A stretch of DNA of 64,000 bases from Rhodothalassiaceae bacterium (GTDB taxonomy: Bacteria > Pseudomonadota > Alphaproteobacteria > Sphingomonadales > Rhodothalassiaceae), in the NCBI GenBank assembly GCA_026004935.1, contig BPKC01000001.1:1054001-1118000 (forward strand), given 5' to 3'. Positions 1 through 64,000 of this stretch are shown piece by piece. The first letter of the stretch is position 1. Each line of letters begins with the position of its first letter. The translations under genes and the position numbers were made by a program. The notes below the pieces were generated by a model, which worked only from the letters and a program-made list of their open reading frames with translations, did not search any database and was not told where the DNA came from.

Positions 1-2
1 GC

Positions 3-110
3 TTCGGCGGCTTCGTCGCGCTGTACGGGGTGGCCAACACCTGCCGGCTCATCGAGCGCGCACTCGCGGGCGAGGATCCGTCCCGGCGCAGCGGCGACAC
101 GGCTTCCTGA
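3..110 (+). CDS. C-terminal end of an unidentified protein (partial)
   Basis: An open frame enters from the left edge and ends at TGA 108-110, leaving 35 residues that begin FGGFVALYGVANTCRLIERA. The first half is hydrophobic enough to be the end of a membrane helix; the tail is short and polar. No family can be named from so little. It converges with the TTL-like gene across a repeat array. The frame choice rests on the amino-acid character and the stop position only. Confidence 0.45.
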   Translation, partial: FGGFVALYGVANTCRLIERALAGEDPSRRSGDTAS

Positions 111-120
111 CGCCGACACG

Positions 121-772
121 CCACCGGACCGCCCGCCGGGTTTCTCGGCGAACCCACGAGGCCTGCGTGACAACCCGACGCCGGAGGCCATCTCGGCCGT
201 CGGCTGGACCCGCCGGTCGAGCCGGCGGGTGACGAGGAGAAAGTGCCGGCAGGTGGCGAGTAGCACGCATGCACGCGCCGCTGCCGCTCCCCGTTCCGCT
301 GGCTGATGACTGACAACTGACGACTGATCACTGAACCGTCGTTCGCCGGCTTGACCGGCGAACCCATGAGGCCTGCGTGTCGGCCCGGGCGCCGGAGGGC
401 ATTTCGACCGTCGGCTGGACCCGCCGGTCAAGCCGGCGGGTGACGAGGAGAGAGTGCCGGCGGGTGACGAGGAGTACGCATGCACGCGCCGCTGCCGCTC
501 CCCGTTCCGCTGGCTGACGACTGACAACTGACGACTGGTCACTGAATCGTCGTTCGCCGGCTCGACCGGCGAACCCATGAGGCCTGCGTGACAACCCGAC
601 GCCGGAGGCCATCTCGGCCGTCCGCTGGACCCGCCGGTCAAGCCGGCAGGTGACGCAAAGCGGGAGAGCCGGGCAGGAGCCGAGCAGCCCGGCGCCGCGC
701 GCGGTGCGCCCGATCACTGACGAAAGACGGCTGACCACCGACGATCGATGATCGACGACTGATTGCCGATGC
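121..772. repeat. REP/BIME-type palindromic repeat array, partly tandem
   Basis: The 667-base gap between two converging genes holds no credible gene. It is filled with palindromes of two kinds, GACCCGCCGG..CCGGCGGGTGACGA and TTCGCCGGCTTGACCGGCGAA, joined by (CTGA/TGAC)-rich spacers. A composite unit recurs at 147, 357 and 568, a period of about 210 bases, so it is a degenerate tandem of about 2.5 copies. Short ORFs read through it are artefacts. Role unknown; such repeats can stabilise mRNA 3' ends or act as terminators. Confidence 0.8.
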
Positions 773-777
773 CCGGC

Positions 778-3096
778 TCAGGCGGCGCGGGGCAGGGGAA
801 AGCGGGCTCCGAGTGCGGACCGCGCCGCCGCGGGGTCGTCGAGCCCCAGGCGCAGGACGGGGCGTTCGGCAAGCCATTCCTCCATCAGCTCGACGAGGCG
901 ACCCGCCGGCGGCCGGCCGGTCCGGCCGCTGAGCTCGCGCGCGAGCATCGCGATCGCGGCGGGCGCCGCGATCGGCTCGAGCGGGGCATCGCCGGGCTCG
1001 GGAATCACGAGGGCCGCAAGCTCGTCACGCGCCAGGGCGCCCGGCAGCGGCGGGCGGGCCGGGGCCAGCGCCACGGCGCCCGCGCGCGTCGCGATCCGGA
1101 GCGGCAGGGCGAGGGGGCGGACCGCACCCGGCCCTTCAAGATCGATACGCACGGCACCATGCGCGCCCCCCTCGCCGGCCAGCGCCAGCGCCGCCGCATC
1201 GAACCCCGCCTCGGCGCGGCTTGCGATGAGAATGGCGCCGCCGTCACCGATCGGCACCAGGCGGCCCGGCATCAGAATGGCGCCATCGGCACCTGCCAGC
1301 TCGAACAGCATCTGCCAAAGCACGAGCCCCAGCTCGTCCAGCCGGCGCGGACCCGTGACGAGCCGGTCGCCGAGCGCCACCTGATAGCCGCCGCCCGCCG
1401 GCAGCAGCGCAAGCTCCGGCACCGCCCCGGATCCTTCCCGCGCGTCGGCGGCGAGCGGCGCAAGGAGCGGTGCGAACCGCGCCGCAGCCGCCGGACAGGC
1501 GAGCCTGAGCCGCACCGCCCGCCCGCCGACCGCGAGCGGCAGCACGACCGCGTCCCCGCTGTGCGAGGCCGGCGCATCCGGGCGCGGGACGGCCCGGTCC
1601 GGGTCGCTGCCCGCCAGCCGGATCAGGCCTTCGCGCACCCAGTCGACGACGAGCGCCCACACGCTCTCGCGGGTGGCCCAGGGATCGCCGCTCGCGGCGG
1701 CGAGCTCGTCGGCGATGCGGGTGACCGGTTCGCCCCCGGCAAGCCGCAGCCACACGAGGCTCGCCACCTCGTTGAGGCGGATCACCCGCCCGCTCCTGCC
1801 GGCATAAAGCAGCACCCGGTCATCCTCGTAGAGCTCGCCGACGTCCCCGGGCAGGAACACGAGGTCGGGCACGGAGCCGTGGATGTGGCGGACGAGCGCG
1901 ATGTCCGCCGCCCGCGGGGCCGCCAGCGACGCGAGGTGGCCCGCCGGATCCGGCCCCGGGCAGACGAGGCGGAAGCCGCCGCGCGCAGCCATCTGCCGGT
2001 CGAAGGCGCGCAGCATCCGGTCGGGAAGCGGCGCGTCGAGCGCGGCGACGTCCGGCGGCTCGTTCAACCCGACAAGCGCCACCATGTCTTCCACCAGCCG
2101 CCGCTTGGTGCGCGCCTCGAAATCGCCGCCGTCCTCGGGCGCCGCGCAGACCTCGAGCGACGGGCTCAGGTTGCATTCCATGATCCAGGGCTTGAGATTC
2201 TCGTCGATCAGGCAGTCGATGCCGAGAAGCTCGTAGCAGCCGCGGGTGTCGGCCCGCACCGCCCACAGCCGCCTGAGCATGTGCTCGCGCGCGGCGATCA
2301 CCGTCATCCGCACCAGATCCTCGATGCGCCGGAAGAGAGCCGCATCGTCATGCCCCTGCTCGCGGATCCAGGCGCGGTAGCGGCCGAGGCCCACGAAGAC
2401 GACCGGATGCTCCACCCGCGTGTTGGTGGCGTTGACGTCCGGATTGGTGAGATAGCTGTAGACGTTGTCGGCATCGTCGGGGTCATAGGGTTCGGAGGCG
2501 AGCTTCTGGAACCCCTCCTCGTAGAGCCAGGCGACCAGCGGCTCCACCGAGGTGATGAGCACATAGAGCCTCAGCACGTATTTGCGCCCGTCCCTGAGAT
2601 GGGGGCGCAGCACGAAGTCCTGGACGATCCAGTCGTCATCGAGCGGCGCCGAGGCGGGATCCACCAGCAGCCGGATGCCCCGCCCGCGCGAGGAATTGGC
2701 GGGCTTGAGCAGAAAGCGACGGCCGGGGTCGGCGGCGGCCGCGCGCTGCAGCGCCACGTAGTCCGCGGGCATGTGGAAGGTGGTCGGCGCGAAATCCATC
2801 GCCGGCACGCCGGGCCGGCCGGCGACGAGTTCGCGGTGGGCCGCCAGCGTGCGCGCGAGATGACTCTTGATGGTAAGGGCGTTGTTGCCCGGGATGTGGT
2901 TGATGAAGCGGGTCGCATCGAGCCGCTCGAAGACCTCCGGGTCCGGCATGCCCGTGTACCAGCAGGCATCCCAGTCGCGGGGCCCGCCCGGCCGCCACAG
3001 GCGCCGGTCCAGCGCCTCGATGAAGAAGACGTCCTGTCCCGGCTCGCGGTTGCCGCCGCACCAGTAGCGCCGCCGGGCCGATCTCGCCGCCATCAT
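778..3096 (-). CDS. TTL-like ATP-grasp protein fused to PqqD-like and degenerate HprK-like domains
   Basis: 772 residues. Residues ~1-330 resemble the tubulin-tyrosine ligase (TTL) fold of ATP-grasp ligases, which join amino acids to a protein or peptide terminus: note FLLKPANSSRGRGI, KYVLRLYVLI and the metal-binding region WIMECNLSPS. Residues ~420-480 (VIRLNEVASLVWLRL onward) look like a PqqD peptide-chaperone domain. The C-terminal ~280 residues match the outline of HprK-related kinases, but the P-loop position reads ILIASRAEAGF and lacks GK(S/T), so it is probably not a kinase. PqqD domains bind leader peptides, so a peptide or protein substrate is plausible, but no precursor lies next to it. 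Start ATG 3096. Domain order seen; substrate unknown. Confidence 0.7.
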   Translation of the reverse strand: MMAARSARRRYWCGGNREPGQDVFFIEALDRRLWRPGGPRDWDACWYTGMPDPEVFERLDATRFINHIPGNNALTIKSHLARTLAAHRELVAGRPGVPAMDFAPTTFHMPADYVALQRAAAADPGRRFLLKPANSSRGRGIRLLVDPASAPLDDDWIVQDFVLRPHLRDGRKYVLRLYVLITSVEPLVAWLYEEGFQKLASEPYDPDDADNVYSYLTNPDVNATNTRVEHPVVFVGLGRYRAWIREQGHDDAALFRRIEDLVRMTVIAAREHMLRRLWAVRADTRGCYELLGIDCLIDENLKPWIMECNLSPSLEVCAAPEDGGDFEARTKRRLVEDMVALVGLNEPPDVAALDAPLPDRMLRAFDRQMAARGGFRLVCPGPDPAGHLASLAAPRAADIALVRHIHGSVPDLVFLPGDVGELYEDDRVLLYAGRSGRVIRLNEVASLVWLRLAGGEPVTRIADELAAASGDPWATRESVWALVVDWVREGLIRLAGSDPDRAVPRPDAPASHSGDAVVLPLAVGGRAVRLRLACPAAAARFAPLLAPLAADAREGSGAVPELALLPAGGGYQVALGDRLVTGPRRLDELGLVLWQMLFELAGADGAILMPGRLVPIGDGGAILIASRAEAGFDAAALALAGEGGAHGAVRIDLEGPGAVRPLALPLRIATRAGAVALAPARPPLPGALARDELAALVIPEPGDAPLEPIAAPAAIAMLARELSGRTGRPPAGRLVELMEEWLAERPVLRLGLDDPAAARSALGARFPLPRAA

Positions 3097-3306
3097 TCAC
3101 GCCTTTCGCCCGCGCGTGCATCCCGCACGCTCGCCGATGGGGACACGCGGCGGGCGCCGGCGTCAATGCGCCCGCAGCCCCGCTCACGAAATTGTGATCG
3201 CGATTGAGGCCCTCGTCGCTTGCTGGCCGCCCCGTGGCGGGTCTATCATCCCTGCGGGTCGAGCGGCAGGGGCGCGAATGACGGATGCGGCAGGGGAGAG
3301 CAGAAC

Positions 3307-4107
3307 ATGTCCGCGCGTGAAAAGAGGCGCCAGCAGCTTCTGGCCCGGCTTGCGACAGGCGTGATGATGGCGGCGCCCATTGCCGCGGGCGCCTTCGTGC
3401 ACGAGGGCCCGGCCGATGCGGCGCCGATGCTGATCGCGGCGGCGCAGGAGGCGCGCGGCGAGGCGGAGGCGAAGCCGAAGGGCGAGGCGGAAGCCCGCGG
3501 GCAGGCCGAGGCGAAGGGCGAGGCCGAGGCCCGCAAGAAGAAGCGTCGTCACCACGAGAAGGCGAAGGGCGAGGCCGAGGCAAAGGGTGAGGCCGAGGCC
3601 GAGGCGCATCACGGCCGCCATCACGAGGCCAAGGGGGAGGCCGAGGCCAAAGGTGAAGGCGAAGCCGAAGCCAGGGGCGAAGGCGAGGCGGAGGCCCGCG
3701 CCGAAGGTGAGGCCGAGGCCGAAGGCGAGGGTGAAGCGGAAGCCCGGCGCAGTCCGGACGAGATCACGCGGCCGGGCGGTGTGGCCCCCTATCGGGGGGA
3801 TCGCGCGGAGCTCGTCTCCTATGGCGAGAAGCTCTTCGCGGACACCTCGCTGTCCACCAACGGCCTCGCCTGCACCAGCTGCCATACGGACTTCATGGGC
3901 TACAACGACACCTTCAGGCAGCCCTATCCGCACTACGTGAAGATGGGCAAGGACGTCTTCGGGCTGGACAGCATCACCGCCGAGCAGATGGTGCAGATCT
4001 GCATGCTGATCCCGATGGAGAACAAGATTCTGCCTTGGGATTCGAAGGAGCTGGCGGCGCTTGCGGCCTATGTGGAGGAGCTGCAGAAGGAATACGCCAA
4101 GCGCTGA
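3307..4107 (+). CDS. Periplasmic monoheme c-type cytochrome with long Glu-Ala linker
   Basis: 266 residues from ATG 3307, which follows a GGGGAGAG ribosome binding site; the open frame upstream to 3220 is not needed. An N-terminal hydrophobic stretch (residues ~12-40) serves as signal/anchor. Residues ~48-148 are a low-complexity linker of GEAEA-K/R units with His-rich patches (RRHHEK, HHGRHHE). The globular part (~155-266) carries one CTSCH haem-binding motif (189-193) and candidate axial methionines at 233 and 237. Likely an electron carrier held at a distance from the membrane. No partner oxidoreductase lies beside it. The haem motif is firm; the role is inferred. Confidence 0.75.
   Translation: MSAREKRRQQLLARLATGVMMAAPIAAGAFVHEGPADAAPMLIAAAQEARGEAEAKPKGEAEARGQAEAKGEAEARKKKRRHHEKAKGEAEAKGEAEAEAHHGRHHEAKGEAEAKGEGEAEARGEGEAEARAEGEAEAEGEGEAEARRSPDEITRPGGVAPYRGDRAELVSYGEKLFADTSLSTNGLACTSCHTDFMGYNDTFRQPYPHYVKMGKDVFGLDSITAEQMVQICMLIPMENKILPWDSKELAALAAYVEELQKEYAKR
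3448..3750 (+). repeat. In-frame GEAEA-coding low-complexity repeat
   Basis: Imperfect tandem units of 15-18 bases based on GGCGAGGCCGAGGCC, encoding the charged linker of the cytochrome. Unit length is a multiple of three, so copy-number changes would keep the frame. Sequence varies in third positions between units, suggesting that the repeat is old rather than a recent expansion. Confidence 0.75.
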
Positions 4108-4330
4108 GGGGTGATGGCCGCGCGCCCGGGCGCGCCGGCCGCCCGCATCGCAGAGCGACACGCGCCGGCGAGCCGGGCACGAGCTTAGGGTCTACACGCA
4201 CTTTTCTACAGACACAGAGGGGGAGAGAGCGCAAACCGGCCCTCGCGACCGCATGGTCCGAGCGGCCGGTTTCGCCTGCTTCGGTGAGCTATGCAGGATG
4301 CAGGGCGTCATCCACGCGTTTTCCGGCCGT

Positions 4331-4359
4331 TTGCCATGCCGGTCGTGCTGATGTACGGT
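4331..4359 (+). promoter_or_regulatory. Possible sigma-70-like promoter of the retron operon
   Basis: TTGCCA (4331-4336) and TACGGT (4354-4359) are separated by 17 bases, upstream of an inverted repeat and the first gene of the retron island. The -35 is good, the -10 poor. Assigned on spacing and position only. Confidence 0.25.
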
Positions 4360-4369
4360 AAGAAGATCT

Positions 4370-4385
4370 AACGGAAATATCCGTT
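4370..4385. promoter_or_regulatory. Inverted repeat, possible operator of the retron operon
   Basis: AACGGA and TCCGTT flank a 4-base AATA centre, immediately downstream of the proposed promoter and 16 bases before the ATG at 4402. The operon encodes a winged-helix protein, so autoregulation at this palindrome is a reasonable guess. The repeat is seen directly; the function is inferred. Confidence 0.35.
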
Positions 4386-4401
4386 GCCGTAGGAGGGGCG
4401 A

Positions 4402-4986
4402 ATGCGTGCCAAAACGCACACCAAATCGAAAGCTCAACGACCAAAGAGCGCTGCTGCCTTGGCTCTCTATGAGATTGCCAAAAGGCTTTTGGGCATGGCG
4501 CAAGGGGCATCCAAGGGTGACCTTTCATTCGACACGCAGCTTCCTAAAGAAACCTTGATAGAATGGCTGGCTCGATCTGCCGCCAATAGGGCTTACTACG
4601 CAGCGTATCATGAGGTGACACGCCTGTTGGAAACCTGCTTGCGTGTGGACGCGAGTAGATTGCGTCACAGTAGCATGCCGGATAAGTTCAATTCGTACAT
4701 AAAGAACCTCAAACGTATATTACGTAAACAAGGTTACATTGATGAACATGAAAGAAAACTGATAAGCAAAACATACATATGTCGGTTAGAACAACTTAGC
4801 AGAAATTACAATGAAATGCTAAATTTAAGAGAGATTTCGGACTATAGGCCAGAAGCAAATATAATCGGCATAGAATTAAATGATGACATATGCTCATTTT
4901 CGAGTAGACTTACAACAATAACGAAAAACACGATGTTTGCTGCACAGAACGTATTAGAAGATCAACGTCTGAGAAAATATTTATAA
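4402..4986 (+). CDS. HEPN-like protein, first gene of the retron island
   Basis: 194 residues, ATG 4402 behind AGGAGGGG. Residues ~58-77 (RSAANRAYYAAYHEVTRLLE) and ~142-150 (LREISDYRP) match the helix 2 and helix 4 signatures of small HEPN proteins of the UPF0332 type. The RNase motif R-x4-6-H expected in active HEPN toxins is not visible, so catalytic activity is doubtful. The gene is strikingly AT-rich: 4741-4800 has 20 G/C in 60 bases, against a GC-rich background, indicating horizontal transfer. It lies 19 bases before the winged-helix gene and in line with the msr-msd and RT, so it is probably an accessory effector or regulator of the retron. HEPN assignment is by eye. Confidence 0.6.
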   Translation: MRAKTHTKSKAQRPKSAAALALYEIAKRLLGMAQGASKGDLSFDTQLPKETLIEWLARSAANRAYYAAYHEVTRLLETCLRVDASRLRHSSMPDKFNSYIKNLKRILRKQGYIDEHERKLISKTYICRLEQLSRNYNEMLNLREISDYRPEANIIGIELNDDICSFSSRLTTITKNTMFAAQNVLEDQRLRKYL

Positions 4987-5005
4987 CAATTTTTGGAGAA
5001 TAGAC

Positions 5006-5599
5006 ATGAACTCATGGCGTGAGAGGGAAATTATAGCAAAACTTATCCAATATACAATGCAGCTTAACAATTTAGACGTAGTAGATATAGTGTTCGACGG
5101 GGCGGATGGAAAAGAAAATGAATATATTTCGCAGGAGATCAAAGTGTACATATATAGATATGAGGAGAGCGATAGAGCAATAGAAAATCTTGAAACTTTG
5201 TCATGCGCACTCTCTTCTATAATAAATGTCGCCAAGTCAAGATTAAAAATAATAAATCTTGGAAATTATATTGGTAGTTGGTTGTTAATTGCTTTGATAA
5301 AAGAGAGTGGGCCCACAACTCATGATAGAATCGTTAATTTTTTGAAAGAAATGGGTCTAGAAACGAAACTTTTAGAAGAGGCTGTTAAGAGAAAACTTTC
5401 ATCTCTGAGGAAGCATGGAATTATTCAATGGGCTATGCCTGGACACGGATACGCATTGACAAGGAAGGGGCTTGCACTGGTCGGAGGGCGGCGGTCCGAG
5501 ACCGGGCCGGACATCAAACGCGTCATGTGGTTGGGGAGGCGATGGGAGAAAGAGAACATTGACGGAAAAGATGTTGAAAGCGAACGGTCGGAGGGGTAA
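5006..5599 (+). CDS. Winged-helix (wHTH) protein, second accessory gene of the retron island
   Basis: 197 residues, start ATG 5006 preceded by TTTGGAGAAT. The N-terminal ~85 residues are unrecognised. Residues ~90-160 form a likely winged helix: a helix at IGSWLLIALIKESGPTTHD, a recognition-helix candidate in KLLEEAVKRKLSSLRKHG, then a wing, YALTRKGLALVGG. The gene is AT-rich at its 5' end and becomes GC-rich over the last ~40 codons, where the stop (5597-5599) falls 10 bases before the proposed a1 of the RNA. It may repress the operon, bind the msDNA, or act as the effector. Which of these applies cannot be told from sequence. Confidence 0.65.
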   Translation: MNSWREREIIAKLIQYTMQLNNLDVVDIVFDGADGKENEYISQEIKVYIYRYEESDRAIENLETLSCALSSIINVAKSRLKIINLGNYIGSWLLIALIKESGPTTHDRIVNFLKEMGLETKLLEEAVKRKLSSLRKHGIIQWAMPGHGYALTRKGLALVGGRRSETGPDIKRVMWLGRRWEKENIDGKDVESERSEG

Positions 5600-5609
5600 G
5601 AATCTCGGG

Positions 5610-5773
5610 GCGGCGGGGGTCTCAGGCGCGGGTGTGAGTCACACCCCAAGTGCCGAGGTTGGGCATAGAAGGAGCGCCCGAGCCGAGGGCGCTCGCCTTC
5701 GCTCCCGCCCTCGGCTCGGGCGCTTCTCTCGAAAGCCGCAATTAAGGCTTTGCTGACATGAGGCTCCCGCCGC
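5610..5773 (+). ncRNA. Candidate retron msr-msd RNA
   Basis: A structured stretch between the winged-helix stop and the RT. Proposed a1 (5610-5626) pairs with a2 (5757-5773): 14 Watson-Crick pairs, two G-U and one mismatch in 17. The msr part has a hairpin at 5630-5646 (GGGTGTG/CACACCC, 3-base loop) and a weaker one at 5651-5665. The msd part is a long hairpin, 5670-5691 with 5706-5727, with 19 uninterrupted Watson-Crick pairs and a 14-base loop. A small hairpin (5732-5751) precedes the RT ATG. The branching G is probably in the AGGC at the end of a1. The layout a1, msr, msd, a2, RT is that of known retrons. Ends are inferred. Confidence 0.7.
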
Positions 5774-6780
5774 ATCTTTTGGAATCTGTCGGGTTTCAAT
5801 TCGGCGACCCGGATCTGGAGAAGACGACTGAGCGGCTTCTACGGGCGCTGCGTGACGATACAGGTAACGATTGCGACGAACTTCGAAACGAGATCAGACG
5901 CCTCGTCATCGCGCATCTGCCGCCGGTAGTGTCACTGGATGCCCTCGCCGTCATGATCGGGTACAGCCCGTCCTTCGTGTGGTACTTGATCCATAGAAAA
6001 GATCGCCTTTATCGGATCTTCACTTTGACGATGGGAAGAAAGAGGCGCCAGATTGAAGCTCCCCGGGTTGCGCTTAAGATCATTCAGAAGTGGCTGGCCT
6101 TCCATTGGGAGAAGAAATGGCGTGCGGATGTTCCGCAGTGGGTACACGGCTTCGTGAGAGGGCGTTCTCATCTCACGGCCGCGCAGGCCCATCTCGGTGC
6201 CAAGTGGGTATTATCCGTCGATATCCAGGATGCGTTCCCCTCCACATCCGCGGAGCAAGTAAGTAATGCCCTTCGTGCGCTCGGCTACCACACTGACGAG
6301 AGCGTAGAAATTCTCACTGCGCTCACAACGTGGGACGGGCGATTGCCTCAAGGCGCGCCCACGAGCCCGGTTCTCTTCAACATTGCTTTCAGCGCCATCG
6401 ACGGGAAGCTGGGAGCGCTCGCCCGGCGCCACCGAATACGGCTGACGCGCTACGCCGATGATATCGTGTTTTCCGGAATTGCCGAGCCCCCGAGTGGGTT
6501 ATTGGAGGACCTGCATGGTGTGTTCGAGGGATCGAGCTGGCAGATTCACTCGGACAAGATAGAAATGAAGGAAAGGCCGACCCGGCTAAAGGTGCATGGG
6601 CTGCTCGTGGATGGAGACCGGATCCGTCTGACAAAGGGGTACCGAAACAAGATTCGGCTCTATCGTTTTCTTCTGGAGAGCAAGTCCCTCAAGCCGGATG
6701 AAGAACGCCGGCTCAAGGGACATGTGGCCTATGCTGATCATGTCGAACGCCTCGCCGCCCCGGCGCGTGGCGAGGCGTGA
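5758..6780 (+). CDS. Retron-type reverse transcriptase
   Basis: 340 residues. It should make msDNA from the RNA just upstream. The N-terminal ~60 residues are helical, then the typical retron RT0-2 region (LAVMIGYSPSFVWYLI, YRIFTL, RRQIEAPR). Catalytic Asp155 sits in VDIQDAFPS, LPQGAPTSP at ~196-204, and the YADD box at 232-235. Retron hallmarks appear in variant form: AAQAH (141-145) for NAxxH and VHG (279-281) for VTG. No extra C-terminal domain. Start ATG 5758 lies inside the proposed a2, so initiation and RNA folding may compete. Base composition is intermediate between the AT-rich accessory genes and the chromosome. It converges on the amidohydrolase gene with a 9-base gap. Confidence 0.88.
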   Translation: MRLPPHLLESVGFQFGDPDLEKTTERLLRALRDDTGNDCDELRNEIRRLVIAHLPPVVSLDALAVMIGYSPSFVWYLIHRKDRLYRIFTLTMGRKRRQIEAPRVALKIIQKWLAFHWEKKWRADVPQWVHGFVRGRSHLTAAQAHLGAKWVLSVDIQDAFPSTSAEQVSNALRALGYHTDESVEILTALTTWDGRLPQGAPTSPVLFNIAFSAIDGKLGALARRHRIRLTRYADDIVFSGIAEPPSGLLEDLHGVFEGSSWQIHSDKIEMKERPTRLKVHGLLVDGDRIRLTKGYRNKIRLYRFLLESKSLKPDEERRLKGHVAYADHVERLAAPARGEA

Positions 6781-6789
6781 GTCCGCGGC

Positions 6790-8088
6790 TCAGCACGCGC
6801 CATGCACGCAGCGGCCGGCCTGATAGACGGCCACCACGTGACGCAGAGCCGAGATGTCGGCGGCCGGGTCGCCGTCGACGACGACGAGGTCCGCCACGTA
6901 TCCGGGCGCTAGCCGGCCGATCTCGCCGCCCAGCCCCAGCATTTCGGCGTCGCCGCTCGTGGCGGCGGCGAGGGCTGCAAGCGGCGTCATGCCCCAGGCG
7001 ACCATGAGCTCGAGCTCGCGGACGTTCCCGCCATGGGCGAAGACGCCGGCGTCCGATCCCATGCAGATCTTCACCCCCGCCTTGAGCGCCGCCTGGAAGG
7101 CACGGCGCTTGGCGACCAGCCGCTCCGGCTCCGGCGCCCGGCCGTCCCAGCCCGCATAGCGCGCCACCGCCTCGCTGGCGGCCAGCGTCGGGCAGTACCA
7201 GACGCCACGCGCCGCCATCAGCCGGAAGACGGCCTCGTCGCCCTCGTCGCCATGCTCGATGGAGCGCACGCCGGCCTCCGCGGCCCGCCGCATCCCCTCC
7301 GCGGTGCCCGCATGGGCGGCGACCGGCCGGCCGCTCGATGCCGCCACCGCCACGAGCTGCCGCAATTCCTCGGGCAGGAAGGTGGGGCGCGCCAGACCGC
7401 CCGGCCCCCAGCGGTAGTCGGCGTAGACCTTCACCCAGTCGATCCCGTGGCCGATCTGCCGGCGGGCGACAGTGACGAGAGCCGGTCCGTCCGCCTCTTC
7501 CGCGCCCTGCGGCACTGCGACCCGCGGCGCAAATCCCTTCGGCGCATAGGAGCCGCTGGCGACGATGGCGGGGCCGGCGGTGACGAGCCGCGGGCCCCGG
7601 ATGACGCCCTTCTCAAGCGCCTGCCTCAGCCCCACGTCCGCATAGCCCAGCCCTTCGGTGCCGAGATCGCGGATGGTGGTGAAGCCGGCGGCAAGCGTCG
7701 CCTCCAGATGCCGCACGGCGCGCGCGATGCGTTCGGCCGCGGACTCTTTGAGCACCTGGTCCGTCCAGGAGGTTTCGTCATAGGGATGCAGCAGCACATG
7801 GGTGTGGGCGTCGATGAGGCCCGGCAGCAGCGTCGCGCCCTGGAGCCGGCGCAGCCGCGCGCCGGGATGCGTGCGGGCCAGATCATCGGCCGCGCCGAGC
7901 GCCGCGATGCGTCCCGTCGCGGGGTCCACGAGCACCGCAGGCCCCGCCCGCATCGCCGTGCCGTCGAAGATCCGATCTGGCGCGAGAATGACCGGGGCGT
8001 CCGTCGCGCGAGCCGCCCCCGGGAACAGCGCCAGCGTGCAAAGCCCGAGCGCCGCGAGCGCCCGCCTCGGGATCGGGGGATGGTTCAT
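6790..8088 (-). CDS. Secreted metal-dependent amidohydrolase
   Basis: 432 residues with a signal peptide (ALAALGLCTLALFPGAARA). Amidohydrolase superfamily, imidazolonepropionase/prolidase-like branch: DAHTH metal ligands, a candidate carboxylated Lys in VKVYADY, His in AAHAG and IEHGD, and the catalytic Asp in GSDAG. These enzymes hydrolyse dipeptides or cyclic amides; the exact substrate is not shown. Its start overlaps the stop of the upstream permease by 4 bases, so the two are co-translated: import and extracytoplasmic hydrolysis of amino-acid derivatives is a plausible joint role. Confidence 0.82.
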   Translation of the reverse strand: MNHPPIPRRALAALGLCTLALFPGAARATDAPVILAPDRIFDGTAMRAGPAVLVDPATGRIAALGAADDLARTHPGARLRRLQGATLLPGLIDAHTHVLLHPYDETSWTDQVLKESAAERIARAVRHLEATLAAGFTTIRDLGTEGLGYADVGLRQALEKGVIRGPRLVTAGPAIVASGSYAPKGFAPRVAVPQGAEEADGPALVTVARRQIGHGIDWVKVYADYRWGPGGLARPTFLPEELRQLVAVAASSGRPVAAHAGTAEGMRRAAEAGVRSIEHGDEGDEAVFRLMAARGVWYCPTLAASEAVARYAGWDGRAPEPERLVAKRRAFQAALKAGVKICMGSDAGVFAHGGNVRELELMVAWGMTPLAALAAATSGDAEMLGLGGEIGRLAPGYVADLVVVDGDPAADISALRHVVAVYQAGRCVHGAC

Positions 8089-9422
8089 GGCTCCGTCTCC
8101 TTCCCCGCCTTCCGCCCGTCTCGAAAATAGCCGAGCGCGGCCGCCGCCGTCACGCCGTAGAGCGCAAGGATGGCGGCCAGCGCGGCCGGCTCGTTCCGGA
8201 GCATGTGGATGATGACGAGCGTGATGGTGGTCGCCATGAGCAGCAGCGAGGCCGCGACGATCCCGATGCGGGCGCCCGTTTTTGCCTTCAGGCGGCCGTT
8301 GGCCACCGCCACGGCGGCCGAGACCAGCAGAAAGGTGAGCGAGGAAAAGGAGGTGATGAGATCAAGACCGCCCGTGATGGCGAGGACGCCGCCGGCCACG
8401 GCAAGCAGCACCACCGCCCGATCCGGCACGCCGCGATGCGAACGATGCCGCAATGCGGTCGGCATCATGCCCTCTTCGGCCATCTGCGCCATCAGCCGCG
8501 CCGCCCCGAAGATGGTGGCGTTGATCGCGGACGAGGTCGCCAGCAGGGCCGCCAGCGCCACCAGCACCTCGCCCGCCCGGCCCAGCACCGGCCGCGCGGC
8601 CTCGGCGAGCGCGTATTCGCGGGCGGCGATCAGACCGTCGGCTCCGAGCGTGCCGAGGCTGGTGAGCGCCAGCAGCACATAGATCGTGGTGACGATGGCG
8701 ATCGCGCCGTAGATTCCGATCGGCACATCGCGCTGCGGCCGGCGCGTCTCCTCCACCGCGCTGTTGATGAGCTGGAAGCCCTCATAGGCGACGAAGACCG
8801 TCGCCGCGGCGACGAAGACGCTCGCAAGCCCGTGGTCGAAGACCGGCAGGATGCGCGCACCGTCGAAATTGGCGAATCCGGCGATGGCGAAAATGGCGAG
8901 GATCACGACCTTGGCATAGACGATGAGATCCTCGCTCACCCCGCTCGCCCGCACGCCGCGCAGATTGACGATCACGAAGAAGACCAGGACGCCCGCCGAC
9001 AGCAGATGCCGCAGCAGCAGCGGGCTGGTCGGCCCCGCAAGCAGGGCCGCGCCGTAGGCGCCGAAGGTGAAGGCATAAAGCGCAAGCGTGCCGACATAGC
9101 CGACGATCACCGTCCACCCCGTCACCACCGCGATCCCGCGCCGCCTGGGGAACGCCCTTTCCAGATAGGTGAAACTCGCCCCGTCCACCGGGAAGGCGAG
9201 CGCGAGCCGGCAATAGGAGTAGCCGGCCCCGAGCGCCACCAGTCCCCCCAGCAGGAAGGCGATCCAGGCGCCATGGCCGGAGATCTGGACGGCCAGCCCC
9301 AGCACCGAGAAGATGCCGCCGCCGATCATCCCGCCGACGCCGATCGCGACGAGCTCCAGCGCGCCCAGCCCGCGTTCGCGGGACGCGGAGCCGGCGGATC
9401 CGGGCTCGGGGCGGCCGGTCAT
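8085..9422 (-). CDS. APC-family amino acid permease
   Basis: 445 residues, about 12 hydrophobic segments. The first helix carries GVGGMIGGGIFSVLG, the glycine-rich substrate-contact motif of the APC (amino acid-polyamine-organocation) superfamily. ATG 9422 is preferred because an AGGACC ribosome binding site sits just upstream; the frame stays open to 9479 without support. The ATGA overlap with the amidohydrolase makes an operon with it. Substrate unknown. Confidence 0.82.
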   Translation of the reverse strand: MTGRPEPGSAGSASRERGLGALELVAIGVGGMIGGGIFSVLGLAVQISGHGAWIAFLLGGLVALGAGYSYCRLALAFPVDGASFTYLERAFPRRRGIAVVTGWTVIVGYVGTLALYAFTFGAYGAALLAGPTSPLLLRHLLSAGVLVFFVIVNLRGVRASGVSEDLIVYAKVVILAIFAIAGFANFDGARILPVFDHGLASVFVAAATVFVAYEGFQLINSAVEETRRPQRDVPIGIYGAIAIVTTIYVLLALTSLGTLGADGLIAAREYALAEAARPVLGRAGEVLVALAALLATSSAINATIFGAARLMAQMAEEGMMPTALRHRSHRGVPDRAVVLLAVAGGVLAITGGLDLITSFSSLTFLLVSAAVAVANGRLKAKTGARIGIVAASLLLMATTITLVIIHMLRNEPAALAAILALYGVTAAAALGYFRDGRKAGKETEP

Positions 9423-9435
9423 GAGGTCCTCTCCT

Positions 9436-9801
9436 TCACGCGGCCGCCGGCCCGAGGGCCCACAGCGCAACCGCCGCAAGCACGCACACCAGCGCCAGCA
9501 GCACCGCGCTCGCGACCACCCAGCGGTCCGGAATGCGCGGCACGTCGGGGGCGAGCCGCACGCTCAGATGCGTGTAGCGCCAGCTGCCGACGAGAAAGGC
9601 GAGCGCGGCGAGCAGCGTCAGCGTGACGGCGATGACATGGACGCTCCATACCGGCATCGCGTCCAGCATGACCTTCTCGACCGCGAGCCCGCTCACCAGC
9701 AGAGCGAGTCCCGTGCGGATCCAGGACGCATAGGTGCGCTCGTTGGCGAGCACCACCTGGTCGCGGGCATAGCCGTCCGCAATGCCGCCCTCATCCGCCA
9801 T
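9436..9801 (-). CDS. DUF202 (YidH-like) membrane protein
   Basis: 121 residues from ATG 9801. The opening RDQVVLANERTYASWIRTG is the conserved DUF202 signature, followed by two or three transmembrane segments. Proteins of this family are small inner-membrane proteins of unknown function. It lies 13 bases before the permease and is probably the first gene of that operon. Confidence 0.8.
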   Translation of the reverse strand: MADEGGIADGYARDQVVLANERTYASWIRTGLALLVSGLAVEKVMLDAMPVWSVHVIAVTLTLLAALAFLVGSWRYTHLSVRLAPDVPRIPDRWVVASAVLLALVCVLAAVALWALGPAAA

Positions 9802-9996
9802 GGCGTCCTCCTCACTCCGCCTCGAACCCGTGGGGCCCGACACCCTCTTCGGTCCCGAGGCTAGCGCGGCGCCGGGTTTGCGCCAAGATCCGCCGCAAGA
9901 GGGCCGATCATCATCGCCCCGGCGGGGGAACGCTCCGCCGTCCCCGGCGTTGGTGCGGATGAATGATCATTCTCCCGGCGATGGAAGGCAGCCGCG

Positions 9997-10446
9997 ATGA
10001 TCACGAGACTGAAGGCTCCGCGGCCCCGGCTGCTCGGCTTTGCCCTTTCGGGGCGCGTGGCCCATGAAGACTATGCCGAGGTCCTGATCCCGGCCATCGA
10101 GCAGGCCACGGCGGAAGGCGCGAAGGCCCGCGTGCTGGTGCGCTTCGAGCCGGATTTTGCGGGCTATGACGCCCATGCCGTCCTCGACGACACGAGGCTC
10201 GGCGTCCGCCACTGGCGCGACTTCGCCCGCGTCGCCCTCGTCGGCGCGCCGCGCTGGGTGGCGGTCGCGATGCGCCTGTTCGCGCCCTTCTGGCCCTGCG
10301 AGGTCCGCCTGTTCGCGCGCGAGGACGAGGCCGAAGCCTGGGCCTGGCTTGCCGGCGAGGAGGACGGCCGGCGGGTGACGGGCAAAGAAAGCGGTCCACC
10401 AGCCACACCGGCAGGCGACGCTCACGCCGCTCGTCAACTGCCGTGA
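9997..10446 (+). CDS. SpoIIAA-like (STAS-fold) protein
   Basis: 149 residues. The body (residues ~1-120) fits the SpoIIAA-like family: GFALSGRVAHEDYAEVLIPAI, then VLVRFEPDFAGYD and WRDFARVALVG. These cytosolic proteins share the STAS fold of anti-sigma-factor antagonists, but the family has no settled role. The last ~25 residues are low complexity and read through the edge of a REP cluster, so the tail is probably not conserved. GGAAGG precedes the ATG. Confidence 0.78.
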   Translation: MITRLKAPRPRLLGFALSGRVAHEDYAEVLIPAIEQATAEGAKARVLVRFEPDFAGYDAHAVLDDTRLGVRHWRDFARVALVGAPRWVAVAMRLFAPFWPCEVRLFAREDEAEAWAWLAGEEDGRRVTGKESGPPATPAGDAHAARQLP

Positions 10447-10449
10447 AAG

Positions 10450-10680
10450 CGGTGACGTCAGCCGCCGATCAGGCCGGCGGGTAACGATGAAAAGCGGGCG
10501 CCGGCTGGCGGTGTTCTCCCCTTGCGTCGTTCGCCGACTTGATCGGCGAACCCACGAGGTGGTGGCCACAGCCCCGATGTCGGGTGCCCACCCGCCTTTT
10601 GGCTGGATCCGCGGGTCAGGCGGGCGCGTGACGAGGAGAACGGCTATCGCGGGCGCTTTCGCGCACAGCTGAGCGCAGCG
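10450..10680. repeat. REP palindrome cluster between converging genes
   Basis: Contains GATCAGGCCGGCGGGTAACGA, a TTCGCCGACTTGATCGGCGAA palindrome at ~10530-10550 and a diverged copy of the GGATCCGCGGGTCAGGCGGG type at ~10605-10635. Same families as at 121-772. No gene seen. Confidence 0.75.
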
Positions 10681-10684
10681 GCCG

Positions 10685-12064
10685 CTAATAGGCCTGCTCG
10701 CGGAAGACCGGACGCACGTCGCGGCCCCAGCGGGTCTCCCACGCCTCGAGCAGCTGTTCCGCGAGCGTGCGCCCCTCGGCGACGATGGCATCCAGCGTGT
10801 CGAGGAAGCGCGTCTCATCCTCGCCGTCCTCGTTGCGGACCCCGCGGGCCTTGAGACCGTCGCGGGCGATGGCGAGGACGTCGGTCAGCCAGTCCCGCAC
10901 GCTGCGGCCGCGGAAGGGGGTGGCGAGCGCGCCGGTCGGCACCTCCCGGCGCAGCGCAAGGATCTCGTCCGTCCTCCAGTCGCGGATCAGCGCCTCCGCG
11001 GCCGTGAGCGCCGCATCGTCGTAGAGCAGGCCCACCCAGAAGGCCGGCAGCGCGCACAGCCGGGCCCACGGCCCGCCGTCCGCGCCGCGCATCTCGAGGA
11101 AGGTCTTGAGCCGCACCTCGGGGAAGACGGTGGTCAGGTGATCCTCCCAGTCCTTCATCGTGGCGCGCACGCCGGGCAGCATCGGCAGCCGGCCGGCGAT
11201 GAAGTCCCGGAAGGAGCAGCCGGCGACGTCGTGATAGACGCCGTCGCGCTCGACGAAATACATCGGCGCATCGAGCACCCAGTCGACATAGCGTTCGTAG
11301 CCGAAGCCCTCGTCGAACACGAACGGCAGGATCCCGGTGCGGTCCGGATCCGTGTCGAGCCACACGAAGGAGCGGTGGGAGAGATGGCCGCAGGGCCGGC
11401 CCTCGAGGAAGGGTGAATTCGCGAACAGCGCGGTGGCCAGCGGCTGCAGGGCCATGGCGACGCGCATCTTGCGCACCATGTCGCGCTCGTCGGCAAAATC
11501 GAGGTTCACCTGCACGGTCGCCGTGCGGAACATCATGTCGAGACCGTGCCCGCCCTTCTTCGGCATGTAGGCGCGCATGATGCGGTAGCGGGCCTTCGGC
11601 ACGGCCGGGATCTCGTCGCGGCGTGCGAGCGGATGGAAACCGAGCCCGAGATAGCCGAGCTCAAGCTCGTCGCCGATGGCGCGGACCTGGTCGAGATGGC
11701 CGTTGATCTCGCGGCATGTCTCGTGAAGATTTGCAAGCGGCGCACCCGACAGCTCGAGCTGGCCGCCGGGCTCCAGCGTCACCGAGGCGCCGTCGCCGCG
11801 GTAGAGGGCGATGATGCGCCCGGCCTCGTGCTTCGGCGTCCAGCCGAAGGCGGTGAGCCTGTCCAAGAGACGCTCGATGCCGCGCGCGCCGTCGAATGGG
11901 GCGGGCTCGAGGCTGTCACGCAGAAAGACGAATTTCTCGTGCTCGGTGCCGATGCGCCAGCGGCTGCGGGGTTTTTCACCCTTCGCAAGCGCCGCGATCA
12001 GATCCGCCCGGCTCAGAGGTGGCGTCTCGTCCAGCACCCCGTGTCCTTTCCGCACGCCTTGCAC
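10685..12064 (-). CDS. gshA: Glutamate-cysteine ligase, plant/alphaproteobacterial type
   Basis: 459 residues. Catalyses ATP-dependent joining of glutamate and cysteine, the first step of glutathione synthesis. Diagnostic stretches are RIGTEHEKFVF near residue 37, GQLELSGAPL, GLGFHPLARRDEIP and MMFRTATVQVNLDF. Length fits the GCS2/plant-type family of alphaproteobacteria, not the enterobacterial type. ATG 12064 has a weak ribosome binding site; GTG 12037 follows GGAAAGGAC at good spacing and may be the true start. Glutathione also feeds the glutathionylspermidine enzyme at 36.9 kb. rsmE lies just upstream on the same strand. Confidence 0.92.
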   Translation of the reverse strand: MQGVRKGHGVLDETPPLSRADLIAALAKGEKPRSRWRIGTEHEKFVFLRDSLEPAPFDGARGIERLLDRLTAFGWTPKHEAGRIIALYRGDGASVTLEPGGQLELSGAPLANLHETCREINGHLDQVRAIGDELELGYLGLGFHPLARRDEIPAVPKARYRIMRAYMPKKGGHGLDMMFRTATVQVNLDFADERDMVRKMRVAMALQPLATALFANSPFLEGRPCGHLSHRSFVWLDTDPDRTGILPFVFDEGFGYERYVDWVLDAPMYFVERDGVYHDVAGCSFRDFIAGRLPMLPGVRATMKDWEDHLTTVFPEVRLKTFLEMRGADGGPWARLCALPAFWVGLLYDDAALTAAEALIRDWRTDEILALRREVPTGALATPFRGRSVRDWLTDVLAIARDGLKARGVRNEDGEDETRFLDTLDAIVAEGRTLAEQLLEAWETRWGRDVRPVFREQAY

Positions 12065-12093
12065 CCGCCCGTCCCGCCTTGCCGGATGCAGCC

Positions 12094-12843
12094 TTAGCCG
12101 CCGGATTCGCGATGCGCAACCAGCAGACTCATGCCGAAGACGGCGGCCGTCTCGGCCCGCAGGATCCGCGGCCCCAGCGAAACCGGTGTCACCTGCGCGA
12201 GGCCTTCAAGCAGCCTCCCGTCCTCGTCCGCAAGCCCGCCTTCCGGCCCGACCAGAAGGCCGGCCGGGCCCGCCGGCGCATCGCGCAGGATGGCGCCGAG
12301 ATGCGGGGCCTGTCTCCGCTCGATGCAGGCGTAAAGTCTGCGCCCGGCGGGCCAGGACCGCAGCAGCGCCTCGAGCGGGCGCGGCTCGGCGATCTCCGGC
12401 ACCGACAGGCGCTCGCACTGTTCCGCCGCCTCGCGGGCGATCGTCCGCCAGCGCGCGGAGTTGATGCGCCGCGTCTGGCTGAAGCGCGTGATGACGGGCA
12501 GGATCCGGGTGATCCCGAGCTCGGTCGCCTTTTCGATGACCCATTCGTTTCCCGCGCGCTTGACGGGTGCGAAGACAAGCCACAGATCGCACACCGGGTC
12601 CTCCGCGGGCGCACGCAGGTGGCGCACCACCGTGCAGCTCGCCCGCCGGCGCGCGGCTTCGGTGATGCGCGCTTCCCACTCGCCCGTTTCGGCGTTGAAC
12701 AGGCGCAGGGCGTCCCCCGGCTTCAGCCGCAGCACGTCGTGGACGTAATGGCCGGCCTCGCGGGGCAGCGTGACGCGGGCCGCGGGCGCAAGCGCGGCGT
12801 CCACGTGAAGGCGCGGCGTGCGATGCGAAGGATCCGCGGTCAT
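12094..12843 (-). CDS. rsmE: 16S rRNA (uracil-1498-N3)-methyltransferase
   Basis: 249 residues. SPOUT-family methyltransferase for U1498 in the decoding region of 16S rRNA. Seen: N-terminal PUA-like region (HYVHDVLRLKPGDALRLF), KRAGNEWVIEKATELG, and the knot motifs LLVGPEGGLADEDG and SLGPRILRAETAA that bind S-adenosylmethionine. ATG 12843 follows GGAGAG; the open frame running to 13980 is non-coding read-through of a REP region. The gene order rsmE-gshA is common in alphaproteobacteria. Confidence 0.92.
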   Translation of the reverse strand: MTADPSHRTPRLHVDAALAPAARVTLPREAGHYVHDVLRLKPGDALRLFNAETGEWEARITEAARRRASCTVVRHLRAPAEDPVCDLWLVFAPVKRAGNEWVIEKATELGITRILPVITRFSQTRRINSARWRTIAREAAEQCERLSVPEIAEPRPLEALLRSWPAGRRLYACIERRQAPHLGAILRDAPAGPAGLLVGPEGGLADEDGRLLEGLAQVTPVSLGPRILRAETAAVFGMSLLVAHRESGG

Positions 12844-12984
12844 GTTCCATCTCTCCGGCACGAGTCCCGCCCGCCGCAGCCCGACCGCAGCCGGCCGCCC
12901 GGCAGGCGGAACGGGTCTTTTCTTTTGCGCAGGCCGCAGGCAGATTGCGAGTCCGACGTGGCGCACGGCGATGGCGGGAGAAGG

Positions 12985-13416
12985 ATGGTGCGGACGAGGG
13001 ATTCGGGCGGCATCTCGAGGGGGCGCAGGGCCGTGGCGGCCGCCTTGGTGCTTGCAGGGCTGTGGCTTGCGGGCGCAGCCGCGACGGCCGGTCCGGCGCA
13101 GCAGCCGCCGCAGGACCGGCCGGCCGGTGAGGCGTCCTCGCCGCTCTTGAAGAGTCCGCTTCTGGCGGAGGCCGAGCGCCTCGGTCTTCTCGCCGGTCAG
13201 GCGGAATACTGCCGGATCGAGGCCGATCGCCTGGACGATTTCATCGCCCGCGCCCATGCGCGCCTTGCCACCATGTCGCGCAAGGATCCGCTGGCGGTCG
13301 CCGGTGCCCGTGTCGAATTCAACGCCTTCGCCGCCCTGGGCCGCGCCGAGGGTCCGGCGGAAGGCTGTGCCGCCTTCGAGCAGGCCTTCCGCGCCGCCCA
13401 CCGCGCGCTGCAGTAG
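12985..13416 (+). CDS. Small secreted protein of unknown function
   Basis: 143 residues from ATG 12985 after GGGAGAAGG. Signal peptide with Arg-rich n-region and hydrophobic core AVAAALVLAGLWLAGAAATA. The mature part has two cysteines, AEYCRIE and EGCAAFE, which could form one disulfide, and a helical C-terminus. Probably periplasmic. It diverges from rsmE. No family recognised. Confidence 0.65.
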   Translation: MVRTRDSGGISRGRRAVAAALVLAGLWLAGAAATAGPAQQPPQDRPAGEASSPLLKSPLLAEAERLGLLAGQAEYCRIEADRLDDFIARAHARLATMSRKDPLAVAGARVEFNAFAALGRAEGPAEGCAAFEQAFRAAHRALQ

Positions 13417-13424
13417 CGGCTCTC

Positions 13425-13845
13425 GCCGGACCGGCGAACCTTTCCGCTTCCGGCTGGACCCGCCGGTCAAGCCGGCGGGCGACGCGGGAGGCAAGAGGAC
13501 CCGCCGGGCAAGCCGGCGGGCGACGATTGGGAGGAGAGGAACTGCGTATGAGGGCGGCGGGTGACGCGGCAGGGAAGGGGAACCGCGGGTCAGGCCGGCG
13601 GGCGTCGATGGGAAGCGGGCACCGGTTGGCGACGCTCCTCCCCCTCGCGTCGTTCGCCGACTTGATCGGCGAACCCATGAGGGGGGCGTTACAGCCCCGA
13701 TGTTGGGTGGCGGTCTGCCCGTCGGCTGGACCCGCCGGTGAAGCCGGTGGATGACGATCGCGGGTGCGCAGCGGCGGGCGGCAGGCGCCTTCTTTCGTCG
13801 TTCGCCGACTTGATCGGCGAACCCAAGAGGCGGCGGAGCGCGCGC
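13425..13845. repeat. REP palindrome cluster between converging genes
   Basis: Several CTGGACCCGCCGGTCAAGCC-type palindromes (~13451, ~13496, ~13580, ~13727) and TTCGCCGACTTGATCGGCGAA palindromes (~13654 and ~13801). About 430 bases with no credible gene. Similar segments containing CAGCCCCGATGT occur here and in the 10.5-kb cluster, so the two share a longer mosaic unit. Confidence 0.78.
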
Positions 13846-13847
13846 GG

Positions 13848-14300
13848 CTAGCCGAGCAGCAGATCCTGGAGCTGGGCGACGAGAGGGACGTCCGCCGGCG
13901 GCATGGCGAGCGCGCCGAGTCGGCCGGCCGCCACCCATCGCAGCTCCTGACCCTCGCGCGGGCGCGGCACCCCGTCCCACCGGCGCACCACGAACAGCGG
14001 CATGACGAGGTGAAAATCGTCATAGGAATGGGAGGCGAAGGCGAACGGCAGCATGCAGGAGACGCACACGTCGAGCCCGAGTTCTTCATAGAGCTCGCGC
14101 CGAAGCGCCGCCTCCGGGATCTCGCCCGGCTCCATCTTGCCGCCCGGAAACTCCCACAGACCCGCCATGCGCCTGCCCTCGGGCCGGCGTGCGACGAGCA
14201 CGCGCCGGTCCGGATCGACGAGAGCCGCCGCGACGACCCAGACGACGGGCAGGCCGCCGTCCACGACCACCGGGCGGGGCGGGCAGGGCTGCTCCTGCAT
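13848..14300 (-). CDS. Nudix hydrolase, MutT-like (8-oxo-dGTP diphosphatase candidate)
   Basis: 150 residues. Complete Nudix box: GGKMEPGE followed by ALRRELYEELGL, giving the G-x5-E-x7-REL-x-EE-x-GL pattern. The order VVWVVAAALVD, VLVARRPEG, WEFPGGK is that of MutT, which removes oxidised GTP from the nucleotide pool; other Nudix substrates remain possible. ATG 14300 is chosen because homologous sequence starts there, though the frame stays open to 14597. Confidence 0.85.
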   Translation of the reverse strand: MQEQPCPPRPVVVDGGLPVVWVVAAALVDPDRRVLVARRPEGRRMAGLWEFPGGKMEPGEIPEAALRRELYEELGLDVCVSCMLPFAFASHSYDDFHLVMPLFVVRRWDGVPRPREGQELRWVAAGRLGALAMPPADVPLVAQLQDLLLG

Positions 14301-14448
14301 CGGGCTCTTCCTCCGGCCGTTTCCGATCGCGCGCATTTGGCCCGAATTGCACGCATCGCGCAAGAAAGCGGCAAGAAGCGCGGGCGCATGATGACGGACC
14401 GATCGCCATCCGCGGCGGCGTGCACGGATGGCAGGCGGGAGACGACCC

Positions 14449-14637
14449 ATGCTGCGACGCCTCTTCAGCGAGGTCCTGCGGGTGCGGCGCGCCGAGAATG
14501 GCGTGACCGCGATCGAATACGCGATGATCGCGGCGCTGATCGCGCTTGTGATCGTGGCGAGCGTGCGGCTCGTGGGGCTTGCGACCTCGGCCAACATCCA
14601 GCGCGCGACGGACGCCGTGGCGGCCGCCGCGCCCTGA
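14449..14637 (+). CDS. Flp/Fap-type pilin (type IVb)
   Basis: 62 residues. A short basic leader, then the class IVb prepilin site and hydrophobic helix NG-VTAIEYAMIAALIALVIV, with Glu five residues after the expected cleavage. Flp pilins assemble into Tad pili for adhesion. No tad/cpa assembly genes are nearby, so it depends on a locus elsewhere. GGGAGACGACCC precedes the ATG. Confidence 0.85.
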   Translation: MLRRLFSEVLRVRRAENGVTAIEYAMIAALIALVIVASVRLVGLATSANIQRATDAVAAAAP

Positions 14638-14652
14638 AGGCCGTCGTCGCGA

Positions 14653-19191
<4,539 letters not shown>

Positions 19192-19242
19192 CGTCACGCG
19201 CTTTCCCGTTCCCTCGCATTTCCGCAGACGTCGAGACGCCGC

Positions 19243-20694
19243 CTAGAGCCCGACGGCATGGGCGAAGGCCGCGGCCTCCTCCTCGGCCGCGGGACGGCCT
19301 GCCTTCAGCCAGCTGTCGATGGCGGCCGCCGCGCGCTGACCGTCCTTGATCGCCCACACGACCAGAGAGGCGCCCCGCATCACGTCGCCGGCGGCGAAGA
19401 CGCCGGGGATGCTGGTCATGAGCGTGCGGTGGTCGACCTTCAGCCGGCCGTCCTTGTGGGTCTCGGGCTGCGGCTCGCCCTTGGGCAGGGCGAGAGGCTC
19501 GGGCGTAAACCCCAGCGCCAGCACCACGAGATCCGCCGGCATCCGCTCCTCGGCATCCGGGATCGGCTCGAAATGCGGGCGTCCGCCGCGCGGATCGGGG
19601 ATGAGCTTGAGCTGCTGGAGCAGCGCCGCGCGGACCTGGCGGCTGCCCTCGAAGGCCGTCGGCAGCCGGCACCAGACGAAGGTGACACCCTCCTCCTCGG
19701 CGTGGGCCACCTCGCGCGGCGAGCCCGGCATGGCGGTGCGGTCGCGGCGGTAGATGCAGTGCACCGACTTCGCCCCCTGGCGCACCGCGGTGCGCACGCA
19801 GTCCATCGCCGTATCCCCGCCGCCGATGACGAGAACCCGCTTGTCCTTCGCATGGAGCAGGCGGTCCGCATCGGCGGGAATCGCGTCGCCGAACTCGCGG
19901 CGGTTTTCGGTCACGAGATAATCCATCGCGGCGACGACGCCGGCGAGCGAGACGCCCGGCACGTCCAGCCGCCGGGCGCGGTAGGCGCCGGTCGCGATCA
20001 GCACCGCGTCGTAGCGCCTGCGCAGCTCTCCGAGCGTGACATGCTGCCCGAGCGCGGTGTTGCAGCGGAAGGTGACGCCGGACTCCTCGAGCCAGGCGAT
20101 CCGGCGCATCACCGCCGCCTTGTCGAGCTTGAAGCCGGGAATGCCGTAGGTGAGCAGGCCGCCCGGGCGGTCCGCCCGCTCGAAGACGGTCACGCGATAG
20201 CCGCGCTCGCGCAGCCGGGTCGCGGCGGCCAGCCCCGCCGGGCCGCTGCCGATGATGGCGACATGCTCCGGGCGCTCGTCCGCCGGGCGGAGCGGCCGGG
20301 CGTGCCCTTGAGCGAAGGCCTGCTCCACGATGGCGTTCTCGATCGCGCCGATGGTCACCGCCCCGAAGCCGGGCTCGATCACGCAGTGGCCTTCGCACAG
20401 CCGGTCCTGCGGACAGATGCGGCCGCACATCTCGGGCAGGGCGTTGGTGGCGAAGGCCCGCTCGTAGGCCTCCTCCCAGCGGCCTTCCGCCACCAGCATC
20501 AGCCAGTCGGGAATGTCGTTGTTGAGCGGGCAATGGCTCGAGCAGAAGGGAATGCCGCACTGCGAGCAGCGGGAGGCCTGGGCGGCGGCCCGCGCCTCGC
20601 TCAGCGCCTGGTAGATCTCGCGGAAATCCTTCACCCGCGCGACCGCCGGGCGCTTGTCCGGCATCTGGCGTTCAATGCGTATGAATTCCAGCAT
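19243..20694 (-). CDS. gltD: Glutamate synthase small subunit
   Basis: 483 residues. Passes electrons from NADPH to GltB through FAD and iron-sulfur clusters. N-terminal Cys cluster CSQCGIPFCSSHCP plus CGRICPQDRLCEGHC; FAD site IIGSGPAGLAAATRL; NADPH site VIGGGDTAMDC; C-terminal FAD contact GVFAAGDVMRGASLVVWAI. ATG 20694 gives the expected N-terminus (MLEFIRIER). It is the first gene of the pair. The 224 bases upstream, shared with the end of the YceI gene, should hold the promoter. Confidence 0.96.
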   Translation of the reverse strand: MLEFIRIERQMPDKRPAVARVKDFREIYQALSEARAAAQASRCSQCGIPFCSSHCPLNNDIPDWLMLVAEGRWEEAYERAFATNALPEMCGRICPQDRLCEGHCVIEPGFGAVTIGAIENAIVEQAFAQGHARPLRPADERPEHVAIIGSGPAGLAAATRLRERGYRVTVFERADRPGGLLTYGIPGFKLDKAAVMRRIAWLEESGVTFRCNTALGQHVTLGELRRRYDAVLIATGAYRARRLDVPGVSLAGVVAAMDYLVTENRREFGDAIPADADRLLHAKDKRVLVIGGGDTAMDCVRTAVRQGAKSVHCIYRRDRTAMPGSPREVAHAEEEGVTFVWCRLPTAFEGSRQVRAALLQQLKLIPDPRGGRPHFEPIPDAEERMPADLVVLALGFTPEPLALPKGEPQPETHKDGRLKVDHRTLMTSIPGVFAAGDVMRGASLVVWAIKDGQRAAAAIDSWLKAGRPAAEEEAAAFAHAVGL

Positions 20695-20918
20695 TATTCG
20701 CTCTGCTCTCTTGCGGATCGGGCGGACGAATCTCTTCACCGCGTCCCCCCGACCCGACGAAAAAGGCCGACACCTGCCCGCTGCGCCGCCGGCATGCGGC
20801 ACGCTTTCGACACGCAATGCCCGAAGCGGAAGACGGAAGGGCGGCGGAGCCCCTCGCGGGCTTCCGAGTGCAGGCAAGATAATTGCCATCGCCGCGGCTG
20901 GAAAGCAGAAAATCGCTG

Positions 20919-21557
20919 TTAGTGATGGAAATCAGACATATCGTCTGCCCGCCCGCAGGCGGAAGGCCGTGCGCGCAGCCGGATGTGGAGCGAGACCTCC
21001 CGCGCCGTCTGGGCGGCGATGGGGCCTGCGCCGATGCCGAAGACGGTGCGGTCGATGACGCCCTGCGCCTCGGCGGCAAGTCCGTCGTCTGCCGGCGTAA
21101 GACGGATCAGCAGGGGAACGGGGGCGGTGCGGCCCTTGAGCGTCAGCAGCCCCTCGGCACGGTAGCGGCGCGTCCCGCCCTCGGCGCCGAGGGGGGCAAG
21201 GCCTTTCGCCTCGTAGCGGGCGAGCGGGTGGCGCTGCGGATCGAACCAGGCGGAATCGCGCAGCAGACCCACGGCCTCGGGGTCCGAGGCATGAAGCGAA
21301 TCGATCGCGATCTCGGCCTCGATGCGGGCGGCCTCGGGCGCGTCCTCGTCGAACATGATGGCGACCCGCGCGTTGCGAAAACCGCCGGTGATCACAGTCT
21401 CGCCCCAGCGGGCCTGCCACGTGATCTCGAGGCTGCCGGGCGCCACCTGCCAGCAGGTCTCGGCCCGTGGTTCGCCGGCCCACGCCGCCCCCGCGAGGGC
21501 CGCGGAAAGACCGAGAAGGGCCGCCCGGCTCCAGCCGCCGCGCGGCCGCCGCGTCAC
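20919..21557 (-). CDS. YceI-like periplasmic protein
   Basis: 212 residues with signal peptide (ALLGLSAALAGAAWA). The lipocalin-like YceI fold is suggested by the order TGGFRNARVAIMFDEDAPEAA, DSLHASDPEAVGLLRDSAWFD, YRAEGLLTLKGRTAPVPL and the C-terminal VFGIGAG. YceI proteins bind isoprenoid quinones or lipids; the ligand is not shown here. Its start overlaps the cytochrome b561 stop by 4 bases. Third gene of a YceI, b561, YceI operon. Confidence 0.78.
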   Translation of the reverse strand: MTRRPRGGWSRAALLGLSAALAGAAWAGEPRAETCWQVAPGSLEITWQARWGETVITGGFRNARVAIMFDEDAPEAARIEAEIAIDSLHASDPEAVGLLRDSAWFDPQRHPLARYEAKGLAPLGAEGGTRRYRAEGLLTLKGRTAPVPLLIRLTPADDGLAAEAQGVIDRTVFGIGAGPIAAQTAREVSLHIRLRARPSACGRADDMSDFHH

Positions 21558-22120
21558 CGCGCGATTCCCAGCATCCGGCGCAGCACGTCGTCGCGCCGGA
21601 CGAAGTGGTGGTAGAGGGCGCCCGCGACATGGAGGACCACCAGCACGAGGATCAGGGTGGCCATCACCTCGTGGGCCTCATGGAAGAAGTCCGACAGCTC
21701 CTTGTTCGGCCCCATCAGCTTCGGCACCTCGAACAGGTCGAAGAACATGATGGGAAGCTGGCGCTCGGAGGTGGAGACCCTGAGCCAGCCCGAGAGCGGC
21801 ATCAGGATGATGAGCGCATAGAGCGACCAGTGGACGAGGCGCGACACGCGCACCTGCCAGAGCGGCTGGTCCGCCGGCGGGCGCGGCACCGGCTCCTTGA
21901 ACCGCCACAGGATGCGCGCGATGGCGACGAAGAGAATCAGCAGGCCGACGGACTTGTGCCACTGGAAGAGTGCGAAGCGCAGGTTGCGGTCGCTCACCCA
22001 TTCGTGCATCGCCTCGCCCAGCAGCCACTGGGCGATGACCAGCACGGCGATCGCCCAGTGGAAGGCGATCGCGACCCAGCCGTAGCGGTCTTCCGTGTTG
22101 TGGATGCCGATCCCCGACAT
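21554..22120 (-). CDS. Cytochrome b561
   Basis: 188 residues, four transmembrane helices. Candidate haem-ligating histidines: AIAFHWAIAV, FQWHKSVGLL, RLVHWSLYA and VVLHVAGALYHHF. Transfers electrons across the inner membrane from quinol, possibly as a superoxide:quinone oxidoreductase. ATG 22120 follows GGAG. Flanked by two YceI-family genes on the same strand, a recurring pairing that fits quinone or lipid redox chemistry. Confidence 0.88.
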   Translation of the reverse strand: MSGIGIHNTEDRYGWVAIAFHWAIAVLVIAQWLLGEAMHEWVSDRNLRFALFQWHKSVGLLILFVAIARILWRFKEPVPRPPADQPLWQVRVSRLVHWSLYALIILMPLSGWLRVSTSERQLPIMFFDLFEVPKLMGPNKELSDFFHEAHEVMATLILVLVVLHVAGALYHHFVRRDDVLRRMLGIAR

Positions 22121-22166
22121 GGTGATTCTCCTCCCGTGCGCGGCCTCATATCGTTGCGTGCGGCAA

Positions 22167-22763
22167 TCAGCGCTCGTCCTGACGCAGAAGCTCGGTGGAC
22201 ACGAAGATCCCGACCTCGTCGGAGACCATCGGCACATAGGCGCCCATGGCGAATTCCGAACGCTTGATCACCGCCCGCGCATCGAAACCCGCGGCCTTGA
22301 CCTTGCGGATGGGATGGTCGCCGATCCTGTTGAGGGCGACCTCGAGCACAACGGGCTTCGTGATCCCCTTGATGGTGAGCCGGCCGTGCACCTGTGCCGT
22401 CTGCGGGCCGGTGCGCACGACCTTCTCGCTCACGAAGGTCGCCGTCGGGTGCTGCGCGGCATCAAAGAAATCCTTGTCCATCAAATGCTTGTAGAATTCG
22501 TCGGTCGAGACGATCAGGCTCGGGACCTGGATCGTCACCGACAGCCGCGAATTTTCCGGATTTTCCTCGTCCAGCCACAGCTCGCCCGCAAAATCGTGAA
22601 AATGGCCGTAGCTCGTCGAAAAGCCGAGATGCTGCCACGCGATGCCGAGATAGCTGTGCGCCGGATCGAAGACGTAGCGCTCCGGCTCGGCACGCGCCGC
22701 GGTCCCCGCCACGCTCAGCATCAGCGCCGCGAGACACGCCCATGCGACATTCGTCTTGCGCAT
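22167..22763 (-). CDS. YceI family periplasmic protein
   Basis: 198 residues with signal peptide (ACLAALMLSVAGTAARA). Canonical YceI features: YVFDPAHSYLGIAWQHLGFS at the mature N-terminus, DFFDAAQHPTATFVSEKV, GRLTIKGITKPVVLEV and the acidic/hydrophobic end DEVGIFVSTEL. First gene of the YceI, b561, YceI set, 46 bases before the b561 start. GGAGGGATCACG precedes the ATG. Confidence 0.88.
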   Translation of the reverse strand: MRKTNVAWACLAALMLSVAGTAARAEPERYVFDPAHSYLGIAWQHLGFSTSYGHFHDFAGELWLDEENPENSRLSVTIQVPSLIVSTDEFYKHLMDKDFFDAAQHPTATFVSEKVVRTGPQTAQVHGRLTIKGITKPVVLEVALNRIGDHPIRKVKAAGFDARAVIKRSEFAMGAYVPMVSDEVGIFVSTELLRQDER

Positions 22764-23055
22764 CGTGATCCCTCCTCCATCGGCCCTCCACGCCCGCGGC
22801 CACAGGGGCCGGGCGCGCTCCAGCCTATCGCCTCCCTTGCAAATGTCCAGCCCGTTCACCTCAACCGGCGTGCATCTCCCCGCGCCGGCGCGGCTCATTC
22901 GCGCCGTCGCCCTCTCGACAGGGACGGCCGGAGAGACTATGCAACTGCGAATGAATCGCATGGCTGCGCGGTGAGCCGGCCTCCTGAGGCGGTGGTTGCC
23001 GTGGAGGCGGCGGGCGGAGCCGGCCCGGCGCGGGAGAAGGAAGCCGGAGCGGCGC

Positions 23056-24069
23056 ATGGAGCCGGAGAGGACGAGCGCCAGCTGGAGCCGCAGGCGGGTG
23101 CTGCAGGTGATTGCCGCCGCACCCGCCTTCGCCGCGCTGCCGGCGCGCGCCCGTGGCGCCGACGCCGCACCCGTTCTCTGGCGGGGGCGTCTGATGGGCG
23201 CGGAGGCGAGCCTTGCGATCTACGCGCCGCCGGCGGCGCGGGCCTCGGCCGAGGAAGCGCTGGCGGAGGCCGTGGCGCTGGCGCGACGGCTCGAGGCGCT
23301 GTTCTCGCTCTACCGGGCGGACTCGGCGCTCGTGCTTCTCAACGAAACGGGCCGGCTGCGCGCGCCCCCGCCCGATTTCGCGGCCCTGCTGGCGCACGCG
23401 GCGCTGATGCACCGCCTGACCGACGGCTTCTTCAACCCGCTGGTGGGGGTTTTGTTCGATCTCTACCTCGCCCATTTCGCGGACCGGCCGCTGGATGAGG
23501 CGGGGCCGCCGAGATCGGCGCTCGAGGCCGTGCGGCCGCTGCTTTGCTGGTCGGCGTTGCGGCACGACGACCGCGCAGTCACGCTCGCCGCGGGCGCGAA
23601 GCTCAGCTTCAACGGCATCGCGCAGGGCTACGCGACGGACCGGGTGGCCGAGCTGCTGGGGCGCCGCGGGTTCCGGCCCGTTCTCGTGAACTTCGGGGAA
23701 TACCGGGCGCTCGGCGGGCACCCCCGCGGGACGCCGTTCACGGTCGGGCTCGCCGATCCGCGCGCGCCCGGGGCGGTGATCGGGACGCTGCCGGTAAGCC
23801 CCGCCCTCGCCGCCTCCTCGCCCTTTGCCGCCGTCTTCGACGAGGAGGGGCGGTTTCACCATCTCCTCGACCCCCGGACGGCCCGGCCGGCCGCCGACGC
23901 GCCGGCGGGCATCTGGGTGGCGGCCGGGGATGCGACCACGGCGGATGCGCTCTCGACCGGGCTCGCGGTGGCGCCGCCGACGCGCCGGCACGGCATCCTC
24001 GCACGTTTTCCGGGTGCGAAGGCCTGGATTCTCGGAGCCGACGGAAGGCTTCTGCCGCTTTCCGGCTAG
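23056..24069 (+). CDS. ApbE-like FAD:protein FMN transferase
   Basis: 337 residues with a twin-arginine signal (SRRRVLQVIAAAPAFAALP). The family attaches FMN covalently to Thr/Ser of exported redox proteins. Seen: MGAEASLAIYAP, LEALFSLYRADSALVLLN, KLSFNGIAQGYATDRVAELL, the nucleotide contact HHLLDPRTARPA and the metal site ATTADALSTGLAV. ATG 23056 is the start that retains the Tat signal. It is transcribed away from the YceI/b561 operon and its stop overlaps the facing gene by 4 bases. No target flavoprotein is adjacent. Confidence 0.85.
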   Translation: MEPERTSASWSRRRVLQVIAAAPAFAALPARARGADAAPVLWRGRLMGAEASLAIYAPPAARASAEEALAEAVALARRLEALFSLYRADSALVLLNETGRLRAPPPDFAALLAHAALMHRLTDGFFNPLVGVLFDLYLAHFADRPLDEAGPPRSALEAVRPLLCWSALRHDDRAVTLAAGAKLSFNGIAQGYATDRVAELLGRRGFRPVLVNFGEYRALGGHPRGTPFTVGLADPRAPGAVIGTLPVSPALAASSPFAAVFDEEGRFHHLLDPRTARPAADAPAGIWVAAGDATTADALSTGLAVAPPTRRHGILARFPGAKAWILGADGRLLPLSG

Positions 24070-25352
24070 GACAGCAGCGGTGCCAGCATGGCGAGCGCCC
24101 GGGCCTTCAGCCCCGGATCCTCCACGGCGCGCACCGCCGCGATCGCCGCATCCCGCCGGCCGGCCGCAACCAGCAGCCGCACGGCGACGAGGCGCCCGCG
24201 GTCGCGTTCGGCCCGCAGCTCCTGGGCCGCGGCCGCGTCCAGCACCCTGTCGGCCGCGGCGGCGAGAAGCTCGGGCGGCGCGCCCGCCTCGAGGAGTGCG
24301 CCCGCAAGATCGAGGAGAAGGCGGTAATCGTCGCCCGCAAGCGCAAGCACGGCGCGGGCCTCGGCGTCGCGGCCGGCGAGCGCAAGGGCGGTGGCGGCCT
24401 CGGCAAGCGCATGCCGGCGGTCGTCATCGATGCCGAGATGTTCCACCCGCCGCGCGATGATGGCGAGATGGTGCGCCCCGGCCTGCGTCTCACCCAGCGC
24501 CCGGTCGACGGGCAGGAGTGCCGCGGCCAGCCGCACCTCTTCGGCTGCCGGTCCAAGGCCGGTCAGCCGCGCATCCAGCGCCTGCCACATCGCGCGCGCC
24601 CGCTCGACCTCGCCCCGGCGGGCAAGCAGGAGGGCGAGATGTGCGCGGGCGAGATCGCTCAGGATGTAGCGGGGAAGGCCGTCGATGCGCCTTTCCAGCC
24701 GGGCGAGAAGATCGGCGGGCACTTCGCCATCGCGCGCCGCCGCCGCGCGGATCACGCGGTCGAGCGCATCGAGCGCAAGCCAGGGCTTGTCGATCCGCTC
24801 GGTGAGCGCAACAGCCGCCTCCACCTGGCCCGCGCGGGCGAGATTTTCGGCCAGCGCCACCATGGCGGCGGCGCGCGTCGTCGCATCACCGATGCGGGCC
24901 AAGAGCTCCTCGGCCCGCGCGGGATCTCCCGCGAGGCCGTACAGGGGGGCGATCTCGGCCAGCTTGCGCTCGGTGCCGATGGCGATCCCGATGCCCTCGG
25001 CCGCCTGCTCAGCAAGCCGCAGGACCTGACGGGCGCGCGCGTTCTCGCCAAGCGCAAGGAAGCTTCTCGCCAAGGCGATGAGATTGTCGACCCGGTCGAT
25101 CGCAAGGTCCTGACGGGCGGTGACGAGCAGAGCGCTGGCGAGCGCACAGCCGCGGGTCGGGACAGCAAGGCAGGCATCGAGCGATGCCACCGCCTGCCGC
25201 CACTCCGGATGCTCCCAGGGCGGCGCGTCCGTCCCGTCCTGCCCCGGCCGGGCCGTCGTGCCCGGCCCGGCTGCGAAGGAGACCGCCGGCAACAGGAAAA
25301 GCAGAACCGCGACGAGCCGCCGGGCGGTGGCTGCTAGGCGGATGATGGCCAT
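24066..25352 (-). CDS. Secreted alpha-helical repeat protein, unknown function
   Basis: 428 residues. Signal peptide LVAVLLFLLPAVSFAAG, then Ala/Leu-rich paired helices throughout, with units such as LAEIAPLYGLAGDPARAEELL and AAAMVALAENLARAGQVEAAV, typical of TPR or similar solenoids. Two cysteines (DACLAVPTRGCALAS) lie early in the mature part. Start ATG 25352 overlaps the upstream amidase by 19 bases, suggesting coupling. Probably a periplasmic scaffold, perhaps tied to the cell-wall enzyme. Confidence 0.65.
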   Translation of the reverse strand: MAIIRLAATARRLVAVLLFLLPAVSFAAGPGTTARPGQDGTDAPPWEHPEWRQAVASLDACLAVPTRGCALASALLVTARQDLAIDRVDNLIALARSFLALGENARARQVLRLAEQAAEGIGIAIGTERKLAEIAPLYGLAGDPARAEELLARIGDATTRAAAMVALAENLARAGQVEAAVALTERIDKPWLALDALDRVIRAAAARDGEVPADLLARLERRIDGLPRYILSDLARAHLALLLARRGEVERARAMWQALDARLTGLGPAAEEVRLAAALLPVDRALGETQAGAHHLAIIARRVEHLGIDDDRRHALAEAATALALAGRDAEARAVLALAGDDYRLLLDLAGALLEAGAPPELLAAAADRVLDAAAAQELRAERDRGRLVAVRLLVAAGRRDAAIAAVRAVEDPGLKARALAMLAPLLS

Positions 25353-26050
25353 CTCTCCTCTTCCTTCAGCGCGAGCAGGCGGGCGAGCCGCCGCCCGCAG
25401 TCCGCATCCCACCGGCCGTCGATGCGTTCCGGGCGGAAGTGGCGCTGGAAGGCCCGCACCACCGCCGCCCGCGTCGCCTCGTCGGGATCTTCCAGCCAGC
25501 CATATCCGAAGCGGGCGAGGGCCGAAAGGGGAGCGATGGTTGACGCGGCCGCCTCGCGGTCCGGCCACAGACCGATCCCGGCGGCGGCAAGCCGCCGCCA
25601 GGGGAAGAGCTCGCCCGGGTCCCGCTTGCGCAATGGCGCGACGTCGGAATGGCCGAGAATGCGGCTGTCGGCGACCGGCCAGCGGCGGCGGATATCTCTG
25701 ATCAGGGCGATGAGGGCTGCGATCTGCGCGTCCGGAAACGGCCGGTAGCCGAATTCGTGGCCCGGATTGACGAGCTCGATGCCGATGGAGCGGCCGTTGA
25801 CGTCCGCCTCGCCCTCCCACTCGGCAACCCCGGCATGCCAGGCCCGACGTTCTTCGGGGACCAGGGCGAAAATGCGCCCGTCCTCTTCGACGAGATAATG
25901 CGCGGAGACTCGCGCCTCGGGACCGCACAGCCGGTGAAGGGCCGCCTCGCCCGTCGGCATGCCGGTGTAGTGCAGGACGATCATGTCCACTGTCCGCCCG
26001 GCGGGCCGGGCGTCGTGGTTGGGAGAGACGTGGCTGCGGATCGGCCCCAT
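25334..26050 (-). CDS. N-acetylmuramoyl-L-alanine amidase, AmpD-like, with peptidoglycan-binding domain
   Basis: 238 residues. Amidase_2/AmpD-type zinc amidase: metal ligands HYTG, RAWHAG and GHSDVAPLRKRDPGELF, with Glu in IGIELVNPG. The C-terminal ~60 residues (FGYGWLEDPDEATRAAVVRAF) resemble a PG_binding_1 helix bundle. Cleaves the amide between muramic acid and stem peptide, for recycling or remodelling. No signal peptide, so cytoplasmic AmpD-like recycling is likely. Gap of 3 bases to the EamA gene. Confidence 0.88.
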   Translation of the reverse strand: MGPIRSHVSPNHDARPAGRTVDMIVLHYTGMPTGEAALHRLCGPEARVSAHYLVEEDGRIFALVPEERRAWHAGVAEWEGEADVNGRSIGIELVNPGHEFGYRPFPDAQIAALIALIRDIRRRWPVADSRILGHSDVAPLRKRDPGELFPWRRLAAAGIGLWPDREAAASTIAPLSALARFGYGWLEDPDEATRAAVVRAFQRHFRPERIDGRWDADCGRRLARLLALKEEERWPSSA

Positions 26051-26053
26051 GAC

Positions 26054-26989
26054 CTAGACCTCGTCGGGCAGCATGCGGGCCACCGCACTCGGGCGGCGCT
26101 TCAGGCGCCGGTTGATGAGATGGACGCCGCCGAGCGTGAGGCCGCCGCCGAGGAACTCGCGCCAGCCGATCGCCTCATGGAAGACGATCGCGGTGGCCGC
26201 CACCGCCACCACGGGGGCGATGAGCAGCCAGGGCGAGATCACGGTGACGGGGTAGCGCTGGAGCAGCCGGTTCATGCTCGCATGGCCGAAGACGGAAGCG
26301 GCGAGAGCCGAGTAGAGGCCGGCGAGCCAGGCGCTCCAGGGCGCGGCCTCGAGATGCGCGCGCGGGTCACCTTCGAAGACGACGGAGAAAAGAAGCGCGC
26401 CGGGGACCGCCATCACCGCGACCCAGGCCTGGACCGTCAGCGGCCGCAGGGTTGGCGCCCGCCGCATCAGGATGGTCACCACCGCATAGACGAAGGAGGA
26501 TCCGAGCACGAGCAGGAGCGGCAGAACCTCCGCGAATCCGCGCGGATCCCAGGACAGCACGACGACGCCGAGGAAGCTGAGTGCAAGCCCCAGGATCCGC
26601 CAGGGGCCGATGCGCTCCTTCAGCCACACCACCGCCAGCAGCACCGAAAACGGCACGCCCATCTGTCCGGCAATGGCGAGCGGCGCGAGGTCCCGGGCCA
26701 GCGCCATCGCGAGGAACACGAGGCCGAAATGCACGACGCCGGTCAGGAAGGCGATGGGGGCGAGCGCGGCGATCTCGCCGGGCCGGATCCTGAGGAAGGG
26801 CCAGAGCACCACCAGCACGAAGAAGAAGCGCAGGGCGTTCGCAAGCATCGGCGGCAGGCCGTCCACCGCAAGCTTGATCGCGATGAAGTTGAGCCCCCAG
26901 GCGATGTTGACGGCGATCACCCACAGCGCATCGCGCGCGGCAAGCCGTTCCTCGTCGCCATCGGCCGGCTGCGCCGTGGCCGTCTTCAT
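26054..26989 (-). CDS. EamA/DMT-family transporter
   Basis: 311 residues, ten predicted membrane helices in two EamA halves, with the characteristic helix 1 AVNIAWGLNFIAIKLAVDG and the helix-3-to-4 stretch GLVFLAMALARDLAPLAIAGQ. Members export amino acids or other metabolites; substrate unknown. Start ATG 26989 overlaps the end of the DjlA-like gene by 4 bases, making a DjlA-like, EamA, amidase, helical-repeat operon. Confidence 0.85.
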   Translation of the reverse strand: MKTATAQPADGDEERLAARDALWVIAVNIAWGLNFIAIKLAVDGLPPMLANALRFFFVLVVLWPFLRIRPGEIAALAPIAFLTGVVHFGLVFLAMALARDLAPLAIAGQMGVPFSVLLAVVWLKERIGPWRILGLALSFLGVVVLSWDPRGFAEVLPLLLVLGSSFVYAVVTILMRRAPTLRPLTVQAWVAVMAVPGALLFSVVFEGDPRAHLEAAPWSAWLAGLYSALAASVFGHASMNRLLQRYPVTVISPWLLIAPVVAVAATAIVFHEAIGWREFLGGGLTLGGVHLINRRLKRRPSAVARMLPDEV

Positions 26990-27696
26990 GCGCGCGGGCC
27001 CCGCTGTTGCCGCTCGATCGCCTGATAGGCGCCGGTGATCTGGCGCATGCGCTCGTTGGCGACGGCGAGGAAGGATTCGGGCAGCCCTTCCGCCTGAAGA
27101 CGATCGGGATGGTTCTGCCGCACGAGTTCCAGATACCGCCGGCGCACCTCGGCGAAAGGCGCATCGGGCTCGAGCCCCAGCACCGCATAGGGATCATCGC
27201 GCATCAGGCCCAGATTGCGGGCGCGGATGGCGGCGAAACGCGCGTCCGAGAAGCCGAACGAGCGGGCGACCTTGTGGAGGAAGACGAGCTCCTTTTCGTC
27301 CACGCGGCCGTCGGCCCTGGCGATGTAGAAGAGGGCATCGAGCAGGTCCTCCAGCAGACCCGGCCGGTCGGCGAACAGGCGGCCGAGACGGGCGGCATAG
27401 GCCTCGTAACCCAGCGTCGTCGTCTGCGCGCGGCCGTAGGCCTTCGCGACCCGGGACATCTCCTCCGGCGGCGGCCGGAAGATGCGCCGGAAGGCCGCCA
27501 CCTCGTCCTCGGTCACCGCGCCGTCGGCCTTCGCCATCTTGGCCGAAAGCGCGATGACCGCGATGGTGAACTCGACGCCTCTGAGCGCCCGGCTCGCCGG
27601 ATCCTCGCCGCCCCTCTCGAGCGCACGGTCATAGGCCCTGCGCCCGCGCTTCAAGGCCTTGCCCACCGACCTGCCCAGCGCATACCATACGTCCAT
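26986..27696 (-). CDS. DjlA-like protein: TerB-type and J domains
   Basis: 236 residues. Residues ~40-150 are a TerB/DjlA-type helical domain with acidic loops KMAKADGAVTEDEV and IARADGRVDEKEL. The C-terminal J domain holds the HPD tripeptide (RQNHPDRL) and YAVLGLEPDAP, so it can stimulate DnaK ATPase. The N-terminal membrane helix of E. coli DjlA is not evident. ATG 27696 is taken as the start; longer frames are unsupported. First gene of a four-gene run. Confidence 0.85.
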   Translation of the reverse strand: MDVWYALGRSVGKALKRGRRAYDRALERGGEDPASRALRGVEFTIAVIALSAKMAKADGAVTEDEVAAFRRIFRPPPEEMSRVAKAYGRAQTTTLGYEAYAARLGRLFADRPGLLEDLLDALFYIARADGRVDEKELVFLHKVARSFGFSDARFAAIRARNLGLMRDDPYAVLGLEPDAPFAEVRRRYLELVRQNHPDRLQAEGLPESFLAVANERMRQITGAYQAIERQQRGPRA

Positions 27697-27774
27697 GCCG
27701 TGCGCCCGCCGCTCCTGCCGCCTTGGGAAGGGCCATAGCAGGCCGGCGCCCGGCACGAAAAGGGGAGGAGCATC

Positions 27775-28212
27775 ATGACCGACCGCATCGAGACCGCGGC
27801 GCGCCGCGCGCTGCTCATCCAGCGTCTGGCGCTCGCCCTGTTCCTGCTGGTGTGGGCCGTGGACAAGATCGTCAACCCCGGCCATGCCGCGGGTGTTTTC
27901 GCCCGTTTTTACGGCATCGACATCGCCGAGGGCATGAGCGTGTGGATCGGCGTTGCCGAGGTGCTGCTGGTCGCCGCCTTCGCCCTGGGGCTGTTCAAGT
28001 TCTGGACCTATCTCGCCTTCTTCGTCTTCCATCTGGTCTCGACGGTGTCCAGCTGGAAGATCTATCTGGCGCTCTACGGGGAGGGCGGGAACCTGCTGTT
28101 CTGGGCGGCGATCCCGGTGCTGGCGGCGTTCTGGGTGCAGTTCGCACTGCGCGATCTCGACACGCTCACGCTGGACGACTGGCTGGCCGACCGGCGCGCG
28201 GGCCGTGCCTGA
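27775..28212 (+). CDS. DoxX-like small membrane protein
   Basis: 145 residues, four hydrophobic segments. N-terminal LLIQRLALALFLLVWAVDKI and GVFARFYGIDIAEGMSVWIG resemble DoxX-type proteins, which are poorly characterised. GGGAGGAGC precedes the ATG. It diverges from the DjlA-like gene and precedes the oxoprolinase by 98 bases. Family call tentative. Confidence 0.65.
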   Translation: MTDRIETAARRALLIQRLALALFLLVWAVDKIVNPGHAAGVFARFYGIDIAEGMSVWIGVAEVLLVAAFALGLFKFWTYLAFFVFHLVSTVSSWKIYLALYGEGGNLLFWAAIPVLAAFWVQFALRDLDTLTLDDWLADRRAGRA

Positions 28213-28310
28213 GGAAGGCCCGGGCCCTCCGCATCTTGCCAACCGCCGCCTCGATGCCGCATCTCGGCGCCTGACGGCCGGGCGAGCCGGCCGCGGGCGA
28301 AGGACACGGC

Positions 28311-31300
28311 ATGGCGGACGGCATGGGACGCTGGCGGATCTTCGTCGATCGCGGCGGCACCTTTACCGATCTCGTGGCGGTCGACCCGCAGGGGCGGCTG
28401 CGGGTCGTGAAGCTGCTGTCCGCGGACCCCGCGCATTACCGGGACGCCACGGTGGAGGGCGTGCGCCGGCTGCTCGGTCTTGCCCCGGGCGAGGAGATCC
28501 CGGCCGATGCCATCGCCGAGATCCGCATCGGTACCACGGTGGCCACCAATGCGCTTCTCGAGCGCAAGGGGGCGGCCTCAGCGCTGGTCGTCACCGAAGG
28601 CTTTCGCGATGCGATCTGGCTTGCGCGCACGCACCGGCCGCACCTCTTTGCGCTGAAGATCGAGCGCCCGGCGCCGCTGTTTGCGGCCGTGATCGAGGCG
28701 CGCGAGCGCGTCGGCGCCGATGGTGCGGTGGTCGAGCCTCTCGACGAGGCGGCGCTCGAGACCGCGCTCGCCCGGGTGAAGGCGGAGGGGATCGAAAGCA
28801 TCGCCATCGCCTTCGTCCATGCCGACCGCTTTCCCGACCACGAGCGCCGCGCCGCCGCCCTCGCGCGCCGGCTCGGTTTCCGCGAGGTGGTGGCAAGCCA
28901 CGAGGCCGCACCCGTCATCGGCTTCTGGGCGCGCGGACAGACCGCGGTCGCCGACGCCTATCTCACGCCCGTGCTGCGCCACTATGTGGCGCAGCTGCAG
29001 GAGGCCTTCCGGGGCGTGCCGCTCACCTTCATGCAGTCCTCCGGCGGCCGCATCGGGGCGGGCGGCTTTCGCGGACGCAACGCGGTGCTCTCGGGCCCCG
29101 CCGGCGGGGTGGTCGGCGCGGCCCGGGTCGCGCAGGCGCATGGCCTTGCGCGCATCATCGGCTTCGACATGGGGGGCACGTCCACCGACGTCTCCCGCTA
29201 CGACGGCCGCCACCGCCTGAGCGACCGCAAGGAGATCGAAGGGATCACCCTGCGGGTGCCGATGGTGGCGGTGGACACGGTCGCCGCCGGCGGCGGCTCG
29301 ATCTGCCGCTTCGACGGCGAACGCCTGAGGGTGGGGCCCGATTCGGCGGGCGCCGATCCGGGACCGGCCTGCTACGGCCGCGGCGGGCCGCTCACGGTCA
29401 CAGACTGCAACCTGCTGCTCGGCCGCCTGGTTCCCGCCTTCTTCCCCCGGGTCTTCGGACCCGGCGGCGACGCGCCGCTCGATGTCGCGGCCGCGCGCAC
29501 GCGGCTCGAGGAGGTCGCGGCCGAGGTCGCAGCGCGCACGGGCACCGCGCCGGCACCGGAGGCGCTCGCTGAGGGCTTTCTCGACATCGCCGTCGAGCGC
29601 ATGGCCCGCGCCATCAAGCGCATCACGCTGGAGGAGGGCGCGGATCCCAGGGACTATGCGCTGGTGGCCTTCGGCGGGGCGGGCGGCCAGCTCGCCTGCC
29701 GGGTGGCGGAGGCGCTGGAGATCGGGCGCGTGCTGGTGCATCCGCTCTCGGGCGTGCTGTCCGCACTCGGCATCGGTGCGGCCGGCCTCGAGACGCGGCG
29801 GCTCAAGGGGCTTCTCCTCCCCCTCGACGGCGAGGGCCTGCGCCGGCTTGCGGCGGAAGCGGAAGAGGAGGAGGCGGCGCTCGCCCGGGAGCTCGTCCAC
29901 GCGGCGGCCGAGGCCGGGCTCGCCGCCACGGGCTGGCGCACCGCGTCCGGTTTCCGTCTGCGGCTGCGCTACCATGACGCCGACAGCGACATCGAGATCG
30001 CCTGGCCGGGGCCCGGGGCGGGGGCCGGCGTTCACGACCTCGAGGCGGCCTTCGCCGCGGCGCACCGGCGCCTCTTCGGTTATGTGGACGAGGGCCGGTC
30101 CATCGTCATCTCGGGCCTCATCACCGAGGTGCGGCTGGTCGACGAGACGCCCCTGCCGGAGCCCGAACGGCCTGCCGGACCGGGCCGGCCCGCCGCGACC
30201 GCGCGGCTTCGTGCCCGCGGGCGCTGGCACGATGCCCCGGTCTTCCGCCGTGCCGATCTTGCGGCGGGACTGGCGATCGCCGGTCCCGCCATCATCGCCG
30301 ACGCCACCCAGACCATCGTCATCGATCCGGGCTGGCGCGGGGTGGTCGAGCGCGACGGCAGCCTGCTCATCGCCCGGACGGGTCGCCGGCGCGTCCGGCC
30401 CCGGCAGGCGGCCGCACGGCCCGACCCCGCGATGCTGGAGCGCTTCCACAACTTCTTCATGGCGATCGCGGAGAGCATGGGCGCGGTGCTGGAGGCGACG
30501 GCGGCCTCGGTCAACATGAAGGAGCGGCTGGATTTCTCCTGCGCCGTCTTCGACGCCGCGGGAGCGCTGGTGGCGAACGCCCCGCACATGCCCGTGCATC
30601 TCGGCTCCATGGGGCTGACGGTGCGCGCCATGATCGACCATTTCGCCGGACGCTGGCGGCCGGGGGATGCGGTGGTCACCAATGATCCGGCGGCCGGCGG
30701 CACGCATCTGCCCGACGTGACGGTGGTGATGCCGGTGTTCCTGTCGGAGGGGGATGCCGAGCCGGCCTACTTCGTCGCCGCCCGCGGTCATCATGCGGAC
30801 ATCGGCGGCATCGCGCCGGGTTCCATGCCGCCGGATTCCACCAGGCTCGAGGAAGAAGGCATCGTCATCCCACCCCGCTTCCTGCTGCGGGACGGACGGT
30901 TCCTCGAGGAAGAGATTCTCGCCCTGCTCGGCAAGGGGCCCTGGGCCGCGCGCGCACCGGCGCGCAACATCGCGGATCTGAAGGCCCAGCTCGCGGCGGT
31001 CGAGCGCGGGCGCCAGGAACTGCTGGCGCTGGTGGCGGCCCACGGACGCGGGATGGTCGATGCCTACATGCGCCACATCCATGACAATGCCGCGCGGGCC
31101 GTGCGGCGGCTGCTGCGGCGTCTGCCGGAGGGCCATGTGCGCTACGAGATGGACTGCGGCGCGCTGCTCGACGTGCGCATCGCGATCGACCGGCGCGCGC
31201 GCCGGGCGGTCTTCGACCTGACGGGATCGAGCGACCAGCATCCCGGCAATTTCAACGCCCCGCGGGCCGTGAGCCGGGCGGCCGTGCTCTACGTTCTGCG

Positions 31301-31955
31301 CTGTCTGGTGGGCGAGGACATCCCCTTGAACGATGGCTGCCTCATTCCGGTGGACATCCGCCTGAGGCCCGGCTCGATCCTCGATCCCGCACCGGGTGCG
31401 GCGGTGGTGGCCGGGAATGTCGAGACCAGCCAGGCGCTCACCAACGCGCTCCTGATGGCGAGCGGGGCCGAGGCCGCAAGCCAGGGCACCATGAACAATC
31501 TGAGCTTCGGCAACGCCCGCCACCAGTACTACGAGACGATCTGCGGCGGCACCGGCGCGGGCCCCGACTTCGACGGGGCGGACGCCGTCCAGAGCCACAT
31601 GACGAATTCCCGGCTCACCGACGTCGAGGTGCTGGAAACCCGCCATCCCGTGCGGGTCGAAAAATTCGGCATCCGCACGGGCTCCGGCGGCGCCGGACGC
31701 CACCGCGGCGGCCACGGGGCGGTGCGCCGCTTCCTGTTCCTGGAGGAGATGGAGGCGCGCATCCTCTCCTCCCACCGCCGCGCGGGCCCGCCGGGGCTCG
31801 CCGGCGGCGGGCCCGGCGCGTCGGGGGTCAACCGCGTGATCCGCGCGGACGGCCGCAGCGAGCTTCTGGAGGCCGCGGACGGCCGGCGCATGCGTGCGGG
31901 CGACCGGCTGGAGATCCTGACCCCGGGCGGCGGTGGCTGGGGCCCGCCTTCCTGA
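28311..31955 (+). CDS. 5-oxoprolinase / hydantoinase A-B fusion
   Basis: 1214 residues, the full length of fused HyuA-HyuB oxoprolinases. The HyuA half (~1-690) starts WRIFVDRGGTFTDLVAVDP, an ATP-binding actin-like motif, and contains GFDMGGTSTDVSRYDG. The HyuB half (~700-1214) has NAPHMPVHLGSMGLTVRAM, NDPAAGGTHLPDVTVV and GSGGAGRHRGGHGAVRRF. It opens 5-oxoproline to glutamate at the cost of ATP, a step of glutathione turnover, though some members act on hydantoins. A second in-frame ATG at 28323 is possible. Confidence 0.9.
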   Translation: MADGMGRWRIFVDRGGTFTDLVAVDPQGRLRVVKLLSADPAHYRDATVEGVRRLLGLAPGEEIPADAIAEIRIGTTVATNALLERKGAASALVVTEGFRDAIWLARTHRPHLFALKIERPAPLFAAVIEARERVGADGAVVEPLDEAALETALARVKAEGIESIAIAFVHADRFPDHERRAAALARRLGFREVVASHEAAPVIGFWARGQTAVADAYLTPVLRHYVAQLQEAFRGVPLTFMQSSGGRIGAGGFRGRNAVLSGPAGGVVGAARVAQAHGLARIIGFDMGGTSTDVSRYDGRHRLSDRKEIEGITLRVPMVAVDTVAAGGGSICRFDGERLRVGPDSAGADPGPACYGRGGPLTVTDCNLLLGRLVPAFFPRVFGPGGDAPLDVAAARTRLEEVAAEVAARTGTAPAPEALAEGFLDIAVERMARAIKRITLEEGADPRDYALVAFGGAGGQLACRVAEALEIGRVLVHPLSGVLSALGIGAAGLETRRLKGLLLPLDGEGLRRLAAEAEEEEAALARELVHAAAEAGLAATGWRTASGFRLRLRYHDADSDIEIAWPGPGAGAGVHDLEAAFAAAHRRLFGYVDEGRSIVISGLITEVRLVDETPLPEPERPAGPGRPAATARLRARGRWHDAPVFRRADLAAGLAIAGPAIIADATQTIVIDPGWRGVVERDGSLLIARTGRRRVRPRQAAARPDPAMLERFHNFFMAIAESMGAVLEATAASVNMKERLDFSCAVFDAAGALVANAPHMPVHLGSMGLTVRAMIDHFAGRWRPGDAVVTNDPAAGGTHLPDVTVVMPVFLSEGDAEPAYFVAARGHHADIGGIAPGSMPPDSTRLEEEGIVIPPRFLLRDGRFLEEEILALLGKGPWAARAPARNIADLKAQLAAVERGRQELLALVAAHGRGMVDAYMRHIHDNAARAVRRLLRRLPEGHVRYEMDCGALLDVRIAIDRRARRAVFDLTGSSDQHPGNFNAPRAVSRAAVLYVLRCLVGEDIPLNDGCLIPVDIRLRPGSILDPAPGAAVVAGNVETSQALTNALLMASGAEAASQGTMNNLSFGNARHQYYETICGGTGAGPDFDGADAVQSHMTNSRLTDVEVLETRHPVRVEKFGIRTGSGGAGRHRGGHGAVRRFLFLEEMEARILSSHRRAGPPGLAGGGPGASGVNRVIRADGRSELLEAADGRRMRAGDRLEILTPGGGGWGPPS

Positions 31956-32045
31956 AAGCGGGAGTTTCGCGCGCGGCTACCGGCACGCCAAGGCTTGAGC
32001 CGGGCGCTCTGATGCGCCCGTGGAGGATTCGGGCTGGAGGAGAGG

Positions 32046-33836
32046 ATGTCGGACGAAGCGGCAGGGCCGGCGGCCGAGCGGCCCGCGCCGGCAGCGGTGG
32101 ACCCGTTCACCCCCGAGCGGCTGCTCGCGCCGTCCATGCCGGCGCTGATCGCGGGCGCCTGCCGGGAGCATGCGGCAAAACCCGCCTTCTCGATCGTTCT
32201 GCCCAACGGCTGGACGCGCACGCTCACCTTTGCCGAGATCGATGCGCTCTCCGACGATTTCGCCTTCTTCCTGCGCGAGAGACTGGGACTTGAAGCCGGC
32301 GACGTGGTGGCCGTGATGGGGCCCAACTGCCTCGCCTATCCGATCGCGGCCTACGGGATCATGAAGGCGGGGTGCGTCTTCACCGGCCTCAATCCGCTCT
32401 ATACGGGCGAGGAGGCGCGGTTCCAGCTGGCGGATTCGCAGGCGAAGGCGCTCGTCGTCGTGGACCTGTTCGCGGACCGGCTGGAGGCGGCGCTGGACGG
32501 CACCGGCGTCCGGCATCCGATCCGCTTTTCGATCGCGGAGTTCTTCCCGCTCTGGCAGCGGCTTCTCATCACGTGGAAACTGCGGCGCGAAGGCCGGTTG
32601 AAACCCTTTCCGCGCCCTGCGATCCCGTTTTCGCGCGCACTCGGCGAAGGCCGGCGCGTGCGTGGCGGGCGCAGGAGCGAGGTCTACTGGCGCGAGCGCC
32701 GTCTCGACGATCCGCAGATCTTCCAGTACACCGGCGGCACCACCGGCCGGCCCAAGGGGGCGGAGATCACCGCCTTCAATCTTCTCGCCAACATCACCCA
32801 GCAGGAGATCATGAGCGGCGAGACCCTGCGCGCCCGCGCAAGCGATCACGAGACCACGCTTCTCGTGCTGCCGCTCTATCACGCCTATGCGCTGGCCATC
32901 GGCGCAATGCATGCGATGCGCGCCGGGACCCACATCGTGCTGGTGCCCAACCCCCGGCCATTGAAGAACCTCAAGCCCGCCTTCGACCGCTTTCCGATCA
33001 CGCTGCTGCCGGGGGTCAACGCCCTCTTCCAGGGGCTGCTCGAGGAGGACTGGTTCGTCGCGCATCCGCCCCGCCATCTGAAGCTCTGTGTCTCGGGTGC
33101 CGCACCGCTCAGCGCCGCGGTGCGTGCGCGCTGGAAGGAGGTGACGGGTTGCGAGATCCACGAAGGCTACGGGCTGACCGAGGGCACCTGCATCGTCACG
33201 GCCTCGCCGCTGGATGAGACGATGAAGCCCGGCACCGTCGGCCGGCCCCTGCCGGGCACGGAGATCCGCATCGTCGACGACGAGGGCCGCGACTGCCCGC
33301 CCGGCGTGCCGGGCGAGATCTGGATCCGCGGCCCGCAGGTGATGCGCGGCTACCGCAACCGGCCGGAGGAGACGGCGGCCGTGCTGGCGGACGGCTGGCT
33401 GAAGACGGGAGACGTCGGCTTTCTCGACGAGGACGGCTTTCTCGTCATCGCCGACCGCAAGAAGGACATGATCATCGTCTCCGGCTTCAACGTCTATCCG
33501 GCGGAAGTCGAGGCGGTGCTCGCCGAGCATCCCGGCGTGGCGGAGGCGGCCGTGGTCGGCGCGCCGGACGAGAAGGCGGGCGAGGTGCCCTGGGCCTTCG
33601 TCGTGCGCCGCGATCCGGCTTTGGATGAGGCGGCGCTGAAGGCCCATGTGGCGGCAAGGCTGACGGCCTACAAGCGCCCCAAACGCTACGTCTTCGTGGA
33701 CGAGCTGCCGAAGTCCCCCGTCGGCAAGGTGCTGCGACGGACCCTGCGCGAGGAGGCGCGACGGCTGGCGGGTGAGACCATCCCGCCCCGGCGTGACCCG
33801 GAGATGCGTGCGCCGCGCCGTCACCCGCTGGCTTGA
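32046..33836 (+). CDS. Long-chain fatty acid-CoA ligase
   Basis: 596 residues. ANL adenylating enzyme: P-loop YTGGTTGRPKGAEIT, HEGYGLTEG, GWLKTGDVGFLDEDGFLVIADRKKD and the catalytic-Lys end KSPVGKVLRR. It activates a fatty acid to its CoA thioester for beta-oxidation or lipid synthesis. The LPLYHAYALAIG and FDRFPITLLPGVNALFQGLL segments favour the FadD type. The last residues RRHPLA and the TGA stop lie in a REP palindrome. Ninety bases after the oxoprolinase, perhaps co-transcribed. Confidence 0.88.
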   Translation: MSDEAAGPAAERPAPAAVDPFTPERLLAPSMPALIAGACREHAAKPAFSIVLPNGWTRTLTFAEIDALSDDFAFFLRERLGLEAGDVVAVMGPNCLAYPIAAYGIMKAGCVFTGLNPLYTGEEARFQLADSQAKALVVVDLFADRLEAALDGTGVRHPIRFSIAEFFPLWQRLLITWKLRREGRLKPFPRPAIPFSRALGEGRRVRGGRRSEVYWRERRLDDPQIFQYTGGTTGRPKGAEITAFNLLANITQQEIMSGETLRARASDHETTLLVLPLYHAYALAIGAMHAMRAGTHIVLVPNPRPLKNLKPAFDRFPITLLPGVNALFQGLLEEDWFVAHPPRHLKLCVSGAAPLSAAVRARWKEVTGCEIHEGYGLTEGTCIVTASPLDETMKPGTVGRPLPGTEIRIVDDEGRDCPPGVPGEIWIRGPQVMRGYRNRPEETAAVLADGWLKTGDVGFLDEDGFLVIADRKKDMIIVSGFNVYPAEVEAVLAEHPGVAEAAVVGAPDEKAGEVPWAFVVRRDPALDEAALKAHVAARLTAYKRPKRYVFVDELPKSPVGKVLRRTLREEARRLAGETIPPRRDPEMRAPRRHPLA

Positions 33837-34400
33837 CCGGCGGATCCAGCCGACTGCGGACCTGATTTCCGGCGCCGGTGCTGCCGTCACCGCCCAATGG
33901 GTTCGCCGGTCAAGCCGGCGAACGACGATTCAGTTATCAGTCGTCAGTCATCAGTGATCAGTGAACCGCATGGCGAGCATCACCCGCCGGCACCATCCCT
34001 CGTCACCCGCCGGCTTGACCGGCGGGTCCAGCGGGCGGAGAGCCAATCACCGGCGTCGGAGCTGCCGCCACCTTTGGCCGGTTTCGCCGGTCAAGCCTGC
34101 GAACGACGATTCAGTGATCAGTCGTCAGTCATCAGTGATCAGTGAACCGCATGGCGAGCATCACCCGCCGGCACCATCCCTCGTCACCCGCCGGCTTGAC
34201 CGGCGGGTCCAGCAGACCGCGGGTCAACCTCGACCGTCGGGTGGCGTCACGCCTTGCGGCCGGATTCGCCGCTTTCGCGGCGAATGACGAGGAAAAAGGG
34301 TGTCACGTGCCGGCACTCTCTCCTCGTCACCCGCCGACCTGACCGGCAGGTCAAGCAGGCGGTGCGGGAAGGCGGGCGGCAGGGGCGACGCAGGTTGCGC
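33837..34400. repeat. REP cluster with a near-perfect 132-base duplication
   Basis: Between the converging ligase and dnaB genes. A 132-base unit at 33901-34032 recurs at 34082-34213 with three differences, offset 181 bases. Each unit runs from a TTCGCCGG palindrome through a TCAG-rich spacer (CAGTCGTCAGTCATCAGTGA) to CACCCGCCGGCTTGACCGGC. Further palindromes follow at ~34315-34350. No credible gene. The near identity points to recent duplication or gene conversion. Confidence 0.85.
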
Positions 34401-34409
34401 CTGCGCCGC

Positions 34410-35906
34410 TCAATGGTCCTCCGGCAGGTATTCCGGATTGGCGCGGTCGGTGAACCGCGTGGTCTCCTTGTTGAAGGCGAGGGGCACCGTGCCGGTGGGG
34501 CCGTGGCGCTGCTTGCCGATGATGACCTCCGCCAGCCCCCGCGCGCGCTCCATCTTCTCCAGCCACTTCTCGAAGCGCTCGGAGCTCTCGTCAGGCTTCT
34601 GCTGCTCGAGATAGTATTCCTCGCGGTAGACGAACATGACGATGTCGGCGTCCTGCTCGATGGTGCCGGACTCGCGCAGGTCCGCCAGCTGCGGGCGCTT
34701 GTTGTCGCGCTGCTCGACGAGGCGCGAAAGCTGCGAGAGGGCCAGCACCGGCACCTCGAGCTTCTTGGCGAGGGCTTTCAGCCCGCGGGTGATCTCCGAG
34801 ATCTCCTGCACGCGGCTTTCGGGATTGGCGCGGCTGCCGTGCAGCAACTGCAGATAGTCCACGACGACGAGGCCGATGTCATAGAGCCGCTTCATCCGCC
34901 GCGCGCGGGTATAGAGCGCGGTGATCGACAGTGCCGGCGTGTCGTCGATGTAGAGCGGCAGCTTCTCGAGCTCGTGGACGGCGCGGGTGAGATTCTCGAA
35001 CTGCTCCGCCGTCAGCCGCCCGCGGCGCATTTCCTCGGTCTTGATCCCCGCGCGGTCGGCGACGATGCGCGCGGCCAGCTGGTCCGCCGACATCTCCAGC
35101 GAGAAATAGGCGACCGGGCAGCCCCGCGAGCGCGAGAGATCATGGCCCATCTCCATGTCGTCCAGCCAGCGCTTCGCCGCGGCATAGGCGATGTTGGTCG
35201 CAAGCGCCGTCTTGCCCATGGCGGGCCGCCCGGCGAGGATGATGAGATCGGTACGGTGCAGGCCGCCGATCTTGTCGTTGAGCGCCTTGAGCCCCGTGGT
35301 GATCCCCGAAATCTTGTCCGGGTCGCGATAGGCGGCCTCCGCCGCCTCTAGCGCCTGGAACACCGCCTTGCGGAAGGGTTTCGCCCCCGCGTCCGCGGTG
35401 CCCTTCGCGGCGAGATCGAAGAGCTTCGATTCGGCCTCCTCGAGCTGTTCTTCGGCCGGGCGGCGCAGATCCGCGTCATAGGCGGCGAGCACCATCTCCC
35501 GGCCGATGTGGATCAGCTCGCGCTTCATCGCCAGATCGCGGATCGCGCGCGCGTAGTCCCGCGCATCGGTGAACAGCGCCGCATTGGCCGCCAGCCGCGC
35601 GAGATATCCGCCGCCGCCGAGGTCTTTGAGCGCCTCGTCCGCATCGAAGACCGGCTTGAGCTTGATGGGATCCGCGCGCTGGTCGCGGTCGATCAGCGCC
35701 AGGATCGCCTCGTAGATGCGCGCGTGGACGGGCTCGAAGAAGTGGCGCGGCTCGAGGAATTCGCGCACCTGCTCGGCGACCTCGTTGTCGACGAGCATCG
35801 CCCCCAGCAGCGCCTGCTCGAGCTCCAGATTGTGGGGCAGGCTGCGATAGCGCGGATCGCCGTCCTGCGCCTCGCCTGCAGCTCCGGGGACCGCCAGATC
35901 CTCCAT
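34410..35906 (-). CDS. dnaB: Replicative DNA helicase DnaB
   Basis: 498 residues. Hexameric 5'-3' helicase of the replication fork. N-terminal helical domain (PHNLELEQALLGAMLVDNEV), linker, then the RecA-like domain: Walker A GRPAMGKTA, Walker B VVVDYLQLL, LSQLSRLVEQRDNKRPQLAD, and the arginine-finger region RHGPTG. ATG 35906 follows GAGGAG. No intein or insertion. Neighbours are a REP cluster downstream and a 209-base gap upstream. Confidence 0.97.
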   Translation of the reverse strand: MEDLAVPGAAGEAQDGDPRYRSLPHNLELEQALLGAMLVDNEVAEQVREFLEPRHFFEPVHARIYEAILALIDRDQRADPIKLKPVFDADEALKDLGGGGYLARLAANAALFTDARDYARAIRDLAMKRELIHIGREMVLAAYDADLRRPAEEQLEEAESKLFDLAAKGTADAGAKPFRKAVFQALEAAEAAYRDPDKISGITTGLKALNDKIGGLHRTDLIILAGRPAMGKTALATNIAYAAAKRWLDDMEMGHDLSRSRGCPVAYFSLEMSADQLAARIVADRAGIKTEEMRRGRLTAEQFENLTRAVHELEKLPLYIDDTPALSITALYTRARRMKRLYDIGLVVVDYLQLLHGSRANPESRVQEISEITRGLKALAKKLEVPVLALSQLSRLVEQRDNKRPQLADLRESGTIEQDADIVMFVYREEYYLEQQKPDESSERFEKWLEKMERARGLAEVIIGKQRHGPTGTVPLAFNKETTRFTDRANPEYLPEDH

Positions 35907-36115
35907 GGTCTCCTCTTCGCACACGGTGAATCGATGAATCGGCCGCGTTCAGGATGCCACGCCGCATCCCGCGGCCCAAGGCCGGAGCCAGGTTTTGCGC
36001 GCTGTTTTTTCCACAGGCTGTGAACAGCGGGGATGACCGGGAGCCGGATGCGCGCGTGCCGGGCCGCGGTCGCCCGCGACCGATCCGGCGTTCGGGAAGG
36101 AAAGGGACGACGTGC

Positions 36116-36604
36116 TCAGACGGTGAGGCTGAGGCGGCGGCCCGCCGGTTCGAGACGCCGCCCGGCGGCGTCCGCGCCGGCGCGCGAGCGGACCGATTCG
36201 GCCTGCCGCCGGTCGTCTTCGGCCCGCTCCTCGCGCACCGAATCGGCCCTGGCCTCGCGCGTCTCGCCCGCCTCCCCGCCGCGACGCGAGGGGATGAGCG
36301 CATCGGTGGGCGCGGGACCCGAGCCGCCGCGCTCCTGCGCACGGCTCAAGGCGTCATTGGCGCCGGGGGCCGGATCGGCCTGCCGGGCCGCATCGGGGCC
36401 CGCCTCGACGACGGCGCGCGCCGCGGGCGACAGATCGAGGACGACCGCATCCGTCCCGCCGCGCCCGCCGCCCGCACCGGCCCGGCCTGCCGCGCGCCCG
36501 CCGCCTTCCAGCCGCCCCGACTCGGGGCGGTTCTGCTCCTGGATGTCGGCGTCGGGCCGGTTGACGAAGGCACTACCGAGACCGCTCGTGTCGATGACCG
36601 CCAT
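36116..36604 (-). CDS. Disordered hypothetical protein
   Basis: 162 residues from ATG 36604 with GAGAGGAC before it. Only the start (MAVIDTSGLGSAF) and a short stretch DAVVLDLSPAARAVVEAG look ordered; the rest is Gly/Arg/Ala/Glu-rich and probably unstructured. LDLSPAAR-type stretches occur in small uncharacterised alphaproteobacterial proteins. Coding status is supported by the ribosome binding site and residue bias only. Confidence 0.5.
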   Translation of the reverse strand: MAVIDTSGLGSAFVNRPDADIQEQNRPESGRLEGGGRAAGRAGAGGGRGGTDAVVLDLSPAARAVVEAGPDAARQADPAPGANDALSRAQERGGSGPAPTDALIPSRRGGEAGETREARADSVREERAEDDRRQAESVRSRAGADAAGRRLEPAGRRLSLTV

Positions 36605-36855
36605 GGGTCCTCTCCATTCTCCGGGCGGTGCGGGCCACGGGGCGGCCCGCACCACGATCACCCCATTCTGGTCGCCCGGAGGTTAACAAATGGTTGCCGC
36701 GGCCGCGTGCCGTTAACCGCAGCCGGACCCTCCGCGTTTTTCGCTTCCGCCCCCCGCAGGGCCGTTCCACGGGCCTCGGGAATGCTGTATGATGCGCTTC
36801 GTGCGCCCCGGAGCGGCCAGTGTCGCTCCGGGGCGCGTGCGCAGGATGCGTGGCG

Positions 36856-38831
36856 ATGGATCGGGAAGCTTCAACGATGGCGGCGGATGTCGCCGGACGA
36901 GCGGCGGAGACCGCCAGTCTGCCCTTCGGAGCGGTGATCGGCGTGGCGCCGGGCGGGGTCGAGGCCTATTCGAGCGACTACGAGACGGTGGATCCCGAGC
37001 GCTATCCGGACCGCCGCGCCTTCCGCAACTACGTCGACGGCATCTACACCGGCTACAAGTGGCAGTGCGTCGAGTTCGCCCGCCGCTGGCTCCTCCTCAA
37101 CCGCGGCGTGATCTTCGATGATGTCGCCATGGCCTATGACATCTTCGCGCTGAGGCGGGTGCGCCGCCCGGCGACCGGCGAGATCCTGCCGCTCAACGCC
37201 TATCCCAACGGGGCGCGCACACCGCCCGGGCCCGGCGCCATGCTCGTGTGGGACAAGGGGCCGCGCTTCGAGGGCACCGGCCATGTCGCGATCGTCACCG
37301 AGCTGGGCGAGGGCTTCGTGCGCATCGCCGAGCAGAACTACAGGCATGTTCCCTGGGGGCCGGGGCGCGACTACTCCCGGGAGCTGAAGACCGCGCGTGC
37401 GGCCGACGGCGGCTTCTGGATCGAATCGCCGGTCGGCGAGGCGGAGCTCCTGGGCTGGATGCTGCTCGGCCCGCCGCGGCGCGATGCCATCGTCACGGCG
37501 CCCAGGGCCCGGAGTCTGCAGCGTCTCATCGTCGCCGAGGCCCCGGCGGCGGAACCGGGACGCTGCTGGCTCAATCCGGCCAATCCGGAGGAGGCGGCCT
37601 ATCTCGAGGCGCTGGGCGGTCCGCTTCTGGCCACCGCACCCGGCTTCGAGCGGCGCTTCGGCATCATCGCCCGCAGCATCGAGATGGAGCTCCGGCACGC
37701 CAGCGAGGAGCTGCATCAGATGTTCATGCACGCGACAGACCGCGTGCTGGAGGACGACGAGCGGCTGCGGCGCTTCGCGATTCCGGAGGTGCTCTGGCCG
37801 CGGATCCGCCGCAGCTGGGCCAACCGCCGGCAGGAAATGGTGACGGGCCGCTTCGACTTCTGCCTGACGCCACGCCACGGCCTCAAGGTTTACGAGTACA
37901 ACACCGATTCGGCGGCCTGCCACATGGAGGCGGGGCGCGTGCAGGGAGCCTTCCTGCGTCATCACCGCGTCGAGCTGGGGCGCGATGCGGGCGGCGAGCT
38001 GACGGCGGCGCTGGTCGCCACCTGGCGCCGGCTGGCGGAGGACGGTCCGATCCACCTGCTCGTCGACCCGTCCGCCCCCGACGAGCTCTATCACGCCCTC
38101 TACATGCGCGCGACGATGCGGGCCGCGGGCATCACCTGTCCGCTCATCACCGATCTCGGGGCGCTCAAGCGCGACCCGCTGACCGGCATCGTCCTGGATG
38201 CCGAGGGCCTCCCCGTGCGGCGGGTGTGGAAGACCTGGGCGTGGGAGACCGCCTTCGACGAGCTGAGAGCGGAGCTCGCCGGCGGCCGGGCTCCGGCGCG
38301 GCGGCGGGCGCGACCGGGCGGACTCGGGCTTTCCGACGTGCTGCTCGACCCCGAGGTGCTGGTCTATGATCCGCTGTGGACGGTGATCCCCAACAACAAG
38401 GCGATCCTGCCGGTGCTGTGCGAGCTCTATCCGGACAGCCCGTGGCTGCTGCGCAGCGGCTATGAGCTCGATCGCGATTTCCTGCGCCGGGGCCACGTCG
38501 CCAAGCCCATCGTCGGCCGCTGCGGCGAGAACGTCACCCTCGTCGACGCCGAGACGGGCATCAGCGAGGCGACGGAGGGCCGCTTCGGCGACCGCCCGCG
38601 CATCTATCAGGAGCTCTGCCCGCTGCCGCGGATCGCGGGGCGATGGATCCAGCTGTCGGGCTTCACGGTCTCCGGGCGGTATGCGGGTGCGGTGCTGCGC
38701 GCGGAGGACACGCCGATCATCACCGGCGACAGCGATGTCGTGGCGCTGGTCGTCGTTCCGGACGGCGAGTTCCGCCATCTCGCGCGCCGTCATGGGCGCC
38801 GCGCCGGCAATCCGGCCGGCGGTTGCGCGGA

Positions 38832-38844
<13 letters not shown>
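36856..38844 (+). CDS. gss: Bifunctional glutathionylspermidine synthetase/amidase
   Basis: 662 residues. N-terminal CHAP amidase (~1-210): catalytic Cys in YKWQCVEFARRW and His in GTGHVAIVTELGEGF. C-terminal ATP-grasp synthetase (~230-640): TGRFDFCLTPRHGLKVYEYN, LWTVIPNNKAILPVL and KPIVGRCGENV. Makes and hydrolyses the glutathione-spermidine amide, a thiol/polyamine reserve. ATG 36856 has AGGA at 9-base spacing; ATG 36877 is an alternative. The stop TGA (38842-38844) lies inside the opposite-strand tRNA-Thr gene. Confidence 0.9.
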
Positions 38845-38907
<63 letters not shown>

Positions 38908-38989
38908 ACCGGCGCCTCCACCCCGGCCCGCCTTCTGCCAGATTCGCGCATGCGGGGGCAAGGGCGCCCGGCGCCGATGGCCGGCCCCC

Positions 38990-39430
38990 GCGTCCCGCTG
39001 GACCCGCCGGTCAAGCCGGCGGGTGACGCAGAAAGGGAGTGCCGGGTGGCGCCGGCCATTCCGATGACTGATGACTGATCACTGACGACTGATACGTCGC
39101 TCGCCGGCTTGACCGGCGAACCCAGCCGTCGGTCGTGACCGCCTCGACGCCGGAGGTTGCTCCGCATCCTTCTGGATCCGCCGATCAGGTCGGCGGATGA
39201 CGAGGGAGGAAATGGACCCGCCGGTCAAGCCGGCGGGTGACGAAGAGAGGGGTGCCAGCCGGTGATGATGGCGAGTGTGCGCAATGGCGGGTGACGTTCT
39301 GTCTCCTCGTCATTCGCCGCGAGAGCGGCGAATCCAGCCGCCCTGCGCGGCGGCTTCGGCGCCGGCGGTTGGCCCTGATAGTGGCTGGACCCGCCAGTCG
39401 AGCCGGCGGGTGACGAAGAGAGATCGCCGC
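38990..39430. repeat. REP palindrome cluster between two tRNA genes
   Basis: A 530-base gap between tRNA-Thr and tRNA-Arg without a gene. Palindromes of the GACCCGCCGGTCAAGCCGGC type at ~39000, ~39212 and ~39388, a TTGACCGGCGAA type at ~39108, an unusual CATTCGCCGCGAGAGCGGCGAA at ~39310, and a TGACTGATGACTGATCACTG spacer at ~39064. Same families as the other clusters, but not in a converging gap. Confidence 0.78.
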
Positions 39431-39439
39431 GGCTGTGAC

Positions 39440-39516
39440 TGGTGACCCCGGCAGGACTCGAACCTGCAACCGGTGGATTAGAAGTCCACTGCTCTATCCA
39501 GTTGAGCTACGGGGCC
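39440..39516 (-). tRNA. tRNA-Arg (UCU)
   Basis: 77 bases with encoded CCA. Acceptor GGCCCCG pairs with CGGGGTC (one G-U at the second pair); anticodon stem GTGGA/TCCAC with loop CTTCTAA, anticodon UCU; T-arm GGTTCGAGTCC. Transcribed towards the REP cluster. Confidence 0.96.
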
Positions 39517-39576
39517 GGGGCGCAAAGCCGTCGGAGGGGCGGGCGCATGGTCCGACCGGGCACCTTGAGCGGGCCG

Positions 39577-39858
39577 TCATCTGAAGTTGTCGGCGTAGGA
39601 TTTCAGGATCAGCCGCGGCCGGTGTTCCGGCAGCACGTGGTAGGAAAGCCCGTGGCGCTCGGCGTAGGCTTTCGCCTCCTCGAGGCTTCCAAAGCGCAGC
39701 CGGATCTGGCCGCGCGTGCCGACGACGCCGGTCCAGCCCATCAGCGGCTCGCGGAACTGCGGGCCCGGGTTCTCGATCTCGAGGATCCACTCGCGCGTGG
39801 TGCGCCGGCCCGACTGGGTGGCGGGCTTGGACGGCCTGTAGATGCGTGCCTCCGTCAT
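39577..39858 (-). CDS. NADH dehydrogenase accessory subunit, NDUFS4-like
   Basis: 93 residues. Matches the ETC complex I conserved region of the 18-kDa (NDUFS4) subunit: ARIYRPSKPATQSGRRTT, WILEIENPGPQFREPLMGWT and FGSLEEAKAYAERHGLSYHV. The protein stabilises the NADH-input end of complex I and is found in alphaproteobacteria and mitochondria. ATG 39858 is chosen because the conserved block begins there. Not in a nuo operon here. Confidence 0.9.
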   Translation of the reverse strand: MTEARIYRPSKPATQSGRRTTREWILEIENPGPQFREPLMGWTGVVGTRGQIRLRFGSLEEAKAYAERHGLSYHVLPEHRPRLILKSYADNFR

Positions 39859-39892
39859 CGCGCGAACCCCGTGTCGTGACACCGTAGCGGTT

Positions 39893-41454
<1,562 letters not shown>

Positions 41455-41455
<1 letters not shown>

Positions 41456-41724
41456 CACGGCCGTTTCCCGCCCCTGTCCCCGGCCGGCAGCAGCGCGAGT
41501 GCAACCAGAAACCAGGCCCAGGCCGCAAGACCGCTCGCCATCGCCCATGTCCAGGCGGTGCCCGCGATCCGTCGGGCGAACAGCCCGGGCAGGGCCAGCC
41601 AGGCGACGGTGAGCGCGAGAAACAGGCCGACCGTGAGCAGGAGGAGAACCGCCCGCCTCCAGAACGGCGCCCGCCGCATGACGGCACCGTCCCTTTCCGT
41701 GTCCGCCGGGCGCGGCTCACCCAT
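41455..41724 (-). CDS. Small membrane protein upstream of the symporter (DUF485-like position)
   Basis: 89 residues, two transmembrane helices (LLLLTVGLFLALTVAWLALP and WAMASGLAAWAWFLVALALL). Acetate symporters of the ActP type are usually preceded by a small DUF485 two-helix protein, and this one occupies that place. Its own sequence is too divergent for a firm family call. Overlaps the next upstream gene by 8 bases. Confidence 0.65.
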
Positions 41725-42124
41725 CGCCCCGTCCCGCCGTCCGGTAGGGACCCTTCACCCATTCCGGAATGAAGGTGAGCGGCACGAGCAGGGCGGGCAC
41801 CCAGACCGCCCGGATCAGGCCGTCCGGCCCCCAGTCGATGACGCGGGCGCCGACGAGCAGGATGTGGACCGCCGCCAGCAGGAACAGCGGCCCGGTGATG
41901 TAGCAGTGGCGCCGGCCGCAGCGCCGCGCGTTCATGAGGCAGGCGATTCCCATCCAGGCATAGCCGCCCGCGAGCAGCGCCACGGCAGGCCCGAGCGGCA
42001 TGGACACGAGGCTCGGCAGGACGAGCATGCCGATCGGGATGCCCCAGCCGATCAGGAGACCGCGGCGGCTTCGCGCCAGATCCCTGCCGCAGGCCGCCGC
42101 GCCGCCGTTCGCCACCTCGCCCAT
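41717..42124 (-). CDS. Membrane protein with Cys/His motif, unknown function
   Basis: 135 residues, four hydrophobic segments. A conserved-looking stretch CLMNARRCGRRHCYITGP places three Cys and one His together at a helix edge; this could bind metal or a disulfide partner. ATG 42124 follows GGGAGAG. First gene of the symporter operon. The same motif occurs, to my recollection, in uncharacterised bacterial membrane proteins. Confidence 0.65.
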   Translation of the reverse strand: MGEVANGGAAACGRDLARSRRGLLIGWGIPIGMLVLPSLVSMPLGPAVALLAGGYAWMGIACLMNARRCGRRHCYITGPLFLLAAVHILLVGARVIDWGPDGLIRAVWVPALLVPLTFIPEWVKGPYRTAGRGDG

Positions 42125-42640
42125 CTCTCCCGCCTTCCGCTTACGCTTTCTTGAGCCTTGAAACATCGCGCATGTTGGAGCAGGGCGCGCGCCATGATCA
42201 AGAGGCGGGCCCCACTACGCCGCTTTCGGGCGCGGGGGGTCCTTGCGGGACGGCGCATCCGTCGGCCATGCTGGCGGCGATGACGGACGCGGCGCCGCGT
42301 GCGGCGGGAAAGCCCGCGTGAACCGCCATGACTGTCGTTAGAGTCAAGGCGCCCCGGTTCCCGGGGACGGCCGGGGGGGGCCTGAGGGGGGGCACCGACT
42401 GCAAACGCGGACTCCAAGGCACATCCAGCCGCTTGAGTTTGAAAATAACGCACTCACGAAAATGTGAACACACGCACCCTTGACGAGAAAAAAAAGGGGA
42501 GGGGGGTAGGGTCGCCACGTCCGGTGGATGAGTCCCCGGATCTTCATCTGAGGAGGAGTCGAAGGGTGGGCATGCATCTCTCTCGGTTTCCGCTCAGGTG
42601 ATGGCGATCGGAAGTGAGCAACCAGTGGGGGAGAACGAAG
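42125..42640. other. Non-coding region upstream of the peptide cluster
   Basis: About 515 bases between divergent genes. It contains homopolymer-rich tracts, G8 and G7 runs at 42373-42391 and an A8 followed by a G-rich purine run at 42485-42510, then a stretch of ordinary composition. The promoters of both the symporter operon and the peptide cluster must lie here, but I cannot assign boxes with confidence. A weak TTGAGT at 42433 is the best -35 candidate. No gene seen. Confidence 0.5.
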
Positions 42641-42829
42641 ATGAGGCCGTCTTTCAAGCCGTTTGGTCTTTCTCATCAGGACCGTTGTCATCGGGAGTTC
42701 AGGGAGCTGCAGGAGAAAGAACTAGAAAGCATTCGTGGTGGATGCACCAGCAGATCTCCCAGGACCTGTGGCACCACAGTCGTCACCCCGAACGGGGACG
42801 GCTACGACAAGGCCGGAGATGCGGATTGA
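42641..42829 (+). CDS. Candidate RiPP (graspetide-type) precursor peptide
   Basis: 62 residues from ATG 42641 behind GGGGGAGAA. Leader of 34 residues ending ELQEKELESIRGG, the double-glycine pattern cut by C39-type peptidase transporters. The 28-residue core has two Cys, six Ser/Thr, three Asp in its acidic C-terminus, one Lys and a Tyr, with TTVVTPNGDG in the middle. Ser/Thr and Asp (or Lys) are the residues that ATP-grasp graspetide ligases join into ester or amide rings. The ligase lies 112 bases downstream. The leader lacks the PFFxRFLE box of microviridins. An upstream ATG at 42614 is less likely. Confidence 0.7.
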   Translation: MRPSFKPFGLSHQDRCHREFRELQEKELESIRGGCTSRSPRTCGTTVVTPNGDGYDKAGDAD

Positions 42830-42855
42830 AGCATTTCGCCATTTGAAAATGATTT

Positions 42856-42889
42856 CTTGCCGTCCCGGGAGAAAAACCTGGGCGGCAAG
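42856..42889 (+). terminator. Intercistronic hairpin between precursor and ligase
   Basis: CTTGCCG (42856-42862) pairs with CGGCAAG (42883-42889); after a single bulged T the stem continues through CCCGGG with CCTGGG (one G-U), closing on a 7-base A-rich loop. Thirteen pairs in all. The tail TAAATGTTT is only partly T-rich, so it may be a partial terminator or an RNA-processing stop that keeps precursor mRNA in excess of ligase mRNA. Confidence 0.6.
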
Positions 42890-42941
42890 TAAATGTTTCG
42901 CCAAACCACATAGACATGAGATATGAAAGATCGGAGGGGGC

Positions 42942-43918
42942 ATGGACTTTCTTGTTCTGGGAAGTGAGAAGGATCCGCATGTTCGAGGTGTTGTCGCGCG
43001 ATTAGTGGATGCCGGGCGCACATGTTCCATACTTGACTATTCTAAACCTTCCGATTTAGTTATATATCATTCTAACCGTGGTAAGTTATCTATATTTGTA
43101 GGAAATGAATGTGTGGATAACGTAAGATTAATATGGGATAGGCTGAAATTGTTTCCTGGTTCTCCTTTTATTTTGACGTTGCAGATTCGTATTATGAAGA
43201 CATCGAGACACAACGCGTCTTTTCGTACATGGAGAGTGAGTGGAGGTCTCTCTATGCGCTGATACGTGCAAAGTTTCCGGAGCGGATCGTCAATGATCCC
43301 CGTTCGAGTCGCAGAATGCATAAGCTCCTTCAGCAGGAGGTGGCGGCTGCTTGCGGATTTCTCATACCCCGCACGCTTGCTACCAATTCCTTCCAGCATG
43401 CACTGGATTTCGTCCGACAGCAGCGACGCAGCATCATCAAGTCGTTTTCCGGCGCTCTCGTGCGTTCACGAAAAGGTGAGCGGCCGGAAGCCCACGGCAT
43501 GATGACCATGCCAGTTTCTGAGAAAGATCTCCTGGAGGCCGGTGAGAATGCTCTGGCTGCGTGTCCTCACCTGTTTCAGGAGGAAATCCGCAAGGATTTC
43601 GAGCTGCGTATCGTCGTGGTCGGTAGTCGCGTATTTCCATTCCGCATAGATTCCCAGAAGAAGAAGCTCACGCAGTTCGACTGGCGGTACGGGCACTTCC
43701 TCTTGGAATTCACCGAATGTCGCATTCCCGAAAAGGTGGAAACGAGCTTGAAAAGGTTTCTGAAAGCTTGGAATCTGCTGTCTGGATCCTTCGACTTGAT
43801 CGTGGACAAGCTGGGACAATTCTGGTTTCTTGAATGCAATCAGGACGGCGCCTGGGGGTGGCTCGATGAAATCGTCGGTGGGGGGGATATCCGATGCATT
43901 CGCAACGACTTTCTTTGA
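42942..43918 (+). CDS. Graspetide-type ATP-grasp ligase (MvdC/MvdD-like), split by a -1 frameshift
   Basis: Read as one protein across a shift near 43166-43170. Frame 1 (ATG 42942, behind GGAGGGGG) gives the pre-ATP-grasp domain MDFLVLGSEKDPHVRGVVAR to FPGSPF; the second frame continues directly as YFDVADSYYEDIETQRVF and runs to 43918. Family marks: a GFLIPRTLATN segment, IIKSFSG, LFQEEIRKDFELRIVVVG, FRIDSQKKKLTQFDWR and the metal site FWFLECNQDGAW. Such enzymes install ester/amide crosslinks on a precursor peptide. One extra T in the TTTT run would restore the frame, so a sequence error, a recent mutation or recoding are all possible. AT-rich (43021-43080 has 20 G/C in 60). Confidence 0.75.
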
Positions 43919-44014
43919 GATGATCAGCAACGCCAGAAAGTCGTCTGCTCACGGGCGCAGTGAGTCGCAACCTCTAGAGAGTCGCGTGCGCTAGACTGAG
44001 ATGGGGAGGGAGAA

Positions 44015-44920
44015 ATGGGGCGGATTAAGCGCGCAAGAATGCATGTCACAGTGGGCGCTGCTCTGTTCGTTGGTTTGGTGCTCGGCGCTCCTCATGCGCG
44101 TCCGGCGGATGTGTCCGACCATGGTCGCGCATTCGATGTGCGGGAAGCGGCGCTCTATCGATGCGTGATAGAACTTGGCGAGGCCCTCCATGGAGAATCC
44201 GTCGCGGCGGATTCTGATGGCAGGATAAGTAAGAGTGAACCGGATGGGCAGGCGTATAGTGGGGTCACCAGTTGCCGGATCTTCCAGAGTGACCTTCCCG
44301 CATCCTCGGATGTCGCCTCTCTTGCACAGACAATGCGACGCGAGGTCGATCTCTATTGGCAGAAGCTCCAAGGAATGAGCCCGGCGCAGCGGCGTGCCTG
44401 CGCAGCCGTGTGGCGCCAGACTTGGAATCGCGCCCTCGAGGCCGTGAGCGCTGGGGTCCACGGAAAGGGGTTTCCCGCGCTCGGGCAAGGCCCCATCCCG
44501 CGTGGCCTTTCGGCGGTTCAGGAAGAATTGTTCGTTCGTGCCAGTTTCGATCGGGCGGCGACCAGAATTTTTGAGACGGATGATGCGCGTCGGTCGATGA
44601 TGAGACAGAAGGACGGATTTGACATTTCAAGCGGTTGTTTTGGAACGCTCGATTTAGCTGTGACAAGAGCGGAAAATGTCGTATTTTTTATGGAAAAGAA
44701 ATTGGACAGCATGTTCCGTCATGGCAATATTCCGGCCTCCCTGTTCACCGAATTCTGGGTTATCATTCAGCATGCCGATCTTGCCTGCGGGTTCCAAAAG
44801 CAAGGCCTTCAATTGTTGAAGACGTGGGGACCGCGCCAGAATTTTCCAGACCGGCTTATCACATCGCTTGAAACCCGCCTTTCCGCCCCGGGGCGATGGT
44901 GGTGCGAGGGCGGAAAATAG
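44015..44920 (+). CDS. Secreted six-cysteine protein of unknown function
   Basis: 301 residues, ATG 44015 after GGGAGGGAG. Signal peptide around MHVTVGAALFVGLVLGAPHA. Six cysteines in the mature part (YRCVIE, TSCRIF, RRACAAVW, SSGCFGT, LACGFQ, WWCEGG) could give three disulfides in the periplasm. Otherwise helical with no recognised domain. Lower GC than its flanks and 96 bases after the ATP-grasp gene, so it came with the island and may act in export, maturation or immunity. Function not inferable from sequence. Confidence 0.65.
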   Translation: MGRIKRARMHVTVGAALFVGLVLGAPHARPADVSDHGRAFDVREAALYRCVIELGEALHGESVAADSDGRISKSEPDGQAYSGVTSCRIFQSDLPASSDVASLAQTMRREVDLYWQKLQGMSPAQRRACAAVWRQTWNRALEAVSAGVHGKGFPALGQGPIPRGLSAVQEELFVRASFDRAATRIFETDDARRSMMRQKDGFDISSGCFGTLDLAVTRAENVVFFMEKKLDSMFRHGNIPASLFTEFWVIIQHADLACGFQKQGLQLLKTWGPRQNFPDRLITSLETRLSAPGRWWCEGGK

Positions 44921-45092
44921 ACGAGTTGTCCATCCCTTCCGGGCGTATCTTCCCCTTTCACCTCGAGAACAACGAGGGACGCAGGGATCTGGCGAGAGGT
45001 GCTTGCCGGGGAAGGCCCGCGTCGGCCATGCTGGCGGCGATTCCGGCCCCGGGGCCGGACGGGTGGAGAACCGGCTGTCGGGTGGAGGGTGC

Positions 45093-46244
45093 ATGGGACT
45101 GGCGGACTGTCATAATGTCGCGGATTTCCGGCGCGCCGCGCGGCGGCGGCTGCCGCTGCCGATCTGGCACTACCTTGAAGGCGGCGCCGACGACGAATGG
45201 ACGCTCGCCTGGAACACGCAGGCGTTCACCCGGTATCAGCTGGTGCCGAAGGTCCTCGTCGACGTGACGGACCTCGACACCAGGACCCGCGTGCTCGGTG
45301 CGGAGCTGGCGGCCCCCCTCATCCTCTCGCCGACCGGCATGTCGCGGCTCTTTCACCATGAGCGCGAGCTGGCGGTGGCCCGCGCCGCGGGGCGCCACGA
45401 TCTCATGTACGGCCTGTCGACCGTCGCCACCGCCACCATCGAGGAGGTGGCGGCCGCGAGCGCCGGGCCCAAGCTTTTCCAGGTCTATGTCGCGAAGGAC
45501 CGGGGGCTCGTGCGCGAGCTGGTCGAGCGCGCGCGGGCGGCAGGCTATACCGCGCTCTGCGTGACGGTGGACACGGCGGTCGGCGGCAACCGCGAGCGGG
45601 ATCTCAGGACCGGCATGGCCCTGCCGCCGCGGTTCACGGCCCGCTCCCTGCTCTCCTTCGCGCTCCATCCGGGCTGGTCGCTCAGGGCAATCGGCGACCC
45701 CCACTTCCGTCTGGCCAACCTCGCCCACCGCGCCGAGCTCAAGGTCGACCAGAAGGAGGGGATCGCCGCCTATCTCGACTCCCAGCTCGACCGCAGCTTT
45801 TCCTGGAAGGATGCCGAGTGGATGGCCGATCTGTGGGGCGGGCCGTTCGCGATCAAGGGGGTCATGCATCCCGATGACGTGCGCCGCGCCATCGATCACG
45901 GCGCGAGCGCGGTGATGCTCTCAAACCACGGCGGCCGCCAGCTCGACGGTGCGCCGGCCCCGGTCGAGATGGTGGAAGCCGCACGCGAGGTGGCGGGCGG
46001 GAGGCTGGAGATCATCGTCGACGGCGGCATCCGCCGCGGCAGCCATGTGGTGAAGGCGCTGGCGCTGGGGGCGGACGCCGTCTCCATCGGCCGGCCCTAT
46101 CTCTATGCGCTCGCGGCCTACGGCGAGGCGGGCGTGTACCGGCTGCTCGATCTTCTCCTCGCGGAGATCCGGCGCACGATGGCGCTGTGCGGCGCAAGAC
46201 ATGTCGGCGAGATCGACCGCAGCCTCATCCGCCGTCCGGCCTGA
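45093..46244 (+). CDS. FMN-dependent alpha-hydroxyacid dehydrogenase (LldD-like)
   Basis: 383 residues, TIM-barrel flavoenzyme. Markers: LAAPLILSPTGMSRLFHHE, FAIKGVMHPDD with the FMN-contacting Lys, the catalytic His in SNHGGRQLDGAP and VDGGIRRGSHVVKALALGAD. Oxidises L-lactate or a related 2-hydroxyacid. ATG 45093 follows GGAGGG; the open frame from 44868 overlaps the previous gene and is rejected. The TPP-dependent enzyme 123 bases downstream could use the oxoacid product. Confidence 0.88.
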   Translation: MGLADCHNVADFRRAARRRLPLPIWHYLEGGADDEWTLAWNTQAFTRYQLVPKVLVDVTDLDTRTRVLGAELAAPLILSPTGMSRLFHHERELAVARAAGRHDLMYGLSTVATATIEEVAAASAGPKLFQVYVAKDRGLVRELVERARAAGYTALCVTVDTAVGGNRERDLRTGMALPPRFTARSLLSFALHPGWSLRAIGDPHFRLANLAHRAELKVDQKEGIAAYLDSQLDRSFSWKDAEWMADLWGGPFAIKGVMHPDDVRRAIDHGASAVMLSNHGGRQLDGAPAPVEMVEAAREVAGGRLEIIVDGGIRRGSHVVKALALGADAVSIGRPYLYALAAYGEAGVYRLLDLLLAEIRRTMALCGARHVGEIDRSLIRRPA

Positions 46245-46367
46245 CCCGCCCCGCCGGAACGGGGGTGAGCGCGCGTGCTGCGCCCGGGTGCGCTTGTGCT
46301 AGGCAGGGGCGGCCCGTGGCCGGCCGGCGGGTGGTTCGGCGAAGCGGGACGGGGAAGGGAAGACGGC

Positions 46368-47930
46368 ATGCGTGGTGCGGACGTGATCGTGAAGACGCTG
46401 GCGGATGCGGGGGTGGAGGTCTGCTTCACCAATCCGGGGACCAGCGAGATGCATCTTGTGGCCGCGCTCGACCATGAGCCCCGCATCCGCGGCGTGCTGA
46501 CGCTGTTCGAGGGTGTGGCGAGCGGCGCGGCCGACGGCTACGCCCGCATCGCGGACCGGCCGGCCGCGACCCTGCTGCATCTCGGGCCCGGCCACGGCAA
46601 TGCGCTCGCCAACCTTCACAATGCGCGCCGGGCCTTCACGCCGCTCGTCAACATCATCGGCGATCACGCCCGCCACCACCGCAGCTTCGATCCGCCGCTC
46701 GCATCCGACATCGAATCGCTCGCCCGGCCCGTGTCGTGCTGGGTGGGAGAGGCGGCGGAGGAGGGGAGCGTCGAGGCGGTGACGCTCGAGGCGGTCGCGG
46801 CGAGCTACGGCCCGCCCGGCGGGGTGGCAAGCCTCATCGTGCCGGCCGATGTCGCCTGGGCCGAGGTCCCCGCGCCTGAGGGACCGGCCCGCCTCAATTT
46901 CCCGTCTCCGGCCGCCGTGCCGGACGGGCGGATTGCCGAGGCGGCGCGCCGTCTGCGCGCGGCCCGCAACCCGGTGCTGTTTCTCGGCATGCGGGCCTGT
47001 CGCGAGGAGGGGCTGAAGGCGGCCGGCCGCATCCGCGACGCCATCGGCGCGCGGGTCGTGATGGAGACCTTCCCGGCGCGCATCTCCCGCGGCGCGGGCC
47101 GGGTCGCCGCCACGCGGCTGCAGTATTTCGCGGAAGGGGCGGCGCAGGATCTGAAGGATGCGGACCTGATGCTGCTTGCGGGCAGCCGCGCGCCGGCCGG
47201 CTTCTTCGCCTATCCGGGCAAACCCTCGAGCTATGTGCCGGACGGCGCGGAGCTCATGCAGCTTGCCGGCCGCGAGGAGGATGCGGTGGCGGCGCTGCAC
47301 GCGCTCGCCGATGCGCTGGGTGCGCCGGCCGAGCCCAGGGTCAATCCCCGCGCGCCCGCCCCGCCGCTCACGGACGCGGATGCGCGGGTCACCCCGCAGG
47401 CGGTCGGCGCGGCGCTGTGGCGGCACATGCCGGAAGGCACCGTCATCTGCGACGACTCCACGACCTCTGGGCTCGGCGTCTACTTCCTGCTCGAACAGGC
47501 GGCGCCACACGAGTGGCTGTGTCTGACGGGCGGCGCGATCGGCGCCGGCATGCCGATGGGAATCGGCGCGCAGATCGCGGCCGGCGACCGCAAGGTGATC
47601 ACGCTCAATGGCGACGGCGCGGGCGCCTACACGCTCCAGGCGCTGTGGACGCAGGCGCGCGAGAAGCTTCCCGTCGTCAACATCGTCTTCGCCAACCACA
47701 GCTACCTCATCCTCAACGTCGAGCTCGCGCGGCTCGGGCTTGCCGGCGAGGCCGGCGAGAAGGCGCGACAGCTGCTCTCCCTGGAAGGCCCGCGGCTCGA
47801 CTGGGTGAAGCTCGCCGAGGGCTTCGGCGTGGCGGCGTTCCGCGCCGAGACGGCCGGCGCCTTCGACCGGGCACTCCAGGACGCTCTGGCCGCCGACGGG
47901 CCGACGCTGATCGTCGCCGAGCTGGCGTAA
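46368..47930 (+). CDS. Thiamine diphosphate-dependent enzyme, acetolactate synthase-like
   Basis: 520 residues. Three-domain ThDP fold. N-terminal ThDP contact with catalytic Glu: CFTNPGTSEMHLV and TLFEGVASGAADGYAR. C-terminal ThDP/Mg site: LNGDGAGAYTLQALWTQ through VFANHSY. Closer in outline to unassigned acetolactate synthase-like decarboxylases than to IlvB, and no regulatory subunit is present. Probably acts on a 2-oxoacid made by the neighbouring hydroxyacid dehydrogenase (inference). ATG 46368 follows GGGAAGGGAAG. Confidence 0.82.
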   Translation: MRGADVIVKTLADAGVEVCFTNPGTSEMHLVAALDHEPRIRGVLTLFEGVASGAADGYARIADRPAATLLHLGPGHGNALANLHNARRAFTPLVNIIGDHARHHRSFDPPLASDIESLARPVSCWVGEAAEEGSVEAVTLEAVAASYGPPGGVASLIVPADVAWAEVPAPEGPARLNFPSPAAVPDGRIAEAARRLRAARNPVLFLGMRACREEGLKAAGRIRDAIGARVVMETFPARISRGAGRVAATRLQYFAEGAAQDLKDADLMLLAGSRAPAGFFAYPGKPSSYVPDGAELMQLAGREEDAVAALHALADALGAPAEPRVNPRAPAPPLTDADARVTPQAVGAALWRHMPEGTVICDDSTTSGLGVYFLLEQAAPHEWLCLTGGAIGAGMPMGIGAQIAAGDRKVITLNGDGAGAYTLQALWTQAREKLPVVNIVFANHSYLILNVELARLGLAGEAGEKARQLLSLEGPRLDWVKLAEGFGVAAFRAETAGAFDRALQDALAADGPTLIVAELA

Positions 47931-48132
47931 GGATCCCGCCGGCGGGCGGCCTCCCCTCTTCCGGACCGGGGGATTTCCGGCCGCGGCGGGACCGCCTGCC
48001 GCGGTCGTCGCGATTCTTCCGATCCGTTAACCAATCGGCAAGACAGTGGCTGTTGGGATATTGCCTGCGAATCGGGTGATTCGGCCAGAAGATTGCGTCA
48101 GAAGACGCAAGAGGGAAAACGGGAGACGACCC

Positions 48133-48444
48133 ATGGCAGAAGGCCACGCAGGCTGCGACGAACGTCTCGCCCGCTACGAGGCGGAGGCCGAGGCCGGCGA
48201 TCCGCAGGCATTCTTCGCCCTCGGGCTGATCTATGCGACGGGCCGGATGGTGGAGGCCGATCCCGTCGCCGCGCACATGTGGTTCAATCTCGCCGCATTG
48301 CACGGCCACGCGGAGGCGGCGGAAGAGCGGCGCCTGCTCGCGGACGAGCTCACGCCCGCCGAGATCGCCCGCGCCCAGAGACTTGCGCGGGAATGGCTGG
48401 AGACGCACCGGAACGCGCCCGCGGCCATGGCGCGCGCCGCCTGA
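48133..48444 (+). CDS. Small Sel1-repeat protein
   Basis: 103 residues. Contains one clear Sel1-like repeat, [20 protein letters not shown] followed by [14 protein letters not shown], and a helical C-terminus. Sel1 repeats mediate protein contacts; the partner is unknown. No signal peptide. ATG 48133 has GGGAGACGACCC before it, the same leader seen at the Flp pilin gene. Confidence 0.75.
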
Positions 48445-48662
48445 ACGCTCCGCCGCGCGCGCAGAATCCCGCGACCCGTCCCGAGCCGGCGCGGCTGCGC
48501 GGCCGGGTGCAGGCCCCGGCCCGACTTTCCGTCCCGCCGCCTCTTCCTCCCCCCGGTGAGGGGGATTGTTGCAGCGCAAAAATCGGCTATGCTGGATCCG
48601 GTGCGGCCCGGCGGGCATGCGCCGGCGGCAGCCTCTGCAGGACAGGCGAAAGGAAAGCGGAG

Positions 48663-49886
48663 ATGACGGAACAGGCCCGCAAGGGCGGATCGGCCGCGGC
48701 CGCGCGCGTCAGCTGGCCGCGGATGAACTGGCAGGATCCGCTGCTGCTCGAGGAGGAGCTCACCGAAGAGGAGCGCCTCGTGCGCGATACCGCCCGCGCC
48801 TACGCGCAGGAGAAGCTGCTGCCGCGGGTGCTGGAGGCGACGAGGAAGGAGATCTTCCATCGGGAGATCATGAACGAGATGGGCGAGCTCGGCCTGCTTG
48901 GGCCGACCATCGAGGGCTACGGCTGCGCCGGCGTCTCCTCCGTCGCCTACGGCCTGATCGCCCATGAGATCGAGAAGGTGGATTCCGGCTACCGCTCGGC
49001 GATGAGCGTGCAGTCCTCGCTCGTCATGTATCCGATCTGGGCCTACGGAACGGAAGAGCAGCGCCGGAAGTATCTGCCGAAGCTCGCCACCGGCGAGATG
49101 GTCGGCTGCTTCGGGCTCACCGAACCCGATGCCGGCTCCGATCCCGGATCGATGAAGACGCGGGCCGAGAAGGTGGACGGCGGCTGGCGCCTCAAGGGCA
49201 CCAAGATGTGGATCACCAATTCGCCGATCGCGGACATTGCAATCGTCTGGGCGAAGTGCTCCACCGACGGCCGGATCCGCGGATTCATCGTCGAGCGCGG
49301 GATGGAGGGGTTCGCCACCCCGAAGATCGAGGGCAAGATGAGCCTGCGCGCGTCCATCACCGGCGAGATCGTGCTGGACGACGTCTTCGTGCCGGAGGAG
49401 AACCTGCTGCCCCAAGTCGAGGGGCTGAAAGGCCCGTTCGGCTGCCTCAACAACGCGCGCTTCGGCATCGCCTGGGGGGCGCTGGGCGCGGCGACGGCCT
49501 GCTGGCACATCGCGCGCGACTACACGATGAACCGGATCATGTTCGGCAAGCCGCTCGCCGCCACCCAGCTCATCCAGAAGAAGCTTGCCGACATGCAGAC
49601 CGAGATCACCATCGGCCTCGCGGCCTGTCTGCGCGCCGGGCGTCTGAAGGACGAGGGCAGGCTTGCGCCGGAGACGATCTCGCTCTTGAAGCGCAATTCC
49701 TGCGGCAAGGCGCTCGAGATCGCCCGCATGGCCCGCGACATGCTGGGCGGCAACGGCATCATGGACGAGTATCACGTGATCCGCCACATGGTGAATCTGG
49801 AGACCGTCAACACCTACGAGGGCACCCACGACATCCACGCGCTCATCCTGGGTCGCGCCCAGACCGGCCTGCAGGCCTTCAGCTGA
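48663..49886 (+). CDS. gcdH: Glutaryl-CoA dehydrogenase
   Basis: 407 residues. Acyl-CoA dehydrogenase fold: [20 protein letters not shown] and [16 protein letters not shown] for FAD and substrate, the catalytic Glu in [16 protein letters not shown], and the N-terminal [20 protein letters not shown] block that marks glutaryl-CoA dehydrogenases. Oxidises and decarboxylates glutaryl-CoA to crotonyl-CoA in lysine and tryptophan breakdown. The enoyl-CoA hydratase 13 bases later would take the next step. Confidence 0.93.
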
Positions 49887-49899
49887 GCGGGCGGCCGGG

Positions 49900-50676
49900 G
49901 TGGAAGCGGATGCCGGGGCCCTGCGGCTGTCGCCCGCCGGCGACGGCGTCCTGGAGCTCGTGATCGACCGCCCGGCGCGGGCCAACGCCTTCACGACGGC
50001 GATGTGGGAGCGGCTCGGCGCGCTCGTCGAACAGGCGCGGCAGGCGGGCGCGCGGGCGCTCGTCCTGCGCAGCGCCGACCGGCGGATCTTCGCATCCGGT
50101 GTCGATTTCGACGAGCTTGTCGCCATGCTGGACGATCCGGCGCTGCGCCGGCGCCACTGGCGGGCGATGACGGCCGCCACCGCGACGCTGGCCGCCGCGC
50201 CCTTCGTCACCATCGCCGAGACCGCCGGGGCGGCGGCCGGCGCGGGGCTTTCGATCCTGCTCGCCTGCGATCTGAGACTGGCCGCGTCATCGGCGCGCTT
50301 CGTGCTGCCGCCCGCGCGGCTCGGGCTCGTCTATCCGCGGGCGGATCTGGGGCGTCTCGTGCGCACGGTGGGCGAGGCGGCCGCGCGCGAGCTGCTGTTT
50401 CAGGCCGCTCCGCGCGATGCGGCCTGGGCGGCGCGACGGGGACTCGTCCACGAGCTGCATCCCGATGCCGAGGCGCTGCGCGCGGCGGTCGCCGGGGCGG
50501 CCGCGAGGGCGGCGGCGCTGGCGCCCTCGGCGGTTTCCGCACTCAAGCGGGCGCTGGCCGCGGACGGGGAGTCGGCGGGGTCCCTGGCCGGGACCGAGGA
50601 CGAAGAGGCGCGCTTCGTCGCCGCCTTCGACGATGCGGATGTGCGCGCCCGCATCCTCGCCGCGCGGCGGCGGTGA
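49900..50676 (+). CDS. Enoyl-CoA hydratase/isomerase family protein
   Basis: 258 residues, GTG start at 49900. Crotonase fold: VIDRPARANAFTTAMWERL, oxyanion-hole stretch IAETAGAAAGAGLSILLACD and RFVLPPARLGLVYP. The usual catalytic Glu pair is not obvious (A/G at the first position, P in the second), so activity or substrate may differ from classical hydratases. Lies 13 bases after gcdH and likely in its operon; its end converges on the acyl-CoA ligase. Confidence 0.8.
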   Translation: MEADAGALRLSPAGDGVLELVIDRPARANAFTTAMWERLGALVEQARQAGARALVLRSADRRIFASGVDFDELVAMLDDPALRRRHWRAMTAATATLAAAPFVTIAETAGAAAGAGLSILLACDLRLAASSARFVLPPARLGLVYPRADLGRLVRTVGEAAARELLFQAAPRDAAWAARRGLVHELHPDAEALRAAVAGAAARAAALAPSAVSALKRALAADGESAGSLAGTEDEEARFVAAFDDADVRARILAARRR

Positions 50677-50703
50677 AGCGGGGCGAAACCGGGTGGTGCG
50701 CCC

Positions 50704-52263
50704 TCAGCCGAGGCGACCGGCCAGATAGTCTTCCTTGAGGCGGCGCTTGAAGATCTTGCCGGTGTCCTCGCGCGGCAGCTCGGGCAGGAAGTGGATCTCG
50801 CGCGGGATCTTGTAATCCGCGATGCGGCCCTTGAGCGCGGAACGGATGCCCTCGGCGGTGAGCGCGGCGCCCGGCTCGGGCTGGATGGCCGCCACCAGCC
50901 GCTCGCCGAACTCCGGGTCCGGCACCCCGAACACGCCGCAGTCGAGCACGCCCGGGATCTCATGGAGCGCCGACTCGATCTCGGCCGGGTAGATGTTGAC
51001 GCCGCCGGAGATCACCATGTCGTGGCTGCGCCCCTCGAGGAACAGGAAGCCCTCCTCGTCGATCCAGCCCATGTCGCCGTTGGTGACGAAGCCGTCGCGC
51101 TCGATGCCGCGCCGCTTGGCCTCGTCGCCGTGATAGGTGAAGTCCGCGATCAGCGTGTTGCGGGCGTAGATCTCGCCGAGATGGCCGCGGCCCGGCGGCA
51201 GGATGTTGCCGGCCTCGTCGTAGATTCTGAGCTCGACCCCCGGCAGCGGGCGGCCGACGGACAGCGGCCGCGCGCGCCAGTCCTGCGGGTCCATGCGGGT
51301 GAGCACGCCGACCTCGGTGGAGCCGTAGTATTCGTAGATCACGTCGCCCCACCAGTCGAGCATCGCCTCCTTGACATGCGGCGGGCAGGGCGCGGCGCCG
51401 TGCACGACGAAGCGCAGCGACGAGACGTCGTAGCGCCGCCGGACCTCCTCGGGCAGCTTCAGCAGCCGCACGAACATGGTGGGCACCATGTGCAGATGGG
51501 TGATCCGCTCGCGCTGGATCAGCTCCAGAAGCTGCAGCGGATCGAAGCGGGGCATGAGATGCAGATGGCCCGCCAGCCGCACGATGGTCAGTGCGTAGGT
51601 GAAGGGGGCGGAGTGGTACATGGGGCCCGTCATCACCGCCCGGATCGGCTGCTGGTCGAGGCCCCAGGCGTGGATGATGGTCATCATCGAGCGCAGGTAT
51701 GCCTGCATGTCCGGAAGCGGAAAGCGCCGCACGCCCTTCGGCCGACCCGTGGTGCCGGAGGTGTAGATGATGGAGCCGGGCGGCGGGATGTCCTGCTCGG
51801 GGATCGGCTCCGCGGCCTCCACCTCGCGCCAGAAGTCGCGTGCACCCGCGGGCACGGCGGCCGCCTCGGGTGCGATGCCGTAGGCGGCGCGCACCGCCGG
51901 CGGCGTCTCGATCACCAGCGTCTCGACGGACGCGGGCAGGGCCGCGGCCGCGGCACGGTGGAGATCCGCGTGGGCGACGAGGAGCTTCGCGCCGCAGTCC
52001 TCGACCACGTAGCGCACCTCCGGCGGCGCGAAATGCCAGTTGATCGGCACGGCATAGGCGCCCAGCCGGCCGGCCGCCGCGGCGGCGACGATGAAGGCGA
52101 AATCGTTGCGCAGAAGCAGCGCGACGCGGTCCTCGCGGCCGATGCCGGCGGCGGCGAAGAGACCGGCGGCGCGGGCGATCCGCTGCTCGAGATCGTCCGC
52201 ACCCCACCGCTCGTCGCCGAGACCGAGCACCGGCCCCTGATCGCTGCGCGCCTCGAATTCCAT
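50704..52263 (-). CDS. AMP-dependent acyl-CoA synthetase
   Basis: 519 residues. ANL superfamily: P-loop IIYTSGTTGRPKGVRRF, YEYYGSTEVG, GFVTNGDMGWIDEEGFLFLEGR and the C-terminal Lys motif REDTGKIFKRRL. It activates a carboxylic acid to an acyl-CoA; with gcdH and a hydratase next door a dicarboxylic or medium-chain acid is plausible. ATG 52263 is preferred because the ATG at 52284 lies in the GGAGGAGGAG that forms its ribosome binding site. Confidence 0.88.
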   Translation of the reverse strand: MEFEARSDQGPVLGLGDERWGADDLEQRIARAAGLFAAAGIGREDRVALLLRNDFAFIVAAAAAGRLGAYAVPINWHFAPPEVRYVVEDCGAKLLVAHADLHRAAAAALPASVETLVIETPPAVRAAYGIAPEAAAVPAGARDFWREVEAAEPIPEQDIPPPGSIIYTSGTTGRPKGVRRFPLPDMQAYLRSMMTIIHAWGLDQQPIRAVMTGPMYHSAPFTYALTIVRLAGHLHLMPRFDPLQLLELIQRERITHLHMVPTMFVRLLKLPEEVRRRYDVSSLRFVVHGAAPCPPHVKEAMLDWWGDVIYEYYGSTEVGVLTRMDPQDWRARPLSVGRPLPGVELRIYDEAGNILPPGRGHLGEIYARNTLIADFTYHGDEAKRRGIERDGFVTNGDMGWIDEEGFLFLEGRSHDMVISGGVNIYPAEIESALHEIPGVLDCGVFGVPDPEFGERLVAAIQPEPGAALTAEGIRSALKGRIADYKIPREIHFLPELPREDTGKIFKRRLKEDYLAGRLG

Positions 52264-52294
52264 GCCTGCGCTCTCCTCCTCCATGCGCCGTCCC

Positions 52295-53518
52295 TCACCC
52301 CGCCAGGCTGGTGCGCACCCTGACCTCGCCGGTAAGCGTGCGGTGGACCGGGCAGCGGTTCGCGATCTCCAGAAGCCGCGCGCGCTGCCCGTCGTCCAGC
52401 GCGCCCTCGATCGCGATCTCGCGGGTGATCTCGTCGATCATGCCGTCCTTCGTCTCGCAGTCGGCGCAGTCGGCGGCGTGGACCTTGCGGTGGCCGAGGC
52501 GCACCGCGACATGTTCGAGCGGCCAGTCCTTGCGCTCGGCATACATCCTCAGCGTCATCGCCGTGCAGGCGCCCAGCGCCGACAGCAGCAGCCCGTACGG
52601 ATCCGGCCCGTGGTTGAGGCCGCCGACCTCCTCCGGCTCGTCGGCCAGCATGCGATGGCCCTTCGCCGAAATCACCTCCTGATACCGGCCGGTGTGGGCC
52701 TCGGCGACGAGGACATGGGTGCCGTCCTCGACGAAGGGGGCCCTGAGCCCCGGCTCCTCGAGACCGTCGACGTAGCGCCGCGCCCAGGCCGCGATCACCT
52801 CGGCGGCATATTCGGCATCCCTGCGCCGACGCAGCAGGTGGTCGGCATCATCCAGCGAGACGAAGCTCTTGGGGTGGAGCGCCGTGCGGTATATCGCCTC
52901 CGCGTTCTCGATGCCGACGATCTCGTCGCGCGGGGCGTGCATGACAAGCAGCGCCCGCTTCAGCTCGCGGATGCGCCGCTCCTGCTCGATGCCCAGCGTC
53001 TGGTCGAGGAACCGCCGGGTGATCCGGAACGGCCTGCCGCCGATGGCGACCTCGGCCTCGCCTTCCTCCTCGATCTCGCGAAGCGCCCCCTTGAAATGCT
53101 TCAGCACATGGTCGGGAGAGAACGGCGCGCCGATGGTCGCCACCGCCCTGACGCTGCCGATATCACCGGCCGCGTGGAGCACCGCCGCACCACCGAGCGA
53201 ATGGCCGACGAGAAGCGCCGGCGCGATGCCTTCGTCCGCCATGGCGCGGGCCGCCGCCTTCAGGTCCTCGACATTGGCGCGGAAGCCGGAATTCGCGAAA
53301 TCGCCCTCCGATTCGCCGAGGCCGGAGAAGTCGAAGCGCAGCACCGCGAACCCGTGCCGCGTGAGCCGGGCGCTGATGTGGCGTGCGGCGTGAATGTCCT
53401 TCGTGCAGGTGAAGCAGTGGGCGAACAGGGCATATGCCTTCGGCCGGCCGACCGGCAGGTCGAGCCGGCCGGCGAGTTCGCCCTGACCGCCCTGGAACGT
53501 GAACCGTCTGAAACGCAT
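52295..53518 (-). CDS. Alpha/beta hydrolase fused to OsmC-like domain
   Basis: 407 residues. Residues ~1-260 are an alpha/beta hydrolase with nucleophile elbow GHSLGG and FAHCFTCTKDIHAARHI near the oxyanion hole. Residues ~270-407 are OsmC/Ohr-like: DPYGLLLSALGACTAMTLRMYAERK carries one peroxidatic-type Cys, and a later NRCPVHRTL carries the second. OsmC proteins reduce organic hydroperoxides; the fusion may hydrolyse and reduce lipid peroxides (inference). This two-domain arrangement is known in proteobacteria. AGGAGG precedes the ATG; 31 bases upstream of the ligase. Confidence 0.88.
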   Translation of the reverse strand: MRFRRFTFQGGQGELAGRLDLPVGRPKAYALFAHCFTCTKDIHAARHISARLTRHGFAVLRFDFSGLGESEGDFANSGFRANVEDLKAAARAMADEGIAPALLVGHSLGGAAVLHAAGDIGSVRAVATIGAPFSPDHVLKHFKGALREIEEEGEAEVAIGGRPFRITRRFLDQTLGIEQERRIRELKRALLVMHAPRDEIVGIENAEAIYRTALHPKSFVSLDDADHLLRRRRDAEYAAEVIAAWARRYVDGLEEPGLRAPFVEDGTHVLVAEAHTGRYQEVISAKGHRMLADEPEEVGGLNHGPDPYGLLLSALGACTAMTLRMYAERKDWPLEHVAVRLGHRKVHAADCADCETKDGMIDEITREIAIEGALDDGQRARLLEIANRCPVHRTLTGEVRVRTSLAG

Positions 53519-53691
53519 CGCATCCTCCTCGTCGCCCCTGCCGCGCACGCCCCCTCGGCGGGCAGTGTCCTTCGGCTTGCGGCAGGAAGGCAAGCGCGCC
53601 GTGCGCCGCACGCGGCAGGCGGGTCTTGATCCGCGGACGGGCCCGGGCTAGGCAGCGGCCGCGATCCACCTCAGCCAGGGAGACCGTCACC

Positions 53692-53805
53692 GTGCGCGAG
53701 TTCGAGGACAAGTTCGCGACCTACCGGGCCTTCGTGAAGGCCAGCTTCTGGCTCACCGGCATTTCCGTGGTCGTGCTGGCGGCGATGGCCGTGTTCCTGC
53801 TCTAG
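53692..53805 (+). CDS. aa3-type cytochrome c oxidase subunit IV-like peptide
   Basis: 37 residues from GTG 53692 with AGGGAG upstream. A short amphipathic N-terminus (EFEDKFATYRAFVKAS) leads into a single transmembrane helix to the stop, the size and layout of bacterial aa3 oxidase subunit IV. These peptides bind the oxidase periphery in alphaproteobacteria. No other oxidase genes are near. Recognised by shape and the TYRAF motif, so moderate certainty. Confidence 0.65.
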   Translation: MREFEDKFATYRAFVKASFWLTGISVVVLAAMAVFLL

Positions 53806-54011
53806 GCCGCGCCGCGCCCCCCCTCTTCACCGACGCGTCCGGCTCCATCGAAGGTTCAGGCGCCCCCCGCCGGCTCTTGATCCCGTGCGCGCTGCGGTGC
53901 CATGCTGCGCGCCGGGTGGCGAGCCGGGAGTGGAGCCCGGGCCGGTAGCGGTCTGCGCCCGCCCCGCTGGCGCACCCGTCACGACAGCAGGAAGAAGCGG
54001 GGAGGCATTTC

Positions 54012-56747
54012 ATGAAACGCTTGTCCTTCTGGGGCGCGCTCGCGCTCCTTCTCGGGATCGTCGCGCCGGCGCTGGCGGCAAAATTGCCCGAGGTCGACAT
54101 CCCCTACACCAAATTCAAGCTCGCCAACGGGCTGACGGTCGTCGTCCACGAGGACCACAAGGCGCCCATCGTGGCGGTGAGCGTCTGGTATCACGTGGGC
54201 TCGAAGGATGAGCCGCCCGGAAAATCCGGCTTTGCGCATCTGTTCGAGCATCTGATGTTCAACGGCTCGGAGCACCACGACGACGAATACTTCAAGCCGC
54301 TCGAGAAGGTCGGCGTCACCGACATCAACGGGACCACCTGGCTCGACCGCACGAACTATTTCGAGACGGTGCCGAAGCCCGCCCTCGAGCTGGCGCTGTT
54401 CCTCGAATCCGACCGCATGGGCCACCTGCTCGGCGCGGTGACCCAGGAGAAGCTCGACAACCAGCGCGGCGTCGTCCAGAACGAGAAGCGCCAGGGAGAG
54501 AACCAGCCCTACGGGCGCGTCTTCGAGGCGCTGCAGTCGGCGCTCTATCCGGAAGGCCACCCCTACCACCACACCACCATCGGCTCGATGGAGGACCTCA
54601 ACGCCGCAAGCCTCGAAGACGTCCACAACTGGTTCAAGCAGTACTACGGCCCGAACAACGCCGTGCTGGTGCTGGCCGGCGACATCACCGTGGACGAGGC
54701 GAAGGCGCTGGCCGAGAAGTATTTCGGCGACATCCCCCCGGGCCCGCCGATAACCCAGGCCAAGGCGGAGGTGCCCCATCACGCCTCCGACATCCGCCTC
54801 GTGATGCAGGACCGCGTACCTCAGGCCCGCATCTACCGCGTCTGGGCGGTCGCGCCGCGCACGGACCGGGATGCGACGGTCCTCGATGTCGCGGCGATGG
54901 TGCTGGGGCAGGGCAAGACGAGCCGGCTCTACCGGGACCTCGTGCACGACAAGCAGTGGGCGACCAATGTTTCGGCCAGCGTGCTGCCGTTCGAGCTGTC
55001 GTCCATGTTCATGGTGATGGTCGAGGTGAAACCCGGCATCGATGTCGCCGAGGTCGAGCACCGCCTCGACGAGCTCGTGGCGGAGTTCCTCGCAAAGCCC
55101 GTCTCCAAGGACGAGCTGGAGCGCGCCCAGGTGCGCAACATCGCAAGCCAGATCCGCGGGCTCGAGAAGGTCGGCGGATTTTCCGGCAAGGCGGTGACGC
55201 TGGCCCAGGGCGAGTTCTATGCGGGCGATCCCGGCTTCTTCAAAAAGGAGCTCGCCTGGGTCGCAGACGCGACACCCGAACAGGTCCATGAGACGGCGAA
55301 CAGGTGGCTGACGGGCGGCTCGGTGCAGCTCGTCGTCGAGCCCTTCCCGAAGCTCGCGGCGGCCGGGCCAGGCATAGACCGCACGAAGGGCCTGCCGAAG
55401 GTGGGTGACACGCCCGACCTCGACTTCCCGGCGATCGTCGAGGACCGGCTGTCGAACGGCATGCGCGTCGTCTTGGCCGAGCGCCATGCCGTGCCGGTCG
55501 TGCAGGTCGCGATCCAGTTCGACGCGGGCTATGCGGCCGATTCGCTGGGCAAGCTTGGGCTCGCGAACCTCACTCTCGACATGCTGGACGAGGGCACGCG
55601 CTCGCGCAGCGGTGCCGAGATCGCGGCCGAGGCCGAGCGGCTGGGCGCCGTGATCTCCACCGGCTCGGATCTCGATACCTCCGAGGCGCGGCTCAACGCG
55701 ATCACCACGAATCTGAAGGAGTCGCTGGAGCTGTTCGCGGACGTCGTGCGCAACCCCGCCTTCCGCGAGGAGGATCTGGCCCGCCAGAAGGCGCGCACGA
55801 TCGCCCGCATCCGCCAGGAGCAGAACCAGCCGGTGGCGATCGCGCTGCGCAAGCTGCCGCCCATCCTCTACGGCAAGGACCATGCCTACGGGATCCCCTT
55901 CACCGGATCCGGGACCATCGAGTCGGTGTCCGGGATCGCGCGCGCGGATCTTGAAGCCTTCCAGCGGCAGTGGCTCAGACCCGACAACGCGACGATCTTC
56001 GTGGTCGGCGACGTGACGATGGCGGCGATCAAGCCGCTGCTCGAGAAGACCTTCGGCGACTGGAAGGCCCCTGCCGAGCCTCTGCCGAGGAAGAACATCG
56101 CCACCGTCGAGGGGCCGGCCGGCAACCGCATCATCGTGATCGACCGGCCCGGTTCGCCGCAGTCGCTGATCCTGGCGGGGCACCTGGCGCCGCCGACCGG
56201 CGATCCCGACAACATCGCGCTCGAGGCGGCGAACGAGATCCTGGGCGGCGCGTTCACCGCGCGGATCAACATGGACCTGCGCGAGGACAAGGGCTGGTCC
56301 TACGGCGCCTACACCTTCATGCCGGATGCCCGCGGCCAGCGGCCCTTCCTGGTCTATGCGCCGGTGCAGACGGACAGGACGGCCGATTCGATCAGGCAGA
56401 TCGTCCAGGATCTCAACGACTTCGTGGGGCCGAAGCCGCCGACCGCCGAGGAGCTCGACCGGGTGGTGAAGAACAACACCCGCTCTCTGCCCGGCCGCTA
56501 CGAGACGGCGGGGGCGGTGCTTGGCGCGATTCTCGAGAATGCGCGCTTCGGCCGGCCGCTGGACTATCAGGAGCGGCTGAAGGAGCTCTACACCGCGCTC
56601 GATCTGTCCAAGGTCACGCAGGCCGGCCGGCGGCTCGTGCATCCCGACCGGCTGGTGTGGATCGTCGTCGGCGACAAGGCGAAGATCATGGACGGCCTCA
56701 AGAGCCTCGGGTTCTCCGAGATCGCCGAGGATACGGCCGGCGAGTAG
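54012..56747 (+). CDS. Secreted M16 zinc metallopeptidase, two-domain fusion
   Basis: 911 residues. Signal peptide to about residue 23 (ALALLLGIVAPALAA). The N-terminal half has the inverted zinc motif HLFEH (76-80) and downstream ligand region ENQPYGRVFEAL. The C-terminal half (from ~475, LSNGMRVVLAERHAVP) repeats the fold but lacks HxxEH, as in paired M16 halves that form a closed chamber, here in a single chain. Degrades peptides in the periplasm. GGGGAGG precedes the ATG, and a strong terminator follows. Confidence 0.9.
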   Translation: MKRLSFWGALALLLGIVAPALAAKLPEVDIPYTKFKLANGLTVVVHEDHKAPIVAVSVWYHVGSKDEPPGKSGFAHLFEHLMFNGSEHHDDEYFKPLEKVGVTDINGTTWLDRTNYFETVPKPALELALFLESDRMGHLLGAVTQEKLDNQRGVVQNEKRQGENQPYGRVFEALQSALYPEGHPYHHTTIGSMEDLNAASLEDVHNWFKQYYGPNNAVLVLAGDITVDEAKALAEKYFGDIPPGPPITQAKAEVPHHASDIRLVMQDRVPQARIYRVWAVAPRTDRDATVLDVAAMVLGQGKTSRLYRDLVHDKQWATNVSASVLPFELSSMFMVMVEVKPGIDVAEVEHRLDELVAEFLAKPVSKDELERAQVRNIASQIRGLEKVGGFSGKAVTLAQGEFYAGDPGFFKKELAWVADATPEQVHETANRWLTGGSVQLVVEPFPKLAAAGPGIDRTKGLPKVGDTPDLDFPAIVEDRLSNGMRVVLAERHAVPVVQVAIQFDAGYAADSLGKLGLANLTLDMLDEGTRSRSGAEIAAEAERLGAVISTGSDLDTSEARLNAITTNLKESLELFADVVRNPAFREEDLARQKARTIARIRQEQNQPVAIALRKLPPILYGKDHAYGIPFTGSGTIESVSGIARADLEAFQRQWLRPDNATIFVVGDVTMAAIKPLLEKTFGDWKAPAEPLPRKNIATVEGPAGNRIIVIDRPGSPQSLILAGHLAPPTGDPDNIALEAANEILGGAFTARINMDLREDKGWSYGAYTFMPDARGQRPFLVYAPVQTDRTADSIRQIVQDLNDFVGPKPPTAEELDRVVKNNTRSLPGRYETAGAVLGAILENARFGRPLDYQERLKELYTALDLSKVTQAGRRLVHPDRLVWIVVGDKAKIMDGLKSLGFSEIAEDTAGE

Positions 56748-56804
56748 GGGGCCGGCCGCCGCGATGCCGCCCGACGGGATCGCGGGCCCTGATCACGGAA
56801 ATCC

Positions 56805-56838
56805 GGGCGGGAGAGGGCTCCTCTCCCGCCCTCTTCTT
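56805..56838 (+). terminator. Rho-independent terminator after the M16 peptidase
   Basis: GGGCGGGAGAG (56805-56815) pairs perfectly with CTCTCCCGCCC (56821-56831) across a 5-base loop, followed by TCTTCTT. It ends the peptidase transcript and insulates the next operon. Confidence 0.85.
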
Positions 56839-56952
56839 GTGCCGCCGACTGCCTCGCCGCGCGCTGAGACGCCGCCCAGACCGGTTCATTCGCGCGCGGC
56901 CGGCTGCGCGCGGCCGCCCGGCGCAGGGTGTGTTGCTGTGCTAAGACACCCC

Positions 56953-56981
56953 TTGACAAGGTTGGCATAGTGTATTAGATA
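56953..56981 (+). promoter_or_regulatory. Promoter of the GntR/ABC operon
   Basis: A perfect TTGACA (56953-56958) with a 17-base spacer to a TAGATA-like -10 (56976-56981). This is the only strong -35 box between the terminator at 56.8 kb and the first gene. It implies a 5' leader of about 350 bases before the regulator gene. Confidence 0.6.
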
Positions 56982-56989
56982 GCTAACAC
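56970..56989. promoter_or_regulatory. Operator-like inverted repeat over the -10
   Basis: GTGT-A-TTAG, ATAG, CTAA-CAC: half-sites GTGT(A)TTAG and CTAACAC are inverted around a 4-base centre, with one extra A on the left. It covers the -10 region. GntR-family repressors of the YtrA group typically repress their own ABC operon from such palindromes, so autorepression is the likely use. Confidence 0.5.
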
Positions 56990-57107
56990 AGCAGCACGGA
57001 GCGATTCGCCGATCCGGCTGCACCCAGGACCGGAAGGGCCATCGGACAACCGGCCCCGGTCACGACAGCGACGACGAGAACGACGCGCGACAGCAAGGAG
57101 AACGAAG

Positions 57108-57263
57108 ATGTTGAAGCCCTCTTTCCCCTCCCCGACCGTTGCGGGCGAGCCTCCGGTCCGCCCGCGTGGAAGCGATCCCGCCAGCGGCTACGTCCTGCGG
57201 CGTCAGCGCCGCCGGCGCCGCTGGTCTTCGGGGGTGCACGCCCGTCTGCTCCACGGGGCGTGA
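57108..57263 (+). CDS. Possible short leader ORF with strong ribosome binding site
   Basis: 51 codons, ATG 57108 behind AAGGAGAACGAAG, one of the best ribosome binding sites in the window. The product is Pro/Arg-rich, with a run of nine basic residues in eleven (RRQRRRRR region, codons ~31-39). No homology recognised. It sits in the 5' leader of the GntR/ABC operon and could be a real small protein or a leader peptide that couples translation to operon expression. Confidence 0.4.
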   Translation: MLKPSFPSPTVAGEPPVRPRGSDPASGYVLRRQRRRRRWSSGVHARLLHGA

Positions 57264-57344
57264 GCACGCCGGCGGGCCCGGTGGCGCGTGCCGCCACCGG
57301 CCGGACCGACCCATGCGAGGGACCGCGCGTGACGGAGAAGCGTG

Positions 57345-57740
57345 ATGCTGACAGCCGAATGGAGCGACGATGTGCCGATCTATCGGCAGCTCCAGGACAA
57401 GATCAAGGCGGCGATCATCGACGGCCGGCTGGCCGAGGGCGAAGCGCTGCCTTCGGTCCGCACGGTCGCGGTGGAGCTGAAGATCAATCCGCTCACCGCC
57501 TCCAAGGCCTATCAGGAGCTCGCGGCCGAGGGCCTCGTGGAGCGCCAGCGCGGCCTCGGGATGTTCGTGAAGGAAGGGGCCCGCGCCCGCCTGCTTGCCG
57601 AGGAGCGCGACCGGTTTCTCAAGGAGGAGTGGCCGCGGGTGCTTGAGCGGATCCGCCTGCTCGGTCTCGACCCCGAAGAGCTGCTGAGGGCGCATGCCGG
57701 CTCATCCGGTGGCGCGGGTTCGGATGAGGAGAAGACGTGA
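57345..57740 (+). CDS. GntR-family transcriptional regulator, YtrA type
   Basis: 131 residues. The N-terminal winged helix is canonical GntR: PIYRQLQDKIKAAIIDGRL, EALPSVRTVAVELKINPLTASKAY, GLVERQRGLGMFV. The short helical tail and absence of a large ligand domain place it in the YtrA group, which controls adjacent ABC transporters. ATG 57345 with GGAG at 8 bases is preferred to GTG 57342. Its TGA overlaps the ATPase ATG. Confidence 0.9.
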   Translation: MLTAEWSDDVPIYRQLQDKIKAAIIDGRLAEGEALPSVRTVAVELKINPLTASKAYQELAAEGLVERQRGLGMFVKEGARARLLAEERDRFLKEEWPRVLERIRLLGLDPEELLRAHAGSSGGAGSDEEKT

Positions 57741-58669
57741 TGAACGCGACCGTCGAGACATCGATCCCCGACGATGCCGCGGCCGATCCGGCCGCCGCGG
57801 ACCATGCGGGCGGCGAGGTCCTGGTGCGTGCGCGCGGGCTCGCCAAGCGCTACCGGGACGTCCAGGCCCTGCACCCGACGGACCTCGACATCGCCGCGGG
57901 GCGCATCATCGGCATCGTCGGCCCCAACGGCGCCGGCAAGACGACGCTTCTCGACGCGCTGCTCGGGCTCATCTCCTATGAGGGCTCGGTGCGGGTGCTG
58001 GGCCGCGAGCCGCTGTCGGAACGTGCGGCGCTGATGCACGACGTCTGCTTCATCGCCGATGTCGCGACCCTGCCGCGCTGGATGCGGGTGCGCGAGCTCA
58101 TCGACTATGTGGAGGGCGTCCATCCCCGGTTCTCGCGCGCCCGCGCGCTCGAGCTGCTCGCGCGCACCGAGATCCCCCTCGCCAAGCGCATCGGGCAGCT
58201 GTCGAAGGGGATGATCACCCAGCTGCATCTCGCCATCGTCATGGCGATCGACGCGCGGCTGCTGGTGCTGGACGAGCCGACCCTCGGCCTCGACATCCTG
58301 TTCCGCAAGAACTTCTACACGGCGCTGCTCGAGGAATACTTCGACAACCGCCGCACGATCCTGGTGGCGACCCATCAGATCGAGGAGGTCGAGCACATCC
58401 TCACCGACGTCATCTTCCTGCGCAAGGGGCGCATCATCCTGCACGAGTCCCTCGAGATCCTGGAAGAACGTTTTGTTCAGCTCGTGACCGACGAGGAGCG
58501 GGCCGCCGCGGCCGCCGCGCTGGGGCCCATCGCCACCCGGCGCGCCTTCGGCAAGGTCGCGATGATCTTCGATGCCCCCGACCGCGCGCGCCTCGAGAAG
58601 ATGGGAAGCCTGCGCCGGGTGCCGCTGGCCGATCTCTTCGTCGCGCTGATGCAAGGAGACGCGTCATGA
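57740..58669 (+). CDS. ABC transporter ATP-binding protein
   Basis: 309 residues. Walker A GPNGAGKTTLLDALL; the signature region reads GQLSKGMITQLHLA, a slightly divergent LSGGQ; Walker B LLVLDEPTLGLDI; and switch His in ATHQIEEVEH. Resembles the YtrB/Nat-type export ATPases that partner YtrA regulators. Shares one base with the regulator stop and overlaps the permease start by 4 bases, so the three are co-translated. Confidence 0.92.
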   Translation: MNATVETSIPDDAAADPAAADHAGGEVLVRARGLAKRYRDVQALHPTDLDIAAGRIIGIVGPNGAGKTTLLDALLGLISYEGSVRVLGREPLSERAALMHDVCFIADVATLPRWMRVRELIDYVEGVHPRFSRARALELLARTEIPLAKRIGQLSKGMITQLHLAIVMAIDARLLVLDEPTLGLDILFRKNFYTALLEEYFDNRRTILVATHQIEEVEHILTDVIFLRKGRIILHESLEILEERFVQLVTDEERAAAAAALGPIATRRAFGKVAMIFDAPDRARLEKMGSLRRVPLADLFVALMQGDAS

Positions 58670-59607
58670 CCCCCACCGCCATTCCCGCGTTGCTGCGCCG
58701 CGAGGTGCTGGACAACCGCATCGCCTTTCTGTGGACGCCCGCCGTCCTGCTGGCCCTGATGCTCCTCGTCGTCTTCGGCGCGGTGGGCATCGCCTCCAGG
58801 CTGGATCCCTCCATGCACATCGCATTCGAAATGGAGGACGGCACCACCTTTGAAGGCGGCGGGCTGGCCCACGGGCTCAACAAGCTCGCCGCGGCGGATC
58901 CGGCCGAGCAGCGCACGGCCGTCACGGTCATCCTCCACGCCGTGACGGTCCCCGTCTTCATCGCGCTGCCCTTCGTGATCTTCTTCACGCTGCTGTCCGC
59001 GCTCTACGAGGAGCGGCGTGACCGCTCGATCCTGTTCTGGAAGTCGATGCCGGTGCCCGACTGGGCGGAGGTGGCCGCCAAGTTCGCAGCCGCCACCCTC
59101 ATCGCGCCGGCTGCGGCGCTTGCGATGGCCGTCGTCGCCCAGCTCGTGGCCTGGCTCGTCTTCGTCGCGATCACGGCCGGCGTCGGCGCGCCGCTCGCGC
59201 CCTGGTTTGCGGCGCTGCCGACGGTGGCCTACCAGTGGCTGGCGCTGGCGGCCGGGCTTCTTGCCTGGGCGCTGTGGGCGGCGCCGGTGTGGGGCTGGGT
59301 GCTCTTCTGCTCGGCCTTCGCGCCGCGCAGCCCCTTCGGGTTTGCGGTGGTGCCGCCGCTGGTGCTGGTGATCATCGAGTCGATCTGGTTCCGCACCCAT
59401 CACTTCTCGGCCTGGCTCGGCAAGCATCTGCTCGCCTTCCCCGCGCTCGAGGGGATGCCCCGCGGCGAGGTGGGCGCGGAACGCCTCATCACCATCAAGC
59501 TGTTCGACATGGTGGGATCCTTCTCGGACCCGGACCTGTGGCTGGGTCTCGCGATCGCCGCGTTCTTCCTGGCCGCCGCCACCTGGACCCGCCGCCATGC
59601 GCTCTGA
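58666..59607 (+). CDS. ABC transporter permease
   Basis: 313 residues with about six transmembrane segments (first FLWTPAVLLALMLLVVFGAV) and a large extracytoplasmic loop after it. ERRDRSILFWKSMPVPDWAEV is the conserved cytoplasmic coupling region of ABC-2-type permeases. With the ATPase it should export a drug, peptide or lipid; the cargo is unknown, though YtrA-linked systems often answer cell-envelope stress. Confidence 0.85.
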   Translation: MTPTAIPALLRREVLDNRIAFLWTPAVLLALMLLVVFGAVGIASRLDPSMHIAFEMEDGTTFEGGGLAHGLNKLAAADPAEQRTAVTVILHAVTVPVFIALPFVIFFTLLSALYEERRDRSILFWKSMPVPDWAEVAAKFAAATLIAPAAALAMAVVAQLVAWLVFVAITAGVGAPLAPWFAALPTVAYQWLALAAGLLAWALWAAPVWGWVLFCSAFAPRSPFGFAVVPPLVLVIIESIWFRTHHFSAWLGKHLLAFPALEGMPRGEVGAERLITIKLFDMVGSFSDPDLWLGLAIAAFFLAAATWTRRHAL

Positions 59608-59677
59608 ACGAGAGGAAACGGCAAGGGATCACCCCGCCATGTTCCCCGACCACACCGACAGCGAGGAGCACGACGCC

Positions 59678-59866
59678 ATGTTCGATGCGATCCCGTCATC
59701 GCCCCTGCGCGAACCGCACGCCCGCGACGGACGGCCCGCCGCGGCCGCCCGGCCGCAAGGGGGCAATGCCGACGCCGCCGACGCCACGATCGCGTTCGCG
59801 GCCCTGCTTGTCCGTCACGCCCGCCGGTCCCGTGGCATCGGCGCGCGCTCGCGGCGCGTGGCCTGA
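59678..59866 (+). CDS. Possible small hypothetical protein
   Basis: 62 codons from ATG 59678, which follows GAGGAG at 9-base spacing; the frame is open further up to 59597, overlapping the permease. The product (MFDAIPSSPLREPHARD start) is polar with an Ala-rich helix near the end (DATIAFAALLVRHARR). No family recognised. It lies between the permease and a two-way terminator, so it may be the last gene of the operon. Confidence 0.4.
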   Translation: MFDAIPSSPLREPHARDGRPAAAARPQGGNADAADATIAFAALLVRHARRSRGIGARSRRVA

Positions 59867-59935
59867 CCCGCGCGGTGCCAACCGGTCCCTCCACCGTGCG
59901 GGCCGGCCGCCTTCGGCGGCGCTGACGGCGGGTGA

Positions 59936-59969
59936 GACCCGTCCCGGCCCAGGGATGCCGGGACGGGTC
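59936..59969. terminator. Hairpin terminator between converging genes
   Basis: GACCCGTCCCGGC (59936-59948) pairs perfectly with GCCGGGACGGGTC (59957-59969), 8-base loop. It has no clear T tract on either side. Its place between the ABC operon and rlmB suggests two-way termination. Confidence 0.6.
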
Positions 59970-59981
59970 CGCCCGTCCGCC

Positions 59982-60779
59982 TCACGCCGCCTCATCCGCC
60001 GCAGCGCGCAACGCCCACAGCGCGATGCCGGCCGCCACGGAGACGTTGAGACTGTCTATCAGCGGCCCCGCACCGGGCATCGGGATCGCCACCCGCCAGT
60101 CGAGCTTGCGGCGGGTGAGAGGCCTGAGGCCGCTTCCTTCCGCCCCGAGCACGAGCGCGAGCGGCACGTCGCGCGGGACGGCATCGAGAGGCGAGGCCCC
60201 GGGCCCGGGGGCGAGGCCGACCCGCCAGTAGCCCATTCCGGCCAGCTCATCGAGCGCGCGCGCCAGATTGGGGACCCTCACCCAGGTGATGACATCGAGC
60301 GCGCCTGCGGCCGCCTTCGCCAGCGCACCCGTCTCGGCCGGCGCGTGGCGCGCGGTGGTCACGATTCCCTTCGCCCCGAGGAGCGCGGCCGAGCGCATGA
60401 TCGCACCGACATTGCGGGGGTCCTCGACGCGGTCGAGCACGACGACGCGCGCCCGCCCGCCGGCGTCGGGAGCAAGGTCCGCAAGCGCGCCCGGCGGCAG
60501 AGGCAGGGCCTCCAGCACCAGCCCCTGGTGCGGCGCGTCGTCGCCGACGAGCGCGACAAGCCGCGCCGGATCGGCCGGCGTCACCGCAAGCCCCGCGGGA
60601 AGGGCGACGCCGGTGGCCGCAAGCCGCTCCATCGCGGCGGGCGTCGCAAGCAACCGGATCTTGCGGCGGCGGGGATTGGCGAGCGCGGCGAGCACGGCAT
60701 GCCGGCCGTAGAGAAGAACCGCCGGTGTCCTCCCGCGCCGGCCGGGGCGGTCTGCTGCTGGTCGTGACGGCGCACGCAT
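59982..60779 (-). CDS. rlmB: 23S rRNA 2'-O-ribose methyltransferase, TrmH/RlmB family
   Basis: 265 residues. SPOUT fold with the three TrmH motifs: VVLDRVEDPRNVGAIMRSA, LALVLGAEGSGL and IPMPGAGPLIDSLNVSVA. The N-terminal substrate-binding domain (LLYGRHAVLAALANPRRRK) is that of RlmB, which methylates G2251 in the peptidyl-transferase loop; a related TrmH enzyme cannot be excluded. ATG 60779 follows CGGGAGACAG. Confidence 0.88.
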   Translation of the reverse strand: MRAPSRPAADRPGRRGRTPAVLLYGRHAVLAALANPRRRKIRLLATPAAMERLAATGVALPAGLAVTPADPARLVALVGDDAPHQGLVLEALPLPPGALADLAPDAGGRARVVVLDRVEDPRNVGAIMRSAALLGAKGIVTTARHAPAETGALAKAAAGALDVITWVRVPNLARALDELAGMGYWRVGLAPGPGASPLDAVPRDVPLALVLGAEGSGLRPLTRRKLDWRVAIPMPGAGPLIDSLNVSVAAGIALWALRAAADEAA

Positions 60780-60898
60780 CGGCTGTCTCCCGGCCGGACG
60801 AAACGGGCGCCACACGACACCTGCCCCTGGCTTGACCCGCGGGCGTCAGCGCCCCACATCCGGGCTGCAAGGCCCCGCCGGAGGCCGGCGTCCGCCTG

Positions 60899-60926
60899 TT
60901 GACAGGGCGGGGCTTTTTCGCAATAT
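60899..60926 (+). promoter_or_regulatory. Promoter of the tRNA-Tyr/tRNA-Gly/tuf unit
   Basis: Perfect TTGACA (60899-60904) and CAATAT (60921-60926) with a 16-base spacer, about 70 bases before tRNA-Tyr. The only strong promoter-like sequence ahead of the two tRNAs and tuf, so it probably drives all three. Confidence 0.6.
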
Positions 60927-60994
60927 GCGCCGCACCGAGGCTGCTCGACAAGAGCGGCGGCACGCGGTTTCGCAGCGGGCTTCGGAGACATCCC

Positions 60995-61081
60995 GGAGGG
61001 GTGGCCGAGCGGTCAAAGGCAGCAGACTGTAAATCTGCCGGGTTTATCCCTACGCAGGTTCGAATCCTGCCCCCTCCACCA
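60995..61081 (+). tRNA. tRNA-Tyr (GUA)
   Basis: 87 bases with encoded CCA and the long variable arm of class II tRNAs. Acceptor GGAGGGG/CCCCTCC; anticodon loop CTGTAAA gives GUA; T-arm GGTTCGAATCC. First RNA of the tuf unit. Confidence 0.97.
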
Positions 61082-61165
61082 TCCTCCGCGGCGCGTGTGC
61101 GCCTGTACCCGTCTTGTCCGACGGCTTCGGGGCGACGAGACGTTCGGGCGCGATGGCCGCTTCAT

Positions 61166-61239
61166 GCGGGCGTAGCTCAATGGTAGAGCCCCAGCCTTCC
61201 AAGCTGGTGGTGCGGGTTCGATTCCCGTCGCCCGCTCCA
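61166..61239 (+). tRNA. tRNA-Gly (UCC)
   Basis: 74 bases with encoded CCA. Acceptor GCGGGCG/CGCCCGC, anticodon stem CCAGC/GCTGG with loop CTTCCAA, anticodon UCC, T-arm GGTTCGATTCC. It sits 84 bases after tRNA-Tyr and 110 before tuf. Confidence 0.97.
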
Positions 61240-61349
61240 GGTTCCAGACAGGCCCGGCGGTCGCAGACAGGCCGGTCGGCGGCGTGACCGGCGGCAGGTG
61301 GAAGAGCGCAGCGGACAGGCAGAACGAGACGAGCGGGAAGGCACGAGAC

Positions 61350-62540
61350 ATGTCCAAGGCGAAGTTTGAGCGGACGAAGCCGCATGTGAACGTGGGGACG
61401 ATTGGTCACGTGGACCATGGGAAGACGACGCTGACGGCGGCGATTACGAAGGTGTTGGCGGAGCAGGGCAAGGCGCAGTTCGTGGACTATGCGAACATTG
61501 ACAAGGCGCCGGAGGAGCGCGAGCGGGGGATTACGATATCGACGTCGCATGTGGAGTATGAGACGGACAAGCGGCATTATGCGCATGTCGACTGCCCGGG
61601 TCATGCGGACTATGTGAAGAACATGATCACGGGTGCGGCGCAGATGGACGGAGCGATTCTGGTGGTGTCTGCGGCGGATGGTCCGATGCCGCAGACGCGC
61701 GAGCACATCTTGCTGGCGCGTCAGGTGGGTGTGCCGGCGATCGTGGTGTTTTTGAACAAGGTGGACCAGGTGGACGATCCGGAGCTTCTGGAGCTGGTGG
61801 AGCTGGAGGTCCGGGAGCTTTTGAGTCAGTACGGTTTTCCGGGCGACGAGATTCCGATCATTGCGGGTTCGGCGCTGGCGGCGCTGGAGGGGCGTGATCC
61901 GGAGATCGGGGCGCAGAAGGTGCTGGAGCTGATGAATGCGGTGGACGAGTACATTCCGACGCCGGAGCGTCCGAAGGACAAGCCGTTCCTGATGCCGATC
62001 GAGGACGTGTTCTCGATTTCGGGACGCGGGACGGTGGTGACGGGCCGCGTGGAGCAGGGCGTGGTCAAGGTCGGCGACGAGGTGGAGATCGTGGGCATCC
62101 GTCCGACCCGCAAGACGGTGGTGACGGGTGTGGAGATGTTCCGCAAGATCCTGGACCAGGGCGAGGCGGGCGACAACATCGGCGCGCTGCTGCGCGGTGT
62201 GGGCCGCGACGAGGTGGAGCGCGGTCAGGTTCTGGCGCAGCCCGGATCGATCACGCCGCACACGAAGTTCAAGGCGGAGACCTATGTGCTGACGAAGGAG
62301 GAGGGCGGCCGGCACACGCCGTTCTTCAACAACTACCGTCCGCAGTTCTACTTCCGGACGACGGACGTGACGGGCACGGTGAAGCTGCCGGAGGGCGTGG
62401 AGATGGTGATGCCGGGCGACAATGTGGAGCTCGAGGTCGAGCTCATCAGCCCGATCGCCATGGACGAGGGCCTCAGGTTCGCCATCCGCGAAGGCGGCCG
62501 CACCGTCGGCGCAGGCGTCGTCTCCAAAATCATCGAGTAG
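61350..62540 (+). CDS. tuf: Elongation factor Tu
   Basis: 396 residues. Delivers aminoacyl-tRNA to the ribosome with GTP. G1 [11 protein letters not shown]2 region [16 protein letters not shown]3 [13 protein letters not shown]4 NKVDQVDD, G5 in GSALAALEG; domains 2 and 3 follow to VSKIIE. ATG 61350 gives the standard [14 protein letters not shown] start. Codon choice is odd: from the start to about 62440 Ala is nearly always GCG, Thr ACG, Val GTG and many Ile ATT, then the last ~100 bases switch to GCC/ACC/GTC/ATC like the rest of the window. Confidence 0.98.
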
Positions 62541-62572
62541 ACCCCGCCGTCCCGGGCGATGCGGAAAGGGCC

Positions 62573-62602
62573 TTGACAGCGCGCGGCTTTCGGCGCAGTT
62601 AG
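62573..62602 (+). promoter_or_regulatory. Possible promoter of tRNA-Trp/secE/nusG
   Basis: Perfect TTGACA at 62573-62578 in the 293-base gap after tuf. No good -10 follows at 16-18 bases (best AGTTAG at 62597-62602), so the call rests on the -35 and on the position ahead of tRNA-Trp. The rest of the gap shows no gene. Confidence 0.35.
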
Positions 62603-62832
62603 GCGCCCGCAGACGGCGGCCGCGCTTGCGGACGCAGGGATGCGTGCACCCGACGGACGCGAAGGCAAGTGTCTCTGGCGACACGCAAAAGGCGGGAGTC
62701 GGCGAGGCCCTGTCATGCGTCCACGGCCTGATGCGGGTGCGAATCGGCATGCGGCGGGGTTCCCGTCGGGCGGACGCACGGGCGCCGGTCTCACCCTCGT
62801 CGCCTCCCTTGCGTGAGGCGATCGGGCGGCGA

Positions 62833-62908
62833 AGGAGTGTAGCTCAATTGGTAGAGCACCGGTCTCCAAAACCGGGGGTTGTGGGTTCGAGTCCCGCCGC
62901 TCCTGCCA
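62833..62908 (+). tRNA. tRNA-Trp (CCA)
   Basis: 76 bases with encoded CCA tail. Acceptor AGGAGTG/CGCTCCT (one T-G pair), D-arm TAGCTCAATTGGTAGAGC, anticodon stem CCGGT/ACCGG with loop CTCCAAA, anticodon CCA, T-arm GGTTCGAGTCC. Precedes secE as in most alphaproteobacteria. Confidence 0.97.
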
Positions 62909-63015
62909 GCCCGCTCCCGGGCTGTCCGGGGCCGGCATGACGACGGGACAGGGCGGGCGCGCATTCGTCCGGATGGGGCGTCCGGCGGCAGCGGTGGAAG
63001 CGGTCTGAACGGCAC

Positions 63016-63213
63016 ATGGCGAAGCAATCCCCGGCCGATTTCGTACGCGAGGTGCGCCAGGAGCTGCGCAAGGTGACGTGGCCGTCTCTGGCGGAGACGG
63101 GATATTCGACCCTCATGGTGCTGGTGATGGTGGCGCTGATGGCGGGCTTCTTCCTGGCGGTGGACGCCGTGCTCGGCTACGCCGTGAAAAGCGTGCTGGG
63201 GCTTGGAGGCTGA
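63016..63213 (+). CDS. secE: Preprotein translocase subunit SecE
   Basis: 65 residues with a single C-terminal transmembrane helix (LMVLVMVALMAGFFLAVDAV), the short form usual in alphaproteobacteria. The amphipathic cytoplasmic helix FVREVRQELRKVTWPSLAET carries the conserved KVTWPS motif that contacts SecY. Followed by nusG after 5 bases. Confidence 0.96.
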   Translation: MAKQSPADFVREVRQELRKVTWPSLAETGYSTLMVLVMVALMAGFFLAVDAVLGYAVKSVLGLGG

Positions 63214-63218
63214 CTGAG

Positions 63219-63833
63219 GTGGCGGAGACGATGACGGAGACCGCGAAGGCGGAAGGCGCGAATGGAGCCGCCGCTGCCGGCGAGGAGCCCCGGCGCAAGG
63301 TCGCGGGCGCGCGCTGGTACGTGATCCATACGCACTCGAATTTCGAAAAGCACGTCGCGAACGCGATCCGGGATCAGGCGAAGGCCCAGGGGCTGGACGC
63401 GCTGATCGAGGACATCGTCGTGCCCACCGAGGAGGTGATCGAGGTCAGGAAGGGCGAGAAGCGCAAGGTCGAGCGGCGGTTCTTTCCCGGCTACGTGCTG
63501 ATCCGGATGCGGCTGACCGACGACCTGTTCCACCTCATCAAGGGCAATCCGAAGGTGACGGGCTTTCTGGGGCCGAGGGGCAGGCCGTCGCCGATCCGCG
63601 ACGAGGAGGCGATGCGCATCCTCAACCAGGTGAAAGAGGGCGTCGAGCGGCCGAAGCCCAAGGTCAGCTTCGAGATCGGCGAGGAGGTGCGCGTCAAGGA
63701 CGGACCGTTCACCTCCTTCAACGGCATCGTCGAGGATGTGGACGAGGCGCGCGGGCGTCTCAAGGTGTCGGTGTCCATCTTCGGGCGGGCGACCCCGGTG
63801 GAGCTGGAGTTCCACCAGGTCGAGAAGGTGTAG
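63219..63833 (+). CDS. nusG: Transcription termination/antitermination factor NusG
   Basis: 204 residues from GTG 63219, which has GGAGG at 9-base spacing; ATG 63231 is the alternative. NGN domain: WYVIHTHSNFEKHVANAI and RRFFPGYVLIRM, FLGPRGRPSPI. C-terminal KOW domain: EEVRVKDGPFTSFNGIVEDV. Binds RNA polymerase, suppresses pausing and links it to Rho and the ribosome. Last complete gene; ribosomal protein genes should follow. Confidence 0.97.
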   Translation: MAETMTETAKAEGANGAAAAGEEPRRKVAGARWYVIHTHSNFEKHVANAIRDQAKAQGLDALIEDIVVPTEEVIEVRKGEKRKVERRFFPGYVLIRMRLTDDLFHLIKGNPKVTGFLGPRGRPSPIRDEEAMRILNQVKEGVERPKPKVSFEIGEEVRVKDGPFTSFNGIVEDVDEARGRLKVSVSIFGRATPVELEFHQVEKV

Positions 63834-64000
63834 CAGGGATCGTTGCGAAATCCGGCCATGGACGTGACCTGCGGGAGGTGACGTCTCAAAGGCCGTGTTG
63901 TCGGCGGCGCCAGGGTGGATCCGCGGGATCCGGCGCGCCGGACGGAAAAAGCGCGGGAGGCTCGCCACGGCCACGTACCGCGCCCCATTCCCGCGAGAGC
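63834..64000 (+). other. Leader region downstream of nusG
   Basis: The remaining 167 bases have no open gene. A GTGGATCCGCGGGATCC palindrome-rich stretch lies at 63914-63930. By gene order this should be the leader before rplK, but that gene is outside the window. Confidence 0.4.

Follow-up and report, generated by a model that had tools for sequence, protein, structure and literature searches.

Several described graspetides resemble the locus reported here. DUF6624 partners have been reported beside graspetides of groups 18, 20, 23 and 42, NHLM-type transporters often co-occur with groups 18, 20 and 23, and DUF6624 was considered to be perhaps a biosynthetic enzyme (PMC13097080). For CPR graspetides the core signature TxxxTx(6-10)Dx(1-4)D has been published, together with a broad graspetide leader motif, 'Phhx(1,2)h', and with 'cluster 23' proteins that are exported and have conserved His and Arg (PMC8939145).

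The window that we analysed is a stretch of 64 kb (G000:C1:1054001-1118000) in a genome of 2.9 Mb. Its graspetide locus shares homologous ligases (5ig8, 5ig9, 7m4s) with the microviridins (MdnB/MdnC, MvdC/MvdD), but it has one ligase, a GG leader and an unrelated partner, and both the PFFxRFLE leader box and the TxKxPSD core are absent from 42641-42829. Membership of the microviridins was rejected on leader box, core and scores. With the DUF6624-partner groups (18, 20, 23 and 42; PMC13097080) the locus has in common an ATP-grasp ligase, a GG precursor and an exported, probably DUF6624-like partner, whereas this partner falls under Pfam detection and the operon is without a transporter. CPR branch-1 graspetides (PMC8939145) share the signature TxxxTx(6-10)Dx(1-4)D and possibly a related exported partner, but they belong to another phylum, and the core in the window (TPNxDGxD) is otherwise unrelated. 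Three loci of the same genome (L011, L012 and L013) resemble it in a sister ligase clade, [KR]PF leaders, GG and a downstream exported protein; however, the C-terminus of their cores reads DDxx[VI]D[AF][EN], and their downstream protein keeps QIYG[ST]YG where the partner in the window has IIQHAD. The locus is thus of a known class, the graspetides, with a little-known peptide core. As far as sequence comparison reaches, its graspetide ancestry is firm, and we consider it very likely that we are looking at a small acquired operon whose peptide would receive two ester rings, be cleaved after GG and leave by C39 export, with an extracytoplasmic partner and a ligase that is now broken.

Layout and composition of the locus

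The locus consists of three genes in the order precursor, ATP-grasp ligase and exported partner, each preceded by a purine-rich ribosome-binding site of good quality (Table 1). The earlier note had placed peptide, ligase and secreted protein on a single strand in a region of low GC content, and both points stand: all three genes are on the + strand, and 43021-43080 contains exactly 20 G/C per 60. The GC content of the island is 35-60% versus ∼70% in the surrounding window; per 1 kb it is 0.505 at 43001-44000 with flanks of about 0.70, and the minimum is 0.35-0.37 per 100 bp across 43000-43199. The neighbours, which we take from sequence and general knowledge to be actP-like, lldD-like and ilvB-like, look like ordinary chromosomal genes. 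Promoter and terminator scans gave matches at about chance level. Relatives were absent from viral contigs and present on plasmids only at <60% identity. The cluster was probably imported as a small graspetide gene set. The window contains a second AT-rich island (4402-6780, with a GC minimum of 0.30 per 100 bp), which carries a type IX retron set (HEPN_IX 1.6e-13, HTH_IX 6.9e-15, RT_IX 5.5e-118).

Table 1. Features of the graspetide locus and its bracketing repeats. L058 is the locus of G105 (same order, other family), L008 that of a Lysobacterales MAG and L027 the decayed locus of G005 (same family).
Feature	Position	Strand	Remarks
Precursor leader, 34 aa, MRPSFKPF...ELESIRGG	42641..42742	+	Homologous to L058 and L008 leaders; weak match to GG-leader models
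Precursor core, 28 aa, plus stop: CTSRSPRTCGTTVVTPNGDGYDKAGDAD	42743..42829	+	Residues invariant in three precursors
Graspetide ligase, N-terminal part, first frame	42942..43165	+	tblastn with L058 and L008 ligases, 31-38% identity
Frame change at short T-run	43158..43172	+	Homology crosses frames here; first frame ends at 43262
Ligase, ATP-grasp catalytic part, second frame	43166..43918	+	39-44% identity to L058/L008
Exported partner, probable remote DUF6624 relative, RAEN...WxxIQHAD...FQ	44015..44920	+	Homologue directly 3' of ligase in L058 and L027
Imperfect direct repeat around the island, left copy	42232..42297	+	66-68 bp, 74-78% identical to 44992-45057
Right copy of direct repeat	44992..45057	+	Just before lldD-like start at 45093

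The precursor is conserved together with its ligase

The 62-residue double-glycine-leader peptide described in the earlier note was recovered as a 62-aa ORF from the ATG at 42641, in which ...ELESIRGG is followed by CTSRSPRTCGTTVVTPNGDGYDKAGDAD. GG-leader models match its leader weakly, below cut-off (ComC, 0.0031; bact_IIb, 0.0044). Homologous precursors are present in G105 (E 2.5e-9) and in L008, and T45, V48-T49-P50-N51, D53-G54, D56 and D60-A61 are invariant across the three, so that all of them show the C-terminal pattern TxxVTPNxDGxDxxxDA after the GG leader. The invariant positions include candidate acceptors and donors for side-chain crosslinks (T45, T49, D53, D56 and D60). When sequences were shuffled, 0 of 5000 reached the score of any pair, whether leader, core or whole precursor was compared. 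Only the window and G105 share two Cys near the start of the core. The signature TxxxTx(6-10)Dx(1-4)D is matched by all three cores, but also by 3-8% of shuffled cores, and alone it is therefore weak evidence. At several positions, the spacing T-P-N-x-D-G-x-D-x3-D agrees with that of a DxDxDG-type calcium loop; in a peptide rich in Asp, chance may account for this.

The leader had been said to lack the PFFxRFLE box. The box is indeed absent, with the qualification that the KPF segment resembles the broad motif 'Phhx(1,2)h' (PMC8939145); [KR]PF also occurs in the leaders of three sibling precursors of the same genome. A survey of 398 genomes of the phylum sample with a precursor profile gave one weak match (E 3.6e-4), and no precursor was found in the two same-family genomes in which it was sought (G005 and G006).

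In G105, the precursor is followed by an intact ligase of 348 aa and a partner of 274 aa, the genes of the latter two overlapping. In L008, the precursor sits between an ABC transporter, whose N-terminus reads as C39-peptidase-like, and an intact ligase. These are the two closest intact ligases, and each has a homologous GG precursor directly upstream. In the ligase tree, the window, G105, G005 and L008 form a clade of exactly these four (support 97/98). This clade matches the precursor family; thus ligase and precursor travel together, a homologous precursor being conserved beside the ligase. The arrangement that the earlier note had named as refuting its reading, homologous ligases with unrelated precursors and no small peptide, was checked for and is not seen at these two closest intact ligases. 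Taken together, the ligase matches and the conserved precursor-ligase pairs support a graspetide-type RiPP cluster of a non-microviridin group, as had been proposed.

The ligase is a relative of MvdC/MvdD and is split by a frame change

When read through the break, the ligase bears out the suspected MvdC/MvdD likeness (MvdC, 1.9e-36; MvdD, 6.5e-34), and it also matches the graspetide maturase model TIGR04187 (GRASP_SAV_5884; 1.8e-49). It remains below every NCBIfam cut-off, with 168.7 of 350 bits for the TIGR04187 subfamily and 125.8 of 425 and 117.5 of 475 bits for the MvdC and MvdD equivalogs. As these scores are far under the curated cut-offs, the ligase is a relative, not a member, of these subfamilies. 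The catalytic part retains the D...LECN segment. Among solved proteins, the intact G105 ligase matched 5ig8 (3.3e-24), 7mgv (CdnC; 3.4e-24), 5ig9 (6.8e-18) and 7drm (1.4e-4), and in addition AMdnB (7m4s) and an MvdD-like protein (9bou); we take 5ig8/5ig9 to be MdnB/MdnC and 7drm to be PsnB. Models, tblastn and PDB relatives all identify a homologue of graspetide ATP-grasp ligases.

In tblastn, homology to the intact relatives extends over the full length of the ligase yet is split over two frames, with the switch at about 43165, which means one frame change. An intact ligase is therefore found in L058 and L008 but not in the window, a difference that concerns present function and not ancestry. 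It is conceivable, although we doubt it, that the cluster is functional and that the frame change reflects an error in sequencing or that slippage on the T-run gets around it. The event apparently involves one base in a short homopolymer, and this base may be a sequencing error; the precursor and partner ORFs are intact, and a second ligase of the same genome, that of L013, is likewise split over two overlapping frames. However, no canonical slippery heptamer was seen at the site, and a scan of coding frames across the 64-kb window found frame switches elsewhere at gene boundaries only, which does not support general frame damage in the assembly. Moreover, the orthologues in two same-family genomes have been damaged independently: the G005 ligase has a frame change and a truncated end adjoined by transposase-like ORFs, and the G006 ligase is a fragment with a stop in frame. 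Given the clean scan and these damaged orthologues, the break is probably real. We infer from the sequence that the ligase has probably lost its function here; with the ligase frame changed, the locus probably yields no product at present, and it is probably silent or dying.

The exported partner is a probable remote relative of DUF6624

The third gene corresponds to the six-Cys protein that the earlier note had described as secreted. Its product of 301 aa begins with what is plausibly a signal peptide, and of the six Cys four (Cys 50, 87, 129 and 208) are common to its relatives. In both G105 and G005, the gene directly after the ligase encodes a homologue, and RAEN and IIQHADL are invariant. 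A Pfam search with the partner alone returned zero families at E up to 10, and the DUF6624 (PF20329) HMM matched neither the partner at E up to 10 nor anything in its own genome. In hhalign against a two-protein DUF6624 profile, QHAD...FQ was aligned with a probability of 72% (E 3.5e-5, 46 columns, small profiles), and we regard the partner as a probable remote relative of DUF6624. The partner-type protein of L011-L013 aligns with another part of DUF6624 (52%, E 1.4e-4); a direct profile link between the two partner families was tried and is unsupported (probability 1.5%). The AlphaFold model of the partner was unusable (mean pLDDT 41.6). The 'cluster 23' proteins of PMC8939145 may belong to the same family.

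As L008 has no partner gene, the partner is not obligatory. A role in immunity or self-protection rather than as a biosynthetic enzyme, which is compatible with the acquired operon that we favour, can be put forward only tentatively: the protein is exported, and the ORF at the partner position is open in all three loci with a broken ligase (the window, L013 and L027), but with n=3 this would occur by chance in 1 of 8 cases if both genes decay equally, the partner is absent from L008, and DUF6624 has been suggested as a possible biosynthetic enzyme (PMC13097080). What DUF6624-type partners do is an open question, to which the locus contributes a further case.

Proposed product

In the mechanism that we propose, an intact ligase would bind the precursor leader (KPF...ELESIRGG), use ATP to phosphorylate Asp side chains of the core and link the activated Asp to hydroxyls of core Thr, so that two ester rings form (-36 Da). 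The conserved core and its fit to TxxxTx(6-10)Dx(1-4)D predict a nested arrangement, the most likely pairing being Thr45-Asp60 and Thr49-Asp56. The leader would then be removed by cleavage after GG, and export of the peptide would use an ABC transporter of the C39-peptidase type whose gene lies at another place in the genome; C39 domains do occur elsewhere in it, one of them in a 787-aa frame, and a candidate transporter lies at C1:2315434. Outside the cytoplasm, the partner could act in maturation, delivery or self-protection. The predicted ring pattern is directly testable, and the family, with three conserved precursors, offers two intact precursor-ligase pairs suited to expression. It is very improbable that the ligase relative, instead of cyclising side chains, works on a different substrate, with the small ORF as a plain class II bacteriocin-like peptide: GG-leader bacteriocin models do match the leader weakly and a recognised precursor is lacking for some ATP-grasp branches (PMC8939145), but the closest solved relatives are graspetide ligases, three genomes have precursor and ligase together, and the ligase clade tracks the precursor family.

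Direct repeats and other graspetide loci of the genome

The island is bracketed by an imperfect direct repeat (Table 1). For its 21-mer core, the window contains 2 matches versus 0.02 expected, and a 23-mer, searched in the whole genome with up to 3 mismatches, occurs only at the two island-flanking places. Direct repeats also bracket two of the five other graspetide loci: L011 has a 751-bp repeat (95.6% identity, 2983-3733 / 6642-7376), and L015 a 131-bp repeat (77%, 4261-4384 / 7191-7317) that duplicates a ubiA-like 3' end. No brackets were found at L012, L013 and L014. In the same-genus genome G001, the small gene found beyond the L015 island here comes within 70 bp after the ubiA-like gene, which means that this island was either inserted in this genome or cleanly lost in G001. 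An empty site for the window island was not found; the same-genus contig starts inside lldD, and the upstream neighbour is unmatched in relatives. One might speculate that the graspetide operons of this lineage are compact, repeat-bracketed mobile cassettes that integrate next to core genes and leave a duplicated stretch at the junction, but we regard this as unlikely.

The genome carries seven graspetide ligases at six loci; of the 398 genomes sampled in the order, 18 carry any graspetide ligase. GG/SG-type small peptides stand alongside the six further ligases, and all the other loci lie in GC valleys of variable depth. With several of its loci bracketed by repeats, this genome is a setting for how graspetide clusters spread and die. 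At L013 (5707-6916; G000:C1 about 731.7-732.9 kb), the ligase runs over two overlapping frames and the precursor and partner ORFs are open. At L015 (4435-6732), the ligase is accompanied by a ChaN/Tiki-like protein (PF04187, 3.1e-6). Near the decayed G005 locus (L027 4122-6650) there is an 842-aa Sel1-like repeat protein with tandem units of ∼108 bp. Finally, L014 (G000:C1:2286500-2300500) contains two adjacent ligases with three small SG-type peptides, which have RxLARxL-like leaders and Cys-containing cores.
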